DNA from: Candidatus Zhuqueibacterota bacterium
GTDB taxonomy: Bacteria; Zhuqueibacterota; Zhuqueibacteria; Oceanimicrobiales; Oceanimicrobiaceae
Direction: 5' to 3'
Length of the DNA stretch: 57,671 bases
Assembly (NCBI GenBank): GCA_029262005.1
Contig: JAJDAG010000137.1
Location: 1 to 57,671 of the forward strand
Positions 1-57,671 of this stretch are shown piece after piece. Both the position numbers and the translations under genes were made by a program. The stretch's first letter is position 1; every line of letters starts with the position of its first letter. Under the pieces are notes generated by a model. The model searched no databases. It saw only the letters and a list, made by a program, of their open reading frames with translations, and had not been told where the DNA came from.

Positions 1-7
1 CTCCTAA

Positions 8-274
8 ATGTTTGAACAGACTTTTAAAAATATAGACGACACGCTCCGGAAAGACGCGGGATGCAGCAGTGAATTAGATTATGTAGAACGAGCCTCCCGG
101 GTGCTGTTTAACCGCATTCCCAAACTTCCCTCGCTGCAAAAAACATCTGTAAAGCCCGGGGTTGAAACGGCGTTTCTCCGGCCATTGGGCGCCCAAACAG
201 GCATTTGCCAGTCAAATGAATGTTCATTGCAGCAAAGGATATCCCGGGTTGTCACTCAGGCGGCGTCTTGTTAG
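8..274 (+). pseudogene. hsdM: Remnant of type I restriction-modification methylase HsdM (N-terminus only)
   Basis: The first ~34 residues (MFEQTFKNIDDTLRKDAG..., then ELDYVE) match the very characteristic N-terminus of HsdM, the N6-adenine methylase subunit of type I restriction systems. After about residue 34 the reading frame stops resembling the family (HsdM continues with a FLKYLDDLE-like stretch; here it reads LFNRIPKLPS) and ends after 88 residues, whereas HsdM has roughly 480-550. No methylase motifs (DPxxGSG, NPPY/F) follow and no hsdS or hsdR lies in the window. I read it as a 5' gene fragment left by deletion or recombination. The resemblance is from memory of the family, and the part beyond residue 34 may be non-coding. 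Confidence 0.55.
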
Positions 275-479
275 CTAAGGTAACTGCTGTTCATTAAAAG
301 GATTCTTCCTGAATGCGATAGGGCGTGAATGATGGGTTGCAGAAGAAGCCTGGTTAGTTTTGCAAATGAGCATAACGGCTGTATAAAATAGTAAGACCAC
401 CGCATTAAGTCTCAACAACCATCAATGAAATAACCAGAATGCTTCAAGGTAAACCATAACTTTACACGGGAGGTAAACA

Positions 480-2597
480 ATGAACAAAAGGCAGTGGTTA
501 TGGCCAGCAATTCAAGCCACGATAGTTGTTAGCATGTTCTTGGTTAAGCAAAGTTATGCGCAGCCGGTTATGTTGTTGAAAAATGTAAATCCCGGAACCG
601 CGTCAAACCCCTTCGGCCTGACTGATGTCAACGGGACATTGTTTTTTTTCGCGGATGACGGCGTTCTTGGTCAAGAGCTGTATAAAACAGGTGGGACGTA
701 CGGTAGTACAATGTTGGTGAAGGATATTAATCCGTCCGGAGCGAGTGTTGGTTTTCAGGCGCCGGTAGCTTTTGATGGAAATTTTATGTTTACGGCTTCG
801 GATGGCGACAACGGTATTGAAATTTGGCGTAGCGCCGGCACGCAGGCCGGCACACAGGCCGGCACACAACTTGTAAAAGATATCAACTCCAATGGCAGTT
901 CCTATCCAACCCAACTAACGGTTTCAGGCAGTTTGCTTTTTTTTCTCGCAGACGATGGTGTCCGGGGTCGTGAGTTATACAGGAGTGACGGCACAGATTT
1001 GGGCACTTACATGGTAAAAGATATCGTTCCAGGCCCGGTCGGTTCAAAAGGGGATTTTTTAATCGATGTCAATGGTACTCTGTTTTTTGCTGCCGATGAT
1101 GGCTTCACCGGACTTGAACTGTGGAAGAGTGATGGCACCTTTAGCGGAACGCAACGTGTGCGGGACATGAATCCGGGACCAGGCGATGGTATGGACGGTT
1201 TTGGGCCGATAGTAAATGCTAATGGCGTGCTTTTTTTTAAGGGAACAGAGGGTTCTAACGGTTTTGAACCGTGGAAAAGCGACGGCACGGAATTCGGTAC
1301 TGTTATGGTAAAGGACATTTATAATGGTCTGAACAGTTCTGCTCCGATTCGAATGACCAATGTGAATGGCACAGTGTATTTCGGTGCAACCACACCGGCG
1401 GAAGGCCGTGAACTGTGGAAAAGTGACGGCACAGCTTCAGGAACCCTATTGGTTAAGGATATTTATCCGGGATTTTTAAGTGGCTTTGATCCGAAAAAAA
1501 CTTATAGCCTGAACAACATACTGTATTTCTCTGCAACAGAACCCGTCGCAGGCTCCGAGCTGTGGCAAAGTGACGGAAGCACTAACGGTACCGTACTTGT
1601 TAAAGATATAAATCCTGGTGCGCCAAGTTCGAGACCGTTACTGCAGCTTGTCCGGCAGGATACCCTTTATTTTTCAGCGCAAACGCAAGATGCCGGCGAG
1701 GAATTATGGCAGACGGACGGGACTTTGGCCGGCACGTTTATGGTGGAAGATATTTGGCCGGGAGTTGGTAATTCATACCCCACAGATATGGCGCTGTCAA
1801 ATAATCTTTTGTATTTTATTGCGCAATCGCCTTCTTTCCTCTACGAAGTTTGGGCAAAAAGGCCGCCTTTAATCGCGACGATAACGCCGAAGAATCCACC
1901 CATTATTTTGCCGGCATCCGGCGGCTCGTTTGAGTTTGATCTTACTATTGAAAACGAGTCCGGCGCGAATGTCGCCTTCAACTACTGGACTTTCGCCAGG
2001 AGAAGCTCGGGCGGCGAGACCGACCCTTTGAAAGGCCCGTTTAATCCGACACTGGCGCCGGGGGCGGTACTCAACAATAGCTTTGAGCAGGTTGTTCCGC
2101 GTGTGGATGCGGACGTCTTCGACTATATTCTGAAAGCAGCAACAGCGGTTATTGGCGGTAAAACCATTGCCAGTGACAAATTTCAGTTCACAGTATCGTT
2201 TTCTGCTGCAAAGGCAGCGGCGCTGAGCGGTGGCGCACAACCGTGGATTTTCAAACAAGGGGAGGAAGTGACCGCAAGTGAACCTGTTGCTGAGATGACA
2301 CGTTTTTCAAATCAACCGGAGAAATTTGCCCTTTCTCAGAATTTTCCGAATCCGTTTAATCCATCAACCACCATAAAATATGATTTATCTGGTGCCGGCA
2401 AGGTCAGAATTGTCATTTATGATGTTCGCGGGCGTAAGATAAAAACGCTGCTTAATGGCTTGCAGTCTTCCGGCTCATATTCCATTGAATGGAATGGAAA
2501 AAATGATCACAATATTCTAGTTGCAAGCGGTTCTTACTTCTATCAAATCGAGGTCGGTGGACACAGCGAAATACGCCGGATGCTATTTTTGAAGTAA
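480..2597 (+). CDS. Secreted ELWxxDGT-repeat protein with C-terminal sorting domain
   Basis: This 705-residue protein starts with a signal peptide (cleavage near SYAQ, residue ~27) behind a strong GGGAGG ribosome site at 468-473. Residues ~45-460 contain eight repeats of the ELWKSDGT...GTxxVKDI type (ELYRSDGT, ELWKSDGT, ELWQTDGT and similar), which are expected to fold as a beta-propeller-like surface domain. A linker domain (~470-600) follows, and then a FlgD-like/type IX-style C-terminal domain beginning near NFPNPFNPSTTI and ending in RRMLFLK. Such tails direct export and cell-surface attachment in FCB-group bacteria. It stands alone, with a hairpin downstream. The ligand or role is unknown. 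One repeat carries a short in-frame expansion (AGTQ three times, 834-869). Confidence 0.9.
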   Translation: MNKRQWLWPAIQATIVVSMFLVKQSYAQPVMLLKNVNPGTASNPFGLTDVNGTLFFFADDGVLGQELYKTGGTYGSTMLVKDINPSGASVGFQAPVAFDGNFMFTASDGDNGIEIWRSAGTQAGTQAGTQLVKDINSNGSSYPTQLTVSGSLLFFLADDGVRGRELYRSDGTDLGTYMVKDIVPGPVGSKGDFLIDVNGTLFFAADDGFTGLELWKSDGTFSGTQRVRDMNPGPGDGMDGFGPIVNANGVLFFKGTEGSNGFEPWKSDGTEFGTVMVKDIYNGLNSSAPIRMTNVNGTVYFGATTPAEGRELWKSDGTASGTLLVKDIYPGFLSGFDPKKTYSLNNILYFSATEPVAGSELWQSDGSTNGTVLVKDINPGAPSSRPLLQLVRQDTLYFSAQTQDAGEELWQTDGTLAGTFMVEDIWPGVGNSYPTDMALSNNLLYFIAQSPSFLYEVWAKRPPLIATITPKNPPIILPASGGSFEFDLTIENESGANVAFNYWTFARRSSGGETDPLKGPFNPTLAPGAVLNNSFEQVVPRVDADVFDYILKAATAVIGGKTIASDKFQFTVSFSAAKAAALSGGAQPWIFKQGEEVTASEPVAEMTRFSNQPEKFALSQNFPNPFNPSTTIKYDLSGAGKVRIVIYDVRGRKIKTLLNGLQSSGSYSIEWNGKNDHNILVASGSYFYQIEVGGHSEIRRMLFLK

Positions 2598-2606
2598 GCA
2601 GGCACA

Positions 2607-2630
2607 TTGGGCTCGTCTTCTTGAACCCAA
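2607..2630 (+). terminator. Possible terminator hairpin after the ELWxxDGT gene
   Basis: TTGGGCTC and GAACCCAA pair at 7 of 8 positions around an 8-base loop, 10 bases after the stop codon. There is no clear T-run, so termination is only plausible. Confidence 0.35.
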
Positions 2631-2734
2631 CAGTTTATTAAAATGAACGAAAGAAATGCATATTGTTTTTATTGAGAAAATAGCCGGCTAACAAAGCTTT
2701 GCAGTGGATAAATATCGCTCCGTGTAAATCATAT

Positions 2735-2782
2735 TGGCTCAGACGGCGATGCCAACTGCCAAAGGCATCACCGCTGAGCCAA
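2735..2782. repeat. Large imperfect inverted repeat between convergent genes
   Basis: TTGGCTCAG at 2735-2743 pairs exactly with CTGAGCCAA at 2774-2782, and the inner arms (GCGATGCC / GGCATCACC) also pair with few mismatches. This gives a stem of about 20 bp. It lies between the convergent ELWxxDGT and catalase genes. It may act as a bidirectional terminator or be a relic of a small palindromic element. Confidence 0.4.
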
Positions 2783-2881
2783 AGCTTCCAGGAACTGATT
2801 GCAAAAGAGAGAGCCAATAATCGAAGCGGATGCTTCTACATCCCTGGTTTTGGATTTGGCCGGGTTTGGATGTTACCTGTT

Positions 2882-4399
2882 CTAGCCTTTGTAAACGCCT
2901 TCTGCAGTGGCCTCATTGAGCTTATCGAGTGACAGGTTCGCCCACTCTTTGATTGCGCCTGGGGTCAGACCAAGACCTTTGGCCACGCCGTTTGCATATT
3001 CCGGATCGGCATTATAGAAGTGGGCTAACTGGCGAATCTTGATGCGCTCGGGCACCCCTTGCATCGCAGCGACAATGTTGCCAAAGAGTTGCTGCTTTTG
3101 GCCGTCGTTCATAAGACGAAAAAGATTGCCTGGCTGCGTGGTGTCGTCATTTCCCTCGCGGTGATTGTAACGGTCGGCATCTCCTGAGATTTTTAGCGGC
3201 GGTTCAAGGTATGCAGGGTCTTCTTTGGGGCCCGCCATACTGTTCGGCTCATAATTCACTGCGCCGCCGAAGTTGCCATCAAAACGCATGTTGCCGTCGC
3301 GGTGGTAGGTGTGAACCGGGCACTGAGGTTTGTTTACGGGCAGGTCCGCGTAGTTTACGCCAATTCTATAGCGGTGGGCATCGGCATAGGACATGATCCG
3401 CGCTTGCAATACTTTGTCAGGAGAGAAACTGATTCCCGGAACAATGTTAGATGGCTCAAAAGAGGCCTGTTCAATTTCAGCAAAATAATTCTCCGGATTG
3501 CGATTCAGCTCAAGGATGCCCACTTCGATCAACGGATAATCTGCATGCGACCAAACCTTGGTGAGGTCAAATGGATTGACGTGGTAGGTTTCGGCATCTT
3601 TCTCCGGCATAATCTGAACACAAAAACGCCACTTCGGAAAATCACCGCGCTCGATGGCCTCAAACAAGTCGCGTTGTGAGCTTTCACGATCTTGTCCGAC
3701 GACTTTAGCCGCTTCCTCATTGGTCCAAGTCTTAATTCCCTGCATGTTCTTGAAGTGGAATTTAACCCAGAAGCGTTCATTTTCAGCGTTAATGAAGCTG
3801 TAGGTGTGACTACCATAGCCGTTGACAAAGCGGTAGCCCTGCGGCAACCCGCGGTCACTAAACAGAATGGTTACCTGGTGCAGGCTTTCCGGCGAAAGAG
3901 ACCAGAAGTCCCACATCATGGTGTTCGAACGCATGTTGGTTTTGGGGTCACGTTTTTGCGTGTGGATGAAATCACCGAACTTGTATGGGTCGCGAATGAA
4001 GAAAACCGGCGTGTTGTTTCCGACCAAGTCCCAGTTGCCCTCCTCGGTGTAAAATTTCAACGCAAACCCGCGGACATCACGCTCGGCATCGGCGGCGCCG
4101 CGTTCGCCGGCAACGGTTGAAAAACGAAGCAGTGTGTCGGTTTTTTTGCCGATTTCCGAAAAAGGCTTGGCCCTGGTATACTTGGTGATGTCATTCGTGA
4201 CCGTTAAAGTGCCGAAAGCGCCGGAACCCTTGGCGTGAACAACTCGCTCCGGCACGCGCTCCCGGTTGAAGGTGGCCATTTTTTCCAACAGTTGATAATC
4301 TTGCATGAGTAGCGGCCCACGTGCGCCCGCAGTTAGCGAATTTTGATTATCGCCAACAGGGTTGCCGTGAGCTGTGGTTAAGGTTTTCTTTTTGCTCAT
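2882..4399 (-). CDS. katA: Monofunctional haem catalase
   Basis: A 505-residue clade-3-size catalase that decomposes hydrogen peroxide to water and oxygen in the cytoplasm. The distal catalytic His55 lies in [10 protein letters not shown], the distal Asn is in [12 protein letters not shown] (about residue 128), and the proximal haem ligand is Tyr338 in [13 protein letters not shown], preceded by Arg334. The N-terminus lacks a signal peptide. An AGGAAG ribosome site precedes the ATG on the minus strand. The gene is transcribed divergently from oxyR with a 274-bp shared promoter region carrying an OxyR-like operator, so peroxide induction by OxyR is the likely control. Length and all active-site residues are normal, so it should be active. 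Confidence 0.97.
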
Positions 4400-4484
4400 G
4401 ATCTCAACTTCCTTTCTTTTGGGTTTAGCCTGCCATTGTTTTTGATTGTATTTATCAGATACAATTATTATTCTCTGAAATCAA

Positions 4485-4520
4485 ATAGATAGTTTTTATA
4501 GAACGATAGATTTTATCTAT
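4485..4520. promoter_or_regulatory. Candidate OxyR operator between katA and oxyR
   Basis: Four tetranucleotides match the OxyR pattern ATAG-N7-CTAT-N7-ATAG-N7-CTAT with two deviations: ATAG at 4485, TTAT (instead of CTAT) at 4496, a 6-base instead of 7-base gap, ATAG at 4506 and CTAT at 4517. The right half (ATAG-N7-CTAT) is exact. The position, 86 bp upstream of the katA start codon and 154 bp upstream of oxyR, suits control of both genes. Confidence 0.6.
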
Positions 4521-4551
4521 ATGGTGCCTGACCGAAAACTTGAATGATTCT

Positions 4552-4628
4552 GTCATTCCGGTTTTCTTTGATGCCGTAATTTCATAATTAATGCAGGAGA
4601 TTCCCATACGAATGCTCGCGGGAATGAC
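4552..4628. repeat. Small inverted-repeat element in the oxyR upstream region
   Basis: GTCATTCC at 4552-4559 and GGAATGAC at 4621-4628 form terminal inverted repeats of a 77-bp segment. Termini of this kind are common in dispersed palindromic intergenic elements. Related termini bound another element at 56026-56175. Confidence 0.4.
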
Positions 4629-4673
4629 TTTGCGGGCGTGTTTTCGTTCAAACACTAAACAGGTTGTTGTGCT

Positions 4674-5612
4674 ATGACTATTCTGCAATTCAAATACATT
4701 GTCGCTGTTGATACGTATAGAAATTTTGCTGTCGCTGCCAGGGAGTGCTTCATCACTCAACCGACGTTAAGTATGCAGATACAAAAGTTGGAGGAAGAGT
4801 TAGGTGTCATCATATTTGACCGCAGTAAAAAACCGGTACTGCCGACCCCTATTGGTGAAAAAATCATCAAACAAGCAAGAGTAAACCTAAGTGAATTCAA
4901 TAAGATAGATGAGATCATCAAGGAGCAGAAAAACGAGATAAGCGGTGAATTGAAAATCGGTATTATACCTACCCTGGCGCCCTATCTTCTACCGCTTTTT
5001 ATTACGAAATTCCTGGATAAGTATCCGGAGATACAGTTGGTAATTGAAGAACTTCTGTCGCAGCAAATTCTTGAAAAAATTAGTCAGGACCGTTTGGATT
5101 TCGCAATACTTGTCACGCCGACAAAAGACAAGCGCGTGATTGAAATCCCGTTATTCTATGAATCGTTTTTTGCATATTTGTCAGAAAATCACCCGCTATC
5201 GGAGCGCCCTATTCTTGATTTGCACGATTTAGACTTAAGTGAAATGCTTCTCCTGAGTGATGGGCACTGCTTCAGAAATCAAGTGGTCAACATTTGTCCC
5301 AAACAGGAGGGAATGCTGCAAAAATCGCGCATGCAATTTGAGAGCGGCAGCCTCGAAACGCTCATGAGGATAGTTGAAAATCATTACGGATACACGCTGT
5401 TGCCCGAGTTGGCGACGTTAAACCTGGGCAAGCGCCGGAGACGACTTATAAAGACTTTTCATGAGCCGAAGCCGGTTAGAGAAGTCAGTCTTGTTATTCG
5501 CAGGAGTTACTTGAAAAAACAACTCATAGAATTGTTCAGGAAAGAGTTACTCACCAATATTCCGGCATCTTTGCGGGATAACTCCGGGGAGAACCTTATT
5601 GAATGGACTTGA
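4674..5612 (+). CDS. oxyR: LysR-family hydrogen-peroxide sensor OxyR
   Basis: A 312-residue LysR-type regulator. The N-terminal winged helix (residues 1-60) includes AARECFITQPTLSMQIQKLE, followed by a linker helix and a periplasmic-binding-protein-fold effector domain. Two cysteines, Cys199 in LLSDGHCFRNQ and Cys208 in VVNICPKQ, fall at exactly the residue numbers of the redox pair of E. coli OxyR. Peroxide sensing by disulfide formation is therefore expected. The gene is divergent from katA, its likely target. Start: ATG at 4674, the first in frame that gives the full helix-turn-helix; the ribosome site is weak. No frame or length anomalies are seen. Confidence 0.95.
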   Translation: MTILQFKYIVAVDTYRNFAVAARECFITQPTLSMQIQKLEEELGVIIFDRSKKPVLPTPIGEKIIKQARVNLSEFNKIDEIIKEQKNEISGELKIGIIPTLAPYLLPLFITKFLDKYPEIQLVIEELLSQQILEKISQDRLDFAILVTPTKDKRVIEIPLFYESFFAYLSENHPLSERPILDLHDLDLSEMLLLSDGHCFRNQVVNICPKQEGMLQKSRMQFESGSLETLMRIVENHYGYTLLPELATLNLGKRRRRLIKTFHEPKPVREVSLVIRRSYLKKQLIELFRKELLTNIPASLRDNSGENLIEWT

Positions 5613-5962
5613 AAGTCGATTCTGTGTTTAACCGGTCGTTTTTTGTATCCCTGGCAGAAGTAAATAATACCGAATAAAGCACTCCAGAGGATGCAGACAA
5701 GCTGCTTTGTTCAGCTTATGCAGGATGAAAATTCATCATTTTTTGAAATTTTGTAATCCGGCGTTTGTGAAGTTTGCATTTTCCACTTGCATTGACCCGT
5801 CTTCTTTCTTACATTTCGTTAACTCTTCAGGCTGTGTTTCAGCCACACAGAAACCTCATGTACGATGAGATAATTTGAGAGTCCGGAAGATGGCTGAGGT
5901 GTCACACTTTTCCGGGATATTACCATCCTTACTTCACACTGAAAACGGAATATTTTTTAATT
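5613..5962. other. Intergenic stretch, no gene seen
   Basis: About 350 bases between oxyR and the aminotransferase gene. I see no convincing ORF, RNA gene or strong hairpin. It presumably holds the promoter of the downstream gene, but no clear -35/-10 pair stands out. Confidence 0.5.
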
Positions 5963-7453
5963 ATGGGTTTTGCTGAATCCGGCAACGATCAACTGGAACG
6001 TTACTTTGAGCCGTTCCGAAAGAATGCAATTGGCCATGACCAGAGCTTTGAGTCTGCCTATGGCACCAGGAAAATAATTTATGCAGACTGGACTGCGAGT
6101 GGCCGCTTGTATGGCCCAATCGAGAAGAAAATAGCCAATGAGCTGGGGCCTTTCGTGGGTAACACACATACGGAAACCACGGTTACAGGCACTTCTATGA
6201 CCCGGGCTTATCATACCGCTCATGAAATTATCAAAAAGCATGTTCATGCCGCAGAAAACGATGTAATTATTACGGCAGGCGCAGGGATGACAGGCGCTGT
6301 GAGTAAGTTGCAACGTATTTTGGGCATCAAGCTGCCTGAAAGACTTGAGCAATTTATTGAGATTCCCGACTCAGAGCGACCGGTTGTTTTTGTGACGCAC
6401 ATGGAACATCATTCCAACCATACATCGTGGTTGGAGACCATTGCCGATGTCGAATGCATTCTTCCAGATGAAAAGGGACTCATTGATCTGAATAATCTGG
6501 AAACACTTCTCAAGAAATATCGCAACCGAGACACCAAAATTGCTTCAGTTACTGCCTGCTCAAACGTAACCGGCATTCAAACCCGTTATCGTGGGGTAGC
6601 AAAACTGATGCATACCCACGGTGGCTTTTGTTTTGTAGATTTTGCCTGTTCAGCCCCTTATGTAGAAATTGACATGCACCCGGCAGATCCTTTAGAAAAG
6701 CTGGATGCAATCTATTTTTCACCACACAAGTTTCTCGGCGGCCCGGGCTCTTCCGGCGTTTTAATCTTTAATTCAAGCCTCTATCACAATCGCGTACCTG
6801 ATCAACCGGGCGGCGGCACCGTGACCTGGACGAACCCATGGGGCAAACATCATTATTTCGATGACATCGAAGTGCGGGAAGATGGTGGCACTCCGGCTTT
6901 TCTCCAAAGCATCAGAGCTGCGTTGTGCATAAAGCTTAAGGAGGAAATGGGGGTAGAGAAGATGATGCAGAGAGAAGAGGAAATGGTCCCGTTTCTGCTG
7001 GGTGAACTTAAAAAAATAGACGGATTGCATATTCTGGCCGAAAATGCTGAAAAGCGTCTCGGCGTTATTTCATTTTATATTGATGATCTGCACTATAATT
7101 TGGCCGTCAAACTGCTCAATGATCATTTCGGCATTCAGGTGCGTGGCGGATGTTCGTGTGCAGGCACCTACGGTCATTATCTTCTGCACATTTCAAAACA
7201 GGTGTCTAATAAAATAACCGGTAAGATTGACGAGGGTGACCTTTCAGCAAAGCCGGGCTGGTTGCGGCTTTCTATCCATCCGATCATGACAGATGACGAA
7301 CTCAGGCAAATCATAAACGGTATTCAACAGTTGGTGAAAAATCATAAAAAGTGGGCTGAGGATTATCGCTACGATCCGCATTCAAACGAATTCACCAATG
7401 TGAATGAACGCAACAGCATTGAAGAGCAAATGGTTGCGGAGTGGTTTAAATGA
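5963..7453 (+). CDS. Class-V PLP-dependent aminotransferase, cysteine-desulfurase-like
   Basis: A 496-residue fold-type I PLP enzyme of the aminotransferase class V / cysteine desulfurase superfamily. The Schiff-base lysine is Lys256 in YFSPHKFLGG, Asp226 (CFVDFACSAPY) should bind the pyridine nitrogen, and a His in THMEHHSN should stack on the ring. A CSC motif with Cys397 and Cys399 lies in GGCSCAGTYGHYLL, near where desulfurases carry their catalytic loop cysteine, but the surrounding sequence differs from IscS/SufS. It could therefore mobilise sulfur, or act on another amino acid. It precedes the kinase/regulator pair by ~200 bp and is the same strand. The ribosome site before ATG 5963 is weak. 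Substrate is not deducible. Confidence 0.85.
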   Translation: MGFAESGNDQLERYFEPFRKNAIGHDQSFESAYGTRKIIYADWTASGRLYGPIEKKIANELGPFVGNTHTETTVTGTSMTRAYHTAHEIIKKHVHAAENDVIITAGAGMTGAVSKLQRILGIKLPERLEQFIEIPDSERPVVFVTHMEHHSNHTSWLETIADVECILPDEKGLIDLNNLETLLKKYRNRDTKIASVTACSNVTGIQTRYRGVAKLMHTHGGFCFVDFACSAPYVEIDMHPADPLEKLDAIYFSPHKFLGGPGSSGVLIFNSSLYHNRVPDQPGGGTVTWTNPWGKHHYFDDIEVREDGGTPAFLQSIRAALCIKLKEEMGVEKMMQREEEMVPFLLGELKKIDGLHILAENAEKRLGVISFYIDDLHYNLAVKLLNDHFGIQVRGGCSCAGTYGHYLLHISKQVSNKITGKIDEGDLSAKPGWLRLSIHPIMTDDELRQIINGIQQLVKNHKKWAEDYRYDPHSNEFTNVNERNSIEEQMVAEWFK

Positions 7454-7650
7454 GGCCGGCCTGGAGATGAATCCGATTTTGTCATGGAGGAACTGCTGGC
7501 TTCAAAGCTAAATGAAAGGTGAAAGATGACCTGCAATTTAACAGGAGCCCACTCAATTACTTTACCAAAATAGTTTTGTGCACCCATTAGTATTGGGTTG
7601 TTCCGGATGAATTCGTAGAATCCAAATCCTTCACAAAAGAGGATTGTTTG

Positions 7651-9171
7651 ATGTTCCTGAAACGAACCGGTCTCAAGTACAAATTTATGGGGCTGTCAAT
7701 TGGCCTCATCGTTCTTTCCGCTGTCTCCGGCAGTGTTGCATTACACCACCTCATTACACTCAATCAGAATTATTCTTTTTTTTACGTTCTGACAATCGCA
7801 CTTGTTTTCACAACGATAGGCGTGTTGTCGGTTTTGCTAGTCAGTAAGCTGATGGTTCAGCCGGTAATTACCCTGACAAAGAAAATCCAGGATGTCGAGA
7901 ATGGCAGCCTGGAAGTGCGCATGGATGACTGCAGGTCGGGCGCTCGCCTTGATGAAATGGATAGGTTGTTTGATGGCTTTGAGCACATGGTGCAGCATTT
8001 ACGAGGTAACATTGCTGCTTTAACGAAGTCAAAGGAAGAAGCCGAAGCGTATTCTGTTGATTTGACTGAAAGCAGGAATAAGCTGGAAGCCATTTTTAAC
8101 GGCATGTCCGACGGCATTATGATCATTGATGAAGATTTTCGCGTAGTTAGCGCCAACCCGGTAATTGAAAAAATTATGGGGCGTGAGCTTGCTGAAATCC
8201 AGGGTCAGCAGTGTTATGAAATGTGCAACGGCACTTCGCAACGATGCAGTTATTGCAAGGCAGATGTCGTTTTACAGAAAGGCGAACACCTTACGTCTTA
8301 TTGCACGAAAACTGTGGAAGGTATGGGAGAGAGAGTCTTCGAAATTCATGATTTCCCTTTGTACGGCGAAAGTGGTGAGATTGATCGCATTATTGAATAT
8401 GTGAAAGATGTGACGGATGCAGTTAAAATGCAGCAGCGTCTGGAGAGTTCTAACCGGTTGGCTGCCATCGGCGAAATGGCCGCAAAGGTCGCGCATGAAG
8501 TTCGTAATCCATTAAACGCCATTCAGGGAGCGGCACATTACCTGCGGAAAACCAGCAGTGAGGATTCCGATGGCTACTTGCGGCTCATAGAGGAGCAAGT
8601 GGAGCGGGTTAACAAGGTGGCTACGAATATGCTGGTTTTGTCGAAGCCGCTACAAGCTGTTTTATATCTCGGCCGACTGGAGGATGTTGTGGACAGAACG
8701 CTTGTCATCGCTCAGTCTCAGTTGAAAGAAAAGAACATTCAGGTCACAAAGAAATTCGCTCCGGGTTTGCCAGGCATACCACTGGATACAGCCCAGATGG
8801 AGCGGGCCTGTCTTAATCTGATTCTGAATGCGGCGGACGCCATGCAGCCGGCCGGGCAATTACAGATTTCCATCGCTGCAAACGGCAATGGAAAGAATGG
8901 AGCGAGTGGGGAGCACGAAACCCTGCAGATGCTTTTACGGGACGATGGCTCCGGCATTCCGGAGGGCAACCACAGCGAACTGTTCGAGCCGTTTTACACC
9001 ACAAAAACGAAGGGGACCGGCCTGGGCCTGACCATAGTTAAAAAGATAATCGACAATCATAACGGCAGCATTGAAATTCACAGTCAACCGGGCAAAGGCA
9101 CTGAAATTGCCTTGAACTTACCATTGAATATCACCAAGCATGAAACGAAGATACAGGATTTTAGCAGTTGA
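7651..9171 (+). CDS. Membrane histidine kinase with cysteine-cluster PAS domain
   Basis: A 506-residue sensor kinase. Two membrane helices (about 14-34 and 43-66) enclose only a short external loop and are followed by HAMP (~67-120). A PAS domain (~140-255) holds Cys188, Cys192, Cys199 and Cys202, then HisKA with phospho-acceptor His282 (VAHEVRNPLN) and a HATPase domain with the N-box (LNLILNAADAM), DDGSGIP and GTGLGL. The four PAS cysteines could bind a metal centre or act as a redox switch; that is inference. ATG 7651 is preferred over TTG 7648 because AGAGG at 7638-7642 is better spaced. The 3' end overlaps the response-regulator gene by 32 bp, so the two form a pair. Confidence 0.93.
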   Translation: MFLKRTGLKYKFMGLSIGLIVLSAVSGSVALHHLITLNQNYSFFYVLTIALVFTTIGVLSVLLVSKLMVQPVITLTKKIQDVENGSLEVRMDDCRSGARLDEMDRLFDGFEHMVQHLRGNIAALTKSKEEAEAYSVDLTESRNKLEAIFNGMSDGIMIIDEDFRVVSANPVIEKIMGRELAEIQGQQCYEMCNGTSQRCSYCKADVVLQKGEHLTSYCTKTVEGMGERVFEIHDFPLYGESGEIDRIIEYVKDVTDAVKMQQRLESSNRLAAIGEMAAKVAHEVRNPLNAIQGAAHYLRKTSSEDSDGYLRLIEEQVERVNKVATNMLVLSKPLQAVLYLGRLEDVVDRTLVIAQSQLKEKNIQVTKKFAPGLPGIPLDTAQMERACLNLILNAADAMQPAGQLQISIAANGNGKNGASGEHETLQMLLRDDGSGIPEGNHSELFEPFYTTKTKGTGLGLTIVKKIIDNHNGSIEIHSQPGKGTEIALNLPLNITKHETKIQDFSS

Positions 9172-10537
9172 TGACGAGGTGGCCATCCTCACTGTGATGG
9201 AGGCCAACTTAAAGAGTGAAGGCTATGAAGTCCACACCGCGGAGGATGGATTGCTTGCTCTGGAGAAATTAAAATGTGATGCTTATGACACGGTGATTCT
9301 TGATTGCATGATGCCAAATCTGAGTGGCATTGAACTCATGCAAAAAATGAAGGCTGCGGACATGGATGTGCCGGTAATTGTCGTTACCGCGCATGGAACC
9401 ATTGAACAGGCTGTGCAGGCTATGCAGATGGGAGCTGTAAGCTATCTGACGAAGCCGGTTAACTATGAAGAATTGTTGCTGGTTGTGAACAATGCTGTGC
9501 AGCAGCAAAAAATGCGACAGGAAGTAAAACGGCTCAGGCGTGAGGTGTCCACGCGATATGGATTCGATAATATTGTCGGCAAGAATCAAAAAATGTTGGC
9601 CATTTTTGATTTGATAAAAGATGTGGCGGAAACAGACGCCACAGTGTTAATTCGCGGAGAAACAGGCACAGGAAAGGAGTTAATTGCCAAGGCATTGCAT
9701 TTCAACAGTCCGAGAAAAAATGAGGAATTTGTTAGAGTCAGTTGTGCTGCTCTGACTGAAACTTTGTTGGAAAGTGAGCTTTTTGGGCATGAGAAGGGCG
9801 CATTCACCGGTGCCCTCAAAACGCGAATCGGACGTTTTGAACAAGCCGATGGCGGTACCTTGTTCCTGGACGAAATAGGGCATATCCCGGCATCCACTCA
9901 ATCAAAACTGCTTCGGGTTTTGCAGGAAAAGGAGTTTGAGCGTGTGGGGGGAAATCGTACGCTCAAAACAGATGTTCGAATTATTTCCGCAACCAACCGG
10001 GACCTTGAACAAGCAGTTGCGGCGGGCGAGTTTCGCGAAGATCTTTATTATCGGCTCAACGTCATCCCTATTACTTTGCCACCGTTACGCGAACGAATTG
10101 ATGACATTCCGCTGCTGGCATTCCATTTCCTGCAACTTCACTCCAGGCGATTCAATAAAAAAGTGCAAGATATTTCCCAGGATGCTGTTCAACTTTTGGT
10201 AAGCCAGGATTGGCCCGGCAACATCAGGGAGGTTGAAAACGTGATGGAACGGGCCGTCATTCTTGAAAAAACGGAGAAAATTTCGCTGGCGCTGCTGGCG
10301 CGATGTATGCCGAGATCCAAAGACGCAAGCTATCGTTATTTTATTAATGAACACATTCCATTCAGCAAACTCAAAGCTGAACTGGTCATGAAGTTTGAAC
10401 GGGAATATGTGGCCAGGCTTCTTGAAAAACATGCTGGAAATATCACCACAGCCGCTCATGCCGCCGGCATGCATTACAAAAATTTTTGTGAAAAGATGAA
10501 ACGCCACGAGCTAAGTAAATGGGATTATAAGGAATAG
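9140..10537 (+). CDS. NtrC-family sigma-54-activating response regulator
   Basis: A 465-residue regulator with a receiver domain (phospho-acceptor Asp55, conserved Lys105), a sigma-54 AAA+ domain with Walker A GETGTGKE (173-180), the sigma-54 contact loop GAFTGA (220-225) and Walker B LFLDE (241-245), and a C-terminal Fis-type helix-turn-helix around HAGNITTAAHAAGMHYKNF. It overlaps its kinase gene and lies ~1.2 kb upstream of the sulfur-oxidation locus. A sigma-54-like promoter lies between the two at 11470. Direct activation of that locus is the natural inference. All catalytic motifs are intact. The ribosome site lies inside the kinase gene and is weak, suggesting coupled translation. Confidence 0.95.
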   Translation: MKRRYRILAVDDEVAILTVMEANLKSEGYEVHTAEDGLLALEKLKCDAYDTVILDCMMPNLSGIELMQKMKAADMDVPVIVVTAHGTIEQAVQAMQMGAVSYLTKPVNYEELLLVVNNAVQQQKMRQEVKRLRREVSTRYGFDNIVGKNQKMLAIFDLIKDVAETDATVLIRGETGTGKELIAKALHFNSPRKNEEFVRVSCAALTETLLESELFGHEKGAFTGALKTRIGRFEQADGGTLFLDEIGHIPASTQSKLLRVLQEKEFERVGGNRTLKTDVRIISATNRDLEQAVAAGEFREDLYYRLNVIPITLPPLRERIDDIPLLAFHFLQLHSRRFNKKVQDISQDAVQLLVSQDWPGNIREVENVMERAVILEKTEKISLALLARCMPRSKDASYRYFINEHIPFSKLKAELVMKFEREYVARLLEKHAGNITTAAHAAGMHYKNFCEKMKRHELSKWDYKE

Positions 10538-10567
10538 CTGAAGCTGTAATTCTTGCCTGAGAAAGTC

Positions 10568-11269
10568 ATGAAGATTCAAAAGATGGTCTTTCGGCCGCAA
10601 TACCTGTCCGCACAGGAAATTTTGACAACCGCAGATCAGGCTTTGGGTACAGAGACCGAATTGTTTACTCAGTGGCCGGCGGTCAATCCGGTCTTCACAT
10701 GTGAAAAAGCGCCCAACCGGGATGCGGCCGGCGGCTATGCTTATCGGCTCGAAGCAGCCATTCCTGCTGAAACTTTCAATACACTGCTGCCCGGCTTTTT
10801 ATCGGCCGATGCTCGGGTCATATTTATCGGAAGCGCCCTGGAGACCGGGTGGGATGTCGTGCCTGAAGAAGATGAGGTCGCGTATCTTTACGCGAAATTT
10901 CAAAATGGCGAACTCAAAAGTGTTTGCAAATTTTGGGGTGAAGTCAGGCATTATGAGACGCGCGGTCAACTCCTGCCAAATCTGGTTCGGTTTAAGCGCA
11001 TTGTTGTCCTCACCCCGGACATCCTGCCTTTCATGGAAGAGGCCTTTTCCGTGTTTTCACAGAGGTGCTACGTCATCGGCGATGTCGCCAGGCGTGTTGC
11101 TGGAAAATTCGATGATTTGAATGAACTGGCTCGGCTAAATGGCGTTACTCTTTCGGGCATGGCGGCTCATATTACGCTTATGGAAAAACTGACGGCTGAG
11201 GAAGCAGTGTTAAGAGCCGGGCGCTTCAGGCTTGATCCGGTTTTCTGGCCCATTTTTACCTCGCAATAG
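10568..11269 (+). CDS. Conserved-looking hypothetical protein, unknown function
   Basis: A 233-residue soluble protein that I do not recognise. It has no signal peptide or membrane segment. It contains a hydrophobic core stretch (ARVIFIGSALETGWDVV), a KFWGEVRHYETRG segment and another hydrophobic strand (LVRFKRIVVLTPDILPF), and only three scattered cysteines. The start is taken as ATG 10568; an in-frame TTG at 10553 lies 15 bases upstream. It follows the response regulator by 30 bases and is probably co-transcribed with the kinase/regulator pair, so it may assist or modulate that system. A weak hairpin follows at 11273-11290. The long uninterrupted frame and operon position support a real gene. 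Confidence 0.75.
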   Translation: MKIQKMVFRPQYLSAQEILTTADQALGTETELFTQWPAVNPVFTCEKAPNRDAAGGYAYRLEAAIPAETFNTLLPGFLSADARVIFIGSALETGWDVVPEEDEVAYLYAKFQNGELKSVCKFWGEVRHYETRGQLLPNLVRFKRIVVLTPDILPFMEEAFSVFSQRCYVIGDVARRVAGKFDDLNELARLNGVTLSGMAAHITLMEKLTAEEAVLRAGRFRLDPVFWPIFTSQ

Positions 11270-11272
11270 CCC

Positions 11273-11290
11273 ACAGGCTTTATGGCCTGT
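11273..11290 (+). terminator. Possible hairpin terminator
   Basis: ACAGGC and GCCTGT pair perfectly around a 6-base loop, 3 bases past the stop codon. The following sequence is only moderately T-rich, so this is weak. Confidence 0.3.
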
Positions 11291-11469
11291 TTGCGAAAAT
11301 AGGGTGTAAATGCCTTAAATAATGATCCCGCAATTTTTATCCATAAACTCAATGCATGGCTGACATTTTTCCTGATTTTCAATCTAAGACTTTGAAAATA
11401 TGCTGATTGCGTGAACTGTGCTTTTCTTAAAAGCTAAAATCTATTTTGCCTTTTGGTTCCGGGTAATTC

Positions 11470-11485
11470 TGGTATAGAGTTTGCT
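11470..11485 (+). promoter_or_regulatory. Candidate sigma-54 promoter of the sulfur-oxidation locus
   Basis: TGGTATAGAGTTTGCT has the invariant GG (11471-11472) and GC (11483-11484) separated by exactly 10 bases, as in the TGGCAC-N5-TTGC consensus; the flanking TATA differs from CACG. It lies between a sigma-54 activator gene and tusA. The predicted start is near 11496. Confidence 0.45.
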
Positions 11486-11757
11486 TTTAGTCGGGATTAT
11501 TGTTTTGAGAAGCTATAAAAAGTTTGACGATGAGGCAAATTTTTATCTGGCAAGTATTAATACCTTGACCGGTAGCGTTGAATGTCTTTTTTCCGACAAA
11601 CAAGCCGGCGGAGGCACTCATCAAATTGATTTCCGTACATCCCTGCCATCAAAATCGAAATGGACATTGGGGCAACGTCCAACCTGCCTTGATCGTTCGT
11701 ATTAAAAAATAACGAAAACGCAATTCGTCGTTGCGTTCACCAAATTGGGAGACAAGC

Positions 11758-12000
11758 ATGGCTGATCACAGTGCGACCAAAACTCTGGACTGCTCGGGAT
11801 TGCTCTGCCCGATGCCTGTTGTGAAAACAAACAAAAGCATGAAAGAACTTCAGGTGGGCGATGTCCTTGAGATGATTTCCACCGACCCTGGTTCGCTGCC
11901 GGATATGACTGCCTGGGCAAACCAGACAAAGCATGAGTTGTTGGAGTCAATGGATGAAGGCAACGATACATACCGATTCTTCATCAAAAAAACGCACTGA
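11758..12000 (+). CDS. tusA: TusA-family sulfur carrier protein
   Basis: An 80-residue TusA/SirA-like protein that carries sulfane sulfur as a persulfide. The catalytic cysteine is Cys17 in the family motif LDCSGLLCPMPVV, with the following Pro conserved. The ATG at 11758 is chosen over a TTG at 11731 because GGGAGA lies at 11747-11752 and the protein then has normal TusA length. It is the first gene of the sHdr locus and precedes dsrE2, an arrangement known from sulfur oxidisers where TusA and DsrE proteins relay sulfur to the sHdr complex. Cytoplasmic. Confidence 0.94.
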   Translation: MADHSATKTLDCSGLLCPMPVVKTNKSMKELQVGDVLEMISTDPGSLPDMTAWANQTKHELLESMDEGNDTYRFFIKKTH

Positions 12001-12094
12001 ATAAATGTCAAAGACCCAAACCGGTGAATCCATGTCTGAAGTTGGCGATGTGAATTTACCCGGGGTTTGATTCTTTTTTAAGGAGGGTACAAGC

Positions 12095-12613
12095 ATGTCA
12101 AAAGAAGACGGTAGACGCCGGTTGGCGCTTATTTCAAGCCAGGGAACATTGGATTGGGCCTATCCGCCTTTCATTCTGGCGAGCGCTGCTGGTGCGATGG
12201 ATTGGGAGGTCGCGATTTTTTTTACATTTTATGGTTTGCCGCTCCTGAAAAAGGAGTTGAGCGCTGCTGTTTCGCCGCTGGGGAATCCGGCGATGCCCAT
12301 GAAAATGCCTTTTGGATCTGCAGGCTTCCAGGCTACAAATTGGAATATTCCCAACGCGCTTATGTCCAATATTCCCGGCTTTGAAAGTGTGGCAACCAAT
12401 TTGATGAAGAAGACTTTTAAAAACAAAGGCGTGGCAACCGTTGGCGAGTTGCGCGATGCCTGTGTGGAAATGGATGTGCGCTTGATCGGTTGCCAGATGA
12501 CAATGGATGTCTTTGGTTTTGACAAAGAGGACTTCATTGATGAATGCGAAATTGGCGGAGCAGCAACCTTTTTGGAGTACGCTTCTGAGGCTGATGTCAG
12601 CCTGTTTGTGTGA
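12095..12613 (+). CDS. dsrE2: DsrE2-like sulfurtransferase-associated protein
   Basis: A 172-residue member of the DsrE/DsrF/DrsH-like family, DsrE2 type. Hydrophobic stretches around residues 20-50 (PPFILASAAGAM, VAIFFTFYGLPLL) suggest membrane association, as reported for DsrE2. Conserved Cys133 in RLIGCQMTMDVFG is the likely persulfide carrier; Cys123 and Cys151 are also present. AAGGAGG precedes the ATG at 12095. It follows tusA, its usual partner, and would pass sulfur from or to TusA. The family call is strong; the direction of transfer is inferred. Confidence 0.9.
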   Translation: MSKEDGRRRLALISSQGTLDWAYPPFILASAAGAMDWEVAIFFTFYGLPLLKKELSAAVSPLGNPAMPMKMPFGSAGFQATNWNIPNALMSNIPGFESVATNLMKKTFKNKGVATVGELRDACVEMDVRLIGCQMTMDVFGFDKEDFIDECEIGGAATFLEYASEADVSLFV

Positions 12614-12639
12614 ATGTCTTTGATAAGGGGCGTATGTAA

Positions 12640-13719
12640 ATGCCAATTCGCCTGGTCGATGCCGGTTCCGTACCGTACCTTCGCTCGCAAACCGTTTATC
12701 ACGGAGTTGCCTGGGCGCGGACGAATGGGACGCCTGATACGATTATTCTAGCATGTCCCATGGAGCCTTACGTTTGTATTGGCCTGCATCAGGAAGTTGA
12801 TAAAGAAGTTGACTTAAACTACTGTGCCCAAAATGATATTCCTGTCGTTCGGCGTGAAGTGGGCGGCGGCGCTGTTTATCTCGATCGTAATCAAATTTTT
12901 ACCCAATGGATTTTTCATCCGCAAAGATTGCCGCTGCGCGTTGAAAAACGATTCGAGTTTTTTGCCGATCCTTTGGTGGCCACTTACAAAGCTCTGGGCA
13001 TTCAGGCTTGTTTTCGGCCAATCAATGACATTCAGGTCAACGGTAAAAAGATAGGCGGCACAGGCGCCGGGGCGATTGGCAACTCCGAGGTGTTGGTCGG
13101 TAACTTTTTGTTTGATTTTGATTTTACTGAAATGGCCAAGGTTCTAAAGGTGCCAAATGAGCAGTTTCGGGGAAAAGTTCACCAGAGTTTGCAGCAATAC
13201 ATGACCACTATGAAACGTGAACTGGGCGCCGCGCCAAGTCATGGGATGGTAAAAGAGCTTTACGTGCAGGCGTGTGAACGGGTTTTGGGTGACGAACTGG
13301 TTGTTGGGAAATTCACCGATGTTGAGTTGCGGGCAATGGAAGCATTTGATGCGAAGTTTACCTCCGCAGATTGGTTACATCAAAAAGGCGGGTTGCAGCG
13401 CGCCGGCGTAAAAATTCATAATGACGTTTGGGTTTACGACGCTACCCGCCAGGCAAAGGGTGGTTCGATTCAAATGACCATTCGCAAGCGTAATAATCAA
13501 ATTGACGATATTTCTATTTTCCCGGATTTTAAGCTTCAACCTGAGCACAGTGTGCAAGCGCTTGAAAATGCACTATTAGGCGTTGAGTTGAGCTCCGACA
13601 ATGTGCGGCGAACCATTGAGGATGTTTATCGACAATTGGATATTCAGTCTCCCGGCGTGCAACTCAACGATTGGGTTCAGGCGATTTTGTCTATAAATGC
13701 CACCCAGGCGCAAGGCTGA
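12640..13719 (+). CDS. Lipoate-protein ligase of the sHdr-associated type, first copy
   Basis: A 359-residue ligase of the LplA superfamily, with the family motif RREVGGGAVYLDRNQ and the lysine-containing loop NGKKIGGTGAGAIG, which should bind lipoyl-AMP. A C-terminal accessory domain of ~100 residues follows in the same chain, as in the sLpl(AB) ligases that serve LbpA in sulfur oxidisers. It would activate lipoate (or octanoate) with ATP and attach it to LbpA. AAGGGG at 12625-12630 precedes the ATG. A second ligase lies at 21535-22689 next to the second lbpA. Which carrier each ligase serves cannot be read from sequence. Confidence 0.92.
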   Translation: MPIRLVDAGSVPYLRSQTVYHGVAWARTNGTPDTIILACPMEPYVCIGLHQEVDKEVDLNYCAQNDIPVVRREVGGGAVYLDRNQIFTQWIFHPQRLPLRVEKRFEFFADPLVATYKALGIQACFRPINDIQVNGKKIGGTGAGAIGNSEVLVGNFLFDFDFTEMAKVLKVPNEQFRGKVHQSLQQYMTTMKRELGAAPSHGMVKELYVQACERVLGDELVVGKFTDVELRAMEAFDAKFTSADWLHQKGGLQRAGVKIHNDVWVYDATRQAKGGSIQMTIRKRNNQIDDISIFPDFKLQPEHSVQALENALLGVELSSDNVRRTIEDVYRQLDIQSPGVQLNDWVQAILSINATQAQG

Positions 13720-13724
13720 CGGCC

Positions 13725-13979
13725 GTGCCGGAGTGGAGGAATAAAGTTTTCAGCCTAAAAGATATTTCCAGGCTTTATGTGGAAAAGGCCGGTAATTGGC
13801 TGTTACTTGAAATACTCGAAACCAATTCGAAAAATGAGCCAAAAAAATTGATGTTGATTGCTGCCAGTCCTGACAAGGATGCGCTGCACGATTACATTTT
13901 ACAAGATGAAAACTGGGACTCGAACAAGAATTGCCTGCTTGTTCTTGCTGATCCCAATAAACCCTGTTCAATTGAGTAA
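13725..13979 (+). CDS. Small hypothetical protein inside the sHdr locus
   Basis: An 84-residue reading frame between the ligase and the dsrE-like gene. The GTG at 13725 lies just after the ligase stop (13717-13719). An upstream in-frame start at 13671 would overlap the ligase gene by 49 bases. The sequence alternates beta-like hydrophobic segments (VFSLKDISRLYVEK, WLLLEILET, KLMLIAA) and ends in CLLVLADPNKPCSIE. I do not recognise the family. The tight position in the operon and the compositional similarity to its neighbours support translation. The start is uncertain. Confidence 0.55.
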   Translation: MPEWRNKVFSLKDISRLYVEKAGNWLLLEILETNSKNEPKKLMLIAASPDKDALHDYILQDENWDSNKNCLLVLADPNKPCSIE

Positions 13980-14007
13980 ACCATTCTACAATATTTAGGA
14001 GCAGACT

Positions 14008-14388
14008 GTGGATGATTTTGAAGGAAAAAAGATCCTGGTGATTCAGACGCACGGTGTGGCAACGCCCACCCGCACTTACTCACCTTTGTTTTACGCAATG
14101 GCAGCCGCTGCAATGGAAATGGAAGTCATGGTGTGGTTTACCATGGATGGCACCAATCAGCTAAAAAAGGGCGAGGCTGAGAAGGTACAACTCGATAAAA
14201 GCAGCGATGTCACACTAAAAACCATGCTTGAGCAGACCCTTGATTCTGAGGTTGAATTACGGGTTTGCCAGCAGAGTCTGGCGCTCTGGGACATGACCAA
14301 AGATGATTTAATTGACGGTGTTGAAATTTTGGGGGCTACCAGCATTATTGACTTGGCGCTCAATTATGATCACGTTATGTATTTTTAA
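14008..14388 (+). CDS. DsrE-family sulfurtransferase (DsrE3-like)
   Basis: A 126-residue soluble DsrE/DsrF-family protein. The GTG start at 14008 is set by AGGAG at 13997-14001; a nearby ATG at 14012 is out of frame. The fold's first strand (KKILVIQTHG), an aromatic-rich helix and a single conserved cysteine, Cys87 in ELRVCQQSLAL, agree with the active-site cysteine of DsrE proteins. It probably accepts persulfide sulfur and exchanges it with TusA. It stands directly before lbpA, so it may load the sHdr/LbpA machinery. The DsrE3 subtype is a guess from context. Confidence 0.85.
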   Translation: MDDFEGKKILVIQTHGVATPTRTYSPLFYAMAAAAMEMEVMVWFTMDGTNQLKKGEAEKVQLDKSSDVTLKTMLEQTLDSEVELRVCQQSLALWDMTKDDLIDGVEILGATSIIDLALNYDHVMYF

Positions 14389-14400
14389 ATTCAGGCGTAA

Positions 14401-14460
14401 CTCATTGAAAAATGAGCTGGTTGTGATTTGGTGATTTGGTAATTTAGGATTTGAGATTTA
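14401..14460. repeat. Short hairpin and degenerate 8-bp tandem repeat
   Basis: CTCATT (14401-14406) pairs with AATGAG (14411-14416) around GAAA. It is followed by GTGATTTG twice and further degenerate ATTT-containing units up to 14460. It lies in the only sizeable gap (93 bases) between dsrE-like and lbpA, so it could be a processing or attenuation site. Confidence 0.35.
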
Positions 14461-14481
14461 TTACAAGCAAGGAGAAAGGGT

Positions 14482-14952
14482 ATGTCAGAGCGCGAAGAGA
14501 TAAGAGGGTGTGTGGTTCTAACCAATTTGCATTATGCAGTGGATGATCACACCTGGGCCATGATCAATGATGACGGTACCGTTACAGTGGGAATGACGGA
14601 TGTCGCGCAAAATTTAGCCGGCGCTGTACTGCATGCTAAAATAAAAAAGGTTGGCGCTGTTCGGGCTAAAGGGAAGCCGGTGGCCACTGTTGAAAGCAGC
14701 AAATGGGTCGGTCCGGTTAAAACACCTGTTTCGGGCGAAATCATTGAAAGAAACGAAGCGGTTGCGGCTGAAGCTCAAATTCTCAATAGAAGTCCTTATA
14801 AGAAAGGCTGGCTGGTCAAGCTGCAACCGTCAAATCTGCAGGCCGAAATTGCCGAGCTAAAAACGGGTGATGCAGCAGTGGCGGCTTATCGTGTTAAAAT
14901 TGAGAAAGACGGCCTCAAGGCATGCGAACATCTTGACGGGTTCGAGGATTAG
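14482..14952 (+). CDS. lbpA: Lipoate-binding protein LbpA, first copy (GcvH-like)
   Basis: A 156-residue GcvH-like carrier. The lipoyl lysine is Lys74 in VESSKWVGP, within a beta-hairpin flanked by TPVSGEIIERNEAV as in glycine-cleavage H proteins. In sHdr systems LbpA carries lipoate that presumably holds the sulfur substrate during oxidation. An AAGGAGAAAGGG ribosome site precedes ATG 14482. The gene leads directly into shdrC1. A second lbpA occurs at 20128-20577, sharing EAEKYVGP-like residues but otherwise divergent. No gcvT or gcvP is present, which favours the sulfur role over glycine cleavage. Confidence 0.93.
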   Translation: MSEREEIRGCVVLTNLHYAVDDHTWAMINDDGTVTVGMTDVAQNLAGAVLHAKIKKVGAVRAKGKPVATVESSKWVGPVKTPVSGEIIERNEAVAAEAQILNRSPYKKGWLVKLQPSNLQAEIAELKTGDAAVAAYRVKIEKDGLKACEHLDGFED

Positions 14953-14976
14953 GCTTACAAAAGGCGGAGAAACACC

Positions 14977-15711
14977 ATGGCTTCAAACGTAACAAGCAGG
15001 CCGAGCACTGCTTTGGACCTGACCGGCAGTAAGTACCGAGATATCCCGTTCGAGGAGAAAGAGCGTCTGTTCGCAGAAGTCAAGGCCGATATGCGATTCG
15101 AGGACGTTCTGTATGGGTGCTACGAGTGTGGAATTTGCACGGCAGCCTGCCCGTCTGCTCGATTTTATCATTTTAGCCCCAGAATTATTGCTCAGGCCGT
15201 GGCCCGTGAAGATGAGGATTTGGTTTACACACTCATGAATGACAGCATTTGGGACTGCTCCCAATGTTTTTCCTGTGACCGCTGTCCACGCCATAATTCT
15301 CCAGGTGGTTTGATCACAGTCATGCGCGAGGTGGCGGTGCGAAATGGGCTGCAAACCGCCCGGGATGCACTTGAAGGCTACGGCCGCATCATTTATAAGG
15401 TGATGTCAACCGGCACTCAGGTTTCTCCTGACATGCTGCAAGCGGATGCTTTCCCTGATTGGGGCAAGCATGTAACCGAGATTGCAGAGAACCTGGATAT
15501 ATGGCGCCGGGCACTGCCGCCGGAAACTTTGCACACAACCGAAACCGGTTGGGAAATTGATGACAAAACCATTATCGAGCTGTATCTGATCTGGCACATG
15601 ACCGGTGTCATGGATATGATAAAGGACATTGACGAAGGCTTGTTTATGATCTTGCAGGATGTTATGGAAGAACGATTGGAAGAGGCGGGTTACGACGAGA
15701 CGTTTGATTAA
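14977..15711 (+). CDS. shdrC1: sHdrC1, iron-sulfur subunit of the sHdr complex
   Basis: A 244-residue HdrC-like protein with two [4Fe-4S] motifs: Cys48, 51, 54 and 58 (CYECGICTAACP, CX2CX2CX3C) and Cys94, 97, 100 and 103 (CSQCFSCDRCP, CX2CX2CX2C). The second is one residue shorter than usual. The remaining C-terminal half is helical and rich in acidic residues. It should wire electrons between the HdrB-like and HdrA-like subunits in the cytoplasm. Order C1-B1-A-hyp is the signature of sHdr operons in sulfur-oxidising prokaryotes. The start ATG 14977 has GGCGGAG upstream. Confidence 0.93.
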   Translation: MASNVTSRPSTALDLTGSKYRDIPFEEKERLFAEVKADMRFEDVLYGCYECGICTAACPSARFYHFSPRIIAQAVAREDEDLVYTLMNDSIWDCSQCFSCDRCPRHNSPGGLITVMREVAVRNGLQTARDALEGYGRIIYKVMSTGTQVSPDMLQADAFPDWGKHVTEIAENLDIWRRALPPETLHTTETGWEIDDKTIIELYLIWHMTGVMDMIKDIDEGLFMILQDVMEERLEEAGYDETFD

Positions 15712-15782
15712 ACCAGACCAACGAAGTAACGCCTGCATCCAAATTGAGATGATATTAGATTTAGAAAAATGAGGTGGAAATT

Positions 15783-16985
15783 ATGGGCGCAAACATTCCT
15801 ATTCACGAAGTCATAAAACCTGCAAAAGAGCGCGGTTTTAAGTGGGATCCGAATGAGGCACCAACTGAGGATTACCACGATGCTCTTGAGCAACTGGAAA
15901 AGGAGGGAGAACTGGAAATTCTCAGGGTGCCGGAGCCATATATAGAGGTTGAAAACAAATACGGCCGTATCAAAAAAATTCCGCTTGAACGCACATGGCA
16001 CCACAAGAGCTGTGGCCAGTGTGGTCACATTCCAGGGTATTCCACATCTATTTTTTGGCTAAACCGCCAACTTGGCCTAGACTATCTTGATCCCAAGGAT
16101 CAAACCTCCTGCACAGCCTGGAATTACTATGCTTCGGCAACATCAAATCCTGCTGCGCAAGCCGCAGTTGCCGTACGCAACTTCGCTGCTGCGGGCGAAA
16201 CCGGATATTTTCCGCTCATTCATTGCGGCACCAGTTTTGGCCATTACAAAGAAACGCGACATGAAATTATTCATCATCATGACCTGCGGCGGCAGGTTAA
16301 GAAAATTATGGAACGCCTTGGCAAGAAACTTGTGATGCCTGAAGAAATTGTGCATTACAGCGAATGGGTGCACGTTATCCGTGATAAAGTGGCTGAACGT
16401 CAAACCATTGACATGAGTCAAATCAAAGCAGCGGTGCATCCGGCCTGTCACTATCATAAACTTATCGCTGAGGATGCCATTTATGATGAGGAAATCTATG
16501 GCGCACAGCGCTCTGCTATCATTACCGGCACTTTGCTGAAGCTGGGCATAGACGTGGGTGACTATTCCACCTGGTACGATTGCTGCGGTTTTGGCTTTCG
16601 CCACATTCTGGTTTCGCGGGACTTTTCACGCTCTTTTTCAACCATGCGAAAAATTGAAATCATGAAAAAAGAGGTGAATCCGGATGTTGTGGTTACGCAC
16701 GATACCGGTTGTGTGACAACCTTGGACCAGAGTCAATTTGCGGCAAAGGCGCACGACCGAGATGTTGGTGTGCCTGTCATGTCTGATTCACAAATTGCCG
16801 CTTTGGCAATGGGCGCACATCCCTACAAAGTTTTACAACTACATTGGCACAACACAGATAACAAAGCATTCCTCCGTAAACTGGGCATTGACGTTGAAGC
16901 AAAGTGGCAGGAATTTGAGGATGCTTGTGAAAAACTAAAATCTGGTGAACAACAATTCCTAACCTGGGAGGACGCAGATGCCTAG
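15783..16985 (+). CDS. shdrB1: sHdrB1, CCG-domain subunit of the sHdr complex
   Basis: A 400-residue HdrB-like protein. ATG 15783 is chosen over GTG 15774, which would place GAGGTGG (15771-15777) inside the gene instead of as the ribosome site. The C-terminal cysteine-rich CCG motif is recognisable from HPACHYHK, WYDCCGFGFRH and THDTGCVTTLD. An earlier cysteine set, KSCGQCGHIPG and QTSCTAWNYY, replaces the N-terminal CCG motif in an atypical form. In HdrB these motifs bind noncubane [4Fe-4S] clusters that handle disulfides; here the likely substrate is LbpA-bound sulfur. The 3' end overlaps shdrA by 8 bases. Confidence 0.92.
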   Translation: MGANIPIHEVIKPAKERGFKWDPNEAPTEDYHDALEQLEKEGELEILRVPEPYIEVENKYGRIKKIPLERTWHHKSCGQCGHIPGYSTSIFWLNRQLGLDYLDPKDQTSCTAWNYYASATSNPAAQAAVAVRNFAAAGETGYFPLIHCGTSFGHYKETRHEIIHHHDLRRQVKKIMERLGKKLVMPEEIVHYSEWVHVIRDKVAERQTIDMSQIKAAVHPACHYHKLIAEDAIYDEEIYGAQRSAIITGTLLKLGIDVGDYSTWYDCCGFGFRHILVSRDFSRSFSTMRKIEIMKKEVNPDVVVTHDTGCVTTLDQSQFAAKAHDRDVGVPVMSDSQIAALAMGAHPYKVLQLHWHNTDNKAFLRKLGIDVEAKWQEFEDACEKLKSGEQQFLTWEDADA

Positions 16986-18039
16986 TCAAGACATTCTTGT
17001 TATCGGTGGTGGCCCGGCTGGCCTGGAGGCGGCCCGCGGCATTGCTGATTTAGGCTATAAAGCCATACTTGTTGAAAAAAGAGATCGCCTGGGTGGCACC
17101 CCTGATGAGGCACAATATGCTGCATTGACGCCGGACCTTAGAAATGCTGAAGAGGCAATGGATGAGATGATTGCCGCAGTTGCAAACAATGAAAATGTTG
17201 AAATCCGGTTGGATTCGAGTGTTACTGGAACGAATGGAACACTTGGTGATTTCAATGTCATCGTAAAAAATGGTAAGGGCTCGGAGAAGCTCAATGTTGG
17301 TTCTGTGATTCTTGCAACCGGTTTTCAGCATTTTGATCCGGGCCGGGAAACGCAACAATACGGCTACTATCTTTATGATGATGTGGTCACGCTTGTGGAT
17401 GCTGAAAAAATGCTGAAAGCAGACACCTTTGTTAGACCGTCCAACGGTGAAGTGCCGAAACGCGTTTGTTTTATTCAGTGCGTGGGCTCGCGCGATCGTC
17501 AGATCGGCAACGAATACTGTTCAAAAGTCTGTTGCGGCATTGCTTCAAAACAAGCAATTGAAATAAGGCAGCAGGTGCCTGACTGTCGTGTTTTTATTTT
17601 TTACATTGACATGCGGATGTACGGATACTGGGAGAATGAGATTTATTGGCCAGCGCAGGAAAAACACAAGGTTAATTACATAAAAGGCATTGCCACCGAG
17701 GTTTTACAGAAAGGTGACAAACTGCTGGTGCGTGGTGAAGACACAACATTGGGACGCCCTATGGAAATTCCAATGGACATGGTAATCCTGTCTGTGGGCA
17801 TGGAGCCCAGTCGCGGCACCAAGGAATTGGCAGAGATTTTTGGCCTGGAAAAAAACAAATACGGTTTTATCGAAACAATCGGTGGCGCATTGGATACTGT
17901 GAGCACCAGCGTGCCTGGCGTTTTTGCTGCCGGCGCTTGCACAGGTCCTGCTGATCTGGAAGACAGTGTTGCCATGGCTGGTTCAGCAGTCATGAAATCT
18001 GTTATTACCGTGAGAAAGGCAAAGGGCTCAAAACAGTAA
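16978..18039 (+). CDS. shdrA: sHdrA, FAD-containing subunit of the sHdr complex
   Basis: A 353-residue HdrA-like flavoprotein, the short form typical of sHdr rather than the longer methanogen HdrA. The Rossmann motif VIGGGPAGLEAAR (8-20) binds FAD. The core motif CVGSRD followed by YCSKVCCGIA supplies cysteines for the HdrA-type [4Fe-4S] cluster. No extra ferredoxin domains are appended. It receives electrons from the B/C subunits during sulfur oxidation. It overlaps shdrB1 by 8 bases and is followed by the sHdr-specific hypothetical gene. Confidence 0.94.
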   Translation: MPSQDILVIGGGPAGLEAARGIADLGYKAILVEKRDRLGGTPDEAQYAALTPDLRNAEEAMDEMIAAVANNENVEIRLDSSVTGTNGTLGDFNVIVKNGKGSEKLNVGSVILATGFQHFDPGRETQQYGYYLYDDVVTLVDAEKMLKADTFVRPSNGEVPKRVCFIQCVGSRDRQIGNEYCSKVCCGIASKQAIEIRQQVPDCRVFIFYIDMRMYGYWENEIYWPAQEKHKVNYIKGIATEVLQKGDKLLVRGEDTTLGRPMEIPMDMVILSVGMEPSRGTKELAEIFGLEKNKYGFIETIGGALDTVSTSVPGVFAAGACTGPADLEDSVAMAGSAVMKSVITVRKAKGSKQ

Positions 18040-18089
18040 ATTCATGAATAATCGAGATTTTTGCAGAACTTGTTTTTACAGGATTTAAT

Positions 18090-18833
18090 ATGAGTCAGGT
18101 TGTCGACACTGAAAGCGCCAAAGAATTTATGAAAGAAGCGTTTTCACAAATATCTCCGGAAGAGTTGAGCAATATTTGTGCGGCTTTGGAAAGCAAGAGC
18201 CGGCAGTTTCAGCAGTTTTTGAATGCCGAATCCCTGCCAAATCTTTCTGACCGTCAGTTGTATCAAATTCTGAGATCGATTTTTTCTACCCGCAGAAAGG
18301 CGCAAAAGCTGCTCGACACATTCTCAGCCGAAAACCTCAAAGTCTGGATTGATGACTTGCTTTATGCAACAGACGAAATCGGAATTCGGTTTCAGAATTT
18401 CTGCGAGCATTTTGATAATCTGGATATGAATATTCGCACTGATTTAGCGGGTGAACTTTTGCATTTCACTTTTCCGGAAAAGTACTGGCTCTGGTCGCGC
18501 TGGATGTGGGATCCGAAAGTGAAAACCGGGGCTTTACCGCTGGTAATCAGCGAGGATTATGTTTTGAATTGTTCCTCGCCTGGAGAGGGATACTTAGTGG
18601 TTGGCGAGGCTGTTGCCTTTGTTCACAGCGTTGGCGAGGCTGCTGGTTTTCAAACGATTAGCCGCACGCTTTTCGGCACGGATGTCTATTTGAGCTGCGT
18701 GTATGTCGTGTATGTTTACACCGTATTGCGAATGAGAATGACGCAGGAGTTTAATAAAGTGATGCCCGGGTTGGCGGAGTTTTCGTGCAGATTGTTGGGC
18801 GTTCATAGATTGGAGGAAATTCATGCCGGTTGA
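18090..18833 (+). CDS. sHdr-operon conserved hypothetical protein (Hyp)
   Basis: A 247-residue protein with no signal peptide, lying exactly where sHdr operons carry a conserved gene of unknown function between shdrA and the C2/B2 genes. The N-terminal half is helical (EELSNICAALESKSRQFQQF). A WLWSRWMWDP motif near residue 135 and a hydrophobic segment (YLSCVYVVYVYTVL) near residue 205 are notable. Hydrophobicity is not enough for a clear membrane helix. It overlaps the next gene by 11 bases. Role is unknown; an assembly or structural function in the sHdr complex is a guess from its constant linkage. Confidence 0.85.
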   Translation: MSQVVDTESAKEFMKEAFSQISPEELSNICAALESKSRQFQQFLNAESLPNLSDRQLYQILRSIFSTRRKAQKLLDTFSAENLKVWIDDLLYATDEIGIRFQNFCEHFDNLDMNIRTDLAGELLHFTFPEKYWLWSRWMWDPKVKTGALPLVISEDYVLNCSSPGEGYLVVGEAVAFVHSVGEAAGFQTISRTLFGTDVYLSCVYVVYVYTVLRMRMTQEFNKVMPGLAEFSCRLLGVHRLEEIHAG

Positions 18834-20085
18834 CAAACATCAAATCATTGAAAAAGAAAAGGCCGTGGTTGAGGGCATTGAGCTGAGCAGTGACTGGAAC
18901 CGCATGTTCGAGCAGCGTGTAATTTGGGACTATGATCTTACATACATGGACAAAATTACGGAGCTTGACGGTGGCGAGTCGCTCGGTTGGTGTTATCAAT
19001 GTGCCCAGTGTGTGCCTGTCTGTCCTGTCGATATGGTCGGCTCTTACGGCCCGCGCAAAATATATCGTGCGGTCCAGGTCGGAGCAGATTTGTTTAACGA
19101 TGACTACTTGTGGCAATGTACCACTTGCGCAAACTGCCTGCGTGTTTGCCCGAAAGAAGTGGATATGATCAAAATCATGCCTGCTGTCAGAGAGCAAGCT
19201 GTGCTGGATGGTAATGTCCCCGGCGAATTGCAGGAAGCTTTTGAAAACACCTTTGAATATGGAAACCCAATGGGTGAATCCCCTCGCAAACGCGCGGACT
19301 GGGTAAAAGATGCTGGCGTGGAAGTGCCCGTTTTGTCACAAATTAAAAAGCCCGTGGACCTGCTTTGGCTTGTTGAATGCTACCCGGCTTATCATCCACG
19401 GGGTAAAGAGGCGAGTCAGGCGTTAGCACGAATTCTGACGGCATTAAAAGCCGACTACGGCATTCTTGGCACCGAAGAAAAGTGCACCTGTGACACACAA
19501 AGACTCGCGGGTGAAATTGGCTTGTTTGAGGAGTTTGCAGAGGAAAATATCCGTCTGTTGAAAAAATACAAACATAACCAAATTATGGTCACCGACCCGC
19601 ATGCACTCAACGCGCTCCGGAATGAGTATCCAAGTTTTGGCGGCAAGTTTGATGTCATCCACTACACGACTTATCTAGCGCCACTGATGAGCCGGCTTAA
19701 CTTGAAGAATTCACTGGACATTAAGGTGACATTCCATGACCCGTGCTACCTTGGAAGGCACAATGGAGAGTTTGAAGCGCCACGGGCAATGCTCAAGGCC
19801 ATTCCCGGCGTTGAACTTATTGAAATGGGCCGATGCCGTGAAAACAGTTACTGCTGTGGCGGCGGTGGCGGCGGCATGTGGCTGGATGGATTTATGGTGG
19901 ATCATGTGACCGAACGACTTTCTGAAAAACGGGTTCGAGAGGCGGTGGAGACCGGCGCCGATGTGCTTGCAGTCTGCTGTCCATACGAGGTTTCTCGGTT
20001 TGAAGATGCCGTCAAATCTACCGGCAATGAAGGTAAGTTGCTGGTGAAAGATATCATCGAATTAGTGGATGAGGCCATGCGCTAG
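18823..20085 (+). CDS. shdrB3: Fused sHdrC2-sHdrB2 subunit (B3-type)
   Basis: A 420-residue protein joining an HdrC-like N-terminus and an HdrB-like C-terminus. Two standard [4Fe-4S] motifs occur at Cys57-67 (CYQCAQCVPVCP) and Cys99-109 (CTTCANCLRVCP). The C-terminal CCG motif is intact (HDPCYLGRHN ... GRCRENSYCCGGGGGG ... VCCPYE). The expected first CCG set is degraded: the family's CPHC appears here as DPHA. The fusion replaces separate shdrC2 and shdrB2 genes and resembles the subunit called B3 in the sHdr type that is linked to Etf genes. It starts 11 bases inside hyp, with TGGAGGAAA as ribosome site. The B3 name is from memory. Confidence 0.9.
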   Translation: MPVDKHQIIEKEKAVVEGIELSSDWNRMFEQRVIWDYDLTYMDKITELDGGESLGWCYQCAQCVPVCPVDMVGSYGPRKIYRAVQVGADLFNDDYLWQCTTCANCLRVCPKEVDMIKIMPAVREQAVLDGNVPGELQEAFENTFEYGNPMGESPRKRADWVKDAGVEVPVLSQIKKPVDLLWLVECYPAYHPRGKEASQALARILTALKADYGILGTEEKCTCDTQRLAGEIGLFEEFAEENIRLLKKYKHNQIMVTDPHALNALRNEYPSFGGKFDVIHYTTYLAPLMSRLNLKNSLDIKVTFHDPCYLGRHNGEFEAPRAMLKAIPGVELIEMGRCRENSYCCGGGGGGMWLDGFMVDHVTERLSEKRVREAVETGADVLAVCCPYEVSRFEDAVKSTGNEGKLLVKDIIELVDEAMR

Positions 20086-20127
20086 CGTGTTCTTGACCGA
20101 AATGATGAATGCAACCATTTGAGGAAA

Positions 20128-20577
20128 ATGCTGAAAATCAGAGAGTATGAAATAAATCCAGAGTTGTCTTACGACCCGGAAGAACATTTTTGGCTGGATG
20201 TAAAAAATGGCCGGGCCCGTGTCGGCTACGACGCACTTGTGCAGGAATCGATGGGCGCTTTTGTTGTGGTCCAGTTACGAGATGACCTGAGTGTGGTGAA
20301 ACGCGGTGAGGCGTTCGGCACAATCGAAGCGGAAAAATACGTTGGGCCGCTGCGTTCACCTGTTTCAGGAAAAATTATCGCTTTGAATGAACAGGTCATT
20401 GCAAACCCGCGCCTGGCCAACACGGAACCGTTTGGCAATGGCTGGTTTGTGGAAATTAAGTTGTCTGATTTTGCCCGGGAAAGCGCCTCTCTGGTGACGG
20501 GAGAGGCGGCTGTTCGAGAGTGGTTTGAGCGTGAATTAGAAAAATATGAGGATAAAGGTTGGTTAGCGGAAATATAA
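20128..20577 (+). CDS. lbpA: Lipoate-binding protein LbpA, second copy
   Basis: A 149-residue GcvH-like carrier with lipoyl lysine Lys70 in TIEAEKYVGPLRSPVSG. ATG 20128 is preferred over TTG 20119 because GAGG at 20121-20124 is then a ribosome site. It is clearly related to, but not a recent duplicate of, the copy at 14482; the two share the hairpin and GWFVEIKL/GWLVKL-like strand but differ in most loops. It overlaps the next gene by 19 bases and is followed by the lipoyl-synthase and ligase genes, so it is probably their main substrate. Confidence 0.93.
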   Translation: MLKIREYEINPELSYDPEEHFWLDVKNGRARVGYDALVQESMGAFVVVQLRDDLSVVKRGEAFGTIEAEKYVGPLRSPVSGKIIALNEQVIANPRLANTEPFGNGWFVEIKLSDFARESASLVTGEAAVREWFERELEKYEDKGWLAEI

Positions 20578-21518
20578 CAAAACTCGATCTCACGGATCAG
20601 GCGTTTGCAGTGCGAAGGGCCAATTTTACCGATGAAATCAGTTTTTATGCCCCCGGGCTTAAACGCTATTGCACCACTGAATTCGAGCAGAAAAGTCCGC
20701 GCGCTTTCCTGCCGATCAGTCTGACCGGAAATGCCTGCGTCCTGCAGTGCGACCATTGTGAATCAAAAATTCTCGAGCCCATGTTTGCAATCGATCAGAG
20801 GGAAGGGCTGTTTCCGCTGTGTGAACGTCTGGCCAACTCCGGCACCGAGGGCATTTTGCTTAGCGGGGGTTCGAATCGAGTGGGCGCGGTTCCTTTGCAC
20901 AAACATTTTGCCGACATGAAGCGCGTGAAACAAGAACTCGGATTGCGGGTTATGGTGCATTGTGGCCTGGTCTCTGAAGAGACTTGCGCGGCGCTAAAAG
21001 AGGCTGAAGTCGACGCGGTTATGCTCGACATTATTGGCGCAAACGAAACCATTCGCGATGTTTACCACCTGGACGCTACCATTGAAGATTTTGACCGTTC
21101 GCTGGAACTGCTGCAAAAATATGAGCACAGCGTACGACCACACATAATTCTCGGGTTGCACTACGGCAAAATGTTGGGAGAGGACAAAGCGCTTGAGATG
21201 ATTGCGAAGTACCCGGTTCATGCTTTAGTTCTGGTAGTTCTGACGCCCATGGCCGGCACCAATATGCAAAATGTGGCGCCACCGGATGTAGCTGAGTTGG
21301 CCGCCTTTTTTCAAAAATCAAGATTAAGAATGCCGGATACGCCCATCATGGTTGGTTGCGCCCGGCCTTTGGGCGAACACAGAGCACAGCTTGACCGCCT
21401 GGCAGTAGATTGTGGTTTAAACGGCATCGCTTATCCTGCTGAAGGCGTGGTTGAATACGCGCGCGCCAAAGGCCTTCGCCCCGGCTTTATTGAAAATTCC
21501 TGTTCCTGTGGATGCTGA
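20559..21518 (+). CDS. LipS-type radical SAM lipoyl synthase component
   Basis: A 319-residue radical SAM enzyme. The [4Fe-4S]/SAM triad is Cys60, Cys64 and Cys67 (CVLQCDHC), and the chain ends with a Cys-rich tail (SCSCGC) that could hold a second cluster. Linked to lbpA, a lipoate ligase and another radical SAM gene, it fits one half of the LipS1/LipS2 pair that inserts sulfur into octanoyl-LbpA in sulfur oxidisers and some archaea. Which of the two it is I cannot decide. TTG 20559 is favoured by GAGGA at 20548-20552; a GTG at 20610 is an alternative. Confidence 0.82.
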   Translation: MVSGNITKLDLTDQAFAVRRANFTDEISFYAPGLKRYCTTEFEQKSPRAFLPISLTGNACVLQCDHCESKILEPMFAIDQREGLFPLCERLANSGTEGILLSGGSNRVGAVPLHKHFADMKRVKQELGLRVMVHCGLVSEETCAALKEAEVDAVMLDIIGANETIRDVYHLDATIEDFDRSLELLQKYEHSVRPHIILGLHYGKMLGEDKALEMIAKYPVHALVLVVLTPMAGTNMQNVAPPDVAELAAFFQKSRLRMPDTPIMVGCARPLGEHRAQLDRLAVDCGLNGIAYPAEGVVEYARAKGLRPGFIENSCSCGC

Positions 21519-21534
21519 AAAAATTACTTCCTCA

Positions 21535-22689
21535 ATGCTCAAATGCCAAATGCCTAAAGACTGGCGATATCTGGAAGATGCCGGTGTGTCCGCTCAATTT
21601 GGTTTGGCTGCAGATGAATATTTAATGCATTATTATGCGCATGGTTCTGAATTGCGTCCACCTGTGTTGCGGCTTTACACCTACCGTTCTCATTGTGCTC
21701 TGGTCGGCCGGTTTCAAAATATCGAGGCTGAACTTGATCTGGAAGCCTGCCGCGAGCTTGGGGTGCAATTCTGCCGCCGGCCAACAGGTGGCGGCGCCAT
21801 TTTGATGGGGGCAGAGCAACTCGGTCTCTGTTTTGTCGCGCCGGCGGATTTTGATGCTCAGGCAATTAAGCCAATAGAAGTTTACCGCAAATTGGCCGCG
21901 CCTGTTCTGCAAGCATTGTCTGAGCTCGGAATTGCGACGCGTTTCAGACCCAGAAATGACCTGGAGGCAGGCGGAAGAAAAATTGCCGGTTTAGGCATTT
22001 ACTACGATGCGAACGGGGCCATGCTTTTTCACACGAGCTTGCTGGTTGGGCTTGATATTTCCATGATGCTGAAAGTGCTGAAAGTTCCGGTTGAAAAGAT
22101 TGCGGACAAAGTTCACACACAATCGGTGGCGGATAGAATCACAACAATTTCAAGCGAATTAAATCGAACCGTGACCGTGACGGAAGTGCAAAAGTTGGTT
22201 AAAGAACATTACGCCACCACTTTCGGCGCGAGGTTTGTTTCTGAACCATGGACTGTTGCTGAGACCGCGGCCATTGAGAAACTGGCTGAAGAAAAGTATA
22301 CAAGCGAATCCTGGATTTTTCAACGCACCCCGCAACCGGACATGATTGGCACGAGCATTATCAAAACAAAAGCCGGTTTGTTGCGAACTTACATCAGCCT
22401 CAAGGGGCAAGTTATAAAAAGCGTGCTGGTTACGGGTGATTTTTTTGACCACAGCAACGTGCTGCATCAGTTGGAGGCAAGACTGAAATGGGGGGCATTT
22501 GACCGAACGAAAATTCAGCAGGCTGTAAGAAAAACAATGTCCGCAGAGCAACAGTGCCAGTTGGCCATCCCGGAAGCGGATCTGGTGGAAGCAATTTGCA
22601 AAGCCGGTATGAACGCACGAGCAAAAAATCGGTTGACGAACAAAGGCTCTTGTTACTACCCATTGTCGAAGACGCCTGCTGATATTTGA
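21535..22689 (+). CDS. Lipoate-protein ligase of the sHdr-associated type, second copy
   Basis: A 384-residue LplA-superfamily ligase with the motifs RRPTGGGAILMG and the lysine loop GGRKIAGLGIYY. A C-terminal domain (~300-384) corresponds to the accessory LplB-like part. ATG 21535 follows the previous stop by 16 bases. GTG 21508 (overlapping that stop) or ATG 21550 are possible and no ribosome site decides. It sits between the two LipS-type genes and after lbpA copy two, so octanoyl/lipoyl transfer to that LbpA is likely. It differs widely from the ligase at 12640, suggesting the two serve different carriers or different acyl groups. Confidence 0.9.
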   Translation: MLKCQMPKDWRYLEDAGVSAQFGLAADEYLMHYYAHGSELRPPVLRLYTYRSHCALVGRFQNIEAELDLEACRELGVQFCRRPTGGGAILMGAEQLGLCFVAPADFDAQAIKPIEVYRKLAAPVLQALSELGIATRFRPRNDLEAGGRKIAGLGIYYDANGAMLFHTSLLVGLDISMMLKVLKVPVEKIADKVHTQSVADRITTISSELNRTVTVTEVQKLVKEHYATTFGARFVSEPWTVAETAAIEKLAEEKYTSESWIFQRTPQPDMIGTSIIKTKAGLLRTYISLKGQVIKSVLVTGDFFDHSNVLHQLEARLKWGAFDRTKIQQAVRKTMSAEQQCQLAIPEADLVEAICKAGMNARAKNRLTNKGSCYYPLSKTPADI

Positions 22690-22728
22690 CGATTTTCACA
22701 ATTGATTTTTGAATAACAGGAAAGCTAA

Positions 22729-23838
22729 ATGAGCATCATTGCTGACACACCTTTACCGGTGCTAACAAACAAAGAGCCGCAAACCCACGACTCGGCCAAA
22801 GTGAGTCCGGATTATGTACGGCTAAGCCAGGCCAGCGCCATGGCTTTGCGTTTTTCTTCAGGCCGCTTTTCGCGTGACTTTGAGTTTGGTGGCATTAATT
22901 TGCTTTTGAATTATGCAGAAGGATGTTTCTCAGATTGTGGCTATTGCGGCCTGGCACGAACACGCCCGGGTAATTATGCAGACAAGTCTTTCATTCGCGT
23001 CGAGTGGCCGCTGCTTGAAACCGATGCTGTTGTCAAGCGAATGGTAAAATATGAGGACAAGCTCACGCGGCTTTGTATCTCAATGGTAACGCATGGCCGG
23101 GCCTTCGAAGATACTGTCGACATTACCGAACGCATCGTCCGAAAAGTGCGAACGCCCTTGTCGCTGCTGGTTGCGCCCCCTGTACTTGGGCATGAAAAAC
23201 TCCTGGTGTTTAAAAAACTTGGCGTGGATATAATCGGCATCGGACTCGATGCAGTCAGTGAGAGTGTTTTTGCTGCGACTCGCACAAATGTGCCAAACGG
23301 TGGATTGCGCTGGGACAACTACATGGATATTGTAAACGCCTCGCGCGAAATTTTCGGGCCGTGGAAAGTAAATTGTCATGTGGTCGTCGGCCTGGGTGAA
23401 AGCGATGCGGAAATGGTAGATGTGCTTTACGATTTGAAGGCGCGGCAAATTCTCTCTTTTCTTTTCAGCTTTAATCCGGAGCCGGATTCACGCATGGGCG
23501 ATCATCCCAAATCCAGCATCAACCGCTGGCGTCGGATTCAGCTTGTGAAATATTTGATTGAGGAACATGATCTGCCGCGGCATAAAATAACCTTTGACGA
23601 TTCGGGTGCCATGACGAAGCTGAAAGCGCTGCCGGGTCAGGTCGCGGCAATTGTCGATCAGGGAACAGCTTTTATGACGCATGGGTGCACCAGCGCCAAT
23701 GGCGAGCCAGGTTGCACCCGGCCGTACGGCAGCTATCGTCCCAGCGAAGCTTATCGCGACTTTCCATTTCAACCCGATGCACTTGCTCTTGCCGGTATCA
23801 GAATGGAATTAAATCTTGAGGAGTTTCTGGCAGGTTGA
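22729..23838 (+). CDS. LipS-type radical SAM lipoyl synthase component
   Basis: A 369-residue radical SAM protein with the cluster triad Cys66, Cys70 and Cys73 (CFSDCGYC), in a context (NYAEGCFSDCGYCGLA) like that of biotin-synthase-related enzymes. The barrel region includes GGLRWDNY and HVVVGLGESD, and a C-terminal HGCTSANGEPGCTRPYGS segment could bind a second cluster. It is the partner candidate for the radical SAM gene at 20559; the pair would build lipoate on LbpA without a classical LipA. AGGAAAG precedes the ATG. Its stop overlaps the next start (TTGA). Confidence 0.82.
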   Translation: MSIIADTPLPVLTNKEPQTHDSAKVSPDYVRLSQASAMALRFSSGRFSRDFEFGGINLLLNYAEGCFSDCGYCGLARTRPGNYADKSFIRVEWPLLETDAVVKRMVKYEDKLTRLCISMVTHGRAFEDTVDITERIVRKVRTPLSLLVAPPVLGHEKLLVFKKLGVDIIGIGLDAVSESVFAATRTNVPNGGLRWDNYMDIVNASREIFGPWKVNCHVVVGLGESDAEMVDVLYDLKARQILSFLFSFNPEPDSRMGDHPKSSINRWRRIQLVKYLIEEHDLPRHKITFDDSGAMTKLKALPGQVAAIVDQGTAFMTHGCTSANGEPGCTRPYGSYRPSEAYRDFPFQPDALALAGIRMELNLEEFLAG

Positions 23839-24950
23839 TTTCCTCAAAATTAAAAGATTATTTACAGGATCCTTTTCTTCGAAGCTTGTACACCGATGTG
23901 CGCAAGGCAGGGTCACTGCGTTCAATCTCTCTGGATCTCACGCATAACTGTAACCTGCGCTGCAGCGGCTGTTATTATTTTGCAGAGGAAATGGACCGCT
24001 TCGAGTCCCCGGAAGACGATGCGATTTTCGATGAATTTATACAAAAGGAAAAAGAGCGTGGCACCAATTTTGTCACGATTGTCGGTGGTGAGCCGAGTCT
24101 GGAGCTTGGACGACTCAAAAAAATCTATGACAATTTCGCTATGAATGTCGCCACCAACGGTCTTGTCAAAATCCCGCGACACGGATTTGAAAAAATGCCA
24201 ATTGGCGTTGCCGTCTGGGGAGATCACGAAACAGACAAACAGCTTCGCGGTGGCGGCAAACATGATATTTTCTCAAAGGCATTGCAAAATTATCGCGGGG
24301 ATGACCGGGCATTTTTTTATTACACCGTCATACCCGGCAAAGCTCATGAAATTGCCGGCGTGGTTGAGCAGTGCGTTGATAACGGCAACCCTGTTCTGTT
24401 TAATTTCTACGGCGCTGTTTCCGGTTCCGGCGATTCTCTGTATTTTGGTGATGGCTTTGCGGCTGCCCGTCGGGAAATCGATCGCATGATCGAGCGCTAC
24501 CCCGACCGAATTCTGATGACATCGTATTTCAGCAGGGTGGCTTCAACCGGCCGTTTATTCGATGAAAAATGGGGTTACGACGTCTGCACCAGCATTACAT
24601 CGGATCATGCAATGAACCGGGTGCGCATTCAAAACGGCAAACCGTTTAATCCGCATTTTCGTGCTTACAATGCGGATTTTGTGACGACTCGCCGCTGTTG
24701 CACCGGCATGGAACGGGACTGCGCCACTTGCTTTGACGTGTGGGAGCACTTTTCATGGGTGATGTTAAATTTGAAAAAGCATCTCGTATCCAGGCAGGCA
24801 TTCACAAACTGGTTGACCACGATGTATCTGTTTTATCTTCTTAACCGAATTGTTGATTATGAGACCGGCTTGCAGCGGTTGCCGCAGATTCATGCCAGAG
24901 TAGGGTTACTGGCTGAACACCTTGTGTGTCCGGCAAGCGTGGCCGCCTGA
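23835..24950 (+). CDS. Additional radical SAM protein, function unknown
   Basis: A 371-residue radical SAM enzyme with triad Cys39, Cys43 and Cys46 (HNCNLRCSGCYYF) and the SAM-binding GGEPSL motif. Near the C-terminus, Cys251, Cys288, Cys289, Cys296 and Cys299 (RRCCTG, RDCATC) could bind an auxiliary [4Fe-4S] cluster, as in SPASM-like enzymes. A helical tail with a hydrophobic YLFYLLNRIV stretch ends the protein. The TTG start overlaps the previous stop, so translation is coupled. It stands between the lipoate-assembly genes and etfB but is distinct from both LipS-type genes. Its substrate is unknown; modification of a sHdr-related cofactor or protein is a reasonable guess only. Confidence 0.85.
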   Translation: MISSKLKDYLQDPFLRSLYTDVRKAGSLRSISLDLTHNCNLRCSGCYYFAEEMDRFESPEDDAIFDEFIQKEKERGTNFVTIVGGEPSLELGRLKKIYDNFAMNVATNGLVKIPRHGFEKMPIGVAVWGDHETDKQLRGGGKHDIFSKALQNYRGDDRAFFYYTVIPGKAHEIAGVVEQCVDNGNPVLFNFYGAVSGSGDSLYFGDGFAAARREIDRMIERYPDRILMTSYFSRVASTGRLFDEKWGYDVCTSITSDHAMNRVRIQNGKPFNPHFRAYNADFVTTRRCCTGMERDCATCFDVWEHFSWVMLNLKKHLVSRQAFTNWLTTMYLFYLLNRIVDYETGLQRLPQIHARVGLLAEHLVCPASVAA

Positions 24951-24995
24951 GTTGGTTGTTTTGATTTTGAAGCTTTAATTAAACTGGAGGACAGC

Positions 24996-25763
24996 ATGAA
25001 TATTATTGTGCCCATTAAACAGGTACCAGACCTGGTGGAAGAACTGGAGTTGGATGACTCTGGTAAAGCGCTGAACCGGGAGTGGCTAAAATACAAAATC
25101 AATGAATTTGATGATCATGCACTTGAAGAGGCGTTGCAACTTAAAGACGCGCTTGGCGGCACGGTAACCGCCATGGCCCTTGGCACAGATGACATCGACA
25201 AGTCCCTGTTCACTTGTGCTGCAAAAGGCGCTGATAAACTGATCAAAGTAACCGGAGACTTTGATGCTGCTGTTGCGAGTCACGTGGCGGCAAAAGCAAT
25301 GGCCAATGTTATTCAGGGTCTGGAATATGATCTCATCCTCACCGGCGTGCAGGCGGCTGATGACCGCGATGGCCAGATTGGTGTTCTGCTCGCGCACTAT
25401 CTTGGGGTGCCGCACGTCAGCGTTGTAACCGGCGTTAATATTGATGCGGGAAAAGCGTTGGTGAATAAAGAGTATTCAGGCGGCCTTATGGGGGAATTTG
25501 AGGTTGATTTACCCGCTGTTTTCGGCGTGCAGGCTGCGCGGGAAACACCTCGATACGCACCGGTTAGCCGCGTGCGCCAGGCCATGCGCAACACTGAGTT
25601 GGAGGAAATCGCGGCCGGCGATTGTGCTGTTGCGGTCGGTTCCAGCGTGTCCCGTATGTTTAAACCGGAAACCGGCGCCGGCGCAGAAATGCTGTCCGGG
25701 TCAGGGGAGGAAGTTGCCGCCAGGATAATGAACATCATTCGCGAGAAAGGAATAAAAGTATGA
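24996..25763 (+). CDS. etfB: Electron transfer flavoprotein beta subunit
   Basis: A 255-residue EtfB, beginning MNIIVPIKQVPD as is typical, with the AMP/FAD-binding loop region GVQAADDRDGQIG (residues ~115-127). A strong TGGAGG ribosome site precedes ATG 24996. The stop overlaps the etfA start (ATGA). Placement downstream of the sHdr and lipoate genes suggests that EtfAB accepts electrons from the sHdr complex rather than from acyl-CoA dehydrogenases, none of which is nearby. It would then deliver them to the membrane oxidoreductase encoded just downstream. Confidence 0.94.
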   Translation: MNIIVPIKQVPDLVEELELDDSGKALNREWLKYKINEFDDHALEEALQLKDALGGTVTAMALGTDDIDKSLFTCAAKGADKLIKVTGDFDAAVASHVAAKAMANVIQGLEYDLILTGVQAADDRDGQIGVLLAHYLGVPHVSVVTGVNIDAGKALVNKEYSGGLMGEFEVDLPAVFGVQAARETPRYAPVSRVRQAMRNTELEEIAAGDCAVAVGSSVSRMFKPETGAGAEMLSGSGEEVAARIMNIIREKGIKV

Positions 25764-26722
25764 GTAACGATATTTTTGTGGTTGCTGAGCATATTAAAGG
25801 CGCGCTCGAAGAAGTCACGTTTGAGATGTTAGGTAAGGGAAAAGACCTGGCAGGGAATTTTGATGGCAATTTGGTAGCTGTTCTTTTGGGCAGCGGCGCC
25901 AGGGAGCTGGCCGGTGAGTTGGGCGCCGCTGATAAAGTGATTTGTGTGGAACACGCTGAGGTGGCCGATTTTAACCCGGAAACCCACGGGCAGGCTTTGG
26001 CTGAAGTTGTAAAAAGCAATTCTCCAAAGGTCGTGCTGGTGGCCAACACATCGATGGGCATGGATTTGGCTGCCGGCGTTTCTATAGAAGCCGGTTTGCC
26101 CCTTGTTGCTTATGTGACGGAAATGAGCGCCGACAATGGCAGGCTTACAGTTACCAGTCAGCTCTATGGCGGAAAAATGAATGTCGAATCTCAGTTTGAA
26201 GGCGAGCAGTGTGTGGTCTCGGTAATGACGGGCTCGTTTTCAGCGGATGCCGGCAGGGCAGAGGGCACGCCGGCAATTGAAGATGTGACTCCGTCTCTTG
26301 GAGATCCGCGTGTGCGTTTCAAACGGCTTATCGAGCCGGAGGCCGGCGATGTGGATATTACTCAGCAGGAGATTCTTGTCAGTGTTGGGCGCGGCATTCA
26401 GAATGAGGACAATATACCAATGGTGCAGGAATTGGCCGAAGCCCTTGGTGGCGCTCTGTCATCATCGCGCCCCATCGTCGATAATAAGTGGTTGCCCAAG
26501 ACCCGACAAGTTGGTAAGTCCGGTGTGAAAGTCAAGCCTAAACTCTATTTGATGGTGGGCATCAGTGGCGCACCTGAGCACATAGAAGGCATGAAAGACG
26601 CAGAATGTATTATTGCCATAAACACAGATGAGAATGCCCCCATTTTTGATCACGCGCATTACGGTTCAACAGCGGACTTATTTGATGTTGTGCCGGCCTT
26701 GGTTGAAAAGTTGAAGGGGTAG
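25760..26722 (+). CDS. etfA: Electron transfer flavoprotein alpha subunit
   Basis: A 320-residue EtfA. The N-terminal domain pairs with EtfB, and the C-terminal FAD domain (~200-320) shows the family signature SSRPIVDNKWLP, GKSGVKVKPKLY, GISGAPEHIEGM and AINTDENAPIFDHAHYG. The gene overlaps etfB by four bases and is followed after 51 bases by the membrane oxidoreductase. Length and motifs are normal, so a standard FAD-binding, electron-carrying heterodimer is expected. There is no fused ferredoxin domain, hence no sign of the bifurcating FixAB type by that criterion. Confidence 0.95.
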   Translation: MSNDIFVVAEHIKGALEEVTFEMLGKGKDLAGNFDGNLVAVLLGSGARELAGELGAADKVICVEHAEVADFNPETHGQALAEVVKSNSPKVVLVANTSMGMDLAAGVSIEAGLPLVAYVTEMSADNGRLTVTSQLYGGKMNVESQFEGEQCVVSVMTGSFSADAGRAEGTPAIEDVTPSLGDPRVRFKRLIEPEAGDVDITQQEILVSVGRGIQNEDNIPMVQELAEALGGALSSSRPIVDNKWLPKTRQVGKSGVKVKPKLYLMVGISGAPEHIEGMKDAECIIAINTDENAPIFDHAHYGSTADLFDVVPALVEKLKG

Positions 26723-26773
26723 AAAGTCAAGCGAGAGCCAAAAGCCAATAGCTATTTTTGAGGAGGGAGAAAC

Positions 26774-28873
26774 ATGCCGGAAGCAGTACCTACCAGAGAG
26801 ATTTTTCGAAATTTTTCATTTGTAATGCAGATGCTGTTCTATGTCGTCAGCTTCAGTGCGATTGCTGTCTTCCTTTACGGTTCTTACCTGCGTGTTAAAA
26901 AATACCGCAGGGGACATTCTGCCTATCGTTTTGACAACCTTGGCAAGCGAATTATCAAGGCCAAAATCATTGTGCTAAAGAACGCTTCTGTCTGGAAAAG
27001 AGATGCGTTGGCCGGCTTTGCGCACACCCTGGTTTTTTGGGGCTTTGCCGTGCTCTTTGTCGGCACCGTAATTGTTGCACTCGACCACGACCTTTTGCGA
27101 TTTTTTGATGTTCATCTTTTGCAAGGCGAGTTCTACCTGTGGTTTTCGCTTGTTCTCGATGTCTTTGGCGTTTTATTTTTAATTGGTCTTGTGTTGATGA
27201 TGCTGCGTCGCAGCGGCACGGGACAGCCACAATTAGATTATACCAGAGTTGACTTAAAAGAAGACCAGTACGATCGTTCCGGTTACAAACGTGACGATCG
27301 GATCTTTCTCTGGCTACTGCTGCTAATTGGGCTATCCGGGTTCTTTATCGAGGGATTTCGCATTGCTGTGGATCGCCCTGAGTTTGAGGCTTGGGCTTCG
27401 CCTGTTGGCTGGTTTCTGGCTAACCTGTTCGATTCCCTTGGAATGTCTGACTCTGGAAATACTTTTCACGCAGGGACCTGGTGGCTTCATGGCATTTTTG
27501 TTTTGATTTTTGTAGCCTATATTCCGTTTTCAAAAGCCATGCATATGTTACTCGACTTTGCTAATCTTGTTTTTACCGATGAATTGGCGGCGCAGAGGTT
27601 GCCCAAAATCTCTGAAGAAGATATGAAAAAAGGTATGGGGTACGGCTCGATTGAGGACTTCACCTGGAAGGAGCTTCTGGATTTTGATTCCTGCACAAAA
27701 TGCGGACGCTGTCACATTGCTTGTCCGGCACGTGCCGCCGGCACAGTGCTTTCACCTCGGGATCTGATCCTTGATTTGCGAACTTATGCTGACTCAACCA
27801 TTGGTGTTTCCGAGTGGTTCAGGCAAAAGTTTGATGGTGGTTCGAGATGGCCGGACCCCGGTAAAAATGGGGTGAAAGTTGCAGGTCAGGTGATAAAAAA
27901 AGAAACGCTCTGGGCTTGCACAACCTGTATGTCCTGTGTTGAGTCCTGTCCGGTTGGCATTGAACATTTGACAAGTATTGTACAATTACGCCGCCGTCTT
28001 GTAGACGAAGGCAGTTTGGATGACAATCTGCAGGACGCCCTGATGAATATTGGTGATTACGGCAACTCATTTGGTCAGCCTGAACGCGCACGCGGGAAAT
28101 GGATTCAGGGCCTCGATTTCAAACCAAAGGATGTTCGGAAAGAGGCTGCTGATTATCTGTGGTTCATGGGCGATTACGCTGCTTATGACCCGCGCGTGCA
28201 AGCGCTGTCGCGAAGCGTTGCCCGGGTTCTGAATAAAATTGGTATCGATTTTGGTGTTTTATATGAGGGTGAGAAAAATGCCGGCAACGATGTGCGCCGC
28301 GTCGGTGAAGAGGGACTGTTTGAGATGTTGGTTGAGGACAATCTCGCGGTTCTGCACAAGGCAAAATTCAAGGAGATATTTACCACGGATCCGCACACAT
28401 TCAATACCATCAAGAATGAGTACCCTGAATTTGGCGGCAACTTTACTATCTATCATTACACACAACTTCTGGCCAATCTCATTGACGACGGCAAGTTAAC
28501 GTTTTCCAAAAAGCTGGACTATAAAGTCACTTATCATGACCCGTGCTATCTGGGCCGTTACAACAAAGAGACTAGCGCGCCGCGCAAGATACTTAAGGCA
28601 CTCGGTGTAACACTGCTCGAAATGCCGCGCTGCGGGGAAAATACTTTTTGCTGTGGCGCCGGCGGTGGCCGCATCTGGATGGATGACTCTGGCATGGAGG
28701 AACGGCCCAGTGAAATGCGCATTAAAGAAGCGCTGGGCCTTGGAACCTTCGACTATTTTGTCGTCGCCTGCCCGAAGGACAATGCCATGTACACAGATGC
28801 CATCAAGACTGCCGGGCAGGAAGGTAAGTTTGAAATACGCGATATGATTCAGTTGGTAGAAGAGGCGCTTTAA
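26774..28873 (+). CDS. Membrane Etf:(mena)quinone oxidoreductase, HdrCB-like (EMO/EtfD type)
   Basis: A 699-residue membrane protein. Five to six helices (about residues 18-38, 80-105, 118-145, 176-195, 236-265) form a NarI-like cytochrome b domain. The soluble part has [4Fe-4S] motifs at Cys307-317 (CTKCGRCHIACP) and Cys382-392 (CTTCMSCVESCP) and one CCG motif (HDPCYLGRYN ... CCGAGGG). The family's CPHC is changed to DPHT. Proteins of this build, encoded beside etfBA, pass electrons from Etf to menaquinone. GAGGAGGGAG precedes the ATG. It ends the locus and so provides the electron exit of the sHdr pathway. Confidence 0.93.
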   Translation: MPEAVPTREIFRNFSFVMQMLFYVVSFSAIAVFLYGSYLRVKKYRRGHSAYRFDNLGKRIIKAKIIVLKNASVWKRDALAGFAHTLVFWGFAVLFVGTVIVALDHDLLRFFDVHLLQGEFYLWFSLVLDVFGVLFLIGLVLMMLRRSGTGQPQLDYTRVDLKEDQYDRSGYKRDDRIFLWLLLLIGLSGFFIEGFRIAVDRPEFEAWASPVGWFLANLFDSLGMSDSGNTFHAGTWWLHGIFVLIFVAYIPFSKAMHMLLDFANLVFTDELAAQRLPKISEEDMKKGMGYGSIEDFTWKELLDFDSCTKCGRCHIACPARAAGTVLSPRDLILDLRTYADSTIGVSEWFRQKFDGGSRWPDPGKNGVKVAGQVIKKETLWACTTCMSCVESCPVGIEHLTSIVQLRRRLVDEGSLDDNLQDALMNIGDYGNSFGQPERARGKWIQGLDFKPKDVRKEAADYLWFMGDYAAYDPRVQALSRSVARVLNKIGIDFGVLYEGEKNAGNDVRRVGEEGLFEMLVEDNLAVLHKAKFKEIFTTDPHTFNTIKNEYPEFGGNFTIYHYTQLLANLIDDGKLTFSKKLDYKVTYHDPCYLGRYNKETSAPRKILKALGVTLLEMPRCGENTFCCGAGGGRIWMDDSGMEERPSEMRIKEALGLGTFDYFVVACPKDNAMYTDAIKTAGQEGKFEIRDMIQLVEEAL

Positions 28874-29269
28874 GAGCAACTTATTTTTTTGGGGATAGCT
28901 GGGCACTGTGATCTCAATACTTCAGAGTTTTTGTTTCAATCGAGCCCGTGTGGGCAGCATCTAAAATACTTTGGCCATAAATATCTAAATCGTTTTCGCT
29001 ACACAGTCAATTCAATAGAAATTGTATTTCCCTCTGTTTTAAATCCCCAAACTCCGGAATGTTGATTGTTACGGAATAATTGGTTGAATTTGAGTAGTTT
29101 TCTAATTATTATCAGGAAAAAGGTTTTCGTCTGATTCGAATCTATTCCTTCCAGTTGCGCCGGCAATTTCCGATATGAACATTTGGGGTATAAATTTTAG
29201 TCGACTATTTTTCCCCGATTGCTCCAATGGAAGTCACTTTCAGACACAATTTTAGAGAAAAGGAGAATT
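28874..29269. other. AT-rich intergenic stretch
   Basis: About 395 bases between the oxidoreductase and the flavin reductase gene. No gene, RNA or strong hairpin is visible. The high A+T content suggests a promoter for the next two genes, but I cannot place it. Confidence 0.5.
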
Positions 29270-30133
29270 ATGGATCCATCAAGCCAAAAAATTAAAGAAC
29301 TTGAAGTAATGGTGGCAGAAGTGATTGAGGAAACACCTGAGACAACCACATTGGTGCTTTTCACCGGCAATGATACATTGAATTACAAACCGGGTCACTT
29401 TCTGACTATTTCACCGCATCAATTCCCCGGTTTGCAGAGGTGGGTATCATATCTTGAAGATATAAAGGGCAAAAAAGAACCCGGGCGCGCTTATTCTCTG
29501 GCAAGTTCACCCGATGAAAAATACCTGGCGATTACTGTAAAAGAGGAGCGGTATATTTCCAACAACACACCCTATCCGCCGCTCTTATCACCAATTCTAG
29601 CAAAACGAACCCGCGCCGGTTCACGGATGGTGATCACAGGCTTTACCGGACCATACACCATGCCGGATGAGTGGCAGACCAAGTTCGAGGAAATTGTGCA
29701 TGTCTGCGCCGGTAGTGGAATTGTCCCGAGCTTCAGCATTATCAAACATGATTTACGGATGAATGAAAGCCTGAAACACACGTTGGTTTACAGTAGCAAA
29801 GTAGCCGAGGATGTGATATTTTTTAATCAGCTTGCAGAACTTGAAAGGATATTTCCAGACAGATTTCGCGTGATTAACACGCTAACGCGTGAGTCCGGGG
29901 CAGACAAACGCTTCCGGAGCGGTAGAATTACCCGGGAGTTGCTGTCTGAAGTTATAACAAATCCTGAAAATACCGCTGTTTTTGCCTGCGGTCCGGATCA
30001 TAACATTTGGCAAAAGAGAGCTGCCAAAGAAAGTGGTGCGACTTTACCACCTTCATTTCTTGGGAGCGTTCTGACTGGCTTGGATGAAATCGGTGTTGAC
30101 AAAAAAAGAATCAAGAAGGAAAGCTACGGCTAA
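29270..30133 (+). CDS. FNR-type flavin oxidoreductase without iron-sulfur domain
   Basis: A 287-residue ferredoxin-NADP+-reductase-fold protein. FAD-binding RAYSLASSP (73-81) and the nucleotide-binding glycine motif in HVCAGSGIVPSFS are clear, as is the C-terminal FACGPDHNIW segment. It lacks the 2Fe-2S domain that phenol-hydroxylase or phthalate-dioxygenase reductases carry, so it needs a separate electron partner. ATG 29270 with AGGAG at 29261-29265 is chosen over an upstream TTG at 29219. It is followed after 19 bases by the DUF302 gene. The partner and physiological role are unknown; proximity to the sHdr locus hints at electron recycling. Confidence 0.85.
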   Translation: MDPSSQKIKELEVMVAEVIEETPETTTLVLFTGNDTLNYKPGHFLTISPHQFPGLQRWVSYLEDIKGKKEPGRAYSLASSPDEKYLAITVKEERYISNNTPYPPLLSPILAKRTRAGSRMVITGFTGPYTMPDEWQTKFEEIVHVCAGSGIVPSFSIIKHDLRMNESLKHTLVYSSKVAEDVIFFNQLAELERIFPDRFRVINTLTRESGADKRFRSGRITRELLSEVITNPENTAVFACGPDHNIWQKRAAKESGATLPPSFLGSVLTGLDEIGVDKKRIKKESYG

Positions 30134-30152
30134 ACCGCTTAATGGAGAGAAT

Positions 30153-30539
30153 ATGATGAGCTACTGTTTTAGCAAAAAACTAAATCTATCGATGGATGAG
30201 GCAATTGCCAAGGTCACTGAAGAATTAAAGAAAGATGGTTTTGGTGTGCTAACTGAGATCGATGTTCGGGCTACGCTGAAGAAAAAGCTTGATGTGGATT
30301 TTCGACCCTACATGATTCTTGGTGCATGTAACCCAAGCTATGCATACCAAGCGTTGCAGGCCGAAGATAAGATCGGCACCATGCTGCCTTGCAATGTCAT
30401 TGTTCAGGAGGCTGATGAAGGCGTTGAGGTTTCGGCGATTGATCCGATTGCGTCTATGTCAGCAGTCAATAATCCAGAGCTGGGCGGCATTGCCGAACAG
30501 GTTCAAAGTCTCCTAAAGCAGGTAATTGAGAGACTTTGA
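30153..30539 (+). CDS. DUF302 domain protein
   Basis: A 128-residue DUF302 protein (residues ~15-125), recognised from DEAIAKVTEELKKDGFGVLTEIDV, LGACNPSYAYQAL and MLPCNVIVQE. These small alpha/beta proteins are frequent near sulfur-metabolism and redox genes, but their biochemical role is not settled. ATG 30153 (or 30156) follows GGAGAG at 30144-30149; the in-frame upstream start at 30084 would overlap the reductase gene. No signal peptide is seen. Probably co-transcribed with the flavin reductase. Confidence 0.88.
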   Translation: MMSYCFSKKLNLSMDEAIAKVTEELKKDGFGVLTEIDVRATLKKKLDVDFRPYMILGACNPSYAYQALQAEDKIGTMLPCNVIVQEADEGVEVSAIDPIASMSAVNNPELGGIAEQVQSLLKQVIERL

Positions 30540-30553
30540 TATTATGAAAATCA

Positions 30554-30582
30554 GGAGCCGGGTGATTCAAAGGCCTGGCTCC
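30554..30582. terminator. Possible terminator hairpin after DUF302 gene
   Basis: GGAGCC (30554-30559) pairs with GGCTCC (30577-30582) 14 bases past the stop. The downstream run is AAAATA, so a T-run exists only in the minus-strand direction. Confidence 0.35.
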
Positions 30583-30767
30583 AAAATACATTGATACTCG
30601 TTTACTGCAGGGCTTCCGGTTTCTGGAACAAAACTCCTGTTCGGCGGGTTGACTTACTTCTTTTCTATTGGCTGAGTGTTTTGATGTTCGACAGACACTT
30701 CAGCCTTTCATCTTACTCCTACCATGCCTACTGCATTTTCAACAATATTCTCAGGGATTGTAAATTT

Positions 30768-30801
30768 GTCCCCAAAAGCTTGCGAACAAACTTTTGGGGA
30801 C
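30768..30801. terminator. Strong hairpin between convergent genes
   Basis: GTCCCCAAAAG (30768-30778) and CTTTTGGGGAC (30791-30801) are perfect 11-base inverted repeats around a 12-base loop. It lies 20 bases downstream of the zinc-ribbon gene (minus strand). It is well placed to end transcription from either side, although the T-rich part is inside the stem. Confidence 0.55.
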
Positions 30802-30820
30802 TGCTGTTGAACCTTATAGA

Positions 30821-31015
30821 CTAGCCTAAAGAACAGCTCATATCTGCACCACAACACATGGGAGATTTGATCTTGCCATGTCCATTTGGACATTTTGAGA
30901 TTTGAACTTCTGTCCCATTATCTAATTTCAAAATATCATCAACAAGTGGGGCATCACATTTAGCACAGGTCGCATTTACACCCATGCCGCATTTTGCACA
31001 TTCATATGTAGCCAT
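30821..31015 (-). CDS. Small zinc-ribbon protein
   Basis: A 64-residue cysteine-rich protein with Cys6, Cys9, Cys17 and Cys20 (YECAKCG, ATCAKCD) and a second group, Cys42, Cys54, Cys55 and Cys61 (SKCPNGHGKIK, MCCGADMSC). The first set should form a zinc ribbon or rubredoxin-like metal site. Similar tiny proteins are widespread in sulfur and anaerobic bacteria without an assigned function. AAGGAG precedes the ATG on the minus strand. A strong hairpin follows the stop. Confidence 0.85.
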   Translation of the reverse strand: MATYECAKCGMGVNATCAKCDAPLVDDILKLDNGTEVQISKCPNGHGKIKSPMCCGADMSCSLG

Positions 31016-31599
31016 TTGAGCTCCTTTATAAATTAAAAGTGGTTACGATTAATTACATGGAGAATAATAGTATATTGATATACAAATTTCAACGTATTAT
31101 TTGTAGTGCTGCTTTATTTATTGATGTTCATTGTTGAGCAGTGTGCTGACATACGGCACAAGTCGCTGCTGACGGTAGTCGATTACGTCGAGGGATGTCA
31201 AATTACAGCGTTGTTAACCACTGTTAACCCCTTCTAAAACCTCAGGTCAACCACACACGGTCATTCCGAATCCGACGCTGCTTTCCGCTGCGAGAATTCT
31301 GAAAAAACGCAGTTGCTTCTATCCTGTTCCGGAGGTAGTTGCTGTACTTGCAGCATCCGCCAGGCAACAGCAAGCCACGTTTTGTGCTTCTATTTTTGGG
31401 GGCACAGCGGTAAGAAATTTCCGCAGAGCATTGCGGACTTAGTTCCGTGTGAGAGAAGGCCCTAAGATAGCGTTTAAAACAACAGTAAAGAACTCACTCA
31501 ATTATACCGAATAATTACTGACAAGCCGGCTTAACGCCAATAAACAATCTTCAAACAGGATCAAACTCAGATGATGAGATTACTATTCCGGAGCATAAT
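31016..31599. other. Intergenic region between divergent genes with a repeat relic
   Basis: About 580 bases without a supported gene. The promoter of the zinc-ribbon gene must lie in the AT-rich part near 31040-31090. Bases 31262-31302 (CATTCCGAATCCGACG... then GCGAGAA) resemble the left part of the palindromic element at 56026, suggesting a decayed copy. A GC-rich segment at 31300-31400 shows no reading frame of note. Confidence 0.45.
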
Positions 31600-32739
31600 A
31601 TGGTAAACTGTAGAAAGCTAATATTGCTATGCTTATTTGTCACAGCAGTTTCTGCTCAGGCACAAGAGCGCCTGGATATCTTCGGATTTTTTCAAGCAAA
31701 TTTTTCCAGATATGACTCAAAGGAAAACTATAGCAATCCTCAGATTAACTACATTAGCAAAATCGAGAACGAGCGCAACAACTTTTTGCTACAACAGCTT
31801 AATTTGTTTTTCAGGAAAGAAATCAGCGCTGATTTTACAGCCTGGGTTAATTTTGAGCTGACTAACTCCTTTTCCAGCGATAAAAGGTGGGGCTCATTCA
31901 ACCTGGAAGAAGCATGGCTAAGATACACGCACAAAAATTGGTTGAAAATGAAGGCGGGGTTGCTCATACCAAAGTTCAACAACCTGAATGAGGTTAAAAA
32001 CCGGATGCCTTACCTTCCTTATATTGTGCGCCCGCTGGTTTATGAATCCTCTCTTTCAGAATTGCTGCCATTAGGCGACTTTGTTCCTGAGCAAGCCTAT
32101 TTTCAATTTTATGGAGAGTCACCTTTGGCGCGCGGCATTTTTAATTATGTAGTTTATGTTGGAAATAGTGAAGCTGAATTTATCAATGGTGAGCCACTCG
32201 ATGTTGTTCAGACCGGTATCGATACTACTGAAATTCTGTTGTTTGGCGGCAGGCTCGGTGTCGAGTTCGATCACCTCAAGTTAGGTATTTCTGCGACGCT
32301 TGATAAAGACAACCAGAATCCAATTGGCCTGGGAGCAGTTCAACGAACTCGAATTGGCGGGGATATTGCGGTAAGAGTCAATAAATTGGCGTTTGAAGGC
32401 GAAGTCATTACAGTCCGTCATGATTTAAATGTTCCGGGAGTTAATTTGAACAAGCTCTTTTACTACGGAACGCTGAGTTATGATTTTACAGAACAACTGT
32501 ACGCATATTTGACTTACAACCATATTGAAGACAACTTCAATACAGCGTTTCGGGACGGCCTCAAGGGCTATTTTGTTGGCGGGGGATACCGGCCAAACGA
32601 TGCCATCGTTTTGAAATTTCAGTATATCAAACTTCATCTCGATAATGGCGTTATACCACCGACTCAAATTTTACCAGTGCCGCTTGATATAAATTTCGAT
32701 ATCCAAAATATCAGCGTAGCGGTGAGTGTCTTTTTTTAA
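31600..32739 (+). CDS. Outer-membrane beta-barrel porin, first triad
   Basis: A 379-residue porin-like protein with a signal peptide (cleavage after VSAQA, ~residue 22), alternating beta-strand pattern and a terminal Phe (VAVSVFF) typical of BAM substrates. GGAG at 31589-31592 precedes ATG 31600. It is homologous along its length to the porin at 50445-51650: both share LLQQLN/SLQQLN, NFSS.RQWGS..LEEAW and FNNL.E.KNR.P.LPYI.RPL.YE segments. It begins a three-gene unit with a PstS-like periplasmic protein and a sensor kinase. The permeant is unknown; an oxyanion is plausible from the partner. Confidence 0.88.
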   Translation: MVNCRKLILLCLFVTAVSAQAQERLDIFGFFQANFSRYDSKENYSNPQINYISKIENERNNFLLQQLNLFFRKEISADFTAWVNFELTNSFSSDKRWGSFNLEEAWLRYTHKNWLKMKAGLLIPKFNNLNEVKNRMPYLPYIVRPLVYESSLSELLPLGDFVPEQAYFQFYGESPLARGIFNYVVYVGNSEAEFINGEPLDVVQTGIDTTEILLFGGRLGVEFDHLKLGISATLDKDNQNPIGLGAVQRTRIGGDIAVRVNKLAFEGEVITVRHDLNVPGVNLNKLFYYGTLSYDFTEQLYAYLTYNHIEDNFNTAFRDGLKGYFVGGGYRPNDAIVLKFQYIKLHLDNGVIPPTQILPVPLDINFDIQNISVAVSVFF

Positions 32740-32767
32740 CTCCATTATGTACATAAGGAACTATGCA

Positions 32768-33184
32768 ATGAAAAGTTTGATATCCGTAATTCTCCTTGTG
32801 CTTTTAGGATGGAGTGATGGTACTGCCAAAGTGGCTATAATCGTCAATAAATCGGTCAAGCTAACAACAGCCGATCAAAAAACGATTGTGGCTATTTATA
32901 TGCTGAGGACTTCCAGGTGGCCAAATGGTTCAAGGATTACATTATTCAACCTCAAATCCAAATCAGATGGAAAAAATAAATTTTACAGCTTCCTTGAGAA
33001 AACTTCTTTTGAGCTGCGAAAAAACTGGATGCGTTTGCACTTAACCGGTGAAGCGAAACCACCCGTCGCGCTCAAAAGTGAAGAAGAAATGCTGGATAAA
33101 GTTGCAAAAACACCAGGAGCGATTGGATTCATTTCTTCAGAAAAAGTCGATGACTCGGTACGCATCTTACTCACTATTAACTGA
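32768..33184 (+). CDS. Small periplasmic PstS-like binding protein, first triad
   Basis: A 138-residue protein with signal peptide (MKSLISVILLVLLGWSDGTAK) and a truncated type-II periplasmic-binding-protein fold. Typical are VNKSVKLTTADQKTIVAIY, the KFYSFL segment and a PGAIGFISSE motif found in phosphate-binding PstS-like proteins. At 138 residues it is only about half the size of a transport binding protein, and no ABC permease or ATPase is nearby, so sensing is more likely than uptake. ATG 32768 with AAGGA upstream is preferred over the in-frame start at 32726. It is homologous to the protein at 49980-50405. Confidence 0.88.
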   Translation: MKSLISVILLVLLGWSDGTAKVAIIVNKSVKLTTADQKTIVAIYMLRTSRWPNGSRITLFNLKSKSDGKNKFYSFLEKTSFELRKNWMRLHLTGEAKPPVALKSEEEMLDKVAKTPGAIGFISSEKVDDSVRILLTIN

Positions 33185-33226
33185 GAGTATCGCCAACTTG
33201 TCTTTTAGTGAGCGAAATCAGCAAGA

Positions 33227-35170
33227 ATGACCAAACTGATTTTACACCTGCCAATACGATTTAAGCTACTGGCCAGCTTTGTTGTCGTCCTGGTGTTGAT
33301 AACGACCTTCATTTTTACATACTATCCCGCGCGTGAAAAGAAGCAGGCGCTGAAAACTCTCAAAAATAAAGTACAAAGCATGGCGGAAATGGTTGCCATC
33401 GGCGTTGGAATTGGCATGGAATCCGATGATTTTGCCGCTATTACTGAAGCGCTTGATTGGGCAAAAAGAGATAGCAGCCTAAGTTACATTGTTTTACTCG
33501 ATAAGAAAAATGAGGAGTTTGCCAAGTACAATGCATTGGGTTTGGCTCTGGATGTGGATGCCCACCTGGTTCGTGGGCAATTGTTTGAAGATGCAAATAA
33601 TCTACATGCCGCCGTACCGATTCAATTTCAGGAGAAAGTTTACGGTACGTTATTGCTGGGATATTCACTTGAGGAGGTGAATAATGACATTAAACAAAAC
33701 AAATTTACTACGCTCTATATCGGTCTGGCGCTCCTGGCATTTGGGGTGATTTTTATGCTGTTCTTTAGCAATATGATCACCAGACCCCTGCTGCAATTAA
33801 CCGAAGCTGCCCATGAGGTGGCCAAAGGGAATAACGACGTTCAAATCAAAGTTCAAACCACGGATGAACTCGGAGTTCTAGGCAAGGCCTTCAACCAGAT
33901 GACAAAAAACATCAAGCAATCAATAGCCGATCTTCAGAAAAAATCAACAGAACTCATAAAATCGAAGCGCAAAGCCGAAGATGCAAATCGCTCCAAAAGC
34001 GAGTTTCTGGCAAATATGAGTCATGAAATTCGAACACCGATGAATGGCATTATCGGAATGACAGACCTGTTGCTCGACACTGAGCTCGATGAAGAACAGA
34101 GTGATTATGTTGATACCATTTTCAGATCCTCTGAATCTCTGCTGCAAATCATCAATGATATCCTGGATTTTTCGAAAGTTGCGTCCGGGAAACTTACATT
34201 GGACCCAATACCCTTTGATTTGTCGGAAACTTGCAGAGATGTAAGTGCTCTTTTTTTAGAACATACTCGAGAAAAACAGATAGAACTCATTGTACAGTTG
34301 CCTGAGGATTTCCCGGAAACCGTGACCGGAGATCCGACTCGAATTCGGCAGATATTGGTGAACTTGATTGGTAACGCAATAAAATTCACATCTGAAGGGC
34401 ATGTGACACTCCAGGTTCAATGTCCTGAGAAAACGTTGACTCATGCCTCATTGCGAATATCAATAAGTGACACCGGTATAGGAATACCACAAAACAAGCT
34501 CAATGCAATTTTTGATAAGTTTACTCAGGCAGATGCATCGACAACGCGCAAGTTTGGCGGTACAGGTCTTGGACTGGCAATATCTAAACACCTCGTTGAA
34601 CTGATGGGAGGTGAACTCACAGTGACCAGTGAGCTGAATAAAGGTTCCACATTTAGTTTTACTATCACATTACCATGCAGTCATGAAAAAATTCATAGGC
34701 AAGTACGCAAGTCCAGCATGTTGCGCCATTCAACCGACTTGTCGTCTGCCCGCGTCCTGCTAGTAGATGACAATCTGACCAACCAAAAAGTAACCGCTAA
34801 AATGTTAAAGAACCTTGGTTGCAAGGTTACTATCGCATCGCACGGTCTCGAAGCTGTGACACTTGCATCGAATATTAAATTTGATATCGTTTTAATGGAT
34901 TGCCAGATGCCGATTATGGACGGATTTGAGGCAACAACAAATATCCGAATGGCGGAAAAAACAAACCAAATGAAGAGCGACGAAAATTTATCGGGACAAC
35001 TGCCACGGACACCGATTATTGCTTTAACTGCGAATGCGATGAAAGGAGATAAAGAAAAATGCCTCGCAGTCGGCATGGATGATTATCTTTCAAAACCGGT
35101 TAAAATGGATGCACTGCAGATTGCCGTGAGCAAATGGGTGAATCTCACCCCTCAGCATTCCCCGTCTTAA
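33227..35170 (+). CDS. Hybrid sensor histidine kinase, first triad
   Basis: A 647-residue hybrid kinase. Helix 1 (14-32), a Cache-like periplasmic domain (~35-160) and helix 2 (163-183) are followed by HAMP (~184-240), HisKA with His266 ([12 protein letters not shown]), HATPase (to ~485; GTGLGLAI) and a receiver domain with Asp558 ([12 protein letters not shown]). There is no output domain, so a phosphotransfer protein elsewhere is needed. It lies 42 bases after the PstS-like gene and completes the porin / binding protein / kinase unit. The likely stimulus is the ligand-loaded binding protein, an inference from linkage. Confidence 0.93.
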
Positions 35171-35582
35171 GCACTTGTGCGCGTCATGAGTTTACCATTT
35201 GCCGTCTCCTCTAACACGCGCCTGCCCCTCCTGTCGCTGAATCCTCAGCAGCTTCGCCGTAAAAGCTCGTGAATAATGCGGGCTCGCAAAAGTCGACATT
35301 CTCTTGCCGGCCAACCTGCGCATCCAATCATCTTACCTTTTTCTTGATTGCACGCCGGCGGCTGCGTATATTGATTTTGAGGCGGCAGGCGCGGCAATAA
35401 TACTCGGTCGTTTGTGATTTATGATTCTGGTGTGTGGCATAATTGTTGCAAAAACATAAAATCGCATTGAAAGCCGTGCAAGCAGAAGCCGTACCCGATT
35501 ATTTTTCGTCTTATCAACCTTCATTCTCGTCTCTTGCCATTCAATCCCTGAACGACGGGAACAGAGAAGCAGGTAAAAAAGC
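35171..35582. other. Intergenic regulatory region
   Basis: About 410 bases with no supported gene. It contains a near-consensus sigma-54 promoter at 35435-35450. I could not find enhancer dyads here like those at 38876 and 38955. Confidence 0.55.
35435..35450 (+). promoter_or_regulatory. Sigma-54 promoter of the haem-sensor kinase/regulator pair
   Basis: TGGCATAATTGTTGCA matches the -24/-12 consensus (TGGCAY ... TTGCA) with GG and GC exactly 10 bases apart. It lies ~133 bp before the kinase start. Since the pair encodes a sigma-54 activator, autoregulation is likely. Confidence 0.75.
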
Positions 35583-37469
35583 ATGAAGAACACTCCTTTT
35601 TACCAAAGGCTGGACTTTAAATTGATCCTGGGGCTGATTTTGTCCCTTCTGGTCGTGGGACTGCCGTTCCTGGCTTTTTTCTACAATTTTCATAAAAATC
35701 AGCTCATCGATGGTCTCGAAGTCAGTACGACCAGTCTGAGCAAATTGGTGGTCGGCACACTGGAAACGGCCATGTTGAAGGGGGAGCCGCATATACTGAA
35801 TGAAGAGGTGAAAAGGCTCTCACAGCAAACCGGCGTCGAACGTATCATGATCCTGGATAAGACGGGCGAGTTAAAAGTTTCATCGGACCCGGACTTGATC
35901 GGCAAAGTCTATAAAAACAATGTCGATCCGATGTGTATAGTCTGCCACCAGTACTCGCCGGTGACAAGAAAAAACACGACCATCGCCAAGGATAGAAGCC
36001 GCACAGAGATTTTCAGGAACATGAGCCTGATTTACAATCAACCCCGGTGTTTTGGCTGTCACGACGCCAGGGAGAAAATCAACGGCATTTTGGTGATGGA
36101 ACTGTCCATGGTGGACACGCGCGGGCAGTTGGCTTCGAACAATAAGATAATATTCGGCATGGCTTTCATCATGGTGGTGGTCACTGGCGTGGTGCTGGGC
36201 CTGCTGGTGAACAAATTGATTCTCAGGAGAATCAAAACGCTAACCGACACCACGCTTCGGATCAGCGGAGGCAACCTTGACGAGGTCATTGATTTCAGAG
36301 AGATGGACGAGATCGGCAATCTGGCCAAAAGCTTCAACACCATGACAGCTAATCTGAAGGAAACGCTCAGTGAGGTGGAACGGCACAAAGATTATCTGGA
36401 ACATGTGATCAACGGAATCGATGATGAAATCGTTGTGGTGGACCGGGGCTTTCAGATCGTAACCGCCAACGATGCGTATCTGAGCAGGAGCAATGGCTCA
36501 AGAAAGGGCATTGTCGGGAAAAAATGCTCCCTGATTTTACAGGATTCAGAAGTCGCCTGCAATCAGGACTTATCGAGACCGTGCCCGGCCAGAACAACCT
36601 TTGAGACCGGCATGCTGCAGAAAACAATGCACACGTTCCTGGACACAAACGGCAAAGAAAAATATATAGAAATTTATTGTTCACCCCTGCGCGATGAGAA
36701 TGACCAGGTGTTTCAGGTAATCGAGTTAAGGCGGGATATCAGCGAACGCAAATTTCTGGAGCTACAACTGATTCACACTGAAAAATTGACCTCCATCGGC
36801 CGTCTGTCCGCAAGTGTGGCGCACGAGATCAACAACCCGCTGGACGGCATGCAGAACTGCGTGGATATTATAAAGAAGAATCCGGCGGATACTGTCAGGG
36901 CAGCTGCGATGTTAGAGTTGCTCTCCGAGGGAATAAAACGAATTGGCTTTATTGTGAGAAGGCTGCTTATCTTCTCCAGGCACCACAAGCTCAGGATGGA
37001 AATGATCGACCTGAACGAAGTCGTGGAACAATCCCTGCTTCTGGTGCAGCACAAATTCGAGGGCCAGGGCATCGAACTGGAGTCTCAACTGGCGCCCGCG
37101 CTGCCAATCGTGTTTGGCGACCCGTACAACCTCTCACAGGTCTTCATCAACGTGTTGATCAATGCTTCTGACGCATTAGATGAAAAACACGGCGGCACTA
37201 TCGTGATTACAACCGAAATGCAAAAACGGGTGACGAGGCCTTTTGTCCGGGTGACGATTTCAGATGACGGCTGCGGTATTACCAAAGACAACCTTGAAAG
37301 AATTTTCAGTTCTTTTTTCACAACAAAAGACACGGAAAAGGGCACAGGGCTGGGGTTGTTCATCAGCAAGAAAATTATCGAAGACCATGGCGGGACCATC
37401 ACCATCACCAGCAAGGCCAATGAGGGCACAACCGTAATTGTTTTACTACCGGCGAGAGATGAACTATGA
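35583..37469 (+). CDS. Histidine kinase with dihaem c-type periplasmic sensor domain
   Basis: A 628-residue kinase. Helices at ~13-34 and ~189-210 enclose a periplasmic domain with two haem-attachment motifs, CIVCH (118-122) and CFGCH (156-160). This predicts covalent haem c and redox or gas sensing outside the membrane. HAMP, a PAS domain (~270-385) with Cys315, Cys326 and Cys334, HisKA with His414 (VAHEINNPLDG) and HATPase (DDGCGI, GTGLGL) follow. The stop overlaps the regulator start (ATGA). The downstream operon encodes c-type cytochromes and a quinone-linked complex, so control of that operon by electron-transport state is a sound inference. Confidence 0.94.
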   Translation: MKNTPFYQRLDFKLILGLILSLLVVGLPFLAFFYNFHKNQLIDGLEVSTTSLSKLVVGTLETAMLKGEPHILNEEVKRLSQQTGVERIMILDKTGELKVSSDPDLIGKVYKNNVDPMCIVCHQYSPVTRKNTTIAKDRSRTEIFRNMSLIYNQPRCFGCHDAREKINGILVMELSMVDTRGQLASNNKIIFGMAFIMVVVTGVVLGLLVNKLILRRIKTLTDTTLRISGGNLDEVIDFREMDEIGNLAKSFNTMTANLKETLSEVERHKDYLEHVINGIDDEIVVVDRGFQIVTANDAYLSRSNGSRKGIVGKKCSLILQDSEVACNQDLSRPCPARTTFETGMLQKTMHTFLDTNGKEKYIEIYCSPLRDENDQVFQVIELRRDISERKFLELQLIHTEKLTSIGRLSASVAHEINNPLDGMQNCVDIIKKNPADTVRAAAMLELLSEGIKRIGFIVRRLLIFSRHHKLRMEMIDLNEVVEQSLLLVQHKFEGQGIELESQLAPALPIVFGDPYNLSQVFINVLINASDALDEKHGGTIVITTEMQKRVTRPFVRVTISDDGCGITKDNLERIFSSFFTTKDTEKGTGLGLFISKKIIEDHGGTITITSKANEGTTVIVLLPARDEL

Positions 37470-38857
37470 AAGGCCGAATTCTTGTTATAGACGATGAAAA
37501 ACTGAAACGCGTCACGCTGAAAACCCAGCTTGAAGACGAGGGTTACGATGTCGAGATCGGTGAAAATGCCTTCGTCGGCCTCGAGCATCTCGGCATGGGC
37601 GCATTTGACGTGGTCATTACAGATCTCCGCATGCCGTCGATGGACGGTTTGACATTTTTGAAAGAGATTAAGAAGCTCTCGCCCGAGACAGAAGTGATAC
37701 TCATGACGGCCTACGGCACAATCGAAAACGCGGTGGCGGCCATGAAAGAAGGCGCATATGATTACATTACCAAACCCTTTCCTTATGACGAGTTAGCCAT
37801 CAAATTAAATCGTTTGCTGGAGCATCACAAGGGCAAGGTTCAGATTGAGGCCTTGCAGAAAAAAATTCAATCGCAATACCGCTACCAGAACCTCATCGGC
37901 CGTTCAAAAGCCATGCAAACGGTATTTGAGAAAGCCGATGCCGTGGCCGACAGCGACACGACCATTTTGATACAGGGGGAAACCGGCACGGGGAAGGAGC
38001 TGATGGGGAATGCCCTGCACTACAATAGTCATAGAAAATACGGCCCCTGTATCAAGCTGAGTTGTGCCATATTGAACCGGGAGCTTCTCGAAAGCGAACT
38101 TTTTGGGCATGAAAAAGGCGCCTTCACCGGCGCGATGCGCCGCAAACGAGGTCGGTTTGAATTGGCGGATAAGGGCACGATTTTCTTGGACGACGTAGAT
38201 GATATTCCAGTGGAACTCCAGGTCAAGCTGCTCAGGGTGATTCAGGAGCGGACCTTTGAACGGGTCGGGGCTGAACAATCCCTGAAGGTGGACGTGCGAG
38301 TGATCTGTGCTACCAAAAAGGACCTCAAGGAAATGGTTTTTGAGGGTAAATTCCGCGAAGACTTGTATTATCGTCTGAACGTGGTTAAAATCGAATTGCC
38401 GCCTTTGCGGGAACGCAGAGAAGATATTATGCTTCTGGCCGAACATTTTTTAAAACGACTCACCGCCAAGAAGAAGAAACAGGTGAATAGTTTCTCACCG
38501 GAGGCACAGGAGATTTTCATCAACCACGGCTGGTCGGGTAACGTTCGGGAGTTGGAAAATGTCGTGGAGCACGCCGTCACCCTGTGTAAATCGGACCAGG
38601 TAAAGGAATATGACCTCCCGGACTACCTTCAGGAAGCCGGAGGCGCATTGGGAAACATGTTTACGCTCAAGATGAGTCAAAACAAGCAGATCGACTTCTC
38701 CGAGGCCGTAGCCGAGCTGGAGGCGAGGTTAATCTACTGGGCTCTGAAACAAGCCGGAGGGAACCAAGTGAAGGCCGCCGAGCTGCTGAGCATCCCGCGC
38801 ACCACGCTGCGCGACAAACTCACCCGCCTGCAAATTCCGGACAACTCCGACTCCTGA
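37466..38857 (+). CDS. NtrC-family sigma-54 activator, partner of the haem-sensor kinase
   Basis: A 463-residue response regulator: receiver with Asp53 and Lys103, AAA+ domain with GETGTGKE (171-178), GAFTGA (218-223) and Walker B TIFLDDVDD (238-246), and a Fis-type helix-turn-helix (NQVKAAELLSIPRTTLRDKL). Walker B reads LDDVDD instead of the usual LDEIG, an unusual but conservative change that keeps the acidic pair. It overlaps its kinase by four bases and stands 400 bp before the cytochrome operon. Two matching dyads and a sigma-54-like element lie between them. Confidence 0.95.
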   Translation: MKGRILVIDDEKLKRVTLKTQLEDEGYDVEIGENAFVGLEHLGMGAFDVVITDLRMPSMDGLTFLKEIKKLSPETEVILMTAYGTIENAVAAMKEGAYDYITKPFPYDELAIKLNRLLEHHKGKVQIEALQKKIQSQYRYQNLIGRSKAMQTVFEKADAVADSDTTILIQGETGTGKELMGNALHYNSHRKYGPCIKLSCAILNRELLESELFGHEKGAFTGAMRRKRGRFELADKGTIFLDDVDDIPVELQVKLLRVIQERTFERVGAEQSLKVDVRVICATKKDLKEMVFEGKFREDLYYRLNVVKIELPPLRERREDIMLLAEHFLKRLTAKKKKQVNSFSPEAQEIFINHGWSGNVRELENVVEHAVTLCKSDQVKEYDLPDYLQEAGGALGNMFTLKMSQNKQIDFSEAVAELEARLIYWALKQAGGNQVKAAELLSIPRTTLRDKLTRLQIPDNSDS

Positions 38858-38875
38858 CGGATTTGTAACTTCCCC

Positions 38876-38891
38876 TGACGGCCATCCGTCA
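38876..38891. promoter_or_regulatory. Enhancer-like dyad 1
   Basis: TGACGGCCATCCGTCA is a perfect 6-base inverted repeat with a 4-base spacer. A half site, TGACGGAT, lies at 38855-38862. It has no T-run, arguing against a terminator. Confidence 0.5.
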
Positions 38892-38954
38892 TATTCTTCA
38901 TGCGGGCTAACTTGACCATTTTTAACGATTAACGAATATTTGTTTGCTCCGCGC

Positions 38955-38970
38955 CGACGGTTTTCCGTCA
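38955..38970. promoter_or_regulatory. Enhancer-like dyad 2
   Basis: CGACGGTTTTCCGTCA repeats the dyad at 38876 with the same 4-base spacer and one mismatch at the outer base. Its centre is ~100 bp upstream of the sigma-54-like element, a usual distance for NtrC-type activator sites. Confidence 0.5.
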
Positions 38971-39047
38971 CCTTCTCAATAATGCAGCCCTGCATCAGAT
39001 CGGCATAACATCTATATTTTCAAACGGTAACATTCGATTCTGATGTT

Positions 39048-39063
39048 TGGTACAGAAATTGTA
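39048..39063 (+). promoter_or_regulatory. Weak sigma-54-like promoter of the cytochrome operon
   Basis: TGGTACAGAAATTGTA has GG at 39049-39050 and, 10 bases later, GT instead of the invariant GC. The -24 part is good and the -12 part is flawed, so this is tentative. Confidence 0.3.
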
Positions 39064-39275
39064 GTTACAACGCCATCTGTTTGCCTGCTTACCATCACCC
39101 GGATACAAGGTCAAAAATTAAGTGAAAGCAAGCGCAAGGTGAGGAGGAGCAAACTTTTTGCAGTGATGAGCAGAAGCGCAGGGAGCGAAGAGCAGACGGA
39201 TGAATCGCGCACCGCTACACACCACGACGCTCTCTCGTCATAATTTGCAAAGATTTTTGAAACGGAGCATTCAGT

Positions 39276-39803
39276 ATGCAGATAGGGAACACATTCATGG
39301 TTAAACCCAATAGAGTCGCCGCTTCGGTTTTTTTTCTCCTGGCGATCATAATCGCAGGTTGTGCGGACGGCCAAAACAGCGATGCGGTTCAGCCCATCGT
39401 CTATAGCCACTACACGCACGTTGAAGAGGGGGGGGCGGAATGCCTGGATTGTCACCAGTACGCCGAAACACAATCTGCAGCTTCGATCCCCAACATTAAG
39501 GTCTGCATCGATTGTCACGACGAAGCCATATCTGAGAGCGAGGACGAAGCGACTTTACTGATGTATATTTCAGAAAATAAGAAGATACCATGGCGGCAAG
39601 TATATTCAGTCCCGGATTACGTTTTTTTTTCTCACCGGCGCCACGTGAAACTCGGGCAAATGGAATGCGCCGTTTGTCATGGGGACGTCGGCAGTCTCGC
39701 CGTGCCCGTGGCCGAACAGTATGAGAGAATTACAATGGAATGGTGCATGGATTGCCATGAAACGAGTAATGTCAGCAACGACTGCTACGCCTGTCATAGA
39801 TAG
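39276..39803 (+). CDS. Pentahaem c-type cytochrome lipoprotein (Qrc/Act A-like)
   Basis: A 175-residue class III-type cytochrome. The signal sequence ends in a lipobox (IIIAGC, Cys29), so the mature protein should be lipid-anchored. Five haem motifs start at Cys56, Cys77, Cys131, Cys157 and Cys170 (CLDCH, CIDCH, CAVCH, CMDCH, CYACH), with additional histidines (SHYTH, FSHRRH) suited to bis-His ligation. Pentahaem/hexahaem cytochromes of this kind are subunit A of the alternative complex III and Qrc complexes, and the next genes match the other subunits. ATG 39297 is an alternative start; both have a possible ribosome site. Confidence 0.9.
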   Translation: MQIGNTFMVKPNRVAASVFFLLAIIIAGCADGQNSDAVQPIVYSHYTHVEEGGAECLDCHQYAETQSAASIPNIKVCIDCHDEAISESEDEATLLMYISENKKIPWRQVYSVPDYVFFSHRRHVKLGQMECAVCHGDVGSLAVPVAEQYERITMEWCMDCHETSNVSNDCYACHR

Positions 39804-39909
39804 CCGGGCCTGGGCGCTGCTTCCGGTTTTCTGGAGACGCGTTTTTGGACTTCGCTTCAGCAAAGCTGGTGATGAGAATTAAGACCTAATCCTGTTAAGG
39901 AGTCACTGA

Positions 39910-42393
39910 ATGGAAATCTCCCGTCGAGAGTTTTTAAAGTATTTGGGAATCACGACCGCCGGCGTTTCTTTGACCGGCCTGGGCTGTGATTCCATGTGGT
40001 CGGTGCCCGACGAAGTCTTTGAAAAGATTGGCGGGGCGCCGCGAATCGAAACCTGGGAGACCAGCGTCTGCGGCTTGTGTTCCGGGGGATGCGGCATCAA
40101 AGTGCGTTTGATAGATGACATCCCGGTCCGGATTTTGGGGAACCCTCTGCACGCAGTAAATCGCGGTGGCGTTTGCCCCATGGCCGAAGCCGGGATCGAA
40201 GCTTTGTATAATCCGGATAGAATTCGACAACCGCTGCAGCGCATCGGCGAACGCGGGGAAGACAAGTGGCAGGAAATTTCCTGGGATGAGGCGATGCAAA
40301 CGGTGGTGTCTCGCTTGCAGGGATTGCGCGAGAAGAATGCTGCGCACAAGTTGGCCTTCTTTACCGGACAGGACAACAATCTGTCGTCGCGCTTGAATGA
40401 GCGATTCATGCAGGCCTTTGGCTCGCCCAACCTGTTTGTTTTTGATCAAAGCAAGCCATCTACGGTAGCGACCTATCTGACTCAGGGCCACAAGTCAGCG
40501 CTGGCCTACAATTTCAAAGACATCGAGATGCTGATCAATTTCGGCGCTGACTTCCTGGATGAAGGTCCCTCGCCGATTCGATTCAACCAACTCTATTCTG
40601 AGTTCAGAAATCGCGGCGAAGGGCGAAATGTGAAAGTGGTTCATGTTGATTCCCGCCTCTCTCGCACCGCCAGTAATTCAAACCAATGGCTGCCGGCAAA
40701 GCCGGGCACGATGGCGGCTTTGGCTCTTGGCATCGCCAACGTGGTGATCAAAGATGGCAATTACGACAAACGGTATATCAAGACCCACAGCTTCGGGTTT
40801 GATGACTGGCGCGATCCTTCCGGCAATTCCCGCATCGGGTTTAAAGCGCTGGTTGAAGACAACTATTATCCCGAAAAAGTAGCAAAAATAACCGGCGTGC
40901 CGGCCCGACGAATTGTCGAAGTCGCACGCGAGTTTGGTGCGGCCAAGTCGGCCCTGGTGCTGGCCGGTGGCCAGGCTATCAACAGCAGCAATGGCGTGTA
41001 CACGCTCTGGGCAATTGAGTGCTTGAATGCGCTCAAGGGCAACTACGCGGACAACGGCGTCATCTCTGTGCCGAAGGCCCCTCCATTCAGGGAGCCGCCG
41101 AAAATAAATGTGGACCGAGTTGCCGCAAACGGTTTAAAGCGGCCCGATTTGCTGCAGTCGATTTCGGACATCTGTTTTGCCGATGACGCCGTTGCCTTCT
41201 TACCCAAGACTATGCTTGAAAACCAACCCTACCAGATACAGGTGCTTTTCCTGGCAAACGCAAACCCGGTGTTCAATGCCGTCAACCAGAGTGACTTTGC
41301 CGCTGTGCTGGAGGAAATTCCGTTCATTGTCAGCTTCTCGTCTTCGCTGGATGAAACCAGCGTGTATGCCGATCTGGTGCTGCCTGACCACGTCTACCTG
41401 GAAAAACATGATGTGGCGTACAGCGTGCCAATGGTGGACTTTTCTCATTTCGGCATGCAGCAGCCTGTGGTGGCGCCATTATATAACACCCGGCATACCG
41501 GCGATGTGATTCTGCAAATTGCGCAGTCGCTGGGCGGCACTGTCGCGTCGTCTTTGCCGTGGGCTGACACCAAAACCTATCTTGATGACCATCTCAGAGG
41601 CGTTTATGAGACCGGCGCCGGAACGATTTTCAGCGAGCGCATGGATGAAGACTGGCTGAAGTTTCTCAAGGAACGGGGCTGGCAAGTATTCGAATACTCA
41701 ACCTTCGATGAATTCCGGCAAGTGCTGCTTGACAAAGGCGGGTGGTGGAATCCATTCCCTGATCCGACGGATTTTCGCAGGCTTGTCAAGACACCATCGA
41801 AAAAATATGAATTCTATTCACAGGTATTTGAAGAGGAAATCAAGAGACACCTGCAGACGACTAAGGTATCGAAGGACGAGGAGAACGCGGTCTTGCAGAA
41901 ATGGAAAGTCGAAGCGCGAGGAGATTTGGCGTTTCTGCCTCACTACGAGGCGCAGAAGCTTCGTGACAATGAAGGTCGTTTTCCCCTGCAATTGCTGCCG
42001 TTCAAGTTGATAACAAATATCACCGGAGAGGGCAGCAATCTGCCAATGCTGCAAGAGCTGTTTGGCCTGCTCACCCGAAATTACTGGCAGTCCTGGGTTG
42101 AGATCAATCCGGAAACCGCGCATGATCATAAAATCAGTGAGGGGGACATGGTTCGAATAATTTCTCCGAAAGGCAGCCTGGAAGTCGTTGCAAGGCTCAT
42201 TCCGGGTATCATGCCTGGCGTGGTTTACGTCCCATTTGGTCTTGGACATAAGGCCAACGGACGCTACGCCAAGGGTATTGGCGTGAATCCCTATGAGATT
42301 TTCCTGGAGGAGTTTGACCATTTGAGCGGCATGTCTTCTCTGACAAGCACGAAAGTTATTGTAGAAAAGGGTAACCGAAAGGAGATGGCGTAA
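39910..42393 (+). CDS. Tat-exported molybdopterin-oxidoreductase-fold protein, probably without metal ligand
   Basis: An 827-residue member of the complex iron-sulfur molybdoenzyme family. The N-terminus has a twin-arginine signal (SRREFLKYLG), giving a periplasmic location. One [4Fe-4S] site is present: Cys54, Cys57, Cys61 and Cys89. At the position where PsrA/TtrA-type enzymes have the Mo-coordinating Cys (about 12 residues after GSPN, 171-174) the sequence reads FDQSKPST with no Cys. That resembles the non-catalytic QrcB/ActB subunits. With a pentahaem cytochrome, four-cluster ferredoxin and NrfD-like protein it forms a complete Qrc-like set. A true sulfur or sulfite enzyme with another ligand cannot be excluded. 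Confidence 0.88.
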   Translation: MEISRREFLKYLGITTAGVSLTGLGCDSMWSVPDEVFEKIGGAPRIETWETSVCGLCSGGCGIKVRLIDDIPVRILGNPLHAVNRGGVCPMAEAGIEALYNPDRIRQPLQRIGERGEDKWQEISWDEAMQTVVSRLQGLREKNAAHKLAFFTGQDNNLSSRLNERFMQAFGSPNLFVFDQSKPSTVATYLTQGHKSALAYNFKDIEMLINFGADFLDEGPSPIRFNQLYSEFRNRGEGRNVKVVHVDSRLSRTASNSNQWLPAKPGTMAALALGIANVVIKDGNYDKRYIKTHSFGFDDWRDPSGNSRIGFKALVEDNYYPEKVAKITGVPARRIVEVAREFGAAKSALVLAGGQAINSSNGVYTLWAIECLNALKGNYADNGVISVPKAPPFREPPKINVDRVAANGLKRPDLLQSISDICFADDAVAFLPKTMLENQPYQIQVLFLANANPVFNAVNQSDFAAVLEEIPFIVSFSSSLDETSVYADLVLPDHVYLEKHDVAYSVPMVDFSHFGMQQPVVAPLYNTRHTGDVILQIAQSLGGTVASSLPWADTKTYLDDHLRGVYETGAGTIFSERMDEDWLKFLKERGWQVFEYSTFDEFRQVLLDKGGWWNPFPDPTDFRRLVKTPSKKYEFYSQVFEEEIKRHLQTTKVSKDEENAVLQKWKVEARGDLAFLPHYEAQKLRDNEGRFPLQLLPFKLITNITGEGSNLPMLQELFGLLTRNYWQSWVEINPETAHDHKISEGDMVRIISPKGSLEVVARLIPGIMPGVVYVPFGLGHKANGRYAKGIGVNPYEIFLEEFDHLSGMSSLTSTKVIVEKGNRKEMA

Positions 42394-42394
42394 T

Positions 42395-43078
42395 ATGGCG
42401 AAATGGGGCATGGTCATAGATTTGAACAAGTGTACCGGCTGTGGTGAATGTGTCACCGCCTGCAAAGTGGAACTCAATGTACCCGTTGTCGGACCCGAGG
42501 AGTCAGCCAAAGGGCGCACCTTACTCTGCATGGACATCCTCAGTACCTACGAGGGTGAGTTTCCGGATGTAAAGATGCGCACATTGCCGCGACCCTGTTT
42601 TCACTGCGAGCACCCGCCGTGCATAAAAGTGTGCCCGGTGCGGGCGACCTACATTAATGACGAGGGGATAGTGGCGCAAATATATCCGCAATGTATCGGA
42701 TGTCGATATTGCCAGGTGGCCTGTCCTTATACGGTCAAGTACTTCAACTGGACCAAGCCGGAGTGGCCGGAAGAGCGAGGTGCAGCTTTGAATCCTGACG
42801 TGTCAGTCCGTCCCGAAGGCGTCGTGGAAAAGTGCACATTTTGCGTGCATCGTCTTCAAAAAGCCAAGGAACAGGTGGCCGTCGAGGGGCGGGAGCTGCG
42901 GGAAGGCGACTATGTGCCGGCGTGTGTGGAAAGTTGTCCTACCAAAGCCATGTACTTTGGCGATCTGGATAATCCAAAGCATATGGTCAGCCAGTTGAAA
43001 AAAAGCCATCGTGCGTTTCGACTGATGGAAGACTTGGGTACCGAACCGAAGGTTTACTACTTGTCAGAGGTAGAATAA
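42395..43078 (+). CDS. Four-cluster ferredoxin subunit of the Qrc/Act-like complex
   Basis: A 227-residue ferredoxin of the DmsB/PsrB/QrcC family. Sixteen cysteines fall into four groups: CTGCGECVTAC (Cys13-23), CFHCEHPPCIKVCP, CIGCRYCQVACP, and CTFCVH paired with CVESCP. These predict four [4Fe-4S] clusters. There is no signal peptide, so it would be carried through the Tat pathway with its partner if the complex faces the periplasm. One base separates it from the preceding stop and none from the next start, so all three genes must be translated together. Confidence 0.94.
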   Translation: MAKWGMVIDLNKCTGCGECVTACKVELNVPVVGPEESAKGRTLLCMDILSTYEGEFPDVKMRTLPRPCFHCEHPPCIKVCPVRATYINDEGIVAQIYPQCIGCRYCQVACPYTVKYFNWTKPEWPEERGAALNPDVSVRPEGVVEKCTFCVHRLQKAKEQVAVEGRELREGDYVPACVESCPTKAMYFGDLDNPKHMVSQLKKSHRAFRLMEDLGTEPKVYYLSEVE

Positions 43079-44446
43079 ATGTCTGAACGACAACACAGTA
43101 CTTTTGAAGATGAACAACTGATACGTCCGATCGAGCAAACCGGGCCGGGGTTCTATCTCATGGTCGCCGTCCTGGTGGGCGTCATTGCGTTTGCCGGCTA
43201 CACTTATATCCGCCAAATTCTTTTCGGTTTGGGTGTAACGGGTTTGGCGCAACCCGTATCGTGGGGTTTCTATATCATCAACTTTGTCTTTTTCATTGGC
43301 ATCAGCCACGCGGGCACGCTGATTTCGGCCATTCTCAGGCTGTCCAAAGCAGAATGGCGTCGCCCGATTACACGGATGGCGGAGGTCATCACGGCGATTG
43401 TTCTGGCGATTGGCGGTCTGCACCCCATCCTGGATCTCGGCCGTCCGGATCGCATGCTGCATCTCTTCACGGAAGGTCGTCTGCAATCGCCACTGCTTTG
43501 GGACGTGACCAGCATCACGGCCTATTTTGCCGCCAGCACGGTCTATCTCTACCTGCCGATGATACCTGATATTGCCATTCTGCGCGATCGTGGCACGAGA
43601 CCACGCTGGCTCTACGAGTTCCTGGCATGGGGCTGGCGCGGTACCGAGCATCAGAAAAAGGTGCTCGAACGAGCCATCAACATTTTGATGGTCATGGTGA
43701 TTCCCATCGCTATATCAGTGCACACCGTCATTTCGTTCATTTTTTCGATGACCATTCAACCTGGCTGGCACAGTACGATTTTCGGGCCATACTTTGTGGT
43801 TGGTGCGATTTTTTCCGGAATCGCCGCCCTGTTGATAGTCATGATTGCCTTCCGCAAGGCCTTCGATTTGGGCAAATACCTGAAGTTGATCCACTTTCAG
43901 TATCTTTCCACCCTGCTTCTCATCATGTCTTTCCTGTGGTTCTACTTCACGTTTGCCGAGTACCTGACCGGCTTTTACGGACATGAGCCGAACGAGATGC
44001 GGGTGTTTTTGTACAAATTTACCGGCGACTATGCACCCTGGTTCTGGATGATGGGCATCTGTAATTTCCTCATACCAGTGGTGATTCTGGTGAACCCTAA
44101 AACCAAGAAAATACCGGGCATTCTCATCGCATCCATTTCCGTGGTCATCGGTATGTGGTTGGAGCGTCTCATCGTTGTCGTGCCCTCGCTGGCGAATCCG
44201 CGGTTGCCCTATCCAACAGGCATTTATATCCCATCTCTGACGGAATGGAGTCTTTTTGCCGGTGGCGTGGCGGTGTTTGTTCTGGCCTTCATGCTGTTTG
44301 CCAAGCTGTTTCCGCTCATTTCAATTTGGGAAATTCAAGAAGGTCGCGAAAAAAGCGTACATGCGGTCGCTGAGCGCCTTAAGTCCTACCTGCCGGATCC
44401 GCCCTCAGAACAGCTTTTAAGTGAAGAATTGGGAAATAGACGATGA
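43079..44446 (+). CDS. NrfD-family membrane subunit of the Qrc/Act-like complex
   Basis: A 455-residue integral membrane protein with about ten helices. The first is at ~22-45 and the last at ~400-425. It belongs to the NrfD/PsrC family, which binds quinone at the membrane interface; ten helices match the QrcD/ActC size class rather than the eight-helix NrfD. The arrangement GLHPILDLGRPDRMLHL after helix 3 is typical. It starts immediately at the preceding stop and overlaps the next gene by four bases (ATGA). It should exchange electrons between menaquinone and the periplasmic cluster chain. Confidence 0.93.
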   Translation: MSERQHSTFEDEQLIRPIEQTGPGFYLMVAVLVGVIAFAGYTYIRQILFGLGVTGLAQPVSWGFYIINFVFFIGISHAGTLISAILRLSKAEWRRPITRMAEVITAIVLAIGGLHPILDLGRPDRMLHLFTEGRLQSPLLWDVTSITAYFAASTVYLYLPMIPDIAILRDRGTRPRWLYEFLAWGWRGTEHQKKVLERAINILMVMVIPIAISVHTVISFIFSMTIQPGWHSTIFGPYFVVGAIFSGIAALLIVMIAFRKAFDLGKYLKLIHFQYLSTLLLIMSFLWFYFTFAEYLTGFYGHEPNEMRVFLYKFTGDYAPWFWMMGICNFLIPVVILVNPKTKKIPGILIASISVVIGMWLERLIVVVPSLANPRLPYPTGIYIPSLTEWSLFAGGVAVFVLAFMLFAKLFPLISIWEIQEGREKSVHAVAERLKSYLPDPPSEQLLSEELGNRR

Positions 44447-44733
44447 AAAATGACAAAATTATTTTTTGGCTGCAAATCGCCTCGGTGTCCTGGATCTGGA
44501 TATTTGTCCTGGGCGTGGCTATCTGGATTCTTAATTTGATACGAGTCGCTCACAAAATCAATGATGCGCTCAATGCTTCCGTTGGCATCAGCATTGTCGC
44601 TATTCCGGTTTTTTTCACGCTGGCGGCGATACTGACTTACGTGTTTGTTGGACTGCAAAAAGACAAACATCAGGGTGACGTGCGCACCAACCAAACTGGT
44701 GGAATCGATTCATCTTGGAGAGGGATAAAATGA
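44443..44733 (+). CDS. Small two-helix membrane protein of the complex
   Basis: A 96-residue protein with two membrane helices (~8-32 and ~47-70), separated by the short polar loop RVAHKINDALNAS. It overlaps the NrfD-like gene and the following cytochrome gene by four bases each (ATGA). I do not recognise the family. Its position recalls the small membrane subunits of alternative complex III, but there is no sequence support for homology. A structural role in the complex is an inference from coupling. Confidence 0.8.
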   Translation: MKNDKIIFWLQIASVSWIWIFVLGVAIWILNLIRVAHKINDALNASVGISIVAIPVFFTLAAILTYVFVGLQKDKHQGDVRTNQTGGIDSSWRGIK

Positions 44734-45941
44734 CATTTTTTCAAACATCGAAGTTCAGGCTTGCCTGGCTGGTATTGGCCTTTTCCCTATTCGCCATTCC
44801 GTGCCTGGCTCAGGAAATAACTTTGCCGGAAAACCCACTGCGGGGTCGATTTGTTTTCGAGCAAAAAGGCTGCGCAAGCTGTCATTCAATCCAGGGCGCC
44901 GGCGGCGATGTTGGCCCGGATTTAGGGCAAAACAAATTTTACGGTAGCTTTCTGCAACTGGCCGGAACCATGCTCAACCATGCGCCGGAAATGCTTCGGC
45001 GCATGCAGGAGCTGGATCTGGCCTATCCCGAGTTCTCCCGTTCCGAACTGGTCGAGCTCTTTGCCTACCTCTACTATTTGCGATATTTGGGTGAGCCGGG
45101 CGACTTGTATCGCGGTAAAATACTGGTCAGGGAGAAGGGTTGTCTGGCGTGCCATGCCGTCGGCGGTAAGGGCGGCAACTCCGGACCCGCGTTTGATAAG
45201 TTAGCGAAATACATTTCTCCCCTTTACATGGCGCAGGCGCTGTGGAATCATGGGCCAGAAATGGAGCGGCAAATCGTGAAAATGGGTTTGAAACGCCCGA
45301 GATTTGAAAAAGGGCAGATTGTCGATCTCAGCGCTTATATTCGTGAGGCCAGCAAGGGCACGCAACGAGAGCGGGTCTACATGTCCCCCGGCAACCCGAC
45401 ACGCGGCAAAGGGGTGTTCAAGGAGAAGGGCTGCCTGGCCTGCCACGCGCTAAACGGTGAAGGCGAGGATATTGGCCCGGATTTGCGACAATCCGACTGG
45501 GACCACAGCGTTACCGAAATCGCCGGTGTGATGTGGAATCACGGTTCCGAAATGGCGGTGTTGATGGATGAGCGCGACATTGATTGGCCAAAGTTCACCG
45601 GCAAGGAAATGGCTGACCTGATTGCCTATCTGTATTTCCTGGGCTTCCACGACGAGCCTGGTGATTCCGAAAAAGGCCAAATGGTCTTCTCAAAAAAGGG
45701 GTGCGTTAATTGTCATGGTCAGGATGCGCGCGGCGGAGAATATGCGCCTGATTTGTCGGAATCAAAAGGGGCGGCGTCTCCTCTCGATATGGCACAAATC
45801 ATGTGGAATCATGCACCCGTGATGGAAGAGCGAATCACCGAAAAAGTCATGCGTTGGCCGACGTTCACGGGTGAGGAAATGCGAGACATTTACGCTTTTT
45901 TGCGTGTTTTATCAAAGTCAGATAATGCGGAACCTAAATAA
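44730..45941 (+). CDS. Secreted protein of four tandem monohaem cytochrome c domains
   Basis: A 403-residue protein with a signal peptide (cleavage near CLAQ) and four repeated cytochrome c domains of ~90-97 residues. Haem motifs begin at Cys48, Cys138, Cys235 and Cys325 (CASCH, CLACH, CLACH, CVNCH), each preceded by KGC and followed by GPDL or similar, then by an MLNHAPEM/LWNHGPEM/MWNHGSEM motif that supplies a candidate axial Met. ATG 44730 is set by GGAGAGGGA at 44717-44725. It is homologous to the protein at 46642-47865. It could act as a periplasmic electron wire from the Qrc-like complex to a terminal acceptor. Confidence 0.93.
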   Translation: MTFFQTSKFRLAWLVLAFSLFAIPCLAQEITLPENPLRGRFVFEQKGCASCHSIQGAGGDVGPDLGQNKFYGSFLQLAGTMLNHAPEMLRRMQELDLAYPEFSRSELVELFAYLYYLRYLGEPGDLYRGKILVREKGCLACHAVGGKGGNSGPAFDKLAKYISPLYMAQALWNHGPEMERQIVKMGLKRPRFEKGQIVDLSAYIREASKGTQRERVYMSPGNPTRGKGVFKEKGCLACHALNGEGEDIGPDLRQSDWDHSVTEIAGVMWNHGSEMAVLMDERDIDWPKFTGKEMADLIAYLYFLGFHDEPGDSEKGQMVFSKKGCVNCHGQDARGGEYAPDLSESKGAASPLDMAQIMWNHAPVMEERITEKVMRWPTFTGEEMRDIYAFLRVLSKSDNAEPK

Positions 45942-45962
45942 CAGCAACCAGGAGTTGAAAAA

Positions 45963-46556
45963 ATGAAAGCGATTCTCAAAGCAGCGATTATGACCATCTT
46001 GATTGTGCCGGGTCTGGTGCTTCCGGCACAAGAAAAAACGGACGCGTCGACCTACGCCTACATCGGCACAAAAAAATGCAAGAAATGCCATATCAAGCAA
46101 TTCAAGTCCTGGAAGGAAACCAACATGGCGAAAGCATTTGAGCTCTTGAAGCCCGGCGTGCGGGCTGACAAGAAAACGGCCGCCGGACTTGATGCGAAGA
46201 AGGACTATACCTCCGACCTGGAATGCCTGCCATGCCACACAACCGGTTACGGAAAAGCGGGTGGTTTTGAAAGTGTGGAAAAAACGCCGCAATTATTGGG
46301 AGTGAGTTGTGAAATGTGCCACGGCGCAGGAAGCGAGTATACGAAACCGGAACATATGTCCCTTAAAAACAAAAATTATAAACTCGCTGGAATTCTAAAA
46401 GTGGGGCTTATAAGTCCTGTAACCGGTGCGACATGCGTTGAAGTTTGCCATAATGAAAAGAGTCCGTTTTTCAATAAGGATGAACCGTTTGACTTTGAAA
46501 AAAGAAAATATGAAGGCACTCACGATAATTTCCCTTTTAAATACAAGCATGATTGA
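45963..46556 (+). CDS. c554-like multihaem cytochrome with one atypical CX3CH motif
   Basis: A 197-residue secreted cytochrome (signal peptide to ~PAQ, residue 23). Haem sites: CKKCH (39), CLPCH (88) and CEMCH (116) are canonical, and CVEVCH (158-163) has one extra residue between the cysteines. The order and spacing recall cytochrome c554-type proteins (GTKKCKKCH, CLPCHTTGYG, GVSCEMCHGAGSEY), which are electron shuttles. AGGAG precedes ATG 45963. It lies between the two tandem cytochrome genes in the same operon. Whether the CX3CH site binds haem is uncertain. Confidence 0.9.
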   Translation: MKAILKAAIMTILIVPGLVLPAQEKTDASTYAYIGTKKCKKCHIKQFKSWKETNMAKAFELLKPGVRADKKTAAGLDAKKDYTSDLECLPCHTTGYGKAGGFESVEKTPQLLGVSCEMCHGAGSEYTKPEHMSLKNKNYKLAGILKVGLISPVTGATCVEVCHNEKSPFFNKDEPFDFEKRKYEGTHDNFPFKYKHD

Positions 46557-46641
46557 GCCGTCGCGTTGAGAACTGCAGAAACAAAAGTGAGACGACGGGC
46601 ATGCGTGATGTATCCATTTACCCAACACAGGGGAGGTAACC

Positions 46642-47865
46642 ATGACAGCAAACAACAGACGCCGACCGAAAATCAGCCATTTCAGCCCTTGGCTTGTAGC
46701 CATTTTTCTTGTGTTTACTTTTGGTGGTGCTCGCGCTCAGATCAACACATCGTCTGAGGCGCCATGGAAGGGACGCGTTGTCTTCCAAGAAAAAGGCTGC
46801 ACTCAGTGCCATGCTGTGTTTGGCGAAAAGGATCGCGCGGGTCCGGATCTGGGCAAGGAGAAATTCTATGGTACCTATCTAGAGGTGGCAGCGTTGCTGT
46901 GGAATCACTTTCCCGGAATGTCACGGAAGATGCTGGAATCGGGGACGACATTTTCGGAATTTGATGAACAGGAAATGTCGCAACTCATTTCATATCTCGC
47001 CTATTTTCGCTACCTGGGAGAGCCCGGAGTTGACTTCAAGGGCAAGAGGCTGCTGAAATCCAAAGGCTGCGTATCCTGCCACAAATTCGGTGGAATGGGT
47101 GGCGACATTGGCCCGGATATCGCTAGCTTTCAGTACTACATGTCACCGATTAAGCTGGCGGAATCCCTTTGGAACCATGGCCCCGGCATGACCGAACTCT
47201 TTCGCGAGCACAATATCAAGCGACCCGAATTCAAAGGCAATGAGATTGTTCACCTTGCGACGGCGCTGCGTTCCTATATGTCGCCGACCAAAGTTTCGTC
47301 AAACGATTTTTCTTTTGGCGATCCCATTAAAGGTGAAAAACTGGCAGAAGAAAAAGGGTGCTTGTACTGTCATGCAGTGGCCGGTACCGGCGGCTCGACA
47401 GGACCTGATTTTACTGAGATCGACCTCGACTACTCGGTGACCCAAATCGCCGGCAGGATGTGGAATCATGGGCCCGCGATGTGGGAATTCATGGAAAATG
47501 AAGACATTGCCTTTCCGGTGTTCGAGGCAGGAGGGATGGCCGACGTCATCGCCTACATCTACGGACTCAGACTCAAAGACGCACCCGGGGACGCCTTGCA
47601 GGGACACAGAATTGTCAGCGCCAAGGCATGCCTTTCCTGTCATGCGCTGCAGGGAAAAGGCGCGGACATCGCCGGCGATCTGGCCAAGCTCGATCAGATG
47701 GACTCTCCGCTGAATATGATAGCAGCGATGTGGAATCATGCTCCGGCCATGCAAGATCAGATACAACAAAGAAAGCTGGAATGGCCGAAATTGACCGGCA
47801 GAGATATGGCAAATGTGTATGCCTATCTGGATTCACTCGCACAATCAGCGGTAACAAAGAAATAA
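46642..47865 (+). CDS. Second secreted four-domain cytochrome c
   Basis: A 407-residue paralogue of the protein at 44730. Signal peptide with cleavage near ARAQ (~residue 33). Haem motifs at Cys53, Cys143, Cys240 and Cys330 (CTQCH, CVSCH, CLYCH, CLSCH), and the recurrent LWNHFPGM, LWNHGPGM, MWNHGPAM, MWNHAPAM motifs provide one Met per domain. Domain borders match the paralogue, so the four-domain form predates the duplication. GGGGAGG precedes ATG 46642. It ends the operon. Two such wires may serve different donors or acceptors. Confidence 0.93.
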   Translation: MTANNRRRPKISHFSPWLVAIFLVFTFGGARAQINTSSEAPWKGRVVFQEKGCTQCHAVFGEKDRAGPDLGKEKFYGTYLEVAALLWNHFPGMSRKMLESGTTFSEFDEQEMSQLISYLAYFRYLGEPGVDFKGKRLLKSKGCVSCHKFGGMGGDIGPDIASFQYYMSPIKLAESLWNHGPGMTELFREHNIKRPEFKGNEIVHLATALRSYMSPTKVSSNDFSFGDPIKGEKLAEEKGCLYCHAVAGTGGSTGPDFTEIDLDYSVTQIAGRMWNHGPAMWEFMENEDIAFPVFEAGGMADVIAYIYGLRLKDAPGDALQGHRIVSAKACLSCHALQGKGADIAGDLAKLDQMDSPLNMIAAMWNHAPAMQDQIQQRKLEWPKLTGRDMANVYAYLDSLAQSAVTKK

Positions 47866-48280
47866 CCCAATCGTTCTTCTGAGCGTAGATGCCGGATTTA
47901 TAAAGCATACCGCGATGGAATGTTACTGGCGTTCTGCGCGGTCAAGGCTGTTTGCAAGACAAGCGTTGACGTTGATACCGAACGGAAATTCATGCATGGG
48001 CACGCCGGCGTCAGCACAACGCAAAGAAGGAAGTCCCGGTTAAATGTATCGTGACATTCATGTCGCGGCTTTCTTTGTACAGTCTTTCCTCGACATAAAT
48101 GTCGAGACAAATTGGTCTTTCTTTAGTTGTAGGATGAAGTCTCACCCCACCTTTTACTCGCTGAAATTAGCAACAAGCCCAAATGTTGGGCTCAAGATGA
48201 CGAATTCAATTTGCGGGACTGCGTCGTTAAGGTGCAAATTATAATACATTCTTGTACTTAAACCACCTGCGGATGGCATC
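47866..48280. other. Intergenic region with a dispersed twin-hairpin element
   Basis: About 415 bases between the convergent cytochrome operon and kinase gene. No supported gene. Small ORFs on both strands here are by-products of the palindromic element at 48050-48106, whose relative lies at 55921. No terminator with a T-run was found. Confidence 0.5.
48044..48106. repeat. Dispersed twin-hairpin repeat, copy A
   Basis: Hairpin 1 is CGTGACAT-TC-ATGTCGCG (48050-48067, one G-T pair) and hairpin 2 is CTCGACAT-AA-ATGTCGAG (48089-48106, perfect). The first hairpin and the following CAGTCTTTCC match copy B at 55916-55960 (CACGACAT-TC-ATGTCGTG, then CAGACTTTGCC). Confidence 0.6.
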
Positions 48281-49921
48281 CTACTTTATAGGTAAGGCAA
48301 TCGAAAAGGTTGTTCCTTTTCCAACTTTACTCTTTACCTTGATTTCGCCATTGTGCTTTTGAATAATGCTGTACGCCGTTGTCAAACCCGATCCCATTTT
48401 AACCCGTGAACCATCCGCGGAAAAGCCAAAGTCAAAGATTCTTTTTAATCTATCCTGTGGGATGCCTTTACCGGTGTCGGAAATCTGGACATGAATATGA
48501 TTTTCCTTCGCAAAGGTCTTAATCCCAATAGTACCGGAACCCTCAATTGCGTTCGAGGCATTCCTCAGTAAGCTGATAAACACCTGATTTAGTTGACCGG
48601 GATAACATTCAATCCTGGGTATGTCACTATATTCTTTTTTGATTTTGATGCGGTTCGTTAGTTCTGTTCCAAGCAATGTCAGGCCGCTGTTGATGCCTTC
48701 ATGAATATCCACCTTCTGATACTCGGCTTCATCCAATCTGGCAAAGTTCTTCAAGCTCTTCACTATTGTTGCAATTCGATCGCCTGCCAATGATGTCACC
48801 TTAATGTTGTCCTTGAGAATCTTCAAAGCTTTCGAAAACAGGCTGCCGTTTTTTGTCTCTTCTGTTGCCCCGTTCTCTTCTAAGACAGACTCAATTTTAT
48901 CAAAACAGCGCATAGATACATCAGCCGCGCTGATCACGACGCCAATGGGATTATTAATTTCATGGGCAATGCCGGCCACCAGATCGCCCAATGATGCCAT
49001 TTTTTCTTTCATTAAAAGCTCGTTATGGGTCCTCTTTAGCTGGTACATGGTTCTGCCAAGATCTTGATTCCGCGCCTCAAGTGTTTCAGCTTGACTGCGT
49101 GTTTTCTCATTGGCGTCCTGTAACGAGGCAGTCATTTGATTAAAGGATTGAGCAAGATTGCCAATCTCATCCTTGCCTGGCATATCCAACCGGACAGCGA
49201 GGTCGCCCTTAGCCACCCTGCCTGCAGCTTGTTGCAGTTGTTGCACAGGCCCGATAATGGATCGAGCCAACCCGGCTGCGATAAAGACAGACAACAGGAG
49301 CGTGAAGATATAAAGACTGATCATAATTCTGTGAGTAGATTGATAAGTCATATCTGCGCGTTTAGCAGCATCAAAAGAATCTTGCTTATTAATACTCACA
49401 AGTTCGCTCAGGTCGGCGCTCAAGTCGTTGAATACATCCTGTGCCTCCCCATTCAGCAGTGCAACTGCGGCAGCATGTTCATTCTCCCTGATGAGTTGGA
49501 ATATTGTTAAACTTAAATCTTGATAGCGATCCCACTGCTGATCAAATTCGGAATACAGCTTGTCTTCATTTTCAGAGTAAAGCTTGCGCTTCTCTGAAGA
49601 GGCCTTGAGCATCTCATAGGTATCGCGAGTCTCATTAATCTCATCCAGTAAAGAAATCATCGTAATTGCCAGCTTCTGCTTTCTTGCTGCGTCGGTGACA
49701 AAAGCATGCTGCAATTGAATGATGCGTAAGTTAGCTGTGTTGAAATTGATGTCTGAGATAGCGACGGCTCTTGGCAGCCAACTTGCCGTCACTTCGTCAA
49801 TTTCAGCTTTAATTTCAGCCATCTTTCTTGCTGAATAAACGTGGACCCCAGCCATGATGATGAGGATGATAGCGAAGCCAATGCCTTGTTTCGCACCGAG
49901 TTTTAGGTCGTTTAATTTGAT
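48281..49921 (-). CDS. Sensor histidine kinase with four-helix-bundle sensor, second triad; non-ATG start suspected
   Basis: A kinase of 524 residues from the first ATG (49855), but the frame stays open upstream and encodes IKLNDLKLGAKQGIGFAIIL, the first membrane helix expected for this type. No ATG, GTG or TTG exists in that stretch. An ATC at 49919-49921 sits 6 bases after AGGA (49928-49931) and is my start candidate. From the ATG numbering: four-helix-bundle (4HB_MCP-like) domain 15-175, second helix 178-196, HAMP to ~250, HisKA His298 (IAHEINNPIGVV) and HATPase to the end. No receiver domain. It is the third gene of the second porin / PstS-like / kinase unit. Confidence 0.88.
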   Translation of the reverse strand: MKLNDLKLGAKQGIGFAIILIIMAGVHVYSARKMAEIKAEIDEVTASWLPRAVAISDINFNTANLRIIQLQHAFVTDAARKQKLAITMISLLDEINETRDTYEMLKASSEKRKLYSENEDKLYSEFDQQWDRYQDLSLTIFQLIRENEHAAAVALLNGEAQDVFNDLSADLSELVSINKQDSFDAAKRADMTYQSTHRIMISLYIFTLLLSVFIAAGLARSIIGPVQQLQQAAGRVAKGDLAVRLDMPGKDEIGNLAQSFNQMTASLQDANEKTRSQAETLEARNQDLGRTMYQLKRTHNELLMKEKMASLGDLVAGIAHEINNPIGVVISAADVSMRCFDKIESVLEENGATEETKNGSLFSKALKILKDNIKVTSLAGDRIATIVKSLKNFARLDEAEYQKVDIHEGINSGLTLLGTELTNRIKIKKEYSDIPRIECYPGQLNQVFISLLRNASNAIEGSGTIGIKTFAKENHIHVQISDTGKGIPQDRLKRIFDFGFSADGSRVKMGSGLTTAYSIIQKHNGEIKVKSKVGKGTTFSIALPIK

Positions 49922-49979
49922 GATGATTCCTGATGGATTGGGTAATCTTTAAGATTTACCAGAGATTTACCAGGCTTTG

Positions 49980-50405
49980 TTATTTCTCTTTTTCGATTAA
50001 GAAAAGCGTTTTGACATCGCCGGTTGCTCGTCTCTGACTGACAAACCCGATTGCTCCCGGGGTTGAAGCGACTTTCTGCAATAAGGCATCCTCAGAGTGC
50101 ATCGATAAGGGAGGATCTCCTTCACCCGACAGCATCTTTTTCAACCAAATGGATTTCATTCGGGATGGGCTTTTACCCAGGAACTTGTAAAACGCTTTCT
50201 TGGTATCACTCCTGGCTTTGAGGTCTAGTCTCACCACAGCTTGCGCGGCATTCCATTTTTTTATGTCACCGGTGTAGAAATCAAGTAGCTCTGACTTCTT
50301 AATCGTATCCATTGGCACTGACTTGTGAGCAATCACCGCCACCTGGGAAAAGGAGGTTTCAGCCCAGCCGAGCAGAAGGAGTATGGTTACAATGGCGGCT
50401 TTCAT
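49980..50405 (-). CDS. Small periplasmic PstS-like binding protein, second triad
   Basis: A 141-residue periplasmic protein from ATG 50405 (an in-frame ATG at 50432 would precede the signal peptide by nine residues). Signal peptide MKAAIVTILLLLGWAETSFSQ. The half-size binding-protein fold shows VIAHKSVPMDTIKKSELLDFY, KKAFYKFLGKSP and STPGAIGFVSQ, matching the copy at 32768 position by position (VNKSVKL, KFYSFLEK, TPGAIGFISS). It stands between the porin and kinase genes in the same order as the first triad. Likely a solute sensor handing over to the kinase; no transporter genes are nearby. Confidence 0.88.
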   Translation of the reverse strand: MKAAIVTILLLLGWAETSFSQVAVIAHKSVPMDTIKKSELLDFYTGDIKKWNAAQAVVRLDLKARSDTKKAFYKFLGKSPSRMKSIWLKKMLSGEGDPPLSMHSEDALLQKVASTPGAIGFVSQRRATGDVKTLFLIEKEK

Positions 50406-50444
50406 ATATTGTCTTTTTCTGCTGATAGTCATAGGAATAGCGAA

Positions 50445-51650
50445 TTAAAAGAACACCGAAACAGCAAGCGAGAATACGCTAAAATCGTCTTCAACTCTTG
50501 TGACTACACCCGCCGGCAGTAGTTGTGATTCATGGTCAAGTTTTACCCGGGCAAACTGAGCTTTAAACCTGACTCTGTCCATCATATTGTATGAAGCGCC
50601 AAAGGTTGTAGTTTTGATATCCTCATCTTCTTCTATGCTATCACCTGGAAGCGCAAGTATTGCTGTATGGGAATCCAGGAACCAGTAGCTGCCATAAATG
50701 AAAAGCGCTTCTGTCAAATTATAGCCTAAGGTGGCATAATAGAAGTCGAGATTTCGTTCCAGCTTTGGACTCTCTCTTTCAAGGCTTGCTTTAATAAATT
50801 CACTTTCAAATGAGAAATCAGCAAAGCTGTAAGACAGATCTCCTCCTAAGCGTATCTTGGGAATTGCGCTTAGTTCGGTAGGCGATATGTCAAGCTCCGG
50901 CGCCAGAACTTCTGCTGAATTGTCTTTGTCGTAGGTCGCCGAAAGGCCTAATTTCAGTTCGCCATAGCGCAACCCCAACCGGCCGCCAAAAAGAAATGTC
51001 GAGGTGGTGTCGATGCCGGTTTGGGTGAAGCTTGGATCATTGTTTATGTTCGGACTGTTGCCAACATAAGCCGCATAGTCAAATTTCGCTTCGCCTACCG
51101 GAAAGAAACCATAAACCTGTGCAAACGCCCGGACAGGGGTCAATACTTCAATTGGAATGAACTCGCTGAATGTTGTTTCATAGGCTAATGGCCTGATAAT
51201 ATAGGGCAACAATGGCGTGCGATTCTTAATCTCATGGAGATTGTTGAAAATGGGTACAAGCAATCCGAGCTTCAAATTGAATCTCATGTTGGCCCGGTAT
51301 TTCACCCAGGCTTCTTCAAGCTTGGCTGAACCCCATTGTCGGCCGGACGAGAAATTGTTCAGGAATTCAAAGTCGATAAACGCCGTCCAATTGGTACCAA
51401 GGTCTTTTTGAAAAAGAAGATTGAGTTGTTGTAAGCTGAAGGAATTCTGTTTCGGCCGGCTCTGGAAGGTTGTCCACTGCTGGAATGAATTCTGGAAGTA
51501 GCCAAATATCTTAATCGGAGCTTCTTTGTCCTGTGGGAAGCTGTTTGGCACCGCAGTAAAAGATACTAGCAGAAATACGATTGCGCAAAGAAAAGTCATC
51601 TTGTTTGCAATCATAGACGGTGTCTTTAATTTTTTGCAGCAAGGATTCAT
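50445..51650 (-). CDS. Outer-membrane beta-barrel porin, second triad
   Basis: A 401-residue porin-like protein, homologous to the one at 31600. Signal peptide follows a short N-terminal extension (MNPCCKKLKTPS before MIANKMTFLCAIVF). The body is rich in amphipathic strands and ends in SLAVSVFF, the same C-terminal signal as the first copy. GGAG lies ~12 bases before ATG 51650; ATG 51614 is an alternative. It is the promoter-proximal gene of the minus-strand triad. An inverted repeat CTTGCAC/GTGCAAG (51687-51730) upstream could be an operator. Confidence 0.88.
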   Translation of the reverse strand: MNPCCKKLKTPSMIANKMTFLCAIVFLLVSFTAVPNSFPQDKEAPIKIFGYFQNSFQQWTTFQSRPKQNSFSLQQLNLLFQKDLGTNWTAFIDFEFLNNFSSGRQWGSAKLEEAWVKYRANMRFNLKLGLLVPIFNNLHEIKNRTPLLPYIIRPLAYETTFSEFIPIEVLTPVRAFAQVYGFFPVGEAKFDYAAYVGNSPNINNDPSFTQTGIDTTSTFLFGGRLGLRYGELKLGLSATYDKDNSAEVLAPELDISPTELSAIPKIRLGGDLSYSFADFSFESEFIKASLERESPKLERNLDFYYATLGYNLTEALFIYGSYWFLDSHTAILALPGDSIEEDEDIKTTTFGASYNMMDRVRFKAQFARVKLDHESQLLPAGVVTRVEDDFSVFSLAVSVFF

Positions 51651-51738
51651 TGATTTAACTTCTCCAACTTAGGAAATTACCTGTACCTTGCACCCTGCTT
51701 AAAATGCGGCATTTTGAAATAAAGTGCAAGACTTTGTT

Positions 51739-52230
51739 CTACTTTCTATGTTTTTTAGAGTCTGATTCGACTCGCCTGATGTCTCTTAATGCAATCCAAA
51801 GGGGCAATGCTGCAACAGGGGTAAATGCAAAATCAATCCAGAACCAAACCGGGGGCAGTCCTCGAATTGGAATGCAGATACCTGCAAGGACAGGAACAAG
51901 AACACACATGATGAGTCCGCACTGAACAATCCAAATATTCCGAACCGGGTCACGGATTGCACCTGCGAACAGAATTGCCAATACAATGTGCGCGAAGGCG
52001 AGCCAGTCATGTGCGTACAACATAAAGGGGTAGTTTGCCTCAACAGACTCGAATCCCTCAATGGCTTGCAGGACAAAACCGTGCAACACACCAATGGGTT
52101 CAGCATCTCCCCAGACTATACGAACGGCCATTTTCAGTTCGGGGATTGCCGGCCATACAGTGATGCCGGACACAAGAAGCCCGAAGACGATAATGCCTAA
52201 CATCCACTTTGCTCGTTTTAAACTATTCAT
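51739..52230 (-). CDS. Four-helix inner-membrane protein, unknown function
   Basis: A 163-residue protein with four predicted membrane helices (about 10-28, 70-90, 98-118, 125-150). Conserved-looking features are VLHGFVLQAIEGFESVEANYPFML between helices 1 and 2 and a conserved His in YAHDWLAFAHIVLA. ATG 52230 is preferred over the longer frame start at 52314 because GAGGAAT precedes it. I do not recognise a characterised family. It is a single gene with no obvious partner, although co-direction with the porin triad might be coincidental. Confidence 0.75.
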   Translation of the reverse strand: MNSLKRAKWMLGIIVFGLLVSGITVWPAIPELKMAVRIVWGDAEPIGVLHGFVLQAIEGFESVEANYPFMLYAHDWLAFAHIVLAILFAGAIRDPVRNIWIVQCGLIMCVLVPVLAGICIPIRGLPPVWFWIDFAFTPVAALPLWIALRDIRRVESDSKKHRK

Positions 52231-52439
52231 ATTCCTCGAGTAGAACGTGGCGGTCGGTTGATGTGTGAGCAGCCTCTTCTTCCAACCGCTTTGTTGGGCA
52301 GCGCTTCGCGACATTTGAGCTGCTATTGTTGTTAACTATTCTGTAAAGAGCGATGCTGCAAACCCAGCGCGAGCGGAGAAATTTGTCGCCCTGCTTTTGT
52401 TGCAGCCTGAGTTAGAACGACTGCTGCCTGGGGCCTGCG

Positions 52440-53297
52440 TTATGACCAAACCTCGAACAATAACATGGCGTGATCTGAATATTGAGTAAACCAATCTTGC
52501 CATTGGTTTTGCGGCAATCGAGGCCAACCAAGAACAGAGACGACATTCCTGCCAACACCGGGACCCCGGATATCGAGTTGGTCTGAAGCAAGAACGTGGT
52601 CCAGATTCGTCGGTTCATAATGCCTGCTCCCGTTATACCACGAGACTTCCCGTTCAAGGCCTTCAACCTCAGTCGTCTCCTTGTTCAAAAGCACCATATC
52701 CCGACGGAGTGCCCAGCCGCGAAGTCGTTCTACTTCATCCTCTGTACTTAAATTCAAAACCCTGGAATAGGGAACAGGATCATCAATACCCATGGTATTA
52801 AGATCGCCCAGGAATAAAAAATTGGCTGCCCCTTGTACAGCCCTGTCCAAAGCCCGCTTCAGGCTAAATGCATGATTAAGCGCTGCATCCCGCAGACCGA
52901 AATCTTCTGTACTGCTGCCACTACGAACATGGAGAAAGAGCAAGGAATAATTTGTGCCGGCGACATTCACAGTTAAAAGCAATCCAGGACGTTGAAACTC
53001 GCGTTGCGTTTTGAACTCAAGTCTCTGTGTGGTGAAACTCTGTAACCGTCTGTGAACGCCAATAAAAATCTCCTGAGTTTGGCGACCTTCCGTAACATGG
53101 AAACGATGATCCGGAAACCGAGTCATAAACTCCTGGAATATTTCTTTGCCCTCAACCTCATACAAAGCAAAGATTTCTGGAACTCGGGCCGGGCCACCGT
53201 GTTGGCCTGAAATAAACTCAGCAATTCTCCTGACACGGGCAGCCTCGTTACCAAAATGCTCTACATTCCACGAAGCTACTGAGAAAACTCTTGGCAT
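52440..53297 (-). CDS. Endonuclease/exonuclease/phosphatase-family protein
   Basis: A 285-residue member of the metal-dependent EEP superfamily (DNase I / exonuclease III fold). The expected motifs occur in order: SWNVEHF (Asn), a Glu in ALYEVEG for the metal, LLFLHVRSG, FLGDLNTMG (Asp/Asn pair), LDHVLASD and the terminal YSDHAMLLFEV catalytic His. No signal peptide. GGAGG at 53303-53307 sets ATG 53297. Substrate (nucleic acid, phospholipid or phosphoester) cannot be told. Single gene. Confidence 0.88.
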   Translation of the reverse strand: MPRVFSVASWNVEHFGNEAARVRRIAEFISGQHGGPARVPEIFALYEVEGKEIFQEFMTRFPDHRFHVTEGRQTQEIFIGVHRRLQSFTTQRLEFKTQREFQRPGLLLTVNVAGTNYSLLFLHVRSGSSTEDFGLRDAALNHAFSLKRALDRAVQGAANFLFLGDLNTMGIDDPVPYSRVLNLSTEDEVERLRGWALRRDMVLLNKETTEVEGLEREVSWYNGSRHYEPTNLDHVLASDQLDIRGPGVGRNVVSVLGWPRLPQNQWQDWFTQYSDHAMLLFEVWS

Positions 53298-53354
53298 AAA
53301 CACCTCCGGATTTAAAGGGTGGATACAACATCCATTGTTTGATTAATCGTGATG

Positions 53355-53389
53355 CGCGGTTGATGTTCGAGCATTCATCTCAAACCGCG
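53355..53389 (-). terminator. Hairpin downstream of the DinB-like gene
   Basis: CGCGGTT-GATG and CATC-(TCA)-AACCGCG form an 11-bp stem with a 3-base bulge, directly after the stop of the minus-strand gene. No T-run follows. Confidence 0.4.
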
Positions 53390-53396
53390 TTTCTAT

Positions 53397-53909
53397 TCAG
53401 CCTTTCTCTTTGGTTGGATTCTTATTATAGTTGCTACTTTCTCCAGGTGGAATGCTTAAGTATTGCCAATTTTTTCCTGCAAAGTATTTTGCCAGATACA
53501 TAATTTGACCAACATGACAACTGAAATGGGAAAGTGAACGAGCTAATGCTTCTTCGACTGTGAATGGCACGCCTCGTATCTTTACCACTTTAGTCATATC
53601 TTCCGGGCGGAGAGAGAAGGCGGCGTCCTCCAACACATGCCATGCCCTGTTCCACTTTTCCATAAGTTTTGCTTTTGTTGTTTTGCTTAAATGAAACTCG
53701 GACTCTCGATCCCGCCACTCCTTTTCACCATCTGTTGTTAAAAAATCCGTAAATCTTGATAGCAAGTTACCTGAAATGTGATTGAAAATGACAGCAATAG
53801 AATTCCCATGCTCCCCGACCTGTTTGAAAATATCTTCTTCCGACACTTGCTCAATAGAACTTTCAAGAAGACTTTTGTAGCGCTTATATTCACCTGTAAA
53901 TACATTCAT
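53397..53909 (-). CDS. DinB-superfamily protein (DUF1572-like)
   Basis: A 170-residue four-helix protein of the DinB/YfiT superfamily, DUF1572 type. Histidines in VIFNHISGNLLSRF and SLSHFSCHVGQIMY are the probable metal ligands that define the fold. Such proteins are thiol- or stress-related metal-dependent transferases in some bacteria (bacillithiol or mycothiol S-transferases). The start is ATG 53909; it is preceded by an AGGAGGAACAG-like site on the minus strand. Single gene between hairpins. Confidence 0.85.
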   Translation of the reverse strand: MNVFTGEYKRYKSLLESSIEQVSEEDIFKQVGEHGNSIAVIFNHISGNLLSRFTDFLTTDGEKEWRDRESEFHLSKTTKAKLMEKWNRAWHVLEDAAFSLRPEDMTKVVKIRGVPFTVEEALARSLSHFSCHVGQIMYLAKYFAGKNWQYLSIPPGESSNYNKNPTKEKG

Positions 53910-53969
53910 TAGTTCTTCTGTTCCTCCTGCGGTTAAGCTTCCGGTGCTAAGTTTAAGTCTCTTAAGGAA

Positions 53970-54006
53970 GGCAATCCAGGGTTTATTTGTTCGGTGCTGG
54001 ATTGCC
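53970..54006. terminator. Perfect 10-bp inverted repeat between two minus-strand genes
   Basis: GGCAATCCAG (53970-53979) and CTGGATTGCC (53997-54006) pair exactly around 17 bases, ~90 bases after the DUF885 stop. It could be a terminator or a protein-binding palindrome. Confidence 0.35.
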
Positions 54007-54092
54007 TGACAGGGCTATTTTGCCCCCTCCCGCGTAACGGGCTTAGTTCAATATTAAGATGCAACCAAGCGTCAGCGCCTGGATGGTGCAGA

Positions 54093-55754
54093 TTATTCGC
54101 CACGTACCAAATTCCGAATGACATCATCTTTGCCGGTCAACTGCCATCTTAACAGTGACATGGGAATCACACCGGCGACATTCACTTCTTCAAAGAGGGT
54201 AGACAGATTGAACGCGTCACCCAACTGGTTGCTGCGTTCTGCGATCAGTCGCTCAACCAAATACTTGCCCGTGATATAACAGCTACCATAGCCGGGCTGG
54301 CGCATATAGAGCAGTTGCTCGAAGCCAAGCAAGTCCAAATCCTCACGCATCCAGCCGCGCGGCGTCCATTTTACATGAAAATTACGGGCTTCTTTCATGC
54401 TGAACTCGTTTGCTTGCGCATACAACGACCCCAAACCTCTGGCGGCGCGCTGGGCCAACATGATCCAGACAATCTCTCGTACATGCGGATTGTCGTCGTA
54501 AAGTCCCGCATGCATCATAATCTCTTCAAAGGCTGTTGCCAGGCCTTCTGCGCGACTGTCCCAGATGTTGTAAAGCAGCGCGTTTCGCCGGATTGGGCTC
54601 TGGTGCGGCATTTCACGCATTCTGGCGAGATCCCACCAGTGATACCAATGGGTGTTGAGTGTATTGGGCTCGAAATGAATGGCGGTGGTGAAGAAGTTCC
54701 GCTTGTCTTCCGGCACAAACGGACGAATCTGTGCACGCAGGGCGGAGTCCATGAAACTGCGGATTGGCAGCACCTTTTTGTCTTTTAGAAAGGCCATGAA
54801 CCGGGTTACCGACGCTTGCGCGCGTCGGTCGAATTCTTCCGGGCTCGATATCGCTTGCAGCGGTGGTAGTTCCCGGTTTCTCTGCTCCTCAAGGCGCAGT
54901 GAGGCGTGGGCACGGGCGAGTTCACGCTTGAGGAGATCGACTTCCTGTTGCCACGAAAGCGGCACCAGATGAACGTTTCTTAGCTGCCAGGTGTAGTTGT
55001 CTTTGCCAATGCCGGAAGGCCCTGTTTTGCCGGCTGCCCGGGATTCCAACCAGCCGATAAAAGAGCGTGTTGCAGCACTTGCTTCGCGCAGCGCCGCTTG
55101 AAATTCACCACCGGTCGCATGCGTCTTGCCGGCGAGTTCAGCCAGATCAGCGGTCTGACCATGCAGATTCAGCGTGCCACCGATCCATAATTCGCGGGCG
55201 TTGCCGGTGAGATTTATCCGGGCTTGCTCGAGTAAAGGCGGGATGGTTTGCAACTCGGCGGCCAGCTTACGCTCATCAACTTTTGCTAACGGAAAGCTGT
55301 ATGTCCATAATTCGATGAGCGCATGATGTGCGGGCCCCTCATGCGCGGGCGTATCGCTTTGGTAGTTGAAAACGGAGGTGTAAAACGCCGGATCCCGTTC
55401 CCACGGTTTAAGCACCCTGATATTGAAATCAAGGCCATTCATCTCGGCGCGCACGATGTGGTAATCCACCTGTTGTTCAATAGGCCAGCCGCTGGTATCA
55501 ATGGCAGCAAGTCGTGCTTGATACGCCTGCAGCGCCTTGTGTTTTTCTGCCATGGCCGCTGCCGTATAGTCCGGCGCGCCATTTCGCAGCGCGGGTTTTT
55601 CAAAGCTCCGCCACGCCGCGAACAAGGTTGTCAGGTCATTATAGCCGGTATTGGCCTTGGTTTTTTGAGCTGCGCTGGTTAAGCTTGCGCTGGCCGGGAT
55701 GGTGAGAATGAGGAACGATAGTGCGAGTATACGTGTGTGCAATTTAGTCTTCAT
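54093..55754 (-). CDS. Secreted DUF885-family protein
   Basis: A 553-residue protein with signal peptide (cleavage near ASASLTSA, residue ~28). The DUF885 fold is recognised from long helical repeats, HFEPNTLNTHWYHWWD, and the C-terminal region with AEGLATAFEEIMMHAGLYDD. DUF885 proteins look like M3-type peptidase relatives; here the usual metal-binding EGW..Y motif reads AEGLATAFEEIMMH, so activity is uncertain. Location is periplasmic or extracellular. It is a single gene; palindromic repeats lie upstream. Confidence 0.82.
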   Translation of the reverse strand: MKTKLHTRILALSFLILTIPASASLTSAAQKTKANTGYNDLTTLFAAWRSFEKPALRNGAPDYTAAAMAEKHKALQAYQARLAAIDTSGWPIEQQVDYHIVRAEMNGLDFNIRVLKPWERDPAFYTSVFNYQSDTPAHEGPAHHALIELWTYSFPLAKVDERKLAAELQTIPPLLEQARINLTGNARELWIGGTLNLHGQTADLAELAGKTHATGGEFQAALREASAATRSFIGWLESRAAGKTGPSGIGKDNYTWQLRNVHLVPLSWQQEVDLLKRELARAHASLRLEEQRNRELPPLQAISSPEEFDRRAQASVTRFMAFLKDKKVLPIRSFMDSALRAQIRPFVPEDKRNFFTTAIHFEPNTLNTHWYHWWDLARMREMPHQSPIRRNALLYNIWDSRAEGLATAFEEIMMHAGLYDDNPHVREIVWIMLAQRAARGLGSLYAQANEFSMKEARNFHVKWTPRGWMREDLDLLGFEQLLYMRQPGYGSCYITGKYLVERLIAERSNQLGDAFNLSTLFEEVNVAGVIPMSLLRWQLTGKDDVIRNLVRGE

Positions 55755-55915
55755 AAGGCCTTTCCATTTCCGTAATCGATGGTTAAGCCCGTCACTGACA
55801 AGTCAATTACGGGCGATTTAAATTAATTCTGTTGATTGCCGCTGTATCATTATTCTTAGCCAACCAGGTTGGTTTCAGCTTTTTGAACCCACTATCAGGG
55901 GGAACCAGCCCCAAT

Positions 55916-56001
55916 TGTATCACGACATTCATGTCGTGGTTTTTGCTTTACAGACTTTGCCCGCGATGAACCATCCGGAGGCTCCAAGCCTCCGGATGGT
56001 T
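55916..56001. repeat. Dispersed twin-hairpin repeat, copy B
   Basis: Hairpin 1, CACGACAT-TC-ATGTCGTG (55921-55938), is perfect and corresponds to copy A at 48050. Hairpin 2, AACCATCCGGAGGC / GCCTCCGGATGGTT (55969-56001), is a perfect 14-bp stem with a 5-base loop and differs in sequence from hairpin 2 of copy A. Confidence 0.65.
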
Positions 56002-56025
56002 GGTGATTCTCAATCCCATCCCAAA

Positions 56026-56175
56026 TGTCATTTCGAACCCGGCGTTCTCTGCCGGCGTGAGAAATCTGTCGAAGCACCGAAGCATTCGTTCTATTCAAAA
56101 GGTCATTGCCGCAACGCTGTCATTGTGCTGCATCAGATTCCTCCATTGCTGTGAAACGCGTTGTTCGGAATGACA
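56026..56175. mobile_element. 150-bp MITE-like element with terminal inverted repeats
   Basis: TGTCATTTCGAAC (56026-56038) and GTTCGGAATGACA (56163-56175) are imperfect terminal inverted repeats (11 of 13 match). The interior has no coding capacity. A degraded relative of the left part is at 31262-31302 and similar termini bound 4552-4628. Confidence 0.45.
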
Positions 56176-56386
56176 GGTCGTCGGGGAAAACAAATGTCAT
56201 TTTAAAAGTAAGACAATGCGTTAATACAGTCAACTATTTTCTGTTGGCTGCGGCTTTGGTTGTGGGCACAATAGGCGGGAGCGGGCAGAGATGACAATAT
56301 TGTATCGGCATGTCACTAAAGTTCTTGAGACAACTGCCGATACATAAATCAATAAACTATTTATTAATTGAGCAAGGAGGCCTGTT

Positions 56387-56776
56387 ATGCCCTTCAAATT
56401 TAAGTTGATTCCGCGCAAAAACCCGCTGGACACGGCGGCAGCACCCAAGCATTACCCGCACATTGTCACGCAGGACAAGAAAGATCTCATGGCGCTGGCA
56501 AAACGGATCTCCCGTGGCACCACCATGGGCGTGGGCGATGTGCACGGGGTTCTGCTCTCGCTTGAGGAAGAAATTATCGATGTTCTGCGCGATGGCGACG
56601 CGGTGGAGCTGGGCAATATCTGTATGATTTACCCTTCCATACGTGGAACCGGTGTTGATACCCCCGAAGAATTCAATACCTTGTCCCACATAAAAAAGCG
56701 ACGAATTCGCATCACGCCAAGACGCGGCCTGGTACATAAAATAGCCGATGTTCCGGTGCAACAGGTAGATCTTTAG
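56387..56776 (+). CDS. HU-family DNA-binding protein (Bacteroidota-type HU domain)
   Basis: A 129-residue protein with an HU-like fold of the extended kind found in FCB bacteria. It begins MPFKFKLIPRKNP, followed by an HIVTQDKKDLMALAKRISRGTTMGVGDVHGVLLSLEEEI helical part and a basic beta-arm region (HIKKRRIRITPRRGLVH). It should bind and bend DNA without much sequence preference. An ideal AAGGAGG ribosome site precedes ATG 56387, and a strong intrinsic terminator follows, so it is a highly expressed single gene. Confidence 0.88.
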   Translation: MPFKFKLIPRKNPLDTAAAPKHYPHIVTQDKKDLMALAKRISRGTTMGVGDVHGVLLSLEEEIIDVLRDGDAVELGNICMIYPSIRGTGVDTPEEFNTLSHIKKRRIRITPRRGLVHKIADVPVQQVDL

Positions 56777-56799
56777 TCCGGTTTACTCCTTCATAAAAT

Positions 56800-56832
56800 G
56801 CCCGTGCTGTTGGTTGGCACGGGCGTTTTTTT
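56800..56832 (+). terminator. Intrinsic terminator of the HU gene
   Basis: GCCCGTGC (56800-56807) and GCACGGGC (56817-56824) are perfect 8-base arms followed by GTTTTTTT, 24 bases past the stop. Confidence 0.92.
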
Positions 56833-56879
56833 GTTCTTCCCCGATTTTTTGCTCTGAAACACCCCTTTTTTAATAGCAA

Positions 56880-56963
56880 AACTCACCGAGTTACGTTTCT
56901 AACTTGGTAAGTTACGATCGTAACTCACCGAGTTACGATGCTAACTCACCGTGTTACTCATAC
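56880..56963. repeat. Four tandem copies of a 21-bp palindrome-containing repeat
   Basis: Units start at 56880, 56901, 56922 and 56943, each 21 bases. The core AACTCACCGAGTTACG includes the inverted repeat AACTC-ACC-GAGTT. Units 1 and 3 share the 16-base core exactly; unit 2 changes the arms in a compensating way (AACTT-GGT-AAGTT) and unit 4 has one arm mismatch. This spacing (two helical turns) suits co-operative binding of a dimeric protein. Confidence 0.75.
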
Positions 56964-57277
56964 AACGCCGGTAAATGGCCATTTCAATGTTAGTTTGTTG
57001 CAGGATGGTATTTTTGGCAAGTGCCGGGCGTTTACGCGGGTGAAAAATCAAATTTCCGGTACAGAAAGGGCCCAAAACCCACGCGCTTTTTATTAGAAGA
57101 CTTTGACATGGTTGTCAAGTTTTGGCAACATTGGGGCAGGAGAGAGGTTCTGAAATGCCCCTTTTGAAGGAGGATTCACCGGGATGTTAAGATGTATTGC
57201 GCCTCCCGGCTTCGGCAAATTACACATGGCATTGCTTCGTCCAACCGCCGGGTTCAGAAGGCCGAACAGTACCTGTC

Positions 57278-57671
57278 TTCTCAATCCCATCTCTTGTTAG
57301 GTCTAGTTTCCAACAGAAACCCTTTCTACGCGGTGATGGAGAAGGTGTTAATGTCTCAATCCCATCTCTTGTTAGGTCTAGTTTCCAACATGGTGGTTTT
57401 GATTGGTCTGAGGTAAAGGGCAGGCCGTCTCAATCCCATCTCTTGTTAGGTCTAGTTTCCAACTAATTGAAATGGAGGAATAAAATGCTTAATCTTTTTT
57501 TGTCTCAATCACATCTCTTGTTAGGTCTAGTTTCCAACTTTTTGTTGTGGGTGTAGAACTCGCATATTCACAAAAAGTCTCAATCCCATCTCTTGTTAGG
57601 TCTAGTTTCCAACGGTGTTGAAGATGCACGAGAAATACTCCAGAGCGGTCAGGTCTCAATCCCATCTCTTG
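57278..57671 (-). CRISPR. CRISPR array end: five complete 37-bp repeats and a sixth cut by the window edge
   Basis: Repeats lie at 57278-57314, 57353-57389, 57427-57463, 57502-57538, 57577-57613 and 57653-57671 (partial). On the plus strand each begins GTCTCAATCCC and ends GTTTCCAAC. The five spacers are 38, 37, 38, 38 and 39 bases. The first repeat has T instead of G at its first base and the fourth has A instead of C at 57511. The reverse complement ends in ATTGAGAC, close to the ATTGAAAC crRNA handle of many type I/III repeats, and the degenerate copy is the leftmost. Transcription is therefore probably leftward with the leader beyond the window. No cas genes are in view, so the type is open. 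Confidence 0.95.

Follow-up and report, generated by a model that had tools for sequence, protein, structure and literature searches.

Many bacteria oxidize sulfur through the sHdr-LbpA pathway. In the current view, making its lipoate takes a ligase and two radical SAM proteins, and LipT is an optional source of electrons. LipT is an FAD oxidoreductase of the geranylgeranyl-reductase superfamily, encoded in lipS1-slpl(AB)-lipT-lipS2 clusters. PMC10332631 puts forward its role as electron supplier as a proposal, gives its occurrence as approximately 53% of LipS1/S2 bacteria, and describes bacterial LipS1-sLpl-LipT-LipS2 in E. coli as halting at a 157-Da mono-thiol stage. The type II sHdr system (PMC11582611) is defined by shdrC1B1A-H-B3 together with etfAB, with sHdrB3 as its mark. 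The published type II definitions that we retrieved make no mention of the gene described here, a radical SAM gene that we call rSAM3, and, supplements aside, we found no description of it in the accessible parts of the literature on sHdr, LipS1, and LipS2.

The rSAM3 gene and its type II sHdr locus

The stretch of DNA analyzed, hereafter the window, comprises 57,671 nucleotides. Its genes between 14977 and 20085 and between 24996 and 26722 form one cluster with the shdrC1B1A-H-B3 and etfAB content of a type II sHdr system. The genes of the locus, all on the forward strand, are as follows.

12640-13719, +, second lipoate:protein ligase-like gene (from its translation; in other KSB1 loci, homologues lie ahead of rSAM3)
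14482-14952, +, GcvH-like lipoate-binding protein LbpA, copy a (PF01597, E = 4e-34)
14977-15711, +, sHdrC1 (from its position and ferredoxin-like CxxCxxCxxxC motifs in the translation; conserved in related loci)
15774-16985, +, sHdrB1 (conserved in related loci)
16978-18039, +, sHdrA (HdrA2-type NCBIfam match, E = 4e-76, partial coverage)
18090-18833, +, hypothetical protein in the sHdrH position (without a match in Pfam or NCBIfam, but conserved in type II loci)
18823-20085, +, sHdrB3, a fused C2-B2 protein that marks type II sHdr (a single ORF with both HdrC- and HdrB-like NCBIfam matches)
20119-20577, +, GcvH-like lipoate-binding protein LbpA, copy b (PF01597, E = 1e-24)
20559-21518, +, LipS1-type lipoyl synthase, radical SAM (NF053742, 236 bits, above the cut-off of 230)
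21451-22689, +, lipoate:protein ligase, sLpl(AB)-like (PF21948, E = 1e-43, and PF10437; the listed start lies inside lipS1 and the true start is probably later)
22729-23838, +, LipS2-type lipoyl synthase, radical SAM (NF053743 is the best match over the full length, E = 6e-55, 187 bits, below the cut-off of 270)
23835-24950, +, rSAM3, unassigned radical SAM gene (371 aa; C39/C43/C46 as CxxxCxxC, and C251/C288/C289/C296/C299)
24996-25763, +, EtfB (from its translation; 46 bp after rSAM3; conserved)
25760-26722, +, EtfA (conserved in related loci)
26774-28873, +, membrane Hdr-like/EMO-type oxidoreductase (NCBIfam; conserved in related loci)

The initial annotation had described a TTG start overlapping the stop of a preceding LipS-type gene, and this holds: rSAM3 begins with TTG at 23835, a 4-nt overlap with the LipS2 reading frame that ends at 23838, and GAGGAG precedes the start codon by about 10 nt. 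A scan for promoters and terminators around rSAM3 gave nothing above chance level. Orthologues come from six phyla and show 54 to 72% identity, and the open reading frame is therefore no chance artifact; it is confirmed as a real gene. Both candidate lipoyl synthases had been said to be present already, and the two NCBIfam matches listed above agree with this, that of LipS2 lying below its cut-off. rSAM3 is thus a genuine third radical SAM gene beside an apparently complete set of LipS1, LipS2, and ligase.

Separately, LbpA genes and lipoate ligase-like genes each occur twice in the locus, and the two ligase-like genes (12640-13719 and 21451-22689) differ from each other. A homologue of the first one lies between lipS2 and rSAM3 in other KSB1 genomes.

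Protein family and predicted fold

rSAM3 contains ten cysteines, at positions 39, 43, 46, 180, 251, 288, 289, 296, 299, and 365. The standard triad and the five C-terminal cysteines noted in the initial annotation were recovered throughout, all eight being present in 43 of 43 aligned orthologues. Cysteine 180 is kept in 39 of the 43, and cysteine 365 is variable. L161 and L183, two orthologues that did not come from the motif scan described below, have the same five C-terminal cysteines.

Membership in the radical SAM superfamily follows from the invariant CxxxCxxC motif and from a partial TIM barrel in the AlphaFold2 model, which was built from 43 orthologues (pLDDT 89.3, pTM 0.89) and searched with Foldseek. 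All 47 Foldseek matches at E ≤ 0.001 are radical SAM enzymes. At the sequence level, PF13353 matches above its cut-off and PF04055 slightly under its curated gathering cut-off (E = 3e-6). Searches of Pfam, NCBIfam, PDB sequences, and PDB folds for a direct identification returned only generic radical SAM matches, with no close solved homologue, in keeping with the earlier description of the gene as unassigned. rSAM3 is no FAD-binding, geranylgeranyl-reductase-type oxidoreductase such as LipT. It shares with LipS1 and LipS2 (PMC9585515, PMC10332631) a place in the same operon and a second set of cysteines; however, its cysteine pattern differs from theirs, and neither NF053742 nor NF053743 matches it at E ≤ 0.001, while both neighbors are matched.

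The best solved folds are BlsE (7vob), SuiB (5v1s), and anSME (4k36), with TM scores of 0.40 to 0.48, which leaves the C-terminal third of rSAM3 without a close solved counterpart; there is also a weak sequence match to SkfB (6efn). These twitch/SPASM enzymes and rSAM3 have in common a partial TIM barrel and a cysteine-rich C-terminal extension, but the resemblance stops at a TM score of 0.48 and 12 to 16% identity. The SPASM pattern consists of seven cysteines, and the C251...CC-x6-C-x2-C arrangement of rSAM3 does not match it. No SPASM Pfam match was obtained at E ≤ 0.001, and SPASM-family NCBIfam models cover only the N-terminal half, far under their cut-offs, so neither the cysteine pattern nor a recognized model places rSAM3 among SPASM/twitch proteins. 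Judged from their invariance, the five C-terminal cysteines are compatible with a putative auxiliary [4Fe-4S] cluster.

Distribution across genomes

A scan of 84,980 genomes with the motif WEHFSW yielded at least 44 orthologous rSAM3 loci; the two orthologues mentioned above lack this motif. The hosts are Bacteroidota, KSB1, Acidobacteriota, Planctomycetota, Neomarinimicrobiota, and Gammaproteobacteria. Coupling to lipoate and sHdr genes, which had been claimed for the window, recurs in this survey: sHdr or lipoate genes lie on the same stretch as rSAM3 in 27 of the 44 public orthologue loci, and LipS1 was present in 15 of 17 genomes that had no such genes beside rSAM3 (19 of 23 rSAM3 genomes searched in all). 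Homologues could have proved to lie mostly outside sulfur loci; the orthologues instead occupy sHdr/lipoate loci or LipS1-positive genomes. Most rSAM3 loci are of type II. The arrangements observed were LipS2-rSAM3, ligase-rSAM3, EMO-rSAM3, and rSAM3-ArsR-DsrE-ligase, and in many Bacteroidota loci rSAM3 directly follows the EMO-type gene. The lipoate-assembly genes LipS2 and ligase are the commonest neighbors, EMO and DsrE genes being common too. In gammaproteobacteria, no lipoate gene adjoins rSAM3.

Within the class of the window, KSB1, 6 of 63 genomes encode LipS1 and all six have rSAM3, one as a contig-end fragment. The same was true of all six LipS1-positive genomes in an order-wide Bacteroidota sample and of all four sHdr-bearing Planctomycetota. 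Both by membership in sHdr-LbpA loci and by genome-wide co-occurrence with LipS1, then, rSAM3 is dedicated to sHdr/LipS1 genomes. Six Planctomycetota LipS1 loci without sHdr (L177-L182), whose LipS1 apparently serves general lipoate synthesis, had neither rSAM3 nor LipT within the approximately 10 kb of flanks fetched, which indicates an sHdr-linked role. A requirement for rSAM3 in every LipS1/S2 system is not supported, given its absence from the fetched flanks of these six loci and the lack of an orthologue in 20 of 20 LipS1-positive gammaproteobacteria outside the rSAM3 group.

More remote relatives are plasmid borne (L141, L142, L143, and L185) and are 30 to 34% identical to rSAM3, keeping the N-terminal triad and the C-terminal CC...C-x2-C. 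They form an uncharacterized, acyl-related radical SAM cassette and, unlike rSAM3, have no sHdr or lipoate genes in the flanks inspected. In Burkholderia (Burkholderia stagnalis), Alteromonas, and Tistrella (the last read by eye), they neighbor PaaA-like (di-iron) and hotdog (thioesterase or MaoC) genes, and a Methylomagnum relative neighbors ACP and NRPS genes. As a lead, these neighbors hint at acyl-thioester or carrier-bound substrates.

Alternation with LipT

In a 274-genome sample, 21 Gammaproteobacteria were LipS1 positive, and only one of these (G102) had an rSAM3 orthologue; most of the others carry LipT between the ligase and LipS2. LipT was searched genome-wide with a single query, matches at E < 1e-75 being counted as positive. 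It was found in 18 of 20 LipS1-positive gammaproteobacteria without rSAM3 versus none of 47 rSAM3-positive genomes (Fisher p = 2e-14, uncorrected for relatedness), and the best matches to the query in those 47 were other flavoproteins (E = 5e-32 or weaker, at most 33% identity). Within this sample, rSAM3 and LipT are mutually exclusive. In one genome with neither gene (G307), LipS1 sits at a contig edge. Another (G288) has a LipT-less locus with the layout of rSAM3 hosts, yet no rSAM3 was found in it. A second instance of the exclusion, outside Gammaproteobacteria, is the sole LipS1-positive Bacteroidota genome without rSAM3 (G498), which has LipT beside a LipS2-LipS1 fusion. A candidate rSAM3 in the LipT-bearing genome G277 (L121) was rejected as an orthologue; it is a remote paralogue on a long branch among the plasmid relatives.

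Two further observations concern these loci. The fusion in G498 is a 703-aa open reading frame (L160, 9677-11785, minus strand); next to it are LipT, a DsrE gene, and a ligase that carries additional sequence at its C terminus. LipT-less gammaproteobacterial sHdr loci (L120, 8410-9681, plus strand; L111, L131, and L132) carry a histone-deacetylase-family gene (PF00850, E = 6e-69) directly upstream of lipS1, possibly an LbpA deacylase or delipoylase.

The mutual exclusion is new: in one set of sHdr hosts, lipoate assembly comes with a radical SAM gene in the place of LipT. LipT and rSAM3 appear as accessory genes of the LipS1/S2 system in complementary sets of genomes, but they differ in family and in chemistry, and their functional equivalence is something we infer.

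Evolutionary history

In the LipS1 tree, the LipT carriers, seven rSAM3-positive gammaproteobacteria, and G288 make up one clade, with the rSAM3-positive members nested among the LipT carriers. Type II LipS1 forms a separate clade, and every sampled host of it has rSAM3. sHdrC1/B1 divides the hosts in the same way, and the branch that separates type II from the gammaproteobacteria is very long. The gammaproteobacterial rSAM3 proteins, in turn, form a single clade (SH-aLRT 87) beside those of Bacteroidota; they are 58 to 63% identical to the window protein, versus 35 to 41% for LipS1 and LipS2. Because rSAM3 groups with Bacteroidota where LipS1 and sHdrC1/B1 do not, it most likely entered the LipT-less gammaproteobacteria separately from LipS1 and sHdr. 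These quick trees show lateral transfer of rSAM3 between type II and type I hosts. A role as part of type II electron transfer through EtfAB and EMO was discarded because LipT-less, type I-like gammaproteobacteria also carry the gene. With about two independent origins of the association, one in the type II clade and one in a gammaproteobacterial clade, the exclusion of LipT could be lineage history.

Possible roles of rSAM3

We tentatively favor, at a strength somewhat short of probable, a reading in which rSAM3 is an accessory radical SAM enzyme dedicated to the sHdr-LbpA system, has taken over the slot of LipT by non-orthologous displacement, and acts on the LbpA-bound chain. The triad C39/C43/C46 would hold the SAM-binding [4Fe-4S] cluster, and four of the five residues C251, C288, C289, C296, and C299 would hold a second one. 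rSAM3 would work beside sLpl(AB), LipS2 (sulfur at C8), and LipS1 (sulfur at C6), with an octanoyl, mercaptooctanoyl, or lipoyl chain on LbpA as its substrate, and would finish or adjust the LbpA cofactor for sulfur oxidation. The sHdr-specific maturation of LbpA would then include an extra step or support function, provided by LipT in one set of genomes and by rSAM3 in the other. The displacement of LipT function, the acyl- or lipoyl-LbpA substrate, the auxiliary cluster, and the reaction are parts that we infer from these patterns; rSAM3 would have a putative role as a component required for sulfur oxidation or LbpA maturation. Since the role of LipT is itself a proposal (PMC10332631), a common slot does not reveal the reaction of rSAM3. 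Several points count against the LipT slot. A radical SAM enzyme is no simple substitute for an electron donor, G288 lacks both genes, the gammaproteobacterial rSAM3 is unlinked to lipoate genes, and the association has only about two origins. In PMC9585515, moreover, archaeal LipS2 followed by LipS1 completes lipoyl in vitro with a reductant alone.

An unlikely but sizable alternative is that rSAM3 modifies a protein, either an sHdr component (sHdrA, sHdrB, sHdrH, or the DsrE-type sulfur carrier) or the LbpA polypeptide, in the manner of a SPASM/twitch maturase, the alternation with LipT being a coincidence of lineage or an indirect effect of a different electron route in the modified enzyme. 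The nearest folds belong to twitch/SPASM-class enzymes of peptides or small molecules, and the weak SkfB match is in line with this, but the folds resemble each other only generically and at a low score (TM 0.48). Residues common to rSAM3-positive gammaproteobacteria and type II hosts, and absent from LipT-bearing gammaproteobacteria, are concentrated in DsrE2, HdrC1, and HdrB1 rather than in LipS1, which would suit a protein target; the comparison is exploratory and unrooted, and the scattered columns may be ancestral. Against it, the commonest neighbors are LipS2 and ligase, even if EMO and DsrE are common too, and no small open reading frame resembling a precursor peptide lies beside rSAM3 in the window.

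It is quite unlikely that the enzyme synthesizes or modifies a diffusible small molecule, such as an octanoate-like precursor, a quinone, or another electron carrier, for LipT-less sHdr systems. BlsE, the top fold match, has a small-molecule substrate, the remote relatives share operons of a natural-product-like kind with ACP, NRPS, thioesterase, and PaaA-like genes, and the gammaproteobacterial genes adjoin no lipoate gene; in other hosts, however, rSAM3 is fixed in the lipoate/sHdr operon, and in the window it overlaps lipS2 by 4 nt. We give a similarly low probability to a new kind of radical chemistry on the lipoyl (or octanoyl) group of LbpA, such that LipT-less sHdr would use a lipoate derivative not seen before. 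As the initial annotation proposed, rSAM3 may modify LbpA, sHdr, or a cofactor. The alternation with LipT and the transfer into LipT-less gammaproteobacteria point to a slot common with LipT rather than merely an extra modification.

Still less probable is a third partner of LipS1 and LipS2, for sulfur insertion or cluster repair, that would make insertion at C6 and C8 efficient in bacteria. The mono-thiol halt in E. coli (157 Da, PMC10332631) suggests that something may be missing in vivo, and rSAM3 has five conserved extra cysteines. That experiment, however, used LipT-type genes, from hosts without rSAM3; the archaeal pair performs both insertions with reductant alone (PMC9585515); and rSAM3 is missing from the vicinity of LipS1 in the Planctomycetota loci that lack sHdr. 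Finally, operons can harbor passenger genes and MAG sampling is uneven, but that rSAM3 is a passenger with no shared function is highly improbable, as no result here favors it, the gene accompanies LipS1 even in genomes where the two are unlinked (15 of 17), it is 54 to 72% identical across six phyla, and gammaproteobacteria acquired it separately from LipS1.

Biological significance

A third, highly conserved radical SAM gene in LipT-less sHdr hosts, with one unexplained exception in this sample, suggests a further slot in sHdr lipoate assembly that is filled by two unrelated proteins. rSAM3 may be the unrecognized replacement of LipT or the maker of a new lipoate modification, and it may account for some of the LipS1/S2 bacteria, about half of the total, that lack LipT. 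It is a genomic marker of LipT-independent sHdr in KSB1, Bacteroidota, Planctomycetota, and some Gammaproteobacteria, and it offers a concrete route to the real role of LipT.
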